Source: Candidatus Bathyarchaeota archaeon (GTDB taxonomy: Archaea > Thermoproteota > Bathyarchaeia > Bathyarchaeales > Bathycorpusculaceae). Taken from it: a stretch of 39,983 bases of DNA. Location of the stretch: NCBI GenBank assembly GCA_018396615.1, contig JAGTQT010000008.1, forward strand, positions 1 through 39,983. Reading direction: 5' to 3'. Positions within the stretch are counted from its first letter, which is position 1; each line of letters begins with the position of its first letter. Below are positions 1-39,983 of this stretch, piece by piece. Below the pieces are notes generated by a model. The model was given only the letters and a program-made list of their open reading frames with translations, did not search any database and had not been told where the DNA came from. Made by a program: the position numbers and the translations under genes.

Positions 1-76
1 AGGCGTCTTTAATCTGCTCTTTGGTGGCATCTCGTGGAACGCCGAGAACCTCGTAGTAGTCTCTTTTGGCCCCCAT
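1..76 (-). CDS. dnaJ: DnaJ (Hsp40) co-chaperone, N-terminal fragment cut by the window edge
   Basis: Only the first 25 codons are inside the window. The reverse strand reads from an ATG at 76 and begins MGAKRDYYEVLGVPRDATKE, which is the opening of a J domain (the DYYEVLGV signature of helix I). J proteins deliver clients to DnaK and stimulate its ATPase through an HPD motif that lies beyond the window edge. The gene is the third of a grpE-dnaK-dnaJ set on the same strand, 55 nt after the dnaK stop. It is too short for the ORF track. Domain architecture beyond the J domain cannot be judged here. Confidence 0.9.
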   Translation of the reverse strand, partial: MGAKRDYYEVLGVPRDATKEQIKDA

Positions 77-131
77 TTTTATATCATCAGTTCACTTTTT
101 TACATTGCCTTAGAAGACAGCGTGATGTTAA

Positions 132-1994
132 CTATTTTACCTTGTAGTCTTCAGAGTCAACCACTTTTCCGCTACTTGGAGGTTGCTGTCCTCCGCCGGC
201 TTGCTCCTTTTGCTTTGCATAATCCGCGGCAGCTTGCTGGTAAACGGCGGTTCCGACTTCCTGAAGGATTTTTGTAAGTTCATCCGATTTTGTTTTTATC
301 TTGTCCAAATCGTTGCTGGCTAATGCGTCTTTTAAGGCGGAAACGCTTGAGTCTATTTTGGTTTTGTGTTCTTGAGTGAGTTTGTCTCCCAAGTCTTTCT
401 TGGTTTTCTCCGCAGTGTATATGAGGTTGTCAGCGTTGTTTCTAAGCTCAGCCTCTTCACGTTTCTTCCTATCCTGTTCAGCGAACTGCTCGGCTTCCTT
501 GATCATTCTCTCTTTTTCCTCTTTAGACAGTTTCGTAGAGGCGGTTATCGTAATCTTTGCCTCCTTGCCTGTGCCCAGATCTTTAGCAGTTACGTTGAGT
601 ATACCGTTAGCGTCTATGTCGAAGGTTACCTCTATCTGTGGAACCCCTCGGGGCGCAGGTGGAATTCCTTCAAGGTTGAACATTCCTAGAGAAACGTTGT
701 CTGGAGCCATGGGGCGCTCTCCTTGAAGCACGTGGATTGTGACGGCTGTTTGAAAGTCTGCGGCTGTCGTGAAGATTTGGCTTCTTTTTGTGGGAATCGT
801 GGTGTTTCGCTCAATGACCTTAGTAAAGATATGCCCTAAGGTCTCTACTCCAAGAGAGAGCGGCGTGACGTCGAGCAGCAGTAGGTCTTTGACTTCGCCT
901 GTGATGACGGCTGCCTGTATGGCTGCGCCTATCGCTACACATTCCATAGGGTCTACGCCTCTCTCCACGGGTTTGCCGAGAATCCGCTCTACAAACCTCT
1001 GCACATAGGGCATTCTTGTCATGCCGCCTATGAGGATTATTTTATCTATATCCTTCGGTGTCAGTTTTGCATCCTCAAGAGCTTTAATGATCGTGCGCTC
1101 TGTCTTCTGAATTATCGGCTCAACAAGTGACTCCAGTTTAGCTCGGGTCAATGTAAGATGTAGGTGCTTTGGTCCAGAAGAGTCTGAGTATATGAACGGT
1201 AAATCAATGTCTGTTGTCAAAAGGGTTGACAGCTCTATCTTCGCCTTTTCAGCAGCCTCTTTCAGCCGCGTCATGGCAGCCTTGTCGCCTGTCAAGTCAA
1301 TGCTCGTCTGCCTCTTAAACTCCTCAACTACGTAGTCCATAATTGCTTTGTCTACGTCGGTTCCGCCGATCTGCGTATCTCCACTTGTGGACAGTACTTG
1401 GAAAACCCCTTTTCCAAAGTCCATCACGGTAACGTCATGTGTGCCGCCGCCGAAGCTGAAGACTAGGATTTTCATTTCCTTTTCAAGTTTGTCAACGCCA
1501 TAAGCAAGGCATGCGGCCGTAGGCTCGTTAATGATTCTCATCACTTCGAAGCCTGCGATTTCGCCAGCGTCTTTTGTGGCTTGGCGCTGATTGTCATTGA
1601 AATGCGCTGGAACGGTTATCACTGCCTTCTTTATTGAAGTGCCCAGATATGTTTCTGCGTCTTTCTTGATCTTCTGGAGTATGAAAGCGGAAATCTGCTG
1701 TGGAGTGTACTGCTTGCCGCCTATGTTCACAGTGTAGTCTGTGCCCATCTTCCTTTTTATCTCGAATACTGTTCCTTCAGGGTTAGCGGTCGCCTGCCTT
1801 TTTGCAGGTTCACCGACCAAAAGTGTTCCATCTTTGGTAAAAGCCACGACCGAAGGAAACATCTTCCCTGCCATAGTAGGTCCTTCCGCGCTTGGAATAA
1901 CTGTTGCGCGGCCTCCTTCAAAGATCGCGGCTGCAGAATTGGTTGTACCTAAATCTATACCTAAGACTTTTTCACCAGCTCCAACCTTACTCAT
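132..1994 (-). CDS. dnaK: Molecular chaperone DnaK (Hsp70)
   Basis: A 620-residue Hsp70, normal length for the family. The nucleotide-binding domain starts with GIDLGTTNS (residues 12-20); the EPTAA loop is near 157 and the adenosine motif IGGMTRMP near 320. A substrate-binding domain follows, then a helical lid and a Gln/Gly-rich tail. It folds client proteins in the cytosol in an ATP cycle driven by DnaJ and GrpE, both encoded beside it; the start overlaps the grpE stop by 4 nt (ATGA), implying translational coupling. One oddity is visible: the phosphate-2 motif, usually DLGGGTFD, reads SFGGGTHD here, so the first acidic residue (Asp194 in E. coli DnaK) is Ser180. The second aspartate (Asp187) and Thr185 remain. 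DnaK is patchily distributed in archaea and generally regarded as acquired from bacteria. Confidence 0.97.
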
Positions 1995-2506
1995 GCATTT
2001 TCACCTCTTTCTTCAGTTTTTGATGTAGATCCCACTGCAATCTTGACGATGCTCGGTCTAATCACTTTTTCTTTCATGATATAACCTTTCCTTATCTCCT
2101 CGATGACCGTGCATTCCTTAATCCCCTCTTTCTCCACTCTGCCGATAGCGCTGTGCCGTGTAGGATCGAAGGGCTTGTCTAAACAGTCTATTGGAAATAC
2201 GCCTTCAGCCTCAAGTATCTTCTTAAGCTTCTGAAGAGTCATCTCGACACCTTGAACTATAGGATTCGTAGAGCCAGATGAATGAGCGGAGGCTACAGCA
2301 AGCTCTAGTTCGTCAACGATCTCTAAGAGCTTTATGACTATGCGCTCAGCACAGTATTTTTTGGTTTCTTCAAGGTGGCGGTCAACTCTTTTTTTGAAGT
2401 TTTCAAAGTCTGCTTGAAGATATTTGAGCTTAGTCACATATTCTTCTGAACGTTTTTTTTCCAGTTCAAGAGCTTCTTCCAGCAGTGCAAGCTGTTCTTC
2501 AGTCAT
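1991..2506 (-). CDS. grpE: Nucleotide exchange factor GrpE
   Basis: A 171-residue GrpE. The N-terminal half (about residues 1-70) is a charged coiled coil rich in Glu, Lys and Leu, as expected for the dimerising stalk. The C-terminal part has the conserved beta-domain ending, with [17 protein letters not shown] matching the family's GY-x-x-x-x-x-x-RP-x-x-V pattern. GrpE releases ADP from DnaK. It is the first gene of the chaperone operon and overlaps dnaK by 4 nt. An AAGGAGAAAAG ribosome-binding site lies just upstream of the ATG at 2506, and a TATA-like element sits about 55-60 nt upstream. Confidence 0.95.
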
Positions 2507-2557
2507 CGGACTTTTCTCCTTGTGGGATTCTACAATTTTCTAGCGTATCAAGAGGAA

Positions 2558-2569
2558 AAATATATACTT
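2558..2569 (-). promoter_or_regulatory. TATA-like promoter of the grpE-dnaK-dnaJ operon
   Basis: On the minus strand the sequence reads AAGTATATATTTTTC. Archaeal transcription starts about 25 nt downstream of the TATA centre, giving a predicted start near 2536 and a leader of about 30 nt containing the AAGGAG ribosome-binding site. It is assigned by position and composition only. Nothing else was recognised in 2507-2643. Confidence 0.5.
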
Positions 2570-2643
2570 CACTCTGATTGCAGCATTGACATAGATATTC
2601 AAAAATACAAAAGAAAGTGGGGAAGAAAGAAGGCCCTACCTTT

Positions 2644-3027
2644 CTACTTCTCTTTGGTCATGGCAAAGACAGATTTGATCGCGTTTATCACAGCTGCTGG
2701 AGCTGCAAAGGCAACGATATAGTGTAAGATATAGGTAGCCCACTCGTAGAGAAGCTCGTGAATTGTGATCAACGGGTACCACACATTGGCGCTGGCTGCA
2801 ACTATAAGGGCTATCGTTGCTACTAGGAAGGGCATTATTTCTTTCGCAGTAATGCTTATGAACCCTATTATTATACCGAGAACCAGCAGTATCAGTGTAA
2901 CGTAGGAATCTGTGTTATCAGTATTTGGGTCATTAGCGTAGTCCATGTAGCCGACGACGAGTCCCATTATGATTGCTAGGAAAACGAAGGCGATAAACGC
3001 GTAGCGTGCAATCTGTTCCATATTCAT
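2644..3027 (-). CDS. Small membrane protein of unknown function
   Basis: I do not recognise this 127-residue protein. It has about four hydrophobic helices: residues 8-27, 42-62, 65-84 and a last pair around 90-118. A polar Asn/Asp/Thr-rich loop (near 31-41) follows the first helix, and the C-terminus is short and basic. No enzymatic motif is visible. It is monocistronic and divergent from the ABC transporter genes. A TATA-like stretch (ATTTATAACATATAAGC on the minus strand, around 3057-3073) lies about 35-40 nt upstream of the start, supporting a real gene. The start could be the first or the third residue, since both are Met. Confidence 0.75.
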   Translation of the reverse strand: MNMEQIARYAFIAFVFLAIIMGLVVGYMDYANDPNTDNTDSYVTLILLVLGIIIGFISITAKEIMPFLVATIALIVAASANVWYPLITIHELLYEWATYILHYIVAFAAPAAVINAIKSVFAMTKEK

Positions 3028-3195
3028 TTTTCATTCACAAGTCTCTGGTATCATCGCTTATATGTTATAAATTTTGTGCTTGAAAACCGCCGCGATTGAC
3101 TGTTTTCTTATTCCTTTTTGGCGGAAACTCCAAATAATGCCATATTTTGAAGTTTTGCCTTAGAAAAAATGAAGATGAGTCAGAAAGTTTTTTAG

Positions 3196-3229
3196 TTGCC
3201 ACCTAAAAACTTGTAGAACTAAGTGGCAA
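3196..3229. promoter_or_regulatory. Inverted repeat just upstream of the ABC exporter genes
   Basis: TTGCCAC at 3196-3202 is matched exactly by its reverse complement GTGGCAA at 3223-3229, with a 20-nt spacer. The downstream arm ends 3 nt before the ATG at 3233. Its position across the expected promoter and start region would suit an operator for a repressor or an mRNA stem-loop masking the start. Chance occurrence is possible for 7-bp arms. Confidence 0.3.
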
Positions 3230-3232
3230 AAA

Positions 3233-3964
3233 ATGATAACTGCAGTTGAAGCAACAGAATTGATAAAAGTTTTCGGCAACATAAAAGCTCTAGACGGCCT
3301 AAACCTAAAAATAAATGCGGGCGAGATCTTTGGAATCATCGGTCCTAATGGTGCTGGAAAAACAACTTGCCTACGAGTTATTTCAACATTGCTGTTGCCA
3401 ACATCTGGCTCCGTTAAAGTCTTCGGTTTAGATGTGGCGGCTGACGCTGCAGAAGTTCGCAAAATCATAACCTACCTCCCTGAAGAAGCTGGAGCCTATC
3501 GAAATCTTTCAGGCTGGGAATACTTGCAGTTTATGGCGAGCTTCGGCGCGCGAAATAAAGAAGAAAAACGTGTGGCTGTTCAGGAGGCAGCAGAAATCTG
3601 CGGTTTAGGCGACAGACTCAGGGATAAGGTTAAAACATACAGCAAAGGAATGAAGAGGCGCCTTCTTATAGCAAGGGCGTTGATGCCTAAACCAAGATTG
3701 GCAATACTTGATGAGCCAACTGGGGGATTGGATGTTCTGCATTCTTATCACATCAGAGGGATAATCAAAAGATATGCGAAGGATCGAGGCGCGACAGTTC
3801 TGCTCTCAAGCCACAACATGCTTGAGGTTGAGCACCTGTGCGATAGAGTTGCCCTAGTGAACAAGGGAAAAGTTGTTGCAGAAGGAAAGCCGGTGGAACT
3901 TAGAGATAGGTATGGAAGTGTAAATCTAGAAGACGTGTTTGCTAAGGTGGTTGGACTTGCTTAA
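3233..3964 (+). CDS. ABC transporter ATP-binding protein (ABC-2/NatA type)
   Basis: A 243-residue single nucleotide-binding domain. Walker A is GPNGAGKT near residue 38, the signature motif is YSKGMKRRL near 138-146, Walker B is LAILDEPTGGLD near 157-168, and a switch histidine follows in LLSSHNM. This is the order expected for an ABC ATPase, and closest in style to NatA/CcmA-type exporters. It powers the membrane protein encoded by the next gene, whose start overlaps the end of this one. The substrate cannot be told from sequence. The ATG at 3233 has no clear ribosome-binding site, consistent with a leaderless or short-leader transcript. Confidence 0.93.
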   Translation: MITAVEATELIKVFGNIKALDGLNLKINAGEIFGIIGPNGAGKTTCLRVISTLLLPTSGSVKVFGLDVAADAAEVRKIITYLPEEAGAYRNLSGWEYLQFMASFGARNKEEKRVAVQEAAEICGLGDRLRDKVKTYSKGMKRRLLIARALMPKPRLAILDEPTGGLDVLHSYHIRGIIKRYAKDRGATVLLSSHNMLEVEHLCDRVALVNKGKVVAEGKPVELRDRYGSVNLEDVFAKVVGLA

Positions 3965-5246
3965 AGGGTTCGGAACGGTATTAGCTAAAGAGCTTAGAGA
4001 GCTTGTTAGAGATCCGAAAATACTTCTGGGAATGATAATTGTACCGCTGATAATGTTTCCAGTCTTGGGCAGCATAATGAACTTCTCAATCCAGTCAGCA
4101 GCAGAGCAGGCAAAAAAAGCCTCAGCACTTGTCATAGACAGAGACGGAGGTGTCTACGCAATTGCTTTTATGGAAAGCTTGAAAGCCAACGGTGTAAAAA
4201 CCTACAATCTCACCAATGTAAACCCGGAAGAAGCAGTAAACAGCGGCTTGCTGTCAGAATACAATACCACGCAGATAATCGAGATTCCAAATGGATTTAG
4301 CGAGAACATAAGCCGCCATCTTGCAGGAGAAACAAATGTTACCACATACGTAAAGCTCTACAGCGTTTTTTCTGGAAGTGGTATCGTTGAGGATGTAGGT
4401 TCATCTTTGATTGATCTTCTGGTTGAGAGACTTAACAGGCAGTATGCTCCTGACATTATGGGAACTAGAAAGGCATCGATAATTAAAGGGCAGATCTACG
4501 AAAATGTGGATCCGCGTACGTTAAGTGGCTTAATGATTTCGCAGGCAATTGCGATGCCGATTACAATAATGATTTTGCTGACTTACTCTATGCAGATTGC
4601 TGCGACATCTGTCGCGATGGAGAAGGAAGAAAAAACTCTTGAAACCCTTTTAACTTTGCCTATGGATCGCTTCGCAATCTTGATGGGCAAGCTTTCAGGT
4701 TCAATTCTTGTCGCAGGCATAGGCGCTTTGGCATACATGGTTGGCTTTAACTACTATATGGGCTCGTTCGCAAGTTTTTCAGCAGTCTCAGGCTTAGATC
4801 TGGCATCTGTGGGGCTCGCGCCATCACTGCTTGGTTATCTTCTGCTAGGAATCTCTTTATTCGTCACTTTGCTTTCTGCACTTGCCTTGGCGGTAATTCT
4901 TTCAGCCTTTGCCGAAGACGTGCGTAGCGCTCAATCCATGGTCGGCTACATTTACCCATTCCTATTCGTGCCCTCGCTGGCGCTCATGTACGTGGACATA
5001 AACATGTTGCCCTTAGCAGCAAGAATTGCTCTCTACGCCATCCCGTACACGCATCCAATTATCGCGTCCAAATCTGTTACCATGGGAGACAACTTGACAG
5101 CAGCGCTAGGCATAGTCTACGTTGCCGTTTTCACGTTGGTAATAATGTATGTGGCATCGAGACTTTTCGCAACCGAGAAAATCTTGACAATCAAACTGAA
5201 GTTCAAAGGCTTCAGAAAACGTGAAAAGAGTGTTGCGGCTGAGTAA
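3957..5246 (+). CDS. ABC-2 type transporter permease (NatB-like)
   Basis: A permease of about 430 residues. One N-terminal transmembrane helix (LLGMIIVPLIMFPVLGSIM) is followed by an extracytoplasmic domain of about 150 residues, then five or six C-terminal helices starting near TIMILLTYSM. That architecture is typical of the ABC2_membrane_3/NatB group of exporters. It forms a complex with the upstream ATPase. The ORF track starts at a TTG at 3939. I prefer the TTG at 3957 because AAGGTGG lies 6 nt before it; either start overlaps the ATPase stop. Sodium export is the classic role of NatAB, but lipid, peptide or drug export is equally possible. Confidence 0.9.
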   Translation: MLKGFGTVLAKELRELVRDPKILLGMIIVPLIMFPVLGSIMNFSIQSAAEQAKKASALVIDRDGGVYAIAFMESLKANGVKTYNLTNVNPEEAVNSGLLSEYNTTQIIEIPNGFSENISRHLAGETNVTTYVKLYSVFSGSGIVEDVGSSLIDLLVERLNRQYAPDIMGTRKASIIKGQIYENVDPRTLSGLMISQAIAMPITIMILLTYSMQIAATSVAMEKEEKTLETLLTLPMDRFAILMGKLSGSILVAGIGALAYMVGFNYYMGSFASFSAVSGLDLASVGLAPSLLGYLLLGISLFVTLLSALALAVILSAFAEDVRSAQSMVGYIYPFLFVPSLALMYVDINMLPLAARIALYAIPYTHPIIASKSVTMGDNLTAALGIVYVAVFTLVIMYVASRLFATEKILTIKLKFKGFRKREKSVAAE

Positions 5247-5291
5247 GGTTTTTCCATTTCGCAGAGAAAACAGTGCTTATGGTGCTTGCAC

Positions 5292-6395
5292 ATGGGAATA
5301 CAGCAGATCGAAGTTTACACGGCTGCGATGCGGTATGAGGAGCCATTCACGATCGCTGCTGGAACAAGCACAAAAACATGCAACGTCATAGTGAGAGTTC
5401 TCACGGACTACGAGATCTACGGCTGGGGCGAAGCCTCACCTTCAAAAAGGGTAACAGGCGAAACCACAGAAACAGTCATCGAGGCGCTTGACAAAATATG
5501 CCCGAAGCTCATCGGCAAATGCCCCCTTAGGATAGAAAGCGACGTAGAAATCATGGATCAGGTTATTAGCGGAAATCCTGCTGCGAAGGCGGCGATCGAC
5601 ATAGCGTTACATGATGTTTTAGGAAAGACAGCACGCAAGCCCCTCTTCAGAATCCTAGGAGGCTACCGCACAGAAGTTCTAACGGACATAACTCTTGGAA
5701 TAAAGTCTCCGAAAGAAATGGCTCAAAACGCAAAGAAAGCGTTGGACAAAGGGTTCAAAGCACTAAAAATCAAGGTTGGAGTCGACGTTGACGAAGATGT
5801 TGAGAGAATTCGACTTGTCCGCGAAGTAGCAGGCAACGACATTCAACTAAGAGTTGACGCCAACCAAGGCTGGACGCCGAAACAAGCCATGGAAGCCCTA
5901 AACAAAATAAGCAGATACAACATCCAATTAGCCGAGCAACCTGTCCCCAGCGAAGACATTGAAGGATTAAAAAACGTCAAAAAGAACTCGCCGGTTCCCA
6001 TTATGGCTGATGAGAGCGTGCACACGCCAGCAGATGCTCTTCGCCTTGTACGTGAAGGCGCAGTGGATATGATGAACATTAAGCTTATGAAATGTGGGGG
6101 CATATTGAAAGCTAAAAAAATTGCGGCAGTAGCAGAAGCCGCGGGCATGCCATGCATGATTGGATGCATGAGCGAGTCATCAATAGGAATTGCAGCAGCA
6201 ACGCACCTTGCTGGCGCAGTTAAAAACATCCAGTATGCGGATCTAGACTCTGACATCCTTCTAAAAGACAAAATTACCACAGAAGGCGGAGTTCCCCTAG
6301 TGAATTCTGTTAGAAAATTCACAAATGGACATGGTCTGGGAATAGAGACTGTTGACACTGAATTTCTTGGAAAACCGCTTAGAATATACAAGTAG
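5292..6395 (+). CDS. Enolase-superfamily enzyme, probable dipeptide (L-Ala-D/L-Glu-type) epimerase
   Basis: A mandelate racemase/muconate-lactonizing-fold enzyme. Counting from the ORF-track start, the catalytic K-x-K is KIK (161-163). Metal ligands fall at Asp191 (RVDAN), Glu217 (AEQP) and Asp242 (ADES), and the second-side lysine at Lys266 (NIKL). The C-terminal DLD at 319-321 resembles the DxD motif that binds the amino group of dipeptides in L-Ala-D/L-Glu epimerases, so a dipeptide epimerase is the best call. Specificity in this group varies widely and cannot be fixed from sequence. The track begins at TTG 5286; the ATG at 5292 two codons later is the likelier start. It stands alone between the ABC genes and the FBPase. 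Confidence 0.85.
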   Translation: MGIQQIEVYTAAMRYEEPFTIAAGTSTKTCNVIVRVLTDYEIYGWGEASPSKRVTGETTETVIEALDKICPKLIGKCPLRIESDVEIMDQVISGNPAAKAAIDIALHDVLGKTARKPLFRILGGYRTEVLTDITLGIKSPKEMAQNAKKALDKGFKALKIKVGVDVDEDVERIRLVREVAGNDIQLRVDANQGWTPKQAMEALNKISRYNIQLAEQPVPSEDIEGLKNVKKNSPVPIMADESVHTPADALRLVREGAVDMMNIKLMKCGGILKAKKIAAVAEAAGMPCMIGCMSESSIGIAAATHLAGAVKNIQYADLDSDILLKDKITTEGGVPLVNSVRKFTNGHGLGIETVDTEFLGKPLRIYK

Positions 6396-6550
6396 ATGCA
6401 TTCATTCAGATATTAGCTAAAAACCGCTAGGATTAGCTGTGTAAGCTGTTTTTGCTTTCATGCTTTTCAAAACAGCACGAACGATTTCACAAGCGCCAAC
6501 GGAAAAGCCTTTAGGATGAAACAAAGAGACTACGACTGAGGTGCAGATAA

Positions 6551-7537
6551 ATGGTTTCTCTTAGAGCTTTAGCACCTTCGCTTACTAGAATAACCATCGC
6601 AGGTGCCGTCGGAGCAGCACTTCACATAGGCCAAGGTAGCCCAGATTTAGTTGATGCCAAAGCAGTAGAATTTTCACGTGCCGCGTTGGCGCAAACAGAC
6701 ATCGAAGGAGAAGTGATCGCGTGCGAAGGCCCTAAAGATAATGCTCCTGCTTTCCAGCGTAGAGAAAAAGTAGGAACAGGGAAAGGACCAAAACTTGAGT
6801 TCGTCATAGACCCCGTTGACGGCACAACCGCCGCTTCCAAAGGCAGAAAAGACGCTATCTCTGCACTGGCGTGCGCGCCAACCGGCTGCTTCCAAGTGTT
6901 GCCTGACGATGGCTACTACTTTAAGGTGGCAACAGACGCACATTCCATAGGAAAAATCTCTCTCGAAATGCCTGTTGAAGAGATCGTTCGCACAGTAGCT
7001 CGGGAAAAAAAGCTACCACTCGAGAACTTCACGGTTATAATGCTTGAACGTGACAGGCACATAAGCATCCTAAAAACTCTTAGACAACTGGGCGTAAGAA
7101 TAATCCTAATCCCTGACGGAGACATCGCCGCCGCAGTTGCCACATGCATTCCCAGCTCAGGTGTCGACCTTCTCGTTGGAGCAGGCGCTGGTCCAGAAGC
7201 CACAATCGCAGCGACTGCTGTCAAATGTTTAGGAGGAACCATGCTTGTGAAAGTCTGGAAGGATCAAAGGGATGACGCAAAACGGCTAGATAGACTGAAG
7301 GCTGAAGGTGTGGACGTGGAAAAAACCTATAGGGAAGACGAACTTGCCAAGGGAAATGAGCTTGTTTTTGCAGCTTCAGGCGTCACTAAAGGTGAACTAC
7401 TTGACGGCGTGCGTTTCATCCCCGACGGGGCAATAGTAAACTCGATCTGCATGAGGCTGCCAAGTGGAACGGTTGAGAGATCTGAAACTATATTGAGGTT
7501 CAAGGGACACCCAGTTTACAGAAGATTCATAACATAA
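6551..7537 (+). CDS. glpX: Class II (GlpX-type) fructose-1,6-bisphosphatase-like protein
   Basis: A 328-residue protein that aligns along its length with GlpX. It has VGTGKG before the metal motif DPVDGTT (near residues 92-98), LIPDGDIAA (near 181-189) and GAGAGPEATIAA (near 214-225) with the conserved Glu. Class II FBPases dephosphorylate fructose 1,6-bisphosphate in gluconeogenesis; some also act on sedoheptulose bisphosphate. Compared with E. coli GlpX recalled from memory, the glutamate in DPIEGT is Asp here, and the GEGEIDEAP loop is changed to CEGPKDNAP, so substrate or metal preference may differ. GAGGTG lies 8 nt before the ATG. Many archaea use class IV or V FBPases instead. Confidence 0.85.
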   Translation: MVSLRALAPSLTRITIAGAVGAALHIGQGSPDLVDAKAVEFSRAALAQTDIEGEVIACEGPKDNAPAFQRREKVGTGKGPKLEFVIDPVDGTTAASKGRKDAISALACAPTGCFQVLPDDGYYFKVATDAHSIGKISLEMPVEEIVRTVAREKKLPLENFTVIMLERDRHISILKTLRQLGVRIILIPDGDIAAAVATCIPSSGVDLLVGAGAGPEATIAATAVKCLGGTMLVKVWKDQRDDAKRLDRLKAEGVDVEKTYREDELAKGNELVFAASGVTKGELLDGVRFIPDGAIVNSICMRLPSGTVERSETILRFKGHPVYRRFIT

Positions 7538-7591
7538 ATCCTGCCTAACGATAATTTTGAACAGGCAAATACTTTGGTGGATCGTTTACCA

Positions 7592-7614
7592 GCTAAAAAT
7601 AATGGTTTTTTAGC
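7592..7614. promoter_or_regulatory. Palindrome upstream of the Lrp-family regulator gene
   Basis: GCTAAAAA (7592-7599) and TTTTTAGC (7607-7614) form a perfect 8-bp inverted repeat around a 7-nt centre. It sits directly before a TATA-like AACAATAAAAG (about 7615-7625), which is about 30 nt ahead of the regulator ATG at 7657. Lrp-type regulators often bind such A/T-rich palindromes at their own promoter, so an autoregulatory operator is plausible. The T run could alternatively help terminate the FBPase transcript. Confidence 0.4.
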
Positions 7615-7656
7615 AAACAATAAAAGCCTAGAAAAAGAAATAGTATCTGATCCAGA

Positions 7657-8160
7657 ATGAAGAAGCTTGATGCAATAGACTACGCACTTCTATGGGAGTT
7701 GACTACGGACTGCCGCAAGAGTGACAGACAGATTGCCAAGGCATTGAAGATCTCTCAGCCTACAGTTACACGAAGAAGAGCCAAAATTGAGGAGTTCATC
7801 GATGGCTATACGTCGATACCCAAGTTCGCAAGAATCGGATTTGAAATCGTTGTATTCACCTTCTTTAAAAGTAAAACTAAGTATGAGAAACCTGAGGAAA
7901 GAGAAAAATCTACAGCTAGAACTGTTGATTGGCTTATGCGCCAACCTAATGTCATTTTTGCCATCTGTGGACAGGGAATGGGATGGGATGGTATATGCAT
8001 CTCCTTTCACAAAAGCTACTCCGACTTTGCACGCTTCGCGAGAAGACATGAAAGCGAACTCTCAGAGCTTATAAGCGAAAGCCAGAGTTTCATTGCAGAC
8101 ATAAGTCCTGAAACCGTGCTAAAGCCATTCCATTTCAAGTATCTGGCTAAAGTCGAGTAG
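7657..8160 (+). CDS. Lrp/AsnC-family transcriptional regulator
   Basis: A 167-residue protein. Its N-terminal winged helix-turn-helix (residues 5-48) contains DRQIAKALKISQPTVTRRRA, a clear Lrp/AsnC recognition-helix pattern. The rest (about 60-160) looks like a divergent RAM/effector region with alternating beta and alpha elements. Proteins of this class bind DNA as dimers or octamers and often respond to amino acids. It is monocistronic, with an 8-bp palindrome and a TATA-like element immediately upstream, which suggests autoregulation. Targets are unknown. Confidence 0.85.
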   Translation: MKKLDAIDYALLWELTTDCRKSDRQIAKALKISQPTVTRRRAKIEEFIDGYTSIPKFARIGFEIVVFTFFKSKTKYEKPEEREKSTARTVDWLMRQPNVIFAICGQGMGWDGICISFHKSYSDFARFARRHESELSELISESQSFIADISPETVLKPFHFKYLAKVE

Positions 8161-8256
8161 AGAGCACTGCCTAGGCGCTGGTTATTTCTCTATCAAATTA
8201 CAGTGCACGGAATGACAAAAGGTTAATAGGTCACATTTTTCACTTCCATGTAGCTC

Positions 8257-8268
8257 ATATTTAAAAGC
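8257..8268 (+). promoter_or_regulatory. TATA box for the aEF-2 gene
   Basis: ATATTTAAAAGC lies about 55-65 nt before the ATG at 8322. Start of transcription would be near 8288, giving a leader of about 30-35 nt. It is the best match to the archaeal TTTAWAWA consensus in 8161-8321; nothing else was recognised in that gap. Confidence 0.55.
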
Positions 8269-8321
8269 TTGCAAGAAACGCAAGATCAGAATAAGAGCAA
8301 AATCACAAAGAAGGTTTAACC

Positions 8322-10538
8322 ATGGTTCGCTACAGACAGGTTGAAGAAATCGTAAAACTCATGAATTACCCAGAGATGATTAGGAACACAAGCATCATAG
8401 CCCACGTTGACCACGGAAAAACCACGCTTTCAGACAGTTTACTTGCCGCAGCAGGCATCATAAGCGAGCAAAGAGCCGGCCAACAGCTCGTTCTCGACTC
8501 ATGGGAGCTTGAACAAAAAAGACAGATGACAGTATTCGCATCAAACATAAGTCTAGCCCACATCTACAAAGACAAGGAATATCTCATCAACCTAATTGAC
8601 ACGCCAGGCCACATAGACTTCAGCGGAGCAGTGACACGAAGCCTACGAGCAGTGGACGGCGCACTCGTAGTTGTTGACGCCGTAGAGGGCCCGATGACCC
8701 AGACCGAAACCGTTTTGATGCAAGCATTGCGTGAAAGGGTTAAACCTATCCTTTTCATAAACAAAGTTGACCGACTGATCAAAGAGATAAAACTAACACC
8801 TGAAGAGATTCAAAGAAAGTTCGCGAAAATAATTCTCCGAATTAACAATCTTATCGAAAAATATGCGCCGCCAGAGCATAAAAAGGACTGGCAGGTTAAA
8901 GTTGAAGATGGATCGGTAGCATTTGGCTCGGCTCTCCACAAATGGGGGCTAAACCTTCCACATATGAAAATGAAAGGCGTGACCTTCAAGGAAATCATCG
9001 ACGCCTATTCAGGCGAGAAGGAAGACATAGATAGGAAAGTTGACGCTCTATGCAAGAAAGCTCCAGTCTACGAGCCTATCCTTGACATGTTCTGTGAACA
9101 TCTACCTAATCCGCTGCAGGCACAGCCATACCGCCAAAGCCAAATCTGGCCTGGAGATGCCAACAGTGTAGTAGGCAAAGCAATGGCAAAAGTTGATCCC
9201 AGCGGACCTGTCCTGATGTGCATTTCAACAATTGAGGTTGATCCCCACAGCGGCGTGGTTGCTATCGGACGCGTGTTCAGCGGCACGGTTGAGAAAGGCA
9301 AGACTGTTAGCCTCATTACAAGCAAGCAAAAAGGAACCATTCAACAGGTTTACATGAGCATGGCCGCTGACAGGGTTATAGTTGATAAGGTTCCTGCGGG
9401 AAACATTGCTGCTCTCTCAGGGTTACCGTCAATTCACGTAGGCGAAACTGTAGCAGAAGAAGGAGTTGAAACGCAACCATTTGAAGGGCTGAAGTATGTT
9501 TCAGATCCCGTGGTGACAGTTGCAGTTGAGCCTGCAGATGTTAAGGACTTACCGTTGTTTGACAAGGTGATGCATAAGCTAACAACGGAAGACCCGAACC
9601 TGCATTTTCTGATCAACAAGGAAAGCGGCGAATACCTTCTAAGCGGCATGGGTGAGCTGCACCTTGAGATCACGGCTTACCGAATGCAGGAAGCGGGATT
9701 AAAAGTCAAGATAAGCAAGCCAATTGTCATTTACCGCGAAACAATAAGCCACGACTACAAAGGTCCACCAGTTATGGGTAAAAGCCCGAACAAGCACAGC
9801 AAGCTTTGGGTTACGCTTGAAAAGCTCTCTGAAGAAGTTATAGAAGCTATTAAAATTGGAAAGATTTCGGAAATGCAGACTCGTGAAGAAAGACAGAAAA
9901 CCTTGAAACAGTTTGGCTGGGAAACCGATGACGCACGCAACGTGGTAGCGATAGAGGGCACAAACATAATGGTTAACCGAATAAAGGGAAGACAATACGT
10001 GGATGAGGTTATGGACCACATAAAGTCAGGTTTCCGCGAAGCTGTAAACACGTCAGTCTTAGCCAAGGAGCCGGCATACGGATTAAAAGTGAACTTGGAA
10101 GACATAACGGTTCACGAAGACCCAGTTCATAGAGGACCAGCCCAGATCTTGCCAATGACATGGCGACCGATCTGGTGTAGTTTCTTGCTAAGCGACCCTA
10201 AATTGCTTGAACCGCTGATAAGCTTTGAATGTAAGGTGCCGAACGACTTCGTTAGCAACGTCATCGCTATAGTGCAGAAAAGACGCGGAAAAATCATAGA
10301 TATGACCAATGAAGAAGACATGATGATTGTAAAAGCAGAAATGCCTGTTGCTGAATCGTTCGGACTTGCAGAAGAGCTACGATCATCAACCGAGGGAAGA
10401 GCTTTCTGGGCAACACAGTTCAGCCGCTGGGCTCCTGTGCCGGAACAGATGCAGGCAGAGATCATAAGACAAATACGCGAGAGAAGAGGATTAAGCCCGA
10501 CTCCGCCTGATGCTAAAGAATTCTTCGAAGAAGCATAG
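8322..10538 (+). CDS. fusA: Archaeal translation elongation factor 2 (aEF-2)
   Basis: A 738-residue five-domain translational GTPase of normal archaeal length. It catalyses ribosomal translocation. G motifs: AHVDHGKT (27-34), DTPGH (93-97) and NKVD (147-150). Domain IV carries VHRGPAQ with the diphthamide-site histidine at residue 603. Two features are unusual. Switch I, normally RGITI-x-A, reads RQMTVFAS (67-74): the Mg-coordinating Thr70 is kept but the Gly-Ile pair is lost. The sequence after the diphthamide loop is PMTWRPIW rather than the common PA-x-RRAIY. It could be the only EF-2 or a divergent paralogue; the intact diphthamide loop favours a genuine translocase. It is monocistronic with its own TATA box. 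Confidence 0.95.
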   Translation: MVRYRQVEEIVKLMNYPEMIRNTSIIAHVDHGKTTLSDSLLAAAGIISEQRAGQQLVLDSWELEQKRQMTVFASNISLAHIYKDKEYLINLIDTPGHIDFSGAVTRSLRAVDGALVVVDAVEGPMTQTETVLMQALRERVKPILFINKVDRLIKEIKLTPEEIQRKFAKIILRINNLIEKYAPPEHKKDWQVKVEDGSVAFGSALHKWGLNLPHMKMKGVTFKEIIDAYSGEKEDIDRKVDALCKKAPVYEPILDMFCEHLPNPLQAQPYRQSQIWPGDANSVVGKAMAKVDPSGPVLMCISTIEVDPHSGVVAIGRVFSGTVEKGKTVSLITSKQKGTIQQVYMSMAADRVIVDKVPAGNIAALSGLPSIHVGETVAEEGVETQPFEGLKYVSDPVVTVAVEPADVKDLPLFDKVMHKLTTEDPNLHFLINKESGEYLLSGMGELHLEITAYRMQEAGLKVKISKPIVIYRETISHDYKGPPVMGKSPNKHSKLWVTLEKLSEEVIEAIKIGKISEMQTREERQKTLKQFGWETDDARNVVAIEGTNIMVNRIKGRQYVDEVMDHIKSGFREAVNTSVLAKEPAYGLKVNLEDITVHEDPVHRGPAQILPMTWRPIWCSFLLSDPKLLEPLISFECKVPNDFVSNVIAIVQKRRGKIIDMTNEEDMMIVKAEMPVAESFGLAEELRSSTEGRAFWATQFSRWAPVPEQMQAEIIRQIRERRGLSPTPPDAKEFFEEA

Positions 10539-10550
10539 GCCCAGATATAA

Positions 10551-10578
10551 CTTCTCTTTTTCGTTTTCCAGTTTTTTA
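10551..10578 (+). terminator. T-rich terminator after the aEF-2 gene
   Basis: Thirteen nt after the stop codon the sequence is CTTCTCTTTTTCGTTTTCCAGTTTTTT, with three T clusters and no strong hairpin. This resembles archaeal oligo-T termination signals. The call rests on composition and position only. Confidence 0.45.
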
Positions 10579-10625
10579 GCAAGCTTTATTGATATACTAC
10601 GCCAATATTCACTTGCAGAGAAACT

Positions 10626-11222
10626 ATGATAGTCGGCATTTGTGGAAGCCCTCGGAAAGGGGCAACAGAACAAGTTCTTAGAGAAGCATTAGTTATTCTG
10701 GAAAAAAAAGGGTTGGCAACATGCTTCTTCACGGTTAGAGGAAAAGACATTGGTTTTTGTCAGCACTGTGATTATTGCCTTCGAATGAAGAAATGCAAGA
10801 TCGAAGATGATATGCAGGAGCTTTACCCCCTGCTGGAAAAGGCAAAAGGCATAGTGTTTGCCACGCCTGTTTACAATGGAGGAGTCAGCGCCCAAACTAA
10901 GGCGATTATGGACAGGTGCAGGGCACTGCTGGCTGCAAACAGCAAGGCTCTTAGAGGAAAGATCGGCGCAGCAATTGCTGTAGGAGGAGACAGAGCCGGT
11001 GGACAGGAACTTGCACTTCTGCAAGTCCACACATTTTACATCTTAAACGGCGTAATTCCCATAAGCGGCGGCTTCTTCGGAGCCAATCTTGGAGCCACCT
11101 TCTGGTCAAAGGACAAGATCGAAGATGTTAAAGCAGATGAAGAAGGATTCAGATCCCTGAGAAAGACCATGAAGAGACTTGTGGAAATGCTTAATGAAAA
11201 TGAGGAGAAAAGGAAGGTTTGA
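10626..11222 (+). CDS. Iron-sulfur flavoprotein / NADPH-dependent FMN reductase family (Isf-like)
   Basis: A 198-residue flavodoxin-fold protein. The N-terminal phosphate-binding loop GSPRKGATEQV (8-18) contacts FMN. The compact cysteine motif CQHCDYCLRMKKC (about 49-61, C-x2-C-x2-C-x5-C) matches the 4Fe-4S site of archaeal iron-sulfur flavoproteins such as Methanosarcina Isf. The loop TPVYNGGVSAQTK is the second flavin-contacting segment. Isf proteins take electrons from ferredoxin in the cytosol; reduction of oxygen or peroxide has been proposed. It overlaps the next gene, an AfpA-like flavoprotein, by 4 nt (TTGA), so the two are almost certainly co-translated. Confidence 0.87.
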   Translation: MIVGICGSPRKGATEQVLREALVILEKKGLATCFFTVRGKDIGFCQHCDYCLRMKKCKIEDDMQELYPLLEKAKGIVFATPVYNGGVSAQTKAIMDRCRALLAANSKALRGKIGAAIAVGGDRAGGQELALLQVHTFYILNGVIPISGGFFGANLGATFWSKDKIEDVKADEEGFRSLRKTMKRLVEMLNENEEKRKV

Positions 11223-11824
11223 CAGCTAAGCCGCTGAAAGCTAAAAAGAAAAGGGTTGCTTGGGGAATCACTGGCAGCGGAGAGAAGTTGCATGAAACTA
11301 TAGAAATGATGAAAGAGCTTAAGAGGCTCTATGGACACGAAGTGGACATAAATGTCTATCTTTCTAAAGCTGGCGAGCAAGTTGCCAAATACTATAGGCT
11401 GCTCGATGATTTGAAGATGAGTTTTGGAAAAGTGGCAGTTGAAGTGAACGCTAACTCGCCTTTTCTAGCTGGGCAACTTCAGCTGGGACTATTTAAGTTT
11501 CTGCTAATTGCTCCGGCTACTTCAAACACTGTTGCGAAAATCGCGGTCGGGATCGCGGATTCGATGCTGAGCAATGCGGCGGCGATGGCTTTGAAAGCTC
11601 GCATCGCAATTTACGTGCTTCCCTCAGACTGGAAGGAAGGAACAGTTGTCACTAAACTTCCAGACGGACGAGAATTAAATATACATGTCAGAAAGGAAGA
11701 CGCTGACAACACGAGGAAACTGAAAACCATGGAAAATGTGTTTGTAATCGAGCATCCAGAAGCAATCCATGAAATCTTTAACAAACATTTCGACAAAGAA
11801 AAACCTGCCAAACCTCTATTCTAA
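11219..11824 (+). CDS. afpA: Archaeoflavoprotein AfpA-like
   Basis: A 201-residue protein of the flavoprotein (phosphopantothenoylcysteine-decarboxylase-like) fold. VAWGITGSGEKL (14-25) is the nucleotide-binding first strand-turn, and APATSNTVAKIAVGIADSML (about 98-117) is the second FMN-contact segment, typical of this superfamily. The full pattern fits AfpA of Archaeoglobus, an FMN dimer that accepts electrons from ferredoxin and passes them on. Pairing with an iron-sulfur flavoprotein gene is the arrangement I recall for Archaeoglobus. The start is a TTG overlapping the upstream stop. An alternative is a related dihydromethanopterin-reductase-like flavoprotein. Confidence 0.8.
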   Translation: MTAKPLKAKKKRVAWGITGSGEKLHETIEMMKELKRLYGHEVDINVYLSKAGEQVAKYYRLLDDLKMSFGKVAVEVNANSPFLAGQLQLGLFKFLLIAPATSNTVAKIAVGIADSMLSNAAAMALKARIAIYVLPSDWKEGTVVTKLPDGRELNIHVRKEDADNTRKLKTMENVFVIEHPEAIHEIFNKHFDKEKPAKPLF

Positions 11825-12438
11825 CGAAGCTTTGGCAGAAAACGCCCAGTCCTTTTCTGATACTCCACATACTTCTCTCCGAAACGCTCTATCAAAAGCT
11901 TTTCTTCTTGGTAAGTTACACAGTAATAGCCCGGAACGCCTACAAGGGGAACGAGGGCAATCGGGTTTAACAGAAACAGAGGCAAGCCTACGAACATGAG
12001 AATGTAGCCGAGATATGATGGATGACGCACATAGCTGTAGGGACCTGAGGTAACTAGCTTGTGGCTTTCAGACATGTTCCACGAAACAGCGTACTTTCCC
12101 CTTGCTATAACACTCCAGTCAAAGACTAAGTGACCGACGAGAGTTAGACAAAAACCAAAAAACTGCAAGCCGACTGAAATGTAAGACTCAAATTGCCGAG
12201 AGAGGGGATTAATAGACCCAAGACCGCCTAGGACAAGAAAACAATAAACAAATAACTCAAAGAAATATGCTAGCGTACCTATTGCTGCCATCCAGAGAGC
12301 AACTCCAGAAGGGTTTAGAGTCGAAGAGCGCTTTGGGACGCCTTCCCTTCTGCGGAATACAATGTTCCATGAATTGATAAGAATAAAGAAGCCTAGACAT
12401 CCTAAGAGAACAACTGCAACAGCGCCATCACTAAGCAT
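11821..12438 (-). CDS. Isoprenylcysteine carboxyl methyltransferase-like (ICMT/PEMT family) membrane protein
   Basis: An integral membrane methyltransferase of about 205 residues, with five or so hydrophobic helices and the family's C-terminal signature GPYSYVRHPSYLGYIL followed by EEKLLIERFGEKYVEYQKRT. These segments bind S-adenosylmethionine and the lipid or prenyl-cysteine substrate; the actual substrate in archaea is unknown. The ORF track runs to 12579, but that extension overlaps the divergent lysO start and is hydrophilic. The ATG at 12438, about 30 nt after a TATA-like CTGTATATCTG, is the likelier start. Its 3' end overlaps the convergent afpA stop by 4 nt. Confidence 0.82.
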   Translation of the reverse strand: MLSDGAVAVVLLGCLGFFILINSWNIVFRRREGVPKRSSTLNPSGVALWMAAIGTLAYFFELFVYCFLVLGGLGSINPLSRQFESYISVGLQFFGFCLTLVGHLVFDWSVIARGKYAVSWNMSESHKLVTSGPYSYVRHPSYLGYILMFVGLPLFLLNPIALVPLVGVPGYYCVTYQEEKLLIERFGEKYVEYQKRTGRFLPKLR

Positions 12439-12539
12439 AGAGCGACTCAACTCGCGTGCTTGCAGATATACAGAAGATTGGGAAAAGATTAACCTTATTT
12501 TCACCTTAAGACTTATTCTGCCAATCCCAGTGTTAACAC

Positions 12540-12803
12540 ATGTTTCATCTAATGGTCGTGCTGATCGCCGGAATAGCATTAGGTTACTTTCTGCGAGGAA
12601 AAAGCAAGGCGCGTATAAGCAAAGCCATTTTCGCGTCGATAATGCTTCTTATATTCTTTCTAGGATTTACATTGGGCTCAAACAGCGAACTGCTTAGATC
12701 GCTGCCTATTTTTGGGTGGAACGCTCTTTTAATCGCGCTGATTTCTATGCTGCTCAGTGCTGCATTTGCATTACTGGTTAAACGTTTGGTGAAGATAGAG
12801 TGA
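12540..12803 (+). CDS. lysO: Lysine exporter LysO, N-terminal subunit (split gene)
   Basis: An 87-residue membrane protein with three hydrophobic helices (about 4-17, 30-47 and 58-80). It opens MFHLMVVLIAGIALGYFLRG, as does the N-terminal part of LysO (YbjE, DUF340), the bacterial L-lysine exporter. The following gene supplies the C-terminal part, and the two overlap by 4 nt (GTGA). The transporter is therefore encoded as two polypeptides that would have to assemble. The starts of this gene and of the divergent ICMT-like gene are about 100 nt apart and share the control region. Confidence 0.75.
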   Translation: MFHLMVVLIAGIALGYFLRGKSKARISKAIFASIMLLIFFLGFTLGSNSELLRSLPIFGWNALLIALISMLLSAAFALLVKRLVKIE

Positions 12804-13402
12804 TAAAGTATATTCTCATAGCACTTGCTACTGGAGCATTAGCGGGTTATGCAAACAGCAATCTAGGAGTTTTCGACAACTCAGCAGCCGGATTTCTATT
12901 TGATGCCTCTCTAGTGTTCTTGGTTTTCATGATGGGGCTATCATTTGGCAAGGACAGAGACGCTCTAGAGAAAATGAAGAAAAAAGGACCTAGAATTCTA
13001 GCATTACCGCTTGCAATCGCGTTCGGCAGCATATTGGGAGGAGCTATAAGCGGGCTCATCCTCGGAATTCGAATGGTCGAAACAGCAACTGTGAGCGCTG
13101 GATTCGGCTGGTACACATTGGCTGGTCCCTTAACTGGGCAAATGTTTGGAGCAGAGATGGGAGCGTTGGGGTTTATAGCCAACTTGCTTAGAGAACTGAT
13201 AACAATAGTCACGATGGCTGCCACAGCAAAAATTGATAGGTATATGCCGATAGCTTTTGGAGGAGCTACTACAATGGACACAACATTGCCCCTCATGGTC
13301 CACTACTGCGGGAACGAAATGGCGGTCACCGCATTCGCAAGCGGCTTCGCTTTGAGCATTATGGCACCATTTACTATCACCGCGATAGGTTCCCTTGGAT
13401 AA
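12800..13402 (+). CDS. lysO: Lysine exporter LysO, C-terminal subunit (split gene)
   Basis: A 200-residue membrane protein carrying the conserved part of LysO/DUF340: SAGFGWYTLAGPL (about 100-112), a GAEMGALGFIANLLRELI segment and GGATTMDTTLPLMV near 153-166. About six helices are predicted. LysO exports L-lysine and analogues using the ion gradient. It starts with GTG inside the stop codon of the preceding ORF (GTGA). In many bacteria the same two regions are one chain of about 300 residues, so the split is either a family variant or an old fission; no frameshift remnant is visible. Confidence 0.83.
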   Translation: MIKYILIALATGALAGYANSNLGVFDNSAAGFLFDASLVFLVFMMGLSFGKDRDALEKMKKKGPRILALPLAIAFGSILGGAISGLILGIRMVETATVSAGFGWYTLAGPLTGQMFGAEMGALGFIANLLRELITIVTMAATAKIDRYMPIAFGGATTMDTTLPLMVHYCGNEMAVTAFASGFALSIMAPFTITAIGSLG

Positions 13403-13458
13403 ACATGAGAAACAAGATTAGACGATCTAGTTTGACCCTAAGGCATATTTTCAGCGTG

Positions 13459-14091
13459 CTAATGCTTGGATAAATGCGATATTCCTTTCTTTAAAATAAC
13501 GTTATCCATTACCATACATAGAACCCGAAATACCTCTTCAGCGCTTAAGCAGTTCGTGTCCAGTATAAGAAGGAAAGGAGCAAAATCTTCTCCAAGACTG
13601 AATCCATAGAGCCTCTTGTAAATCGTTTTAGTGCGCTTCTCTTTCTCTCTCATGGCAACGAGGGCTTTATCCAAGTCTAAGTGATCTCGCTGCCCAATTC
13701 TTTTAGCTCTCTTTTCAGGAGACGCTTCCAGCCATATTTTGAAACCACTTTTCAAAAGCCAAGGCATAGTCCAGCTGTCTAAAATGATGTTTCCTTTTTT
13801 TGCCTCTTTCAAGAGCCTCTTGTCTACGATGCAGTCAAACTTCGAGTTCTCATCTCTTCTTTTAAGGAAATGCAGTCCCTCAGCAGTCTCCCACCAGCCG
13901 CGTTCAACGGATTTGTAGCCTTTTTCCGCGGCTAAGGCTTTCAGGGCATCGCCCCCAGAGTAGTATCGAAGCCCGTATTTTTTAGCCAGCCTCTTCGCCA
14001 CTGTGCTTTTTCCACTTCCAGCCATGCCGCAAATGCAGATAACTACGTCTTTTCCGGCTGTTTCAGCTGATTTTAACCTCGTCATCTGCAT
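13459..14091 (-). CDS. cmk: Cytidylate kinase (archaeal type)
   Basis: A 210-residue P-loop NMP kinase with Walker A GMAGSGKST (about 22-30), the nucleotide-site GGD at 46-48, an ILDSW segment after it, and a lid region rich in Arg and Lys (KRAKRIGQRD). Archaeal CMKs phosphorylate CMP and dCMP with ATP. Its place after eL34 in the secY-DUF106-eL34-cmk order is characteristic of archaeal ribosomal clusters and supports the call. It lies 13 nt after the eL34 stop and is the last gene of the cluster here; neither eL14 nor cbf5 follows, because the convergent lysO gene intervenes. Confidence 0.87.
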   Translation of the reverse strand: MQMTRLKSAETAGKDVVICICGMAGSGKSTVAKRLAKKYGLRYYSGGDALKALAAEKGYKSVERGWWETAEGLHFLKRRDENSKFDCIVDKRLLKEAKKGNIILDSWTMPWLLKSGFKIWLEASPEKRAKRIGQRDHLDLDKALVAMREKEKRTKTIYKRLYGFSLGEDFAPFLLILDTNCLSAEEVFRVLCMVMDNVILKKGISHLSKH

Positions 14092-14104
14092 GTCCCAGAT
14101 TTGG

Positions 14105-14374
14105 TTAAATGCTTCTTGCAGCCTTTTTCAAACTTGCTCTAAGGCAGAGATGGCACAGTCGTCCACCGTGGAGACGAGAAACTCTTCTTGCGGTCTTGTT
14201 GGATTTGCGCATTCTCAGAGAAGACTCGCTGGAAAAACCCGCTAACACTTGTCCACAAACACGACACCGAGGCTTCGCTCCTATTTCCTTCTTATACTGA
14301 ACACAAACTCCCTTGCCAGATGCTGGTCTTTGAACACGTTTTCTGCTTCGAGTGCGCAAACTGGGTCTTGGCAT
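14105..14374 (-). CDS. rpl34e: Ribosomal protein eL34
   Basis: About 89 residues starting MPRPSLRTRSRKRVQRP, the usual opening of eL34. A zinc-ribbon pattern is visible: CRVC in the middle and CHLC near the C-terminus (C-x2-C ... C-x2-C). It binds 23S rRNA in the large subunit. The ORF track adds three residues from a GTG at 14383. The ATG at 14374 agrees with the family start and lies 1 nt beyond the DUF106 stop (TAG-T-ATG), which implies coupled translation. Confidence 0.95.
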   Translation of the reverse strand: MPRPSLRTRSRKRVQRPASGKGVCVQYKKEIGAKPRCRVCGQVLAGFSSESSLRMRKSNKTARRVSRLHGGRLCHLCLRASLKKAARSI

Positions 14375-14375
14375 A

Positions 14376-14876
14376 CTATTCACTTACCTCGACAAGCCCA
14401 AATATGTGCGAGAATATCGTGCCAAAAAGGAAAGAGCAGAGGAGATACCACCAGAAAAGAGAGACAAGAGTTCCAAGGAGCGGAAGCGAAATTAACGGTC
14501 CCACACCTGGAAAATAGGCAACGTGGATCAAAGCGGGTTGTCCATCCGGCCCAGTTGTTGTGTAGAAGCCGCCAAGGATTTGCCACATAATTATGAGAGG
14601 AACAATAAAGAGCAGGGACACTTTCATTGATTGCCACATCATCTTGGATTGAAGTTGCATGATATGTTGCTGTTTCTTCATCAGCTTTTCCAAGGTTTTT
14701 TTGTCTCCTGCTTTTTGAGCTTTTCTAAGTTCAGTGTTCCATTCTGAGACCTCTTTGCGCATTGCTTTTGTTTTTTCAGGGTTGGAGAGAAGGCGATTTA
14801 CAAGCGACGTGAGCAGAGAAACTCCCGCGGCTAAGGAAAGTATGAATATGGTTGATATTGGTATGCTCTGAAGCAA
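14376..14876 (-). CDS. DUF106 / EMC3-TMCO1-like membrane insertase (Oxa1 superfamily)
   Basis: A 166-residue protein. A first helix (about 8-26) is followed by a charged coiled-coil stretch (about 33-75, with KAQKAGDKKTLEKLMKKQQ) and then helices near 84-102, 118-132 and 135-158. This is the layout of archaeal DUF106 proteins, relatives of YidC/Oxa1, Get1, EMC3 and TMCO1 that insert membrane proteins. It follows secY by 76 nt and precedes eL34, the standard archaeal position. Adenylate kinase, often found between secY and this gene, is absent here. Confidence 0.9.
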   Translation of the reverse strand: MLQSIPISTIFILSLAAGVSLLTSLVNRLLSNPEKTKAMRKEVSEWNTELRKAQKAGDKKTLEKLMKKQQHIMQLQSKMMWQSMKVSLLFIVPLIIMWQILGGFYTTTGPDGQPALIHVAYFPGVGPLISLPLLGTLVSLFWWYLLCSFLFGTIFSHIFGLVEVSE

Positions 14877-14952
14877 GGCTACTCTGTCACCTGAGCTTTG
14901 ATACTTGCATTGATGAATTCTATTCTATAGGGAGATAACCGGGACGTCAGGG

Positions 14953-16431
14953 TTAACCTCCGAATATTCTTCTAAAGGCTGGATACATTTCCGCAGCACG
15001 TTCCCGCAAGAGTATCTCGTAATACTGATAGATTATCCCAACCGAAAGCAGGATACCCATTCCCGAACCAAAAACACCGAAGAAATCAGTGATTCCAGCA
15101 ACCAGTCCAACAAATATTCCGCCCAGAACAGTAACAGCTGGAATATAACGTTGAAGAATTGCTTGGATAGCCTGCCCAGACCGTCGGTAGCCAGGAATCT
15201 GCATTCCAGAATCCACAAGCTGCTTAGCCACGGTTGACGGGCCTAAACCACCGACTTCCAGCCAAGTGAGAGAGAACACAACACAAAAACCAACCAATAT
15301 TAAAAGGTACCCTATGGCTTGTTCAGGATGTTCCATTACACTTGCGAAGCTACGGGGTGCAGTCACATAGTAAACTAGACCGTTAATGGGGCGGATAGTG
15401 GGCTGGGTGCTTCCTGGAGGCGTATAGCGTTCATACTGCCCGAGAAGATTAAGCCAGAAATTACTGTTGTTCTGGTTGAAGTTGCTCCAAAGAATCTGTG
15501 AGAAGAAGTAGACATTCGCAAATAATGCGGAGGCAAAAATTACTGGAAGGTTAGACACGTAAAGTAGCTTAATCGGGTACCGGCTACGATATCCCTTGTA
15601 TCCCGCGTAAGACAAGGGTAACTCGACTCTGACGCCCTCCATGTAGATCACAACTAGAAACGCAACGATTGTTGCAATAAAACCAAACATAGCGGGCAAT
15701 GTTGGATCCTCTGGTCTTATGAAAACGTTTACCCACGACCACGTGCTTGTCGTGTTCGAGACTTGTGCACCACTCATTATTTTCGGAATCATCTGGGGAA
15801 GCGCTATAAACGCGCCGAAAGTGTTGGCATCAGACATCGGTCCCGCCACACCAAAGCAGTCCCAGAAGATGCTTTGAGCCACTCCAGCCATAATGAACAA
15901 ACTAATGCCGCTGCCGAAGCCCCAGCCTTTTTGCACCAATTCATCAAGCAGAAGCACGATCACTCCCACGGCTATGAGCTGGAGAAACACCATCAATGCC
16001 GTTGTTCCCGCTAGTTGACCGTACATGCCGCCAATTATGTAGGCGGATGCCTGAACACCTGTAAGTACAATGGAGAAAACTTTGCTAGCTGTCGTGAAAA
16101 GTGCTCGGTCTTCAGGATTAGACATGTCGCACTGAATCATCGCGGAACCAACCAGAAGCTGCAATATCAGTCCCGCCGTAACTATGGGGCCGATACCTAA
16201 CTCCATTAATGTGCCCCGCGTTGAGGCAAATATAGTTCTAAGTGCTGCAAGCTCACCCTCAGGCGCGGATGACACACCATAAAGCGGAACCTGCGCCATA
16301 ACTAGGTAAATTATAAGTGCGATAGCGGTCCAGAAGATTTTTTCATTGAATCTGACTCGCCGTTCAGGGGGCTTTACTTCTGGAATAACTCTTGCGATAG
16401 GCTTGAACAGGCTTAGGAAACGGCCGGCCAT
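14953..16431 (-). CDS. secY: Protein translocase subunit SecY
   Basis: A 492-residue channel protein with ten hydrophobic helices. After the cytosolic N-terminus the first helix is FWTAIALIIYLVMAQVPLYG, next to the plug region. ILLLDELVQKGWGFGSGISLFI (helix 4-5) and SGMQIPGYRRSGQAIQAILQRYIP (cytosolic loop 8-9) match the family well. It forms the Sec61/SecYE pore with SecE and Sec61-beta, encoded elsewhere. The start is an ATG 10 nt after the uL15 stop. The extracytoplasmic loop before helix 7, rich in Asn and Tyr (about 305-350), looks longer than average. Confidence 0.97.
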   Translation of the reverse strand: MAGRFLSLFKPIARVIPEVKPPERRVRFNEKIFWTAIALIIYLVMAQVPLYGVSSAPEGELAALRTIFASTRGTLMELGIGPIVTAGLILQLLVGSAMIQCDMSNPEDRALFTTASKVFSIVLTGVQASAYIIGGMYGQLAGTTALMVFLQLIAVGVIVLLLDELVQKGWGFGSGISLFIMAGVAQSIFWDCFGVAGPMSDANTFGAFIALPQMIPKIMSGAQVSNTTSTWSWVNVFIRPEDPTLPAMFGFIATIVAFLVVIYMEGVRVELPLSYAGYKGYRSRYPIKLLYVSNLPVIFASALFANVYFFSQILWSNFNQNNSNFWLNLLGQYERYTPPGSTQPTIRPINGLVYYVTAPRSFASVMEHPEQAIGYLLILVGFCVVFSLTWLEVGGLGPSTVAKQLVDSGMQIPGYRRSGQAIQAILQRYIPAVTVLGGIFVGLVAGITDFFGVFGSGMGILLSVGIIYQYYEILLRERAAEMYPAFRRIFGG

Positions 16432-16441
16432 GATTTAGCAA

Positions 16442-16882
16442 CTACTCTCCTTGTTCCCGAGTTTCTGTTAAGAGTTGTCCTCCGGCTTTTTCTATTTTTT
16501 CAGCAGCAGATCTCGAAGAAGATTGCACCTTAACAATAAGTGGTTTGGTAACTTTGCCTGTTCCAAGGAGTTTTGTGTAGCCTAGTCGTCCAAGGTCTAC
16601 GAGAAGCTTGTTTTCCTCAGTTTTCTCAGATAGTTTTTCAGCTATTTCATCAAGCCTTCCCACGTTTACTGTCTTCACTTTCTGTTTGAGACTTTTAGGC
16701 GACGTGAAGCCTTTCTTGCCAAAATAGTCTGGCTCGTATCTCAGAACCCAAGACCATCCTCTCTTGTGGCGCCCTGATTTTCTGAAGCCTTTCGAGCCGG
16801 TGTCACGGTGCTGACCTACTCTGCCGTAGCCTTCGGTTCTTGAGCCACGCTTCTTGCGGTGTTTTCTAAGTCTATGCGGCAT
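16442..16882 (-). CDS. rpl15: Ribosomal protein uL15
   Basis: A 146-residue protein with the basic Gly/Arg/His-rich N-terminal extension typical of uL15 (MPHRLRKHRKKRGSRTEGYG, GRVGQHRDTGSKGFRKSG). A compact C-terminal domain ends in ...IEKAGGQLL. It binds domain II of 23S rRNA in the large subunit. It lies 3 nt downstream of the Hsp20-like gene rather than directly after uL30, and 10 nt upstream of secY. Confidence 0.96.
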   Translation of the reverse strand: MPHRLRKHRKKRGSRTEGYGRVGQHRDTGSKGFRKSGRHKRGWSWVLRYEPDYFGKKGFTSPKSLKQKVKTVNVGRLDEIAEKLSEKTEENKLLVDLGRLGYTKLLGTGKVTKPLIVKVQSSSRSAAEKIEKAGGQLLTETREQGE

Positions 16883-16885
16883 GTT

Positions 16886-17359
16886 CTAACCTGCTAACTT
16901 GTCAATGGGCTTTTCTTCAACGCTTTTTTTCAGGCGTATTTCAAGTACGCCGTTTTTATGGTTTGTGCGAATTGTGTTTGGAATCACTCTATTAGGAAGA
17001 TTTAAACTTTTATAGTACTTGCGGTCAGACGTCTCAGCAGAAAGCGTCAAACGCTGATTCTTGACGTTGATACGTATATTTTCCATGGCGTAACCGACGA
17101 TCTCCGCGACCACCGTGATTTCTTTATCACTCTCGAGAATGTCTATAAGAGGCTCTGGCTCCCTGCATTTTCTTCCCCCAAGAGCTCGCGGAACTCTATA
17201 CTTGTAGGCAAAAGGTTTTCTTTTAAGTTCCAAAGCCTTGAATGTTTGCGAGATCTTCTGTTTTTTTGTTTTTCTAAGAGCTTTTTCAAACCATTGTGAA
17301 CGTTTCCTGCTTCTTCGCCATTTAGCGCTCAATCTTGCCCTCTCCCATTTCCGTTGCAC
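16886..17359 (-). CDS. Hsp20/alpha-crystallin-domain protein inserted in the ribosomal cluster
   Basis: A 157-residue protein. Residues about 68-146 form an alpha-crystallin/CS-like beta sandwich: PEPLIDILESDKEITVVAEI, then ENIRINVKNQRLTLSAE, and NGVLEIRLKK carrying the G-V-L-x-I ending of Hsp20 proteins. The first 65 residues are extremely rich in Lys and Arg and free of acidic runs, unlike ordinary small heat-shock proteins, which suggests RNA or ribosome contact (inference). The gene sits between uL30 and uL15, normally neighbours. It starts with GTG 3' of its own TATA-like box at a distance fitting a leaderless mRNA, and is preceded by a terminator-like hairpin. Function unknown; a ribosome-associated chaperone or an assembly factor is possible. 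Confidence 0.8.
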   Translation of the reverse strand: MQRKWERARLSAKWRRSRKRSQWFEKALRKTKKQKISQTFKALELKRKPFAYKYRVPRALGGRKCREPEPLIDILESDKEITVVAEIVGYAMENIRINVKNQRLTLSAETSDRKYYKSLNLPNRVIPNTIRTNHKNGVLEIRLKKSVEEKPIDKLAG

Positions 17360-17380
17360 ACGAAGAATAGCAGAAGCAAC

Positions 17381-17391
17381 TATAAAATGTA
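17381..17391 (-). promoter_or_regulatory. Internal TATA box driving the Hsp20-like gene, uL15 and secY
   Basis: The minus strand reads ACATTTTATAG just upstream of the GTG at 17359. The distance from the TATA centre (about 17385) to the GTG is about 26 nt, exactly where archaeal transcription begins. The mRNA would then be leaderless, starting at or beside the GTG, which also explains the missing ribosome-binding site. Confidence 0.55.
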
Positions 17392-17399
17392 TCGCAACG

Positions 17400-17418
17400 A
17401 AAAAAGTTGCTTGGCAAC
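17400..17418 (-). terminator. Hairpin-plus-T6 terminator after uL30
   Basis: On the minus strand GTTGC-CAA-GCAAC forms a 5-bp stem with a 3-nt loop followed at once by TTTTTT. It begins 3 nt after the uL30 stop codon and lies just ahead of the internal TATA box. Oligo-T is the main archaeal termination signal; the hairpin makes it look like a compact intrinsic terminator. Confidence 0.55.
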
Positions 17419-17421
17419 ATC

Positions 17422-17910
17422 TTAGAGCATGCGGTTTACAAGCGCGTTAATTTCGGCGCCTCGGTAGCCGAGTTCTCCGCCACTGGTAAAGCTTCTTTTT
17501 ATGTTGCCTTTGAAGCCCTTTGTGGGTGGATGCAGCTTAAAGTAAGGCTGAATTTGAGGCAGCTTCCAGTATTCGGCTTTGCAATTAAACAGAGCATCTG
17601 CTAGCTTCTCAATCGACTTGTAGCTAATTTTCTGCAGATACTCTTCTGTAAGTTTCTTGTCGCCGACGAGTCTTCCCCTTTTGCTTAATAGAAGCATCAC
17701 AGTTTCCTTGGAGGCTTCTCCCCATGTGACGTATGCACGGACAACGTTAAGCATACCAACGAAAGCAGGACGGTTATCTATCAGAACGGCACGGTTGTTC
17801 CGTGTCAATCTAAGCATCTGCAATGTCTCTCTGGCTTCGCGCCGGGCACTTATTGTTCCGCGAACCCTTACAGCAATGATGCATCTGCGTTGTGTAGCGT
17901 CTTCAGCCAC
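17422..17910 (-). CDS. rpl30: Ribosomal protein uL30
   Basis: A 162-residue archaeal-length uL30. The ferredoxin-like core reads CIIAVRVRGTISARREARETLQMLRLTRNN, with the L30 signature VLIDNRPAFVGMLNVVRAYV following. The C-terminal archaeal/eukaryotic extension ends in FTSGGELGYRGAEINALVNRML. It binds 23S rRNA near the 5S particle. It starts 1 nt after the uS5 stop and is followed by a terminator-like hairpin, so the upstream ribosomal transcript may end here. Confidence 0.95.
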   Translation of the reverse strand: MAEDATQRRCIIAVRVRGTISARREARETLQMLRLTRNNRAVLIDNRPAFVGMLNVVRAYVTWGEASKETVMLLLSKRGRLVGDKKLTEEYLQKISYKSIEKLADALFNCKAEYWKLPQIQPYFKLHPPTKGFKGNIKRSFTSGGELGYRGAEINALVNRML

Positions 17911-17911
17911 T

Positions 17912-18559
17912 TTACCTCACCCAATCCGTAGGCGTGATAAGAGTGTACGTCTGTCGCAATGCGTCAAAAACCGCGTAGGCGAAAGAGGGAACAGTTCTTG
18001 TTGAACCATAGCTTCGGGTCCAGCAGTCCTTAACTCCCGCGAGCCCCAAAATGACCTTGGAAACTTCGCTTGCAACAACACCTAAGCCCCGGGGACCAGG
18101 AACAATTACTATTCGCACGCCGCCTGTTTTGCCTTCAACTTCAAAGGGTATTGAATGCGGTTTTCCGCAGCCGCATTCCCAGCTCCCGCAGCCTCTTCGC
18201 ACTGGAACGATGTTCAGCCTTGCCTCTGCCGCTGCTTTTTCGATAGCATTTCGCACTTGACTTGCTTTTGCAGCGCCTAAACCTATGTAGCCATCTCGGT
18301 TTCCAACTGCAACTATTGCTTTAAATCTGGATTTTTCGCCGGCATCTGTCTGTTTTTGAACCAAGTTTATGTTTATTACTTCTTCCTGCAGGTCTGGAAG
18401 GAGCGCGTCAACAATCTGTGGCTCTTTTATCTTCATTCCTGCCATGAAAACCTCTTCAATAGAGGCAATTCTGCCTTCTTGAATCATTTTTCCAAGACGG
18501 GTTCTCGGCACCCATTGCTCCATCCTCTCAGGTGAACGATCTCTTTCTCTTCGGCTCAT
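17912..18559 (-). CDS. rps5: Ribosomal protein uS5
   Basis: A 215-residue protein. The central double-stranded-RNA-binding-like domain reads RFKAIVAVGNRDGYIGLGAAKASQVRNAI (about 83-111), followed by the C-terminal domain with GPRGLGVVASEVSKVILGLAGVKD. The archaeal insert RRGCGSWECGCGKPHSIPFE carries several cysteines and may bind zinc. uS5 shapes the mRNA entry channel and affects decoding accuracy. The start overlaps the uL18 stop by 4 nt. Confidence 0.96.
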   Translation of the reverse strand: MSRRERDRSPERMEQWVPRTRLGKMIQEGRIASIEEVFMAGMKIKEPQIVDALLPDLQEEVININLVQKQTDAGEKSRFKAIVAVGNRDGYIGLGAAKASQVRNAIEKAAAEARLNIVPVRRGCGSWECGCGKPHSIPFEVEGKTGGVRIVIVPGPRGLGVVASEVSKVILGLAGVKDCWTRSYGSTRTVPSFAYAVFDALRQTYTLITPTDWVR

Positions 18560-19161
18560 TTCTTTTTGCCTCCGCTTTTGAAAGCGGCAAGTATGTCTTT
18601 CTTTACTTTTGCAAAATGTTCAGGAAGCTTTTCAGGAGTAACCCCCTGTTTTAGGTACTGCGAGAATCTGGACTGATATTCTTCTGCTTCAGATGCTAGG
18701 CTCTTCGCGTATTCTGCAATGTGTCCGCCCGCTATCCTTTTTTCGTCAGGCAACTTTTCCTCGCCGTATGGAAGTTCTACTCCTGCGTCTACAACGCCTT
18801 TCAGTATCGCGAAAATTCTTGCGCCTTTCGAAGGTGATTGCAGCCCGATGTCCAAAACTGCGTTTTCGATGCCCTTTGCCTTAGCTTTCAAGCCACATAG
18901 AAGACCAGTCAGGTACGCTGCTGGAATATTTCCTCTCGGCGCTTTCCAGTCATATTTTTCAAGCTCTCGACTTTGAGCAGAAACTAGAACCTCATCGCCA
19001 TGTGGCTTAGCAGCAATTACCTGTGCTAAAATGTTGGTGATAGAGGCTCTTGCTACTAGTCTAGGCTGACCGGAAAGGATCAATGCCCTTCTTGTTCTGT
19101 AATCGGTTTTCCCTTCTTGTCTTCTCCTAAAGGGTGCACAGTAACGGGAACTCTTCGCCAT
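18556..19161 (-). CDS. rpl18: Ribosomal protein uL18
   Basis: A protein of about 201 residues starting MAKSSRYCAPFRRRQEGKTD, with RRALILSGQPRLVARASITN and a KAKGIENAVLDIGLQSPSKG region typical of archaeal/eukaryotic uL18, which binds 5S rRNA. The ORF track extends to 19176. The ATG at 19161 fits the family and overlaps the eL19 stop by one base (TAATG), which points to coupled translation. A Lys-rich end closes the protein. Confidence 0.95.
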   Translation of the reverse strand: MAKSSRYCAPFRRRQEGKTDYRTRRALILSGQPRLVARASITNILAQVIAAKPHGDEVLVSAQSRELEKYDWKAPRGNIPAAYLTGLLCGLKAKAKGIENAVLDIGLQSPSKGARIFAILKGVVDAGVELPYGEEKLPDEKRIAGGHIAEYAKSLASEAEEYQSRFSQYLKQGVTPEKLPEHFAKVKKDILAAFKSGGKKK

Positions 19162-19616
19162 TAACGCTTCCTCCAAAGGTCATGAGACTTTAGATAGCGC
19201 TCTAACTCCGCTACTGACGCAAATCTCCCGCTGCTTGCGATTTTGTAGAGTTTTCGATAGTTGCTTTCAGTAATGGTCCTGCTGACTTTAAGCTCCCGTA
19301 GACGTTTTCTCAAAGCTCGAATCTTGCGCATCCACGCCTCTTTCTGGGTCACTATTGCTCCCGCGGAGCCTGTTCTGCTTCCTGGACCCTTGCGCTTTCC
19401 CTTCTTTTTCTGTTTGTGTACTAGTCTTGCTCTAGACCGGCTTATCCCTCTCTCCGGCAGAGACTTTATTACTCCCTCGTGGATCAGCTTTCTAATTTCC
19501 TCGCGAGTTATGGCTGCCTCAATATCATCGATTTTTTCAGGATCCATCCAAACTCTGTTCTGCCCAACCTTCAGTATTTGCGCAGAAAGACGCCGTTGGC
19601 TCTTGAGATCAACCAT
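19161..19616 (-). CDS. rpl19e: Ribosomal protein eL19
   Basis: A 151-residue helical, strongly basic protein found in archaea and eukaryotes. It begins MVDLKSQRRLSAQILKVGQN, followed by RVWMDPEKIDDIEAAITREE and the basic hinge SRSRARLVHKQKKKGKRKGPGS, all typical of eL19. It binds near the tunnel-exit side of the large subunit. It shares one base with the eL32 stop at 19616. Confidence 0.96.
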   Translation of the reverse strand: MVDLKSQRRLSAQILKVGQNRVWMDPEKIDDIEAAITREEIRKLIHEGVIKSLPERGISRSRARLVHKQKKKGKRKGPGSRTGSAGAIVTQKEAWMRKIRALRKRLRELKVSRTITESNYRKLYKIASSGRFASVAELERYLKSHDLWRKR

Positions 19617-20167
19617 TACTCCTTCGACCTCTCCTTAGGCTTCTTTGCCTTTTTCTCGCGACTGGGCTTTTTTTCTGTCGTTTCCGGAGTTTCTGCTTTG
19701 ATTTCTTCTGGTTCCTCTTCTTCTTCGGGTTTTTCAGCTTCCTCTTTTTCTGGTTCTTTCTTCAGTTCTTTGAGTTCTTTGATGTTTAAGACCTTGATCT
19801 TCTTTTTTCGTGCTTCAACAAGCATTTCCAGCCTTTTCCTTCGCCCAACCACATGAGCAATTCTCACTGCTTGGGTTTCAGGATCAACCTTCCTGAGTTC
19901 TTCAACTGTGTGGACGAGTATTTCTTTGTATCCTGATGGATGAAGGCCTCTGGCGATTTTTGGTCCTCTGTAACCTGTGTTAACCGTCGCAGGCCAGCCT
20001 TTGAATTTTCTCCGCATCTTATGGTCCAGACCCTTCGGTCTTCGCCAGTTCTCACTTAGGCGCACATATCTCCAGCTTTCAGGTTTCACAAATTTGGGTT
20101 TACTTCTTTTTGCTCGCGTCCTCAACTTCAATGCTTTATGGCTGACGGGTTTTTGCTGTTCTGCCAT
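19616..20167 (-). CDS. rpl32e: Ribosomal protein eL32 with charged C-terminal tail
   Basis: A 183-residue protein. The eL32 core (about 20-125) contains FVKPESWRYVRLSENWRRPK and HPSGYKEILVHTVEEL. From about residue 127 onward it becomes a low-complexity Lys/Glu/Pro tail (stretches such as EKEEAEKPEEEEEPEEIKAE and EKKPSREKKAKKPKERSKE) of about 55 residues that most eL32 proteins lack or have shorter. The tail is probably disordered and exposed; its role is unknown. It lies directly after uL6, with no gap. Confidence 0.95.
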   Translation of the reverse strand: MAEQQKPVSHKALKLRTRAKRSKPKFVKPESWRYVRLSENWRRPKGLDHKMRRKFKGWPATVNTGYRGPKIARGLHPSGYKEILVHTVEELRKVDPETQAVRIAHVVGRRKRLEMLVEARKKKIKVLNIKELKELKKEPEKEEAEKPEEEEEPEEIKAETPETTEKKPSREKKAKKPKERSKE

Positions 20168-20710
20168 TTACATGACCTCGCTTCGCTCGTACACATAGAT
20201 GCCGTCTAGGAAGATCCGTGGATCTTTTCTTTTCACTTTGGTTGCTTGTTCAATGTTTGCGGCTGTTTGGCTTACGTCTTCCAAGTTTATGCCTTGAACG
20301 AGAAGGTCTTCGCCTTGAACTTTAACCTGCGCGTCGCCTATGATCTTGGCTTTTCTGGGGTTTCGCTCGCCTGTAAAGTTTTCAATCAAAACAGTTTTAT
20401 CTTTTATTTTGGCTGAGATCGGGAAGTGAGAAAACACAATTTTAAGCTTATACGTGAAGCCTGTTCTTACGCCTTTTATCATGTTCTGAATATGTGAGCA
20501 AACTGTGCCTACAAGAGCTGCTTCTTTCTTGCTTGGCCATTCAGCCCAAATACGAATAGTTTTTCCGTCGATAGAGAGTGACACCGGTGCGTAGGCAAAG
20601 TCGCGAGTTAGTGTTCCTTTAACGCCTTTGACTGTTATTTTTCGTCCCTCAAGAGTTACCTCTACATCATCTGGAGCTTGAACGGTTCTTGAGACTTCTA
20701 CGGCACGCAT
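20168..20710 (-). CDS. rpl6: Ribosomal protein uL6
   Basis: A protein of about 180 residues with the two uL6 repeats: VEVTLEGRKITVKGVKGTLT in the first and PISAKIKDKTVLIENFTGER in the second, ending in archaeal-type DPRIFLDGIYVYERSE. It binds near the sarcin-ricin loop of 23S rRNA. The track starts at a GTG at 20719. The ATG at 20710 is preferred because GGTGA lies 5 nt before it and because homologues start close to MRAVEVS. Confidence 0.95.
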   Translation of the reverse strand: MRAVEVSRTVQAPDDVEVTLEGRKITVKGVKGTLTRDFAYAPVSLSIDGKTIRIWAEWPSKKEAALVGTVCSHIQNMIKGVRTGFTYKLKIVFSHFPISAKIKDKTVLIENFTGERNPRKAKIIGDAQVKVQGEDLLVQGINLEDVSQTAANIEQATKVKRKDPRIFLDGIYVYERSEVM

Positions 20711-20727
20711 ATGAGTCACCGGTGTTC

Positions 20728-21111
20728 CTAGTAGACGAACGCTAGCAGTTTGCCTCCTGTGTTCTTTTCAACGGCTTCCTTGTGAGAAAGTACGCCTTTC
20801 GGGGTCGAGATGACTATTATGCCTATTTCTCTTGAGGGCAGGAACTTTTTCTCCCATTCCTCGAATTCGTCTACTTTGACAGAAAAACGTGGTCTTATGG
20901 CGCCACACTTGTTTATTCTTCCTAGAAGTTGGACTTTGAACTTGCCAGACCGCCCATCGTCTATGAACTCGAATTCGCCGATATAGCCGTTAAGCTGCAT
21001 TATCCTGAATACTCTACCCAGAAGCTTAGAGGCAGGGCTAATCACACACTCGCGTTTGTTGCGCATCTCGTTGTTCATTATCGCGGTTAAGCCGTTTGAC
21101 AGCGTGTCCAT
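20728..21111 (-). CDS. rps8: Ribosomal protein uS8
   Basis: A protein of about 127 residues starting MDTLSNGLTAIMNNEMRNKR, the common archaeal uS8 opening, and ending with IGIIVISTPKGVLSHKEAVEKNTGGKLLAFVY, the family's 16S rRNA-binding end. The track adds six residues, but GAGGAAAG sits at ribosome-binding distance from the ATG at 21111. uS8 binds the central domain of 16S rRNA early in assembly. Confidence 0.96.
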   Translation of the reverse strand: MDTLSNGLTAIMNNEMRNKRECVISPASKLLGRVFRIMQLNGYIGEFEFIDDGRSGKFKVQLLGRINKCGAIRPRFSVKVDEFEEWEKKFLPSREIGIIVISTPKGVLSHKEAVEKNTGGKLLAFVY

Positions 21112-21125
21112 CGTTCTTTCCTCAA

Positions 21126-21290
21126 TCACTCATATTTTCTGAAGCCGAGTTTTTTTGCCACTTCCCTAAAACAATGCCGACATAAATATAAATTGTAACG
21201 TCGGATCACAGGCCCATATGCGCCGCACCTGCTGCACGGTCTCGCTCCCTTACCAAATTTTCTTTCTTTTCTAGGCTTCTCTTTTCCCAA
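21126..21290 (-). CDS. rps14: Ribosomal protein uS14, zinc-binding form (absent from the ORF track)
   Basis: A 54-residue gene below the track's length limit. The minus strand starting at a TTG at 21290 reads [20 protein letters not shown], and the zinc site is CSRC...CRHC, ending in KKLGFRKYE. This is the C+ (zinc) form of uS14 expected in archaea, located between uL5 and uS8 as usual. GGAGG lies 8 nt before the TTG, right after the uL5 stop. No ATG is available, so a TTG start is required. Confidence 0.93.
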
Positions 21291-21303
21291 ATCAACTTCC
21301 TCC

Positions 21304-21849
21304 TCAACTCTGCACGATTTCTACTCCCAGAGCATCTTTTGCAAACAACATTGCTTCCTCTGGTGTAAGGACATGTTTGGCACCGATCTTGGCACTTCTA
21401 AGTCGACGGTTCTTAACACGGTATCCTGGCCGGCTTAGGGAGACGCAGATGTCCATGCCGAATATTCCGATTTCAGGGTCATATTTTACGCCGGGTATTT
21501 CGATGTGTTCTTTCAAGCCAAAGGAGAAATTGCCGTGCTTGTCAAAACTTTTTTCAGAGATCTTGTTATCTATTACTGGAAGCACTTTCTTGAGAAAATC
21601 TATGGCACTCTGTTTTCTCAGTGTGGTTATGCATGCTATTGGTTCGCCTTTTCTGATTCCGAAGTCTCTTACTGTACTTTTTGCTTTTCGCTTGCATGGG
21701 TTTTGATTGGTAAGCTCCTTGAGGACTTTGGTGGCTTTTTCCAGTGGTTCACCTGACTTTCCCACACTTATGTTAACGACTACTTTCTCAATTCTAGGCT
21801 TAAGCATGGGATGCTCTTCCCACTTTTTGCGAATGTCATCTTCAGACAA
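21304..21849 (-). CDS. rpl5: Ribosomal protein uL5
   Basis: A 181-residue protein. It contains [40 protein letters not shown] and the archaeal end [20 protein letters not shown]. It binds 5S rRNA and contacts the P-site tRNA. It starts with a TTG and overlaps the end of eS4 by 8 nt, the longest overlap in the cluster, which makes translational coupling likely. Confidence 0.96.
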
Positions 21850-22609
21850 CCTGTGTTGCCTCCGGCATAGCTATAAGCGGTTTCTCCTCGCCTACCACCA
21901 TCACGAAGTCGAGAACCGTCTGACAACGCTCGCCTCGCTCATCCTCGATGGTCACCAAGGCGTTTCTCCGCTTTTTTCCCTCAGCTTTTTCGATTTCCAA
22001 GATCTTGCCATGTCTGCCTATGTTTTTTCCTTTGGTTATTATCGCATAATTCTTCTCTTTGACTTTCAAGTGTTCAAGAACTTGCATGTCCGGAAGGCTT
22101 AGTTTCAATGTGTCAAGGGTTTCGTAGATGTCTTCCTGCGGGTTTTTAGGATCAGCAACTTTTACTAAGCTATTGGAACCGTCATGCAAGTTTACTTGCA
22201 CATGCCCGTGGTCTAGGATTTTTTTGTTTTCGATGCGGCAGAGCTTAAAGCTTGCCTCTTCCTTGGCAATAGGGTTTAAAACAAGACCTTTGGGAGAGGG
22301 TAAAACGCGGAAATTCTTTCCTATATCGGGTAGGGAGATAACATCCATAAGGCCGACGGGAAAGATATCATCGCGGATGATTCTTCCATTAACTTGCACT
22401 TTTCCCTGCGAAACGATGGCTTTAGACTCTTTTCTTGTTTTTGCAAAGCCGAGAATATCACGTAGCACGACGGCAAGAGGTAGGCACTCGCTCAAAGGAT
22501 GAGGCCCTGCGGAGGGTTTAACAACCCATACGAATTCTTTTCTTTTAATCGGCCAAAATCTCGGAGCCGGCCCACGCTTTAGTCCTGTTGATCCGCCTTT
22601 CTTGCCCAA
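21842..22609 (-). CDS. rps4e: Ribosomal protein eS4
   Basis: A 255-residue archaeal/eukaryotic small-subunit protein. It begins MGKKGGSTGLKRGPAPRFWP; an S4-type RNA-binding segment lies near 40-85 (SKAIVSQGKVQVNGRIIRDD), and a KOW-like segment (GKNIGRHGKILEIEKAEGKK) comes near the end. The start is TTG, preceded by a strong GGAGGAG at 5-8 nt that is itself embedded in the last codons of uL24. It lies 2 nt after the uL24 stop. Confidence 0.96.
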   Translation of the reverse strand: MGKKGGSTGLKRGPAPRFWPIKRKEFVWVVKPSAGPHPLSECLPLAVVLRDILGFAKTRKESKAIVSQGKVQVNGRIIRDDIFPVGLMDVISLPDIGKNFRVLPSPKGLVLNPIAKEEASFKLCRIENKKILDHGHVQVNLHDGSNSLVKVADPKNPQEDIYETLDTLKLSLPDMQVLEHLKVKEKNYAIITKGKNIGRHGKILEIEKAEGKKRRNALVTIEDERGERCQTVLDFVMVVGEEKPLIAMPEATQVV

Positions 22610-22611
22610 AT

Positions 22612-23256
22612 CTATTCTCCTCCTCTAGTTTTCTTTGCGGTTGTCCGCTTGGTTCGTGTTTTACGTGGTTTCGGCTTTTCTTCTTCGGCTTCTGCCTTTT
22701 CTGCTTCTGCTGCAGCTTCTTCTTTAGGCTTCTTTTTAGCCGGCTTTTTCGCAGCTCTTCTTCTAGGCTTCTTCGGTTTTTCTTCAATTGCTACAGGCTT
22801 CTCTTCGGCAACTTCTTTTTCGACTTCAAGCTTCTTTGAAGGCTTCCTAGCTGGTTTCTCGACGGCTGCTTCCATTTCTTTGCGAGCTATCTGCCTTCGT
22901 TCCACAACCTGCTTTCTCCACTTATCATCTAAAACAAGGTTTGTGATTTGTACCTTGGATGGATGAATCGGTACGGGTATTGTAGTTCCGTCTACTTTTT
23001 CACGTGTCAAACCTTCAACGTAAACTCTGTATCTTGCTCTGTCTACGCTGGAAACTTTTCCTTCGAAGCCCTTATGGTCGCCTCGCATTATCCTCACAGT
23101 GTCGCCCTTTCGAACGGGTATTGTTCTAATTCCGTGAGCAGCCTTCTGTTCCGGCGAAAGTGGTGAGGCAAAGAGTTTCTGGCGTCTATGATCTGGCGCT
23201 CTAAAAACCATTTTCCTCTGTTTTGAAGGATTAGTTACAGGTTTAGCGGCTTGCAT
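22612..23256 (-). CDS. rpl24: Ribosomal protein uL24 with long histone-H1-like C-terminal tail
   Basis: A 214-residue protein. The uL24 core with its KOW motif (VRKGDTVRIMRGDHKGFEGK, about 48-67) ends near residue 125. The remaining 85-90 residues are a Lys/Ala/Glu/Pro-rich tail, with runs such as KKPRRRAAKKPAKKKPKEE, resembling histone H1 tails. Typical archaeal uL24 is about 120-150 residues. The core initiates large-subunit assembly by binding the 5' end of 23S rRNA; the tail's role is unknown. It lies 11 nt downstream of uL14. Confidence 0.95.
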   Translation of the reverse strand: MQAAKPVTNPSKQRKMVFRAPDHRRQKLFASPLSPEQKAAHGIRTIPVRKGDTVRIMRGDHKGFEGKVSSVDRARYRVYVEGLTREKVDGTTIPVPIHPSKVQITNLVLDDKWRKQVVERRQIARKEMEAAVEKPARKPSKKLEVEKEVAEEKPVAIEEKPKKPRRRAAKKPAKKKPKEEAAAEAEKAEAEEEKPKPRKTRTKRTTAKKTRGGE

Positions 23257-23267
23257 TCTTTTTCCTC

Positions 23268-23708
23268 CTAGACAATTATGCTGGATGCGCTTGCAATTCT
23301 AGGCCATCTCTCAGCTGCTTCTTTTGCGACCGGCCCACGGATTTCAGAGCCTTTCATCTCGCCTTCTGGAGTGATTATCACGGCGGCGTTATCCTCAAAT
23401 TTTATCCAGACACCATCAGATCTTCTGAAGGACTTTCTTTGCCTAATGATGACTGCTTGGAAAATCTTCTTCTTCATGTCTGGTGTGCCCTGCCTTACTG
23501 AAACCGTAACTCGGTCGCCTACGTGTGCTGATGGATAGCGACGCAGACGCCCCTTGTAGCCCATCACCTGCACCAGCCGCAGTTCTCTTGCGCCAGTGTT
23601 ATCGGCACATCTTAGCGTCGAGCCTGTAGGAAGACCTCTAGAAATCTTAGGTGTCTGTCCCATGGTTCCCGCCGCAGTTAATGCTCTCTGCTTTGCTTTT
23701 GCCGCCAT
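23268..23708 (-). CDS. rpl14: Ribosomal protein uL14
   Basis: A 146-residue protein with the conserved core [20 protein letters not shown] (about 28-47), [20 protein letters not shown] and ending [20 protein letters not shown]. uL14 sits at the subunit interface and is a binding site for anti-association factors. An extra N-terminal stretch of about 15 residues is present compared with short archaeal forms; a second Met at residue 16 could be an alternative start. It lies 2 nt after uS17. Confidence 0.96.
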
Positions 23709-23710
23709 TC

Positions 23711-24028
23711 CTATCTCTCCTCAAGCTTCTCCATAACCACGAAAGACACTGTCTTGCTTATTGGACGGCACTCTGCAATTCTAACGCGGTCGCCTTCCTT
23801 GGCATCGATGCACGGCGGATTATGCGATGGAATTCTGCTTCTCCGGCGTTCATATCTCATGAACTTTGGAACGTACTGAAGATAGTCTCGCTCAACGACA
23901 ACTGTCTTATCCATCTTGGAACTCGCAACTATTCCGTCAAGAACCCGTCCTCTTACAGGAAGTTCTCCGTGAAAAGGACAGTTGCGGTCACTGCATGTTT
24001 TTTTGGGCTTTTTGAAAACAAGAGACAT
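23711..24028 (-). CDS. rps17: Ribosomal protein uS17
   Basis: A protein of about 105 residues with the archaeal uS17 pattern: [40 protein letters not shown] and [20 protein letters not shown]. It is an OB-fold primary binder of 16S rRNA. The track's TTG start at 24034 overlaps rnp1. The ATG at 24028 lies 8 nt after GGAGG and overlaps the rnp1 stop (TGATG), so it is preferred. Confidence 0.95.
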
Positions 24029-24309
24029 CACCAAAGCCTCCTAATAGTTTTCTTAAGACGGTCTTCAGGTCTTCCCACAAGGAGACCGCCATCGATTTCA
24101 ACTACTGTTCCGTCTGGAAACTTGAAGTGGAAAACAGCTGAATTCTTGATTATTACTCTCTTTTTCTCCTTATCTAGAAGCGTGAAAGTGTTTTTTGTTT
24201 CGTCTATGACTTTGCCGCAGACGCCGACGTAGGAAGACTGACAGCTTCTGGCAATCTTGGCTTCTGTTCCGATAAACTCGTAGCGGACAACGTCGGGAGA
24301 CACTTTCAC
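24028..24309 (-). CDS. rnp1: Ribonuclease P protein component 1 (Rpp29/Pop4)
   Basis: A 93-residue protein with the Sm-like Rpp29 fold: [40 protein letters not shown] and [18 protein letters not shown]. As part of archaeal RNase P it supports 5' maturation of tRNA precursors. Its place between uL29 and uS17 is diagnostic for archaea. A GTG start overlaps the uL29 stop by 4 nt (GTGA). The SUI1/aIF1 gene that often accompanies it is not here. Confidence 0.94.
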
Positions 24310-24548
24310 TTTTTCTTCCTCACTCTCTTTTTCCTTGCGGCGGCAGGCTGACTTTGCTGCTCCTTCTCTATCGTAAGCAGCCGAGCAATCGTTCTCCGTA
24401 GCTCTTTTATTCTTGCAGGATTCTCCACGGTTCCGCCCGCCCCGATCATTGTTTTCATGCGCATAAACTCTGTTCTAAGCTCTTTTAGCTTCTGAGCCCG
24501 ATCTTCAGAAGACATGTCACGAATTTCTTTCACCCTAAGTATTGGCAT
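24306..24548 (-). CDS. rpl29: Ribosomal protein uL29
   Basis: An 80-residue two-helix protein: MPILRVKEIRDMSSEDRAQK, then LKELRTEFMRMKTMIGAGGT and VENPARIKELRRTIARLLTI, with a basic end. It sits near the tunnel exit and helps dock the signal recognition particle. It begins immediately after the uS3 stop. Confidence 0.95.
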   Translation of the reverse strand: MPILRVKEIRDMSSEDRAQKLKELRTEFMRMKTMIGAGGTVENPARIKELRRTIARLLTIEKEQQSQPAAARKKRVRKKK

Positions 24549-25289
24549 TTACTCCGCCGCCCCCTCTTCTTCTCCGCCTGCTTTCTCAATGTCTTCTTCT
24601 GATGCAACCGCTTCTGCTTCAGGCTTGTGCTCCTCAAGTGCTGGCTCCTCTTTTTGAGACTCCTCTTCTGCAGGCATTTCCTTGGATTCAGGCAGAGCTT
24701 CTACTATTCTAAATCTGTCAGGAAACTTGGCATCAGGAGGCATTATTCTAACCCGAATTCCAAAAATTCCTGGTTTTAGCTGGACATGGACTTCGGCCTT
24801 TCGAAGATTCTTCAGGGCAGGGTCTCCGCACTTCGGCATGTAGCCTGCACGGAATTTTTCGAATCTTGCTCTTTCAGTTCTCAGCTTCCCGCTTATTATG
24901 ATCTCGGCGCCTAGTGCGCCGGCTTCCATAACTTGATTCAGAGCCCAGAAGCCTGCTCGCCTAAAGTGGACTCCTCTTTCTAAGGCGCCTGCAGTCTTAG
25001 AGGCTACAACATAAGCGTTTAATTCAGGGATTTCGATTTCGGAAACAGAGATTTGCGGGTTGGGAACTTTGAATTTCTCCTCTAAAAGGGATGCCAGTTC
25101 TCTTATGGTTTCTCCGCCTCGCCCTATAACTAGGCCTGGGCGCATTGCATAGATTACTATGTGAGTGCCGAGAGGTGTTTTCGAGATAGATACTCCGCCG
25201 TATCCTGCTCGCTCAAGTTTTTTCTGCAAAAACTCGTCAATCTCGGTTTTCTTCATTGATTCGCTTATAAAATGCTTAACGATCGCCAT
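24549..25289 (-). CDS. rps3: Ribosomal protein uS3 with acidic C-terminal tail
   Basis: A 246-residue protein. The KH domain carries MRPGLVIGRGGETIRELASL (about 49-68) and the C-terminal domain RKAEVHVQLKPGIFGIRVRI. From about residue 203 there is a 40-residue Glu/Ala-rich tail (EMPAEEESQKEEPALEEHKP and on) that is low in complexity and probably disordered. uS3 lines the mRNA entry tunnel and has helicase-assisting residues. Its ATG overlaps the uL22 stop by one base (TAATG). Confidence 0.96.
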   Translation of the reverse strand: MAIVKHFISESMKKTEIDEFLQKKLERAGYGGVSISKTPLGTHIVIYAMRPGLVIGRGGETIRELASLLEEKFKVPNPQISVSEIEIPELNAYVVASKTAGALERGVHFRRAGFWALNQVMEAGALGAEIIISGKLRTERARFEKFRAGYMPKCGDPALKNLRKAEVHVQLKPGIFGIRVRIMPPDAKFPDRFRIVEALPESKEMPAEEESQKEEPALEEHKPEAEAVASEEDIEKAGGEEEGAAE

Positions 25290-25777
25290 TACGCGGGTTC
25301 CCCTGTTTCAGGCTTCTCTTCAAGTGCTATCTCAATATGGGTTAAGGTCTGGAACTTCGGCGTGGCTCTTCCCTGCGCTCTTGGCATGTACCGCTTCACC
25401 TTCAATCCAAGATATGCGGCAGCGTGAACTATGCGCATTCTGTCAGTGTCAAGTCCCTTGTTTTCCGCGTTTGCTTCAGCGCCTTGGAGAATCTTCAGTA
25501 TATATTTGGCTGTTTTAATGGGGTATCGGCCAGCATGAGCCTTCTCTAGTCCGTGGCGGTGTCCCGCCTTCTTTTCATATCTTGTAAATGGAACAGGCTT
25601 TTTCTTTTCTGCAACGGCTTTGAGATAGCTTTTGGCCTTTGTAAGCATCATTCCCTTGATCGTTCTGCATACTTCGCGTGCTGCCTTATGGGATACTCTA
25701 GCCTCGCGTCCGCTTGCTTTGACTGTTTTCTCCGGATCTAGTTCTTCTTCTGTTATTGAGTATCCCCATTTGGGCAA
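25289..25777 (-). CDS. rpl22: Ribosomal protein uL22
   Basis: A protein of about 162 residues starting MPKWGYSITEEELDPEKTVK, with the archaeal uL22 elements KAAREVCRTIKGMMLTKAKS, the tunnel-lining loop, and YMPRAQGRATPKFQTLTHIE near the end. The track uses a TTG at 25801. The TTG at 25777 has GGAGAG upstream and fits the common M-P-x-W-x-Y opening. It is the first gene of the ribosomal run here: uS19, uL2, uL23, uL4 and uL3, which usually precede it, are absent, and a promoter-like TATA lies just upstream. Confidence 0.94.
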   Translation of the reverse strand: MPKWGYSITEEELDPEKTVKASGREARVSHKAAREVCRTIKGMMLTKAKSYLKAVAEKKKPVPFTRYEKKAGHRHGLEKAHAGRYPIKTAKYILKILQGAEANAENKGLDTDRMRIVHAAAYLGLKVKRYMPRAQGRATPKFQTLTHIEIALEEKPETGEPA

Positions 25778-25819
25778 TCCATGTTCTCTCCAATTGTGCA
25801 ATTGAACAGCGCTACAGCG

Positions 25820-25830
25820 ATTTATATTGT
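25820..25830 (-). promoter_or_regulatory. TATA box of the ribosomal protein cluster (uL22 onward)
   Basis: The minus strand reads AACAATATAAATCG. Transcription would begin near 25800, leaving about 24 nt of leader including GGAGAG before the uL22 TTG at 25777. This supports a transcription unit beginning at uL22 rather than read-through from other ribosomal genes. Nothing further was recognised in 25831-25943. Confidence 0.5.
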
Positions 25831-25943
25831 TTTCCGTTAACTGAAAATGGTTTCAGACAGATTTTACTCCTTCTAGAGAGATTTAGAAGCGAAAAAAGCC
25901 TTAATGCACCATTCCTCAAACGGGTCATGGTCATGGGAAGCAG

Positions 25944-26567
25944 TTATGTTACCTTCAGCAAGTCTCCTTTACATTTCTCACAGCGATACAGTGGATGAGC
26001 CATGCAGAAGGTTATGCCTTGTAGAAGCTTTTTCTTGTCCCATTCAGGAAAACTCGCGTCTTCCTTTATCGGCATCCACATCAAGTGAACATTAAAGACA
26101 TGTTGCGGTCGCTTTATTGTGTGAGAAACAGTAAGGTAATTTATTGATCTGAATCCAAGCTTCTCCATTTGCCCCTTGACAAGCCAAGGGCTCCAATGGT
26201 TTTCCAGAGCAATAGTTGCGAAGCCTTCAACGTTTCTCTGGCTTTGTAGCATGGCTTTAAGTAGAAGCTGTCCGAATCCGTGCCCTTTTGCTTTTCTAAG
26301 AACCCAGATACAATTCATGACTACAACATTGTTGCCTGTGATAGGATAGCCAGACGACTCTGCAGGAGCATACTCGATCTGTCCAACCGCATTGCCGTTG
26401 GCAATAAAGAGCTTCTTGCAAAACCCTACTGGAATGGCACGTTCAAGATACTTTTGCCTACCGTGATATTTTCTAAAAGGCATAGGTGCGAAGCACCGGT
26501 AAAGGTATCTTTCATATTCTCGTTTTTCTGTTATGTCAATGATCTTGGTTTTCAAACCGCGCTTCAT
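25944..26567 (-). CDS. GNAT-family N-acetyltransferase with C-terminal Cys pair
   Basis: A 207-residue protein. The acetyl-CoA-binding motif A is VLRKAKGHGFGQLLLKAML (about 89-107; R/Q-x-x-G-x-G/A pattern), preceded by strands NNVVVMNCIWV. The C-terminus has CMAHPLYRCEKC, which with other His/Cys residues may form a small metal site. GNAT enzymes transfer acetyl groups to amines or proteins; the substrate is unknown. It is monocistronic, on the ribosomal strand but 140 nt upstream of that cluster. Confidence 0.82.
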   Translation of the reverse strand: MKRGLKTKIIDITEKREYERYLYRCFAPMPFRKYHGRQKYLERAIPVGFCKKLFIANGNAVGQIEYAPAESSGYPITGNNVVVMNCIWVLRKAKGHGFGQLLLKAMLQSQRNVEGFATIALENHWSPWLVKGQMEKLGFRSINYLTVSHTIKRPQHVFNVHLMWMPIKEDASFPEWDKKKLLQGITFCMAHPLYRCEKCKGDLLKVT

Positions 26568-26629
26568 CTCATGCTAAGAGGGTTAACCTCAACGGGAGCA
26601 TGCGCTCTTATCTGATTTAACATATACAA

Positions 26630-27511
26630 CTATCCTAATTTAGGCTTATAAAAGAGCAGCACCACGCCAGTTAACGCAAGCGCGGCACCCAAGAGCTGCA
26701 ACGGCTCGAAGGTTTCTCCGAAAACAGCTACAGAGAACATTGCTGCGGATAATGGTTCTGCCACGGAAAGTATGCTTCCCTTCGACGATTTAACATGTTT
26801 AAGTGCATGAGAATAAAGAAGGTACCCGACCAAAGACGGAAACCAAGCTATAACCAACACAAGAAGCCAAAGCTGAAGGGGAAAAACAGCTATTTCAGAA
26901 ACGGATGAAGCAATTATGGGAGACAACATTGCGGCGCCTATGGTGTCACCGTAGAGGATCAAAGTCCAACTTGAATATTTGTTTCTAAAGTTCTTGGCAA
27001 TGAAGAAGAAAGCAACGAAAAATATGCTTGAGAGCAGTCCTGCGGCTATTCCCAGAACATTTGTGCTCATTGAAGAATATGCATAGGCTTTTACAACAAG
27101 TGCAACGCCGATAAACGCGGAGACAATGGCTAGAACGGTTGTTAGCGTGATCTTCTCCTTGAATAAAAGTGAGGCGCAGAGTGTAACGAAAATTGGATAC
27201 GTGTAAAAAAGAACTGCCGCCATAGTGACCGTGGTCAACTCTATTGCATAGAAATAGGTTAATCTTTGCAGCGCAGTGCCAAACACGCCAAGAACTAAAA
27301 GCAGAGGCAAATCTCTTCTATGGACGAGAAAGTGTTCTCTTCTAAAAAAGAAAGTTAAAACTACAAGGGTTAGAGAAGATGTAAGAAGCCTTAACGCAAT
27401 CAGCGTAGCAGGGCTAATCGCATAATTAAACGCCAGCTTTCCAAAAATACCCATAGTTCCCCAGACCACAGATGCAGCCACAATAGTCATGTATCCATAG
27501 GCTTCTCTCAT
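26630..27511 (-). CDS. EamA/DMT-superfamily transporter
   Basis: A 293-residue membrane protein with ten hydrophobic helices in two EamA halves (about 5-140 and 150-290). Signature pieces are VVWGTMGIFGKLAF in the first repeat and LSVAEPLSAAMFSVAVFGET in the second, where the S-x-x-E/EPL-x-A motif is typical. DMT permeases export or import small metabolites such as amino acids. Substrate unknown. It is divergent from hypE, and a 17-bp palindrome lies between its TATA-like box and the ATG. Confidence 0.9.
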   Translation of the reverse strand: MREAYGYMTIVAASVVWGTMGIFGKLAFNYAISPATLIALRLLTSSLTLVVLTFFFRREHFLVHRRDLPLLLVLGVFGTALQRLTYFYAIELTTVTMAAVLFYTYPIFVTLCASLLFKEKITLTTVLAIVSAFIGVALVVKAYAYSSMSTNVLGIAAGLLSSIFFVAFFFIAKNFRNKYSSWTLILYGDTIGAAMLSPIIASSVSEIAVFPLQLWLLVLVIAWFPSLVGYLLYSHALKHVKSSKGSILSVAEPLSAAMFSVAVFGETFEPLQLLGAALALTGVVLLFYKPKLG

Positions 27512-27518
27512 AGCTTGC

Positions 27519-27535
27519 TAGAAACAACGTTTCTA
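27519..27535. promoter_or_regulatory. 17-bp palindrome at the EamA transporter promoter
   Basis: TAGAAAC-AAC-GTTTCTA is a perfect inverted repeat with 7-bp arms. On the minus strand a TATA-like GCTTTTTAAATAG (27533-27545) partly overlaps its upstream edge, and the transporter ATG is at 27511. The palindrome therefore covers the region between TATA and the expected transcription start, the standard place for an archaeal repressor operator. Confidence 0.5.
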
Positions 27536-27628
27536 TTTAAAAAGCGGTTGGTTAATATTCTCTGAAAAAAGTTCTGCGATGCATTTATGTTTGGCATTAG
27601 TCTAGGGTAGCAAGAATAGGGAACCAAA

Positions 27629-28696
27629 ATGAGCGGAAAAAATGAGCATATAACAATGCTGCATGGCGCCGGCGGCACGGTCATGCATGACCTAGTTAAA
27701 AAGTGTATCCTCAAATATTTCGGAGGAACAAGCCATGCGGAAATCCCACTTGAAGCCTTAGACGACGCAGCAGTCGTAGGAGACACAGTTCTAAAAAGCG
27801 ATTCCCACGCCGTCAAACCCATTTTCTTTCCAGGCGGAGACATTGGACGTTTATCGGTTTCTGGCACAGTCAATGACATCTCAGCTCTAGGCGCTGAACC
27901 CTACGCTTTAGCCTGCGGCTTCATACTCGAAGAGGGCTTGGCGCTTACAGATTTCGAGCGCATCTTGGCAAGCATGAAAAACACTTGCAGCGAAGCCGGC
28001 GTTAACATAGTTACAGGCGACACCAAGGTCGTTGAGAGAGGAAGCCTAGGCGGATGCGTAATCAATGTCTCGGGAATCGGCAGAAGAACCCATGCGCTGG
28101 AAAAAAATCTCCAAGTAGTAAAGCGGTTCAGACCAAGCTTCAAGGCACGCTGGGTTTTGGATTCAAATCTTGCTGAAGGCGATAAGATAATTTTAACAGG
28201 AACCATTGGAGATCACGGCATAGCTGTCCTTTCGGCTCAAGAAGGATTAAACTTCGGAAGCAACATAAAATCCGACGTAAAACCTCTGAACCGCCTTATT
28301 CAGCACTTGCTAAGCGAAGTCGGAGGCATCGTAAGCATGAAAGACCCAACAAGAGGCGGACTGGCAGACACCCTCAACGAGCTAAGCGAAAAATCAAACA
28401 TCGGCATACTGATACAAGAAAAGAAGATACCCATAAGAGAAGACGTCCAAGCAGCATGTGAAATGCTGGGACTGGATCCTCTCGAGATAGGAAATGAGGG
28501 AAAAATGATCATAGGCATAGTCAAGGAAAAAGCGCAAGAAGCATTAGCCTTTCTGCGGGAAACCGAAGAGGGCAGAGAAGCGCAGGTAATCGGCGAAGTT
28601 ACGAGAGAATTCGCTGGCGTAGCCATGCAGACGGTGGTTGGTGGAAAAAGAATAGTGCCGAGGCCCGTAGGCGACCCAATTCCAAGAATATGTTAA
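27629..28696 (+). CDS. hypE: Hydrogenase maturation protein HypE
   Basis: A 355-residue member of the PurM/SelD ATPase superfamily. It starts ITMLHGAGGTVMHDLV, has the metal/ATP loop EALDDAAVVGD and the HypE motif KDPTRGGLADTLNELS, and ends in PRIC. The terminal cysteine is the site where HypF's carbamoyl group is converted to thiocyanate, providing the cyanide ligands of [NiFe] hydrogenase. The terminal Cys and absence of a SelD-type Cys/Sec near the N-terminus rule out selenophosphate synthase. It is transcribed opposite to hypF-hypC-hypD, about 2.3 kb away from the start-proximal end of that cluster's nearest gene. Confidence 0.95.
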   Translation: MSGKNEHITMLHGAGGTVMHDLVKKCILKYFGGTSHAEIPLEALDDAAVVGDTVLKSDSHAVKPIFFPGGDIGRLSVSGTVNDISALGAEPYALACGFILEEGLALTDFERILASMKNTCSEAGVNIVTGDTKVVERGSLGGCVINVSGIGRRTHALEKNLQVVKRFRPSFKARWVLDSNLAEGDKIILTGTIGDHGIAVLSAQEGLNFGSNIKSDVKPLNRLIQHLLSEVGGIVSMKDPTRGGLADTLNELSEKSNIGILIQEKKIPIREDVQAACEMLGLDPLEIGNEGKMIIGIVKEKAQEALAFLRETEEGREAQVIGEVTREFAGVAMQTVVGGKRIVPRPVGDPIPRIC

Positions 28697-28761
28697 GCAA
28701 AGCTGTTTTTGTAATTTAGTTGCTATAAAAGAAAATGGATAATAAAAAAACTTGGTGGAGC

Positions 28762-29328
28762 TTATGGTGGGGGTGGTGGTGCTGGTGGCGCTTGTTGTGG
28801 ACCTGTGGCTTTCATTGAGAAGAAAGCTATTGCCGCTATTATCCAAGCGATTAGCAGTATTATCAAGCCTATTCCAACAATTGTCAGAATTGCTCCCACA
28901 AGCATTAGCATCCCAGCAGTGTGGAAGAGTTTTTCTCCACTCTTCTCGCCTAAGCTGTCAAATGATTTCTTGAAGAATAATGCAGAAAGCAAGTAGAACA
29001 CGAAGAGTATGACTAAAGCGATTATTATCGTGCCAAAGAACGCCCCCAAGTTTGCGACATCTGTATAATCCATTGTGGTCATCGACCAGCCTAACCCGAA
29101 GAAAGCACCCATCAACACGACAATGCTTGCAATTGTGCCCACGATAAGGAAGATAATTCCGTATAGTGCATTTTGAAATATGCCGCTTTCGCCGTATGCA
29201 TCAGCCATCCCTTTAAGAGCAATGAATACCAGTATTATCCCGACCAAGGTGAGAAACGGGATAAAGAATCCTATGGCAATCAACAGTGCACCAATGCCGC
29301 CTATCGACTTGTTTGATTCTACGCTCAT
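28762..29328 (-). CDS. DUF996-type membrane protein with poly-proline tail
   Basis: A 188-residue membrane protein with about four to five helices: residues 10-38, 51-78, 90-115, 133-165. A cytosolic-looking loop DSLGEKSGEKLFHTAGMLML lies between the last two. The glycine-rich, hydrophobic pattern matches the archaeal DUF996 family, whose function is unknown. The C-terminus ends in GPQQAPPAPPPPP, an exposed proline tail that could bind partners. GAGG lies 8 nt before the ATG, and a T-rich promoter-like stretch is upstream. It sits between hypE and the hypFCD genes on the minus strand; a role in hydrogenase maturation is not indicated. Confidence 0.75.
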   Translation of the reverse strand: MSVESNKSIGGIGALLIAIGFFIPFLTLVGIILVFIALKGMADAYGESGIFQNALYGIIFLIVGTIASIVVLMGAFFGLGWSMTTMDYTDVANLGAFFGTIIIALVILFVFYLLSALFFKKSFDSLGEKSGEKLFHTAGMLMLVGAILTIVGIGLIILLIAWIIAAIAFFSMKATGPQQAPPAPPPPP

Positions 29329-29451
29329 TTTTAATCCTCTGAAGCGGATTTGACCCTCTTTGGATAAAAGCTTTTCTGCCTATTTGAAAACATGATGATA
29401 AGTAGCGCTTCTTTAACTGATTCTGACATGAAAGAGCTATTCGAACTATTC

Positions 29452-29586
29452 TTATCCTTTTTTCTGTAGGTAATTATATAGCTCTCTTACATAGTTAGCA
29501 ATATTATCTACACGCTTGTTAAGCTCTTCTAGTTTCACTTCAAGCTTAACGATTCTCTCTCGAAGATCTGCCGTATCCTCAGACAT
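29452..29586 (-). CDS. 44-residue coiled-coil microprotein downstream of hypD
   Basis: This ORF is below the track's size limit. From an ATG at 29586 the minus strand encodes MSEDTADLRERIVKLEVKLE and continues through NKRVDNIANYVRELYNYLQK. Leucine, valine and isoleucine fall at heptad a/d positions (L8, I12, L15, V18, L22, V26, I29 and onward), giving a strong coiled-coil pattern. It starts 11 nt after the hypD stop on the same strand, so it is probably co-transcribed. I do not recognise a family; it could dimerise or bind a Hyp or hydrogenase partner (speculative). Confidence 0.6.
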   Translation of the reverse strand: MSEDTADLRERIVKLEVKLEELNKRVDNIANYVRELYNYLQKKG

Positions 29587-29597
29587 CGAACTCACAA

Positions 29598-30698
29598 TTA
29601 TTCTATTACGCGCGATTGCCTATTTATTGTCTTCGCCCATATCCGACACGTCCCCTCGGTACCCACCATGCAGGCGCCCACAGGCTTCTCTGGTCTGCAA
29701 GCCTTCAGAAAGAGGGGACATTCGTTTGGTTTTGACTTGCCTACTATTATCAAGTGGCACATGCAGCCTGGATGGGAGTCAACGCCTTCAGCTATGCGCA
29801 CTTCATGCTTTACGCGAGCGTCATAGGCAGTGAATTCTTCCCGAAGCACAAGCTTTGAGAAAGCTATTGTGCCAAGTCCTCGCCATTTCCCATCCGCCAC
29901 GCTAAAGACTTGCTTCATCAGTTTTTGCGCTTTAACGTTGCCTTCTCTGCGGACAACCCGTGAATATTCGTTCTCCAGCCGCGGCTTTCCTTCGTTGATC
30001 TGTTTTAAAATTGTATAGACTCCGAAAAGTACGTCAAGAGGCTCGAAGCCTGCTACGACTGTTGGCAAACCGTATTCTTGGGGAAAGACTTCGTACGGCT
30101 CTAGCCCAATCACCGTGCTGACGTGGCCTGGTGCAATGAATCCATTTAGGCTTAGGTCTTTCATCTCAGCAAGCAACTTCATAGCAGGCGGAATCACTCG
30201 ATGCGAAACAAGGAAGCTGAGATTTCTAGGCGGACTGCTTAGCATCTCTACGGCGGTTGAAGGCGCCGTCGTCTCGAAACCGATGGCGAAGAACACTAAT
30301 TCCCTGTCACGCGACTTCTTAGCCATCTTAACCGCGTCACCTGCACTGTAAATTATACGGACGTCGGCGCCTTTGGCTTTGGCGTCCAGAAGCGACATAG
30401 CGGATCCCGGGACACGGAGCATGTCTCCAAAGCAGGTGATCGTGACGTCTTTTTCCGCGATCTTTACGGCTTCGTCGATCTCAGATGCAGGGACTATGCA
30501 GACAGGGCAGCCTGGACCTGCAATAACTTCTACTGTTGGGGGAAGCATGTTGCGGATGCCGAAGTGCGTTATTGTCCACTCATGCGTGCCGCAGACATGG
30601 CAGATTTTCACTGGTTCGTCTCGTGGCGCAAGTTTGCTGATTTTTTCGGCTATACGTTTCGCCAGATCGGGGTTTCTGAAAAGTCGTTTTTCATCCAT
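29598..30698 (-). CDS. hypD: Hydrogenase maturation protein HypD
   Basis: A 366-residue iron-sulfur protein. Conserved motifs: CHVCGTHEWTITHFGIRNML (about 33-52), GPGCPVCIVP (about 62-71), CFGDMLRVPG, GFETTAPS and the C-terminal 4Fe-4S cysteines in SHPGCMCHLI through CPLF and CRPEKPVGAC. With HypC it forms the scaffold on which the Fe(CN)2CO unit is built. It lies 20 nt after hypC and is followed by the 44-residue coiled-coil ORF. Confidence 0.96.
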   Translation of the reverse strand: MDEKRLFRNPDLAKRIAEKISKLAPRDEPVKICHVCGTHEWTITHFGIRNMLPPTVEVIAGPGCPVCIVPASEIDEAVKIAEKDVTITCFGDMLRVPGSAMSLLDAKAKGADVRIIYSAGDAVKMAKKSRDRELVFFAIGFETTAPSTAVEMLSSPPRNLSFLVSHRVIPPAMKLLAEMKDLSLNGFIAPGHVSTVIGLEPYEVFPQEYGLPTVVAGFEPLDVLFGVYTILKQINEGKPRLENEYSRVVRREGNVKAQKLMKQVFSVADGKWRGLGTIAFSKLVLREEFTAYDARVKHEVRIAEGVDSHPGCMCHLIIVGKSKPNECPLFLKACRPEKPVGACMVGTEGTCRIWAKTINRQSRVIE

Positions 30699-30718
30699 TT
30701 CCGATTCAACTTTTACAG

Positions 30719-30949
30719 TTATTCAATTTCTGTTTCTGAGCGAAGAATCTCGTCCCAGAGGTTTAGGGTTTCTAACGCCTCTTTTTCCTCAAGAACCTGA
30801 ATGGCGTAGCCGGCGTGAACCAGAACATAGTCGCCTACGCGGGCTTCGACGAGAGTTATGTTAACCTCTCTAAGGACGCCTTCACCGAAATCCACCTGCG
30901 CATGGCTGTCATTGATTTTCACGATTTTGCCTAGAATCGCCAAACACAT
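30719..30949 (-). CDS. hypC: Hydrogenase maturation chaperone HypC
   Basis: A protein of about 76 residues with the HypC/HupF opening MCLAILGKIVKINDSHAQVD; Cys2 carries the Fe unit and must be exposed after Met removal. The track starts two codons earlier (MAMC), but the conserved cysteine has to be residue 2, so the ATG at 30949 is preferred. The usual MCLAIPG reads MCLAILG here. HypC binds HypD and later the hydrogenase large-subunit precursor. It lies between hypF (upstream, about 40 nt) and hypD. Confidence 0.93.
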   Translation of the reverse strand: MCLAILGKIVKINDSHAQVDFGEGVLREVNITLVEARVGDYVLVHAGYAIQVLEEKEALETLNLWDEILRSETEIE

Positions 30950-30991
30950 AGCCATCTGTGATTATTCCAAGGGAAAGGGGTAATAAATCGC

Positions 30992-33277
30992 TTATGGCTC
31001 AAGATTGGAAAAGCCGACGGCTACTGCTTGACCAAAGGAGACACCGCCGTCTCCTGGAGGAATCGTTTTGTGAACGAGGAAGTGCATGCCCGCGGCTTCC
31101 ACCTTTCGGCGCATTGCGGAGGTAAGGATCTGGTTGCATGCGGCTCCGCCTGAGAAACCTATTGTTTTGACGTTGTTAACTGATGCGTGGGCAACGGCAA
31201 GTTCTGCTAGTCCCTCTGCAAGGTATATGTGAATAGAACAGGCTAGGTCGGCTGCTGAATGCTTGTTTCTCTTCTCAAACACTTCTGCCAAAATTTCAGT
31301 TGTGTCTAGGATGTCATTCTTTATTTTTGGTTTCTGCTTTAGAACCCTTTTTCCCTGTAGCGCGATTGACTCCAGCTTCATGGCGGGTTCACCTTCGTAG
31401 GTGCGTTCGTAGCACACGCCTAATATTGCAGCGGTAGCGTCGAGAATTCTGCCGCAGCTTGTGGTTTTGAAGAGCCCTGTTTCTTTCTCTAGTTGATTTA
31501 GAATTGTTTCAGCTTCTTTTCTGCCGTGAGGTAGGTGTTTGCTGTTTTCAAGGAGCCACTCTTTGACTTCGGTTTTGCCGTAAAGTGCTCCAGCAGCGAT
31601 CCGAATCGGAAAGCGGGTTGCCAAATCTCCTCCTACTAAGGGCTGCTCTTCTAAGCGGCTTAGGCGTTTGAAACTGAACTCTTCTTGTCTGCAAAAGAGG
31701 ATTTCACCGCCCCATGCCTCGCCGTCTGCGCCGTAGCCGTATCCGTCGCAGCATACACATACGATGTCGTCAACGTTGTGTTCAGCCATCAGGGCGGCTG
31801 CGTGCGCGTGGTGGTGCTGCACTTGGACGAGGTGCCAGCGGTTTTTTTCTGCGAGTTGCTGTGCCAATTTTGTTGTGATGAACTTTGGATGGAGATCGCA
31901 GGCTACTGATTCAATCTTGCTGTTTGTTAGGTGAATAAGATGGCTTGTTGCGTTTTCAAGAAAGCTTCGTGTTTCCACGTTTTCCACGTCGCCTATGTGC
32001 TGAGACAGAAACGCCTTGTCCTCGTGCAGTATGCATACGGTGGTGTTTAGTTCTCCGCCTAGGCTGAGAACCTGCCTTTTTGCCTTTTTCCTTAAAGTTA
32101 TTGGGGCTGGGGCATAGCCTCTTGAGCGCCTTATGAAAACGCTGTTTTCGCCATGCATGCGGATGACGGAGTCGTCGCATCGATGGGCTATTTCCCTATT
32201 ATGAAAAAGGAAGTAGTCAACAGTCTCTCCAAGTGTCCGGAGCGCTTCTTCGTTGTCTTTTATTATGGGCTGGTTGGGGGGGTTGGCGCTTGTCATGACG
32301 AAGGCTGGTTCTGTTGTCTTGTCAAAAAGCATGTAATGCAAGCCGGTGTAGGGCAACATGACGCCGACGTTGTGCAGTTGAGGCGCAACAAGCGAAGAGA
32401 GAGAGTAGTCTTCGCTCTTATTCAGTAGCACTATAGGACGAGCGTAAGACAATAGAAGCCTAGCTTCTGCACGGCTTAGCTTGGCGAAAGATCGGACGGC
32501 TTTCAGATCTCTAGCCATTATGGCAAATGGTTTTTGGCTTCGATGCTTGACTCTGCGGAGCTTGATAAGCGGCTTGTCTTTTGTGGTGGATGCTGCAACG
32601 TGGAAGCCACCGTAGCCTTTGATGGCAAGTATGTATCCTTCTTGGAGAAGCTTTCCTGCCTCGCGAATTGGGTCGGCGTGGTTGACTGGTTCACCGGTGT
32701 TTGTTGTCAGAAAGGCTTTGGGACCGCAGTGCGGGCAGGCAACGGTCTGTGCGTGAAACCTTCTATCAAGTGGATCTGCGTATTGGCTTTGACAGAAGCT
32801 GCACATGGGGAAGTCTTGCATTGTTGTGTTTTCCCGGTCGTATGGAAGCTTTTCTATGATGGTATATCTTGGTCCGCAGTCTGTGCAGGTTATGAAGAAG
32901 TAGTTGTGCCGCGGGTCTTCGGGTTTTCTAAGCTCTTTTAGGCATTCGTCGCATATGGCTATGTCTGGAGGGATCACGGAGCCTGAATCCTCTGTTATGC
33001 TGCTGCTGCGGTGAATTGAGAAGGCTTCATACTTCAGGGTGCCCTGCAGTTTGGTGGTTTCAAGTTGGTAAATCTGTGCGAGAGGAGGTTTCTTTTCTTT
33101 CAAGTCTCGCAGGAAGCTGCGGATGGATTTGGCTGAGCCGTCTATGACTATTTCTACTCCGGCGTCGCCTCTGTTTCTAACGTAGCCTTTTAAACAGTTC
33201 TTTACAGCAATGCGGTAGATAAAAGGGCGGAATCCTACGCCTTGGACAATGCCTCTTACGTTAACTTTTATCTGCAC
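30992..33277 (-). CDS. hypF: Carbamoyltransferase HypF
   Basis: A 761-residue multidomain enzyme in the normal order. The acylphosphatase domain (VRGIVQGVGFRPFIYRIA, about 8-25) comes first, then paired zinc fingers (CDECLKEL, CTDCGPRY, CSFCQSQY, CPHCGPKA at about 109-190). A YrdC-like domain follows (ILAIKGYGGFHVAASTT near 215-231), then a Kae1-like carbamoyltransferase domain with the metal motif HHHAHAAALMAEH and a GFSGGAACNQ loop. It makes the carbamoyl group passed to HypE's terminal cysteine. It is the first gene of hypF-hypC-hypD on the minus strand; hypA, hypB and hydrogenase subunits are not in the window. Confidence 0.96.
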   Translation of the reverse strand: MQIKVNVRGIVQGVGFRPFIYRIAVKNCLKGYVRNRGDAGVEIVIDGSAKSIRSFLRDLKEKKPPLAQIYQLETTKLQGTLKYEAFSIHRSSSITEDSGSVIPPDIAICDECLKELRKPEDPRHNYFFITCTDCGPRYTIIEKLPYDRENTTMQDFPMCSFCQSQYADPLDRRFHAQTVACPHCGPKAFLTTNTGEPVNHADPIREAGKLLQEGYILAIKGYGGFHVAASTTKDKPLIKLRRVKHRSQKPFAIMARDLKAVRSFAKLSRAEARLLLSYARPIVLLNKSEDYSLSSLVAPQLHNVGVMLPYTGLHYMLFDKTTEPAFVMTSANPPNQPIIKDNEEALRTLGETVDYFLFHNREIAHRCDDSVIRMHGENSVFIRRSRGYAPAPITLRKKAKRQVLSLGGELNTTVCILHEDKAFLSQHIGDVENVETRSFLENATSHLIHLTNSKIESVACDLHPKFITTKLAQQLAEKNRWHLVQVQHHHAHAAALMAEHNVDDIVCVCCDGYGYGADGEAWGGEILFCRQEEFSFKRLSRLEEQPLVGGDLATRFPIRIAAGALYGKTEVKEWLLENSKHLPHGRKEAETILNQLEKETGLFKTTSCGRILDATAAILGVCYERTYEGEPAMKLESIALQGKRVLKQKPKIKNDILDTTEILAEVFEKRNKHSAADLACSIHIYLAEGLAELAVAHASVNNVKTIGFSGGAACNQILTSAMRRKVEAAGMHFLVHKTIPPGDGGVSFGQAVAVGFSNLEP

Positions 33278-33340
33278 GGATGAAGCATCTCTTAACGTAG
33301 GAATCGGAAGGATTGTAGATATACGTTTTGACGGTTGGAT

Positions 33341-33787
33341 TTAGGTTTTTTGTGATGTAAGGTTGCCGCTGGCATAGTATAGAAAAGGCAACGCAAGCAG
33401 TATGGTGTTGTTTCCTTTTTCTGTAAGAGAGTACCTTACTCTTACTGGTGGTCCTTGCTGAACAGTTCTTTCGAGAAAACTGTTTTCGCTTAGGCTTTTC
33501 AGCTTGTTTGACAAAGTGCGAGAGTTCACACCTAGAGTTCTCTTCAATTCACCAAAACCCGCAGTCTTTCTAAGAAACAGCATGTAGAGAATTTGAAGAC
33601 TCCACTTTTGGGAAAGCATATTAAAGCTTTCCTCAAGAACCTCCATGGTTTCTTTCAAATCCTCCAGTTCCAGTTCTTGGATTTTAAACACTTGCGATAG
33701 GGTTTGCTGTATGCCTTCGAGGTTGTCTTTTAAACGTGTTTCGATAAGTCGCTGAAGCTCGCTGCTTAGTACGGGCTGAGGGTTCAT
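33341..33787 (-). CDS. HxlR-type winged-helix transcriptional regulator
   Basis: A protein of about 148 residues when started at the ATG at 33787 (MNPQPVLSSELQRL). An N-terminal amphipathic coiled coil (about 15-60) precedes a winged helix with KWSLQILYMLFLRKTAGFGE, RTLGVNSRTLSNKLKSLSEN and wing RVRYSLTEKG, the HxlR pattern. The track's 57-residue extension runs through the promoter region and into the divergent gene, so I reject it. Divergent placement 91 nt from the Tes-like gene, with a TATA box on each strand, suggests it controls that gene and itself. Confidence 0.8.
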   Translation of the reverse strand: MNPQPVLSSELQRLIETRLKDNLEGIQQTLSQVFKIQELELEDLKETMEVLEESFNMLSQKWSLQILYMLFLRKTAGFGELKRTLGVNSRTLSNKLKSLSENSFLERTVQQGPPVRVRYSLTEKGNNTILLALPFLYYASGNLTSQKT

Positions 33788-33793
33788 GCGCAC

Positions 33794-33804
33794 ACACTCA
33801 GTGT
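33794..33804. promoter_or_regulatory. Short palindrome in the HxlR-Tes divergent promoter
   Basis: ACACT-C-AGTGT is an 11-bp inverted repeat 7 nt upstream of the regulator ATG, inside its predicted leader. On the minus strand a TATA-like CCATATAAACC lies at about 33824-33834, so the repeat is at or just past the transcription start, a possible autoregulatory operator. Its small size leaves chance open. Confidence 0.3.
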
Positions 33805-33834
33805 ATGTTAGGTTACTACAAGGTTTATATGGTT

Positions 33835-33847
33835 TAGTTTTTAAATC
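33835..33847 (+). promoter_or_regulatory. TATA box for the Tes-like radical SAM gene
   Basis: TAGTTTTTAAATC lies 32-44 nt before the ATG at 33879; transcription would begin near 33867, leaving a short leader that includes GGGGAAG. The regulator's own TATA-like box lies immediately to the left on the other strand, so binding of TBP to the two sites may compete. Confidence 0.5.
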
Positions 33848-33878
33848 TGGTGTAGAATAGACATGCGGGGAAGATAGA

Positions 33879-35408
33879 ATGCCGCAAATCCAAGAACAAG
33901 CTAAGTTTGAAGCGCACTCGACGAGTCTCTGCCCCGAGTGCATGAAGACAATTCCCATGAGAATCTATGAAGAGAATGGAGTTATCTACTTGGAGAAGAC
34001 ATGCCCTGATCATGGCAAGTTTGATGATATTTACTGGGGAGACGCGGAGCTTTACAAGTGGTTTCACGAGAACTGGCACGACAGCAGATACGAGGGCAAC
34101 GGTTTAGAGAACCCACATACACGAACGGTTCAAGGCTGCCCGTTTGACTGCGGCATCTGCCCTCAGCACAAGACCCCAACAATCCTGGGAATCATCGACA
34201 TCACGAACCGATGCAACCTCGCTTGCCCAGTGTGCTTTGCCTATGCTGGCGCATCAAACTATGTATATGAACCTTCGTTTGAGCAGATTGTAAACATGTT
34301 CAAGCTGCTTAGAGCTAACAAGCCATGGGCTTGCAACGCCTTGCAGTTCAGCGGAGGCGAGCCGACAATACGCAATGATCTCCCAGACCTTATTCGAGAA
34401 GCGAAAAAAGCAGGCATAAGCCACACAGAGGTTAACACGAACGGCTTGCGCCTTGCAGAAGACATTGAGTATTTCAAGAAGCTTCTTGACGCGGGGTTAA
34501 GCACGCTTTACCTGCAGTTTGACGGATTAAACGATGATATTTACGCAAAGACACGCGCCCGTAGAGGGCTTGTCAGCGTCAAACAGAAAGTTATCGAAAA
34601 CGCACGGACGCTTGGCATGACCTCGGTTGTTCTCGTCGTCACGCTGGCAAGGGGCATAAATGACAAGGAGCTTGGGGCAATAGTCGACTATGCCATCAAA
34701 AATCACGATGTCGTCAGCTGCATCAATATTCAGCCGATCTCTTGTGCTGGAAGGTTCAAGAAAAATGAAATGCGGAAAATGAGAATCACGATCCCAGACA
34801 CTATGAAAGAGATCGAAGCGCAGACAAACGGCGTCGTCGGACGCTTTGCTTGGCGCCCAGTGAACTGGCCGGTGCCTATGACCAAGGGCATGGGCGTGAT
34901 CAAGAACAAGGTTTATCCAGATTTTACCATGCATCCCATGTGTGGTGCGGCAACATTTCTAGTCATTGACAAGGATGGCTCATACAAGCCGATTATGAAT
35001 TACGTGGACGTGGACAAGTTTGCCGAAGTGTTCTGGAGCGTCTACTATTCCGGAGTCAAAGGCAAGAAAACAGAGGCAAAACTGAAAATGTTAAAGCTGC
35101 TGCCTATGGCGAAAAGCGGCTTCGTACGCGGACTGATCAAGGACGTGGTTTCAAAAGGAAGCTACGAAGCTTTAGGCGACTTCATGCGCAGAATAGTAAT
35201 GATCGGCATAATGCACTTTCAGGACGTCTGGAACTTCGACTTAGAAAGAGTGCAGAGATGCGCAATTCACTATGTTACGCCAGATATGAAGATCAGAAGC
35301 TTCTGCACTTACAATAGCATACACAGACCAAACGTGGAAAAACAGTTTGCTATACCGATAAACGAATGGACAAACAAGACGGGAAAGAAAATTAACGAGC
35401 CAGCATAA
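33879..35408 (+). CDS. tes: Tetraether lipid synthase (Tes/GDGT-MAS)-like radical SAM protein
   Basis: A 509-residue radical SAM enzyme, about the length of Methanocaldococcus Tes (MJ0619). The N-terminal region has a rubredoxin-like set, CPEC (18-21) and CPDHG (42-46), then CPFDCGICPQH (87-97). The radical SAM motif CNLACPVC follows (C112-x3-C116-x2-C119), then FSGGEPT and further C-terminal cysteines (SCAGR, MCGAA, RCAIH, SFCTY) for auxiliary clusters. Tes joins the phytanyl chains of two archaeol lipids through sp3 C-C bonds to make membrane-spanning tetraethers. The cysteine layout and length support the call, but related methyltransferase-like paralogues exist. It is divergent from an HxlR regulator and alone on its strand. 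Confidence 0.85.
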   Translation: MPQIQEQAKFEAHSTSLCPECMKTIPMRIYEENGVIYLEKTCPDHGKFDDIYWGDAELYKWFHENWHDSRYEGNGLENPHTRTVQGCPFDCGICPQHKTPTILGIIDITNRCNLACPVCFAYAGASNYVYEPSFEQIVNMFKLLRANKPWACNALQFSGGEPTIRNDLPDLIREAKKAGISHTEVNTNGLRLAEDIEYFKKLLDAGLSTLYLQFDGLNDDIYAKTRARRGLVSVKQKVIENARTLGMTSVVLVVTLARGINDKELGAIVDYAIKNHDVVSCINIQPISCAGRFKKNEMRKMRITIPDTMKEIEAQTNGVVGRFAWRPVNWPVPMTKGMGVIKNKVYPDFTMHPMCGAATFLVIDKDGSYKPIMNYVDVDKFAEVFWSVYYSGVKGKKTEAKLKMLKLLPMAKSGFVRGLIKDVVSKGSYEALGDFMRRIVMIGIMHFQDVWNFDLERVQRCAIHYVTPDMKIRSFCTYNSIHRPNVEKQFAIPINEWTNKTGKKINEPA

Positions 35409-35412
35409 CCGC

Positions 35413-37152
35413 CTAAGTTGACTGCTGCTTTCTTTCCTCTTCCTGTAGCACTCTTCTCAGCACTTTGCCGACAAGTGTCATAGGTAGCTCTGTTCGAAAC
35501 TCCAGTTCTCGTATAGCCTTGTATGGCGCCACTTTGCTGTTCACGAACTCCATGATCTCTTTTTCAGCGGCAGTTGCTCCTTCCTTCAAGACTACAAAAG
35601 CTTTAGGAATCTCTCCTGCAACGCTGTCTGGCTTGCCTACGACTGCACAGAGCTTCACGGCTGGATGCTCATACAGCATGTCTTCAATCTCTCGTGGATA
35701 GACGCTGTACCCTTTATACTTGATAAGGTCTTTCTTGCGGTCAGTAATATAGAAGTAGCCGTCCTCATCCATCCTTCCAATATCGCCGGTGTAAAGCCAC
35801 CCATTCTTCAAGACGTTCGCGGTTTCTTCAGCCATCTTCCAGTACCCCTTCATAACCTGTGGACCCTTAACCACAAGTTCCCCATCTTCGCCTACACCAA
35901 GCTCTCGCTCTCCAGACTCTGAATCCATGATTTTGGCATCGGTATCTGGCCACGGCAGCCCGATGCTTCCGATTTTCACGGTTTTCATAGACCTGTCAAG
36001 GGGATTGCAATGTGTAACAGGTGAAGACTCTGTAAGCCCGTAGCCTTCTACTAACACTCCGCCAGTTGCGTCCATCCATTTTTTCTGAACCTCAGGCGGA
36101 AGCGGAGCAGACCCAGAGATGCAGAAACGCACCGAAGAGAGATCATATTTGCCAAAGTTGGGATGGGCAAGAAGCATAGAGTACATTGTTGGTGCCCCGC
36201 AGAAGCATGTAACCTTGTACTTCTGAATCGCTGCTAAAGTGCTTTCAAGATCGAATCTGGGCAGCATAACCATTTTTCCCGCCAGATAAATAGGCGCGTT
36301 CATTCCTGTAGTCATACCGTAAATGTGGAACAGTGGAAGCACAGTGAGAAAAGTTTCTCCGCCCTCGGTGCCCATAAGCCAAGCCGCGCAGGCTAGGGCA
36401 TTAGAGACGAGATTCAGATGCGTCAGCATTGCGCCCTTCGATGTTCCAGTTGTTCCGCCAGTATATTGGAGCGCTACCAAATCCTCTTTCGGGTCAATAT
36501 CAACCTTCGGAGGGTTAGCCGCATACTTAGCCAGCAACTCTTGGAAGAAATACACATTTGACTTGCGTTCAACCTTCCGCGAAGGAATCTTTCCCAATAA
36601 CGACCCCAAAAACGCTTTAACACTGGGCATGTACTCCTTCAAGCCGGTGACAATAACGCGTTTAACAGCGGTCTTCTCTAAGACTTTCTCGACAATGGGA
36701 TAAAGCAGATCTAAGACGACGATTGTTTCAGCCTCTGAGTCCCTGAGCTGGTGTTCAACCTCGCGCTCCTTGTACAAAGGGCTGATAGCTGTCTCGACAG
36801 CGCCGATCTTGATCGCGCCGTAGTAGGCTATCACGAACTGCGGTATATTTGGCAGAAAAAGCGCAACCCTGTCACCTTTCCTAACGCCTAAGGCATCAAG
36901 AGCAGCGGCAAATCTGTTAACAGCCATGCCCAGTTCGCGGTAGGTTATTTCGCGGTCAAAGTACGCGAGAGCTACGTGGTCAGGATACTTGCCTACCGAC
37001 CTCTCAAGGAGATTAGACAACGGTACGTTCGGATAATCGATGCTCCTGGGAACCCCTTCAGGCCAAAATTTGAACCAAGGCTTGTCAACAGGCGGCTCTG
37101 TCGACTGCGGAGGTTGAGCGGCTTGTTTTCTGGTCTTTCTTTTTGAAGACAT
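35413..37152 (-). CDS. Long-chain acyl-CoA ligase (ANL superfamily, FadD-like)
   Basis: A 579-residue adenylate-forming enzyme. The AMP-binding P-loop-like motif is YTGGTTGTSKG (230-240), followed by VEGYGLTESSPVTH, the hinge region GWLYTGDIGRMDEDGYF and a C-terminal domain with the catalytic lysine in LVGKVLRR. It converts a fatty acid, ATP and CoA to acyl-CoA. The N-terminal 20 residues are basic and Pro/Gln-rich and possibly disordered. It is the last gene of the acyl-CoA module on the minus strand, about 105 nt after the DUF35 gene, and converges with the Tes-like gene (4 nt apart). In archaea such ligases may serve fatty-acid breakdown or salvage. Confidence 0.92.
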   Translation of the reverse strand: MSSKRKTRKQAAQPPQSTEPPVDKPWFKFWPEGVPRSIDYPNVPLSNLLERSVGKYPDHVALAYFDREITYRELGMAVNRFAAALDALGVRKGDRVALFLPNIPQFVIAYYGAIKIGAVETAISPLYKEREVEHQLRDSEAETIVVLDLLYPIVEKVLEKTAVKRVIVTGLKEYMPSVKAFLGSLLGKIPSRKVERKSNVYFFQELLAKYAANPPKVDIDPKEDLVALQYTGGTTGTSKGAMLTHLNLVSNALACAAWLMGTEGGETFLTVLPLFHIYGMTTGMNAPIYLAGKMVMLPRFDLESTLAAIQKYKVTCFCGAPTMYSMLLAHPNFGKYDLSSVRFCISGSAPLPPEVQKKWMDATGGVLVEGYGLTESSPVTHCNPLDRSMKTVKIGSIGLPWPDTDAKIMDSESGERELGVGEDGELVVKGPQVMKGYWKMAEETANVLKNGWLYTGDIGRMDEDGYFYITDRKKDLIKYKGYSVYPREIEDMLYEHPAVKLCAVVGKPDSVAGEIPKAFVVLKEGATAAEKEIMEFVNSKVAPYKAIRELEFRTELPMTLVGKVLRRVLQEEERKQQST

Positions 37153-37257
37153 AAGTCAGAAACCCGTTTCACATATTCTGGGGCAAGACGTAATAATTCT
37201 TTCTACTAGAGGTTTTCCGTGAGGACTGAGCATGAATGTTAAGCGCAAACAAGCAAG

Positions 37258-37707
37258 TTATCCTTCGCTTTTGTCTAGCGGAACAAACTCGTAGGACAGC
37301 TCCGCGTCACTGGACACCTTTGCCACAAGCTTAGCCTTCATACCCACCTTGACCTGTGAAAGCTTAAACCCTGTAAGCCACGCCAAGACTTTGACACCTT
37401 CTTTGAGTTTGCCGATGGCGACAGTGTAGGGCTTACGCTGCGAGAAAGAGGTAGGTCTAACCACGATGTGTGTGAATGTCTCGATCTCAGCTTCGCTGCT
37501 AAGCTCAACCCACTCCACTTTTGTGCTTAGGCAGTTCGCACAGTCGGCAGCTGGCGGAAAGTAGAGGCTGCCACACTGACAGCATTTTGTGGCGTAGATT
37601 TTTCCCTCTTTCAAACCTTCCCAGAACCTCAGAGTCTTACTTACTGGAATATCTTGAGAGACTGTCACGGGTTTAGACTTGATTGCTGGCATAGATGCTG
37701 AGCTCAC
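37258..37707 (-). CDS. DUF35 zinc-ribbon/OB-fold protein, thiolase partner
   Basis: A 149-residue protein. An N-terminal helix (TLRFWEGLKEGKIYATKC) leads into a rubredoxin-like zinc ribbon, C42-x2-C45 and C56-x2-C59 (CQCGSLYFPPAADCANC), and a C-terminal OB fold. In archaea DUF35 proteins bridge thiolase and HMG-CoA synthase, and in actinobacterial steroid degradation they partner hydratases, binding the CoA tail and channelling intermediates. It starts 4 nt after the thiolase stop, so the pair is co-translated. A second Met at residue 6 is an alternative start. Confidence 0.9.
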   Translation of the reverse strand: MSSASMPAIKSKPVTVSQDIPVSKTLRFWEGLKEGKIYATKCCQCGSLYFPPAADCANCLSTKVEWVELSSEAEIETFTHIVVRPTSFSQRKPYTVAIGKLKEGVKVLAWLTGFKLSQVKVGMKAKLVAKVSSDAELSYEFVPLDKSEG

Positions 37708-37711
37708 TTTT

Positions 37712-38869
37712 TCACCTCCTCAGAATGGTAACATAGCAGTAATGCCCTGTGCCGCCCACATTGTGAGCTAGACCAACATAGTTCTTTAGTGGAACCTGTC
37801 GGCTCTTTTCTACCGCTTCTTCTCTAAGCTGCTTTGTAAGCTCATAGATCATGGAGCAGCCCGTAGCGCCTATGGGATGCCCTTTCGCCTTGAGTCCACC
37901 GTCCACATTTACCGGAATCCTGCCGCCTATCTCGGTTTGCCCTTCACGCAGAAACTTTACACCTTCTCCTTTGCCACAGAAGCCTAGATCCTCGTAGGCA
38001 AGGATTTCTGCGATTGTAAAGCAGTCATGCACCTCGGCAAAGTCAAGTTGTTCAGGCTGCAGTCCAGCGGCTTTGTAGGCTCGCTGTGAAGCTAATACAC
38101 TTGCATCTAAGCTCAGAAAGTCTGCTCGCTTGCTGAGGTTTGCCGTTCCAGAGGAGTAGCCTATAGCTGCCACCCAAACCGGCGCGTCTATCTTTAGCTC
38201 GCGAACCTTTTCTTCAGAACCCACAATAACACATGCCGAGCCATCCGTCATCGGCGAACAGTCATACAGCTTAAGCGGGGAAGCAATAACCATCGACGAT
38301 AGTACATCATCCACAGTTATTCTGTTCTGAAGGTGAGCAACAGGGTTCATTGCAGCGTACTTGTGGTTCTTGACTCCGACAAGAGCAAGATCCTCCTCTG
38401 TTGCCCCATACCTAGCCATGTAGGCGTTAGCATACAGCGCATAATAAGCGGGAAAAGTTAAGCCGAAGTTGTGGAACTCCCAGAGATAGTAGCCTGCTCT
38501 GCCGATCCACTCCATAGCTGTCTGAGTGTCAATCTCCCTCATCTTCTCCACGCCCAGAGCCATCGCAATCTCCGCTTGCCCACACGCAACCGCCGAGTAA
38601 GCCGCAAAAAACGCTGCACTGCCACTTGCACATGCAGCCTCGCAGCGCACAAGCCCAGCGCCCGTTAGCCCACAGTACTCGCTGGTCACCACGGCTGGGA
38701 GAAGTTCTTCGTACCAAGCTCCAGCCCCAGCGGAGCCTAACGCGACAAATCCTATCTCCTTTGCTGTCAGCCCAGCGTCTTCGAGGGCAGGCTTAACTGC
38801 TTCAAACGCAAGTTCTGATACGTTCACGTCGTTTCTGATGCCCTTTCGCCTTGAGTCCACCGTCCACAT
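37712..38869 (-). CDS. Thiolase-like protein, downstream copy with a rebuilt N-terminus
   Basis: A 385-residue ORF with the thiolase fold. The nucleophilic Cys80 is in CEAACASGSAAF, GGLKAKGHPIGATG carries the active-site His, and HNVGGTGHY is the C-terminal segment. These are SCP2-thiolase/acetyl-CoA acetyltransferase-type motifs typical of archaea. The first nine residues (MWTVDSRRK) are not thiolase sequence: they come from antisense-shifted reading through the junction of the 961-bp tandem duplication and replace the real first strand, which exists only in the upstream copy. Splicing the two would give one normal protein of about 390 residues. As it stands this copy lacks strand beta-1 and may be unstable. 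Confidence 0.85.
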   Translation of the reverse strand: MWTVDSRRKGIRNDVNVSELAFEAVKPALEDAGLTAKEIGFVALGSAGAGAWYEELLPAVVTSEYCGLTGAGLVRCEAACASGSAAFFAAYSAVACGQAEIAMALGVEKMREIDTQTAMEWIGRAGYYLWEFHNFGLTFPAYYALYANAYMARYGATEEDLALVGVKNHKYAAMNPVAHLQNRITVDDVLSSMVIASPLKLYDCSPMTDGSACVIVGSEEKVRELKIDAPVWVAAIGYSSGTANLSKRADFLSLDASVLASQRAYKAAGLQPEQLDFAEVHDCFTIAEILAYEDLGFCGKGEGVKFLREGQTEIGGRIPVNVDGGLKAKGHPIGATGCSMIYELTKQLREEAVEKSRQVPLKNYVGLAHNVGGTGHYCYVTILRR

Positions 38870-39797
38870 TTACCGGAATCCTGCCGCCTATCTCGGTTTG
38901 CCCTTCACGCAGAAACTTTACACCTTCTCCTTTGCCACAGAAGCCTAGATCCTCGTAGGCAAGGATTTCTGCGATTGTAAAGCAGTCATGCACCTCGGCA
39001 AAGTCAAGTTGTTCAGGCTGCAGTCCAGCGGCTTTGTAGGCTCGCTGTGAAGCTAATACACTTGCATCTAAGCTCAGAAAGTCTGCTCGCTTGCTGAGGT
39101 TTGCCGTTCCAGAGGAGTAGCCTATAGCTGCCACCCAAACCGGCGCGTCTATCTTTAGCTCGCGAACCTTTTCTTCAGAACCCACAATAACACATGCCGA
39201 GCCATCCGTCATCGGCGAACAGTCATACAGCTTAAGCGGGGAAGCAATAACCATCGACGATAGTACATCATCCACAGTTATTCTGTTCTGAAGGTGAGCA
39301 ACAGGGTTCATTGCAGCGTACTTGTGGTTCTTGACTCCGACAAGAGCAAGATCCTCCTCTGTTGCCCCATACCTAGCCATGTAGGCGTTAGCATACAGCG
39401 CATAATAAGCGGGAAAAGTTAAGCCGAAGTTGTGGAACTCCCAGAGATAGTAGCCTGCTCTGCCGATCCACTCCATAGCTGTCTGAGTGTCAATCTCCCT
39501 CATCTTCTCCACGCCCAGAGCCATCGCAATCTCCGCTTGCCCACACGCAACCGCCGAGTAAGCCGCAAAAAACGCTGCACTGCCACTTGCACATGCAGCC
39601 TCGCAGCGCACAAGCCCAGCGCCCGTTAGCCCACAGTACTCGCTGGTCACCACGGCTGGGAGAAGTTCTTCGTACCAAGCTCCAGCCCCAGCGGAGCCTA
39701 ACGCGACAAATCCTATCTCCTTTGCTGTCAGCCCAGCGTCTTCGAGGGCAGGCTTAACTGCTTCAAACGCAAGTTCTGATACGTTCACGTCGTTTCT
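37876..39797. repeat. Exact tandem duplication, two copies with 961-bp period, inside the thiolase gene
   Basis: Copy 1 (37876-38836) and copy 2 (38837-39797) are identical at every position I compared by eye. Both copies, and the base pairs right after the second, start with the 6-bp microhomology GATGCC, the expected trace of slippage or end-joining between 37876 and 39798. The period of 961 is not a multiple of three, so the duplication shifts the frame and breaks the thiolase gene. Absence of any substitutions means the event is very recent or is an assembly error. Confidence 0.97.
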
Positions 39798-39845
39798 GAT
39801 GCCAAATTTCGAGTTCCCGACACCGATAATCGCTACTTTCCTCAA
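38802..39845 (-). pseudogene. Thiolase, upstream copy truncated by the tandem duplication
   Basis: A 347-residue ORF with the authentic thiolase start, MRKVAIIGVGNSKFGIRNDV, and the nucleophile in CEAACASGSAAF. It runs normally to GGLKAKGH and then shifts frame at the duplication junction into QKRRERIRTCV and stops. It therefore lacks PIGATG and the last 45 or so residues with the C-terminal catalytic segment, and should be inactive. The two ORFs overlap by 68 nt in different frames. If the duplication is an assembly artefact, this and the downstream ORF are one intact gene ending at 37712. The enoyl-CoA hydratase gene precedes it, about 75 nt upstream. Confidence 0.85.
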
Positions 39846-39919
39846 ACCAAGTCCCTTCCGCCACGATAATAATAGGAAGCCCTACGGGATATAAGTAAAA
39901 AGAGTGGGAGTTGAAAAGG

Positions 39920-39983
39920 CTATTTGCCCTTAAACTCGGCCTTTCTTCGAGACATGAAGGCTTCAACGCCTTCCTTCAAGTCT
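39920..39983 (-). CDS. Enoyl-CoA hydratase/isomerase (crotonase) family, C-terminal fragment
   Basis: Only the last 20 codons are in the window. The minus strand reads DLKEGVEAFMSRRKAEFKGK and stops, which is the standard crotonase ending (pattern D-x-x-E-G-x-x-A-F-x-x-K/R-R-x-x-x-F-x-G-K). Such enzymes hydrate 2-enoyl-CoA. Its position ahead of thiolase, DUF35 and acyl-CoA ligase on the same strand fits a beta-oxidation-like module. The call relies on a short tail and neighbours. Confidence 0.72.
   Translation of the reverse strand, partial: DLKEGVEAFMSRRKAEFKGK

Follow-up and report, generated by a model that had tools for sequence, protein, structure and literature searches.

The 39,983-nt stretch of Candidatus Bathyarchaeota DNA analysed here (the window) carries, in its spc ribosomal operon, a gene for an Hsp20-type protein (sHSP); its genome belongs to a family of Bathyarchaeia (f1) spanning 33 coded genera. 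Our main reading, to which we assign a probability of about 0.4, is that the f1 sHSP is an old Hsp20 of this operon that has been remodelled and coupled to uL15 and that may act as a small holdase tethered to the ribosome or to rRNA. The sHSP ORF (16886–17359) lies between the genes for uL30 (17422–17910; PF00327, E = 1.4e-11) and uL15 (16442–16882; PF00828 (L15/L27A), E = 7.4e-17), which starts 3 nt past the sHSP stop, and secY (14953–16431; PF00344, E = 2.8e-71) is the next gene of the unit; all are on the minus strand. Coordinates and Pfam matches of the neighbours agree with the original prediction as to the ORF, its location between uL30 and uL15, its distance of 3 nt from uL15 and the presence of secY downstream. 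Elsewhere on the same contig, homologues of dnaK and grpE are located at 132–2506, ~15 kb from the sHSP unit. In many archaea, an adenylate kinase gene is situated between secY and a DUF106-like gene; none is present between secY and the gene for a DUF106-like membrane protein in the window (14376–16431). At the contig end (37712–39845), two tandem, near-identical thiolase-like reading frames lie ~961 bases apart, and a direct repeat of 300 nt without mismatches is listed there; an assembly duplication is the most likely cause.

By profile and by fold, the window protein is a member of the Hsp20/alpha-crystallin superfamily. In the 157-residue reading of the ORF, the Pfam HSP20 model (PF00011) matches residues 73–150 (E = 9.5e-8, 32.5 bits, cut-off 20.8; E = 4.8e-8 for the shorter CDS described below), and the same model matches all 51 family members examined. 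The NCBIfam archaeal Hsp20 equivalog model NF041800 scored 89.8 bits (E = 1.4e-25), which is below its curated cut-off of 140, and its match covers only residues 67–149 of the 157-residue reading. The best PDB sequence match was 4RZK (E = 6.4e-17), named by Foldseek as the alpha-crystallin domain (ACD) of SsHsp20.1. In the AlphaFold model, residues 61–140 of the shorter CDS (16913–17152, minus strand) form a confident alpha-crystallin sandwich of seven strands (pLDDT about 84–91) without the long inter-strand loop found in dimer-swapping sHSPs, and the best Foldseek match was 4rzk (E = 8e-9, 46% identity, rmsd 1.3 Å over 81 columns). Profile, sequence match, model and structural match all bear out the alpha-crystallin fold originally proposed. 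It is highly improbable that the protein is instead a CS/p23-like co-chaperone or a structural component resembling ribosomal proteins. Weak matches to CS-domain models occur in 28 of the 51 members and the tail composition resembles that of ribosomal proteins, but in the window protein the CS model PF04969 reached 15.4 bits, under its cut-off of 21.3, whereas HSP20 was over its own; the CS domain of Sgt1 ranked far below SsHsp20.1 as a structural match, and the N-terminal head gave zero matches to PDB sequences up to E = 10.

The gene is conserved throughout the family. Full-length relatives were found at loci named as Bathyarchaeota MAGs, the nearest being 91% identical. A search of the class covered 257 genomes, most of which are MAGs. 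Head-to-tail matches to the window protein were found throughout f1 and in family f7, and the matches in other families were mostly domain-only matches to other Hsp20s. All 84 f1 genomes having uL15 contain a strong sHSP match, and comparison of the match coordinates showed that in 83 of them the sHSP gene immediately precedes uL15 on the same contig; in the remaining genome, the two genes are on separate contigs. This arrangement was confirmed in all 69 f1 genomes whose loci were fetched. In several f1 genomes (e.g. G101, G123 and G073), uL30 is found elsewhere, and sHSP, uL15 and secY are still together. A chance ORF is ruled out by the presence of orthologs in every uL15-bearing f1 genome and by dN/dS values below 1 in the close pairs computed, and a recent insertion private to the window genome is ruled out by the family-wide orthologs at this slot. 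The absence from close relatives that would have told against the original prediction was thus not found, the gene being upstream of uL15 in every f1 genome where both could be placed. The head itself gave dN/dS values of 0.10–0.30 (eleven close pairs), indicating that the heads are under purifying selection.

The orthologs share a common start, [M/L/V]SAKWRR, behind a purine-rich Shine-Dalgarno (SD) sequence. In the window, this conserved start corresponds to the TTG at 17332–17330, preceded by the SD-like GGGAGAGGG (17338–17346, minus strand), and yields a CDS at 16886–17332 encoding 148 residues with a 59–60 residue head. The open frame extends further upstream to a GTG at 17359 (157 residues), which is disfavoured as the true start by the conserved start of the orthologs; on sequence comparison, the TTG is better placed. 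The 157-residue ORF of the original prediction is real, and its product is shortened to 148 residues. In six loci of genus g5 (L076, L127, L128, L129, L148 and L149), an ACG preceded by a strong SD takes the place of ATG, TTG or GTG at the conserved position, so these sHSPs may start at a non-canonical ACG codon.

The head (residues 1–60; 17153–17332, minus strand) is rich in Lys and Arg, as originally noted, with 37% K+R and a net charge of +19. Among 67 f1 orthologs, the net charge of the head averages +15.1 (range +8 to +24), compared with +13.3 in f7, +0.7 in other copies at the slot and −0.5 in dispersed Hsp20s. The head is predicted to be disordered (pLDDT about 44–59) except for a short low-confidence helix. 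In the alignment, a SAKWRRSxKRxKW anchor and a PLID sequence at the domain entry are conserved, and the head is poorly conserved past its first ~15 residues, with a variable middle. Pfam profiles run on the 51 members gave just Hsp20-like matches and weak others, with no ribosomal-protein homology of the head. A C-terminal IxI/V oligomerization motif is typical of sHSPs although not universal. The tail of the window protein (KPIDKLAG and stop; 16886–16912, minus strand) has no such motif, and a motif scan found it absent in 66 of 68 f1 members, the window protein included. Of 24 dispersed copies scored, 23 have the motif, and the one without it stops at a contig end; most dispersed paralogs end in IKIE or similar, and an ordinary Hsp20 is kept elsewhere in the genome (e.g. 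on contig C28). IxI has been tied to oligomer formation in a review in which dimers are described as active forms of archaeal sHSPs (PMC9133787).

A GCGATACNTTTTATAG-like sequence located 52–65 nt before the sHSP start is predicted to be a dedicated conserved promoter of the sHSP unit. In the window, it takes the BRE/TATA-like form GCGATACATTTTATAG (17380–17395, minus strand); its 15-base core occurs exactly once in the genome, and no other site in the 40-kb window matches the 16-base form within three mismatches. The promoter was found at 65 of 68 f1 loci. Shuffled sequences would give an SD at 31 of the 68 sHSP starts and at 17.4 of the 68 uL15 starts; the observed numbers were 56 and 18, respectively, so that uL15 is at chance level. 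These counts are over related sequences and do not represent independent events. The promoter is also present in families f4 and f7, the two nearest sister families, the promoter-leader block is conserved across f1 loci, and the predicted 5′ UTR of the sHSP is about 20–30 nt, mostly SD. In f1, the gap between the sHSP stop and the uL15 start is mostly −11 to +5 nt, and in families without the sHSP gene, an SD precedes uL15 in 12 of 18 cases. Because SD sites are no more frequent at uL15 than expected by chance and its start codon is at or close to the stop of the sHSP gene, translation of uL15 is probably coupled to that of the sHSP. Co-expression with uL15 and SecY, already part of the original prediction, is strengthened by the dedicated promoter and the apparent translational coupling. 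The conserved C-terminal xAG was ruled out as an SD for uL15 by the chance-level SD count. A possible operator with dyad symmetry where transcription is predicted to begin, AATGCCATT, is not claimed, since just ~12 of the 67 loci have it in exact form and the window does not have it. In f1 loci, a partly conserved AATGCCATTGTA block, sometimes a short dyad, follows the CGATA motif at a distance of ~25 nt, close to where transcription is predicted to begin; it is absent from the window and could be an initiator or operator.

Hsp20 genes at this slot are patchy across the phylum. Families f4 and f9 carry a classic Hsp20 of about 180–205 residues between uL30 and uL15, with N-termini of the type WWRRRKKKRPWF..DEFDRLE.. 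and, in most, a GFSMSVGPDGKPVIREFGN motif. An Hsp20 also follows uL30 in f10, f12 and f19; in f10 (L095 and L107–L109), no uL15 was seen after the Hsp20 within the stretch read, and the operon seems to be split there. Slot copies occur outside the class in f30, f32, f45, f47, f49 and f52, most other sampled families lacking one, and uL30 adjoins uL15 in f2, f5, f6, f8 and many other families. The classic Hsp20s of f4, f9, f10, f19, f30, f32, f45, f47, f49 and f52 share the slot with the f1 sHSP (f10 beside uL30 only), but their N-termini are longer and near-neutral in most, the IxI motif is mostly kept, the gap to uL15 is 10–75 nt, and an SD precedes uL15 in five of the six checked. A branch with support of 95/93 in a maximum-likelihood tree has the slot copies of f1, f4, f7, f9, f10, f12, f19 and f32 on one side, although f12 and f9 are long branches of unsure placement. 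The f1 sequences group together (100/98), and housekeeping Hsp20s from dispersed loci are placed elsewhere. A topology uniting all slot copies in one group was not rejected (p-AU = 0.456). These comparisons indicate that an Hsp20 in the ribosomal cluster is an old Thermoproteota arrangement, repeatedly kept or re-gained, and not an Asgard oddity.

The heads of f1 and f7 keep the ancestral opening (SAKWRRSRKRSQWF and SRKWWKRRKRNPWFD), yet are shorter and far more basic, which argues that the head was remodelled and not fused. Fusion with a ribosomal-protein or RNA-binding domain was rejected because the head matches nothing in the PDB, the Pfam matches were just Hsp20-like or weak, and intermediates occur in f4, f7 and f9. 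The original view that a chaperone domain had been joined to a basic head of rRNA-like character thus gives way to one in which the f1 head is a shortened and basified ordinary Hsp20 N-terminus. In the distant family f12, the slot Hsp20 of L094 (genome G026) has a short head, no IxI and a very long branch, and is possibly a case of convergent remodelling.

We know of no ribosomal operon context for SsHsp20.1 of Sulfolobus solfataricus (PDB 4RZK), which resembles the window protein in its ACD (46% identity, rmsd 1.3 Å); compared with it, the window protein has a short, strongly basic head and a tail without IxI. SsHsp20.1 is described as active in dimeric form (PMC9133787). Tirumalai et al. (2023) reported that the S10-spc cluster of Thorarchaeota and of an Odinarchaeote has gained an Hsp20 gene, for which they suggested horizontal transfer (PMC10833476). 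That gene lies in the same conserved ribosomal cluster as the window sHSP, but in Asgard archaea, and the text of that report does not give its exact slot or describe a promoter, coupling, a basic head or loss of IxI (PMC10833476). Given this report and the patchy occurrence in the phylum, the position alone is not new, and the original view that such a chaperone is described under no known name is not supported. A literature search of limited scope found nothing on Bathyarchaeia and no description of the remodelled head, IxI loss, promoter or coupling, an absence that is no proof of novelty. Escherichia coli IbpA resembles the f1 protein as an sHSP with a cationic RNA-binding surface and binds its own 5′ UTR through cationic residues (PMC10474464), but RNA is bound by Arg93 within the ACD, not by a head, and its gene is not in a ribosomal operon.

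In our main reading, an archaeal Hsp20 would have settled long ago in the spc operon and later been remodelled in f1, where it is the first gene of an sHSP-uL15-secY unit that has a putative conserved promoter to itself. Translation of uL15 would require ribosomes finishing the sHSP cistron, so that the sHSP would be made constitutively, in step with uL15. Loss of the ancestral N-terminal segment and IxI, the drivers of large oligomers, would leave a low oligomeric state, i.e. a small, dimer-like, ATP-independent holdase. Its disordered, strongly basic head may tether it to rRNA or the ribosome surface, where chains that are still being made or are not yet assembled, e.g. those of SecY or of basic ribosomal proteins, could be under its protection, the general heat-stress role being left to the ordinary dispersed Hsp20. 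A ribosome-linked role is plausible, and tethering to the ribosome or RNA by the head is the favoured mechanism; the tethered holdase is favoured by the fold, the position kept beside uL15 and secY even where uL30 is elsewhere, the promoter, the SD pattern and coupling, the contrast in head charge (+15.1 versus −0.5), the dN/dS values of the heads, the SAKWRRSxKRxKW anchor, the IxI loss and the RNA-binding precedent of IbpA (PMC10474464). Against tethering, a tail that is disordered and basic can attach to polyanions of many kinds or may simply reflect drift that is tolerated, most of the head is poorly conserved, and coupling alone could be enough to retain the gene. Most spc-located Hsp20s outside f1 and f7 have near-neutral heads and IxI, so a ribosomal location alone is not tied to a ribosome-binding head.

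Those same full-length copies, found in the same slot in many families, together with the variable middle of the f1 head, are what would be expected if the protein were an ordinary general holdase that happens to be encoded in the ribosomal operon, where expression is constitutively high, with a head basified by lineage drift and directed at no specific target. We regard this as somewhat unlikely, since a net charge of at least +8 in 67 of 67 f1 heads measured, purifying selection, and the family-wide loss of IxI while a normal Hsp20 is retained elsewhere in the genome all count against it. Less likely still is a translational leader or autoregulator, in which the protein or its translation would control uL15-secY output and the head would bind its own mRNA in the manner of IbpA (PMC10474464). 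Such a role would fit the lack of an SD for uL15, its start at or near the sHSP stop and the conserved promoter-leader block, but the short predicted 5′ UTR, mostly SD, and the location of the RNA-binding residue of IbpA in the ACD speak against it.

Few ribosome-bound chaperones are known in archaea. Ribosome-associated chaperones such as those of the trigger factor and NAC types bind the ribosome near the exit tunnel; the features of the f1 protein that point in this direction are just its co-expression and its basic, disordered head. The sHSPs are regarded as stress-induced aggregate sequestrases. That the f1 protein is a dedicated ribosome-tethered sHSP, converted from a stress-storage oligomer into a constitutive co-translational holdase coupled to uL15, and thus an alpha-crystallin chaperone of nascent chains or ribosome assembly, is a tentative and rather doubtful proposal. 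If true, it would mean that an sHSP has been recruited to routine protein synthesis and locked to uL15 and SecY by promoter, position and apparent coupling across 33 genera, and that the archaea of this family own an alpha-crystallin-based nascent-chain or ribosome-assembly chaperone.
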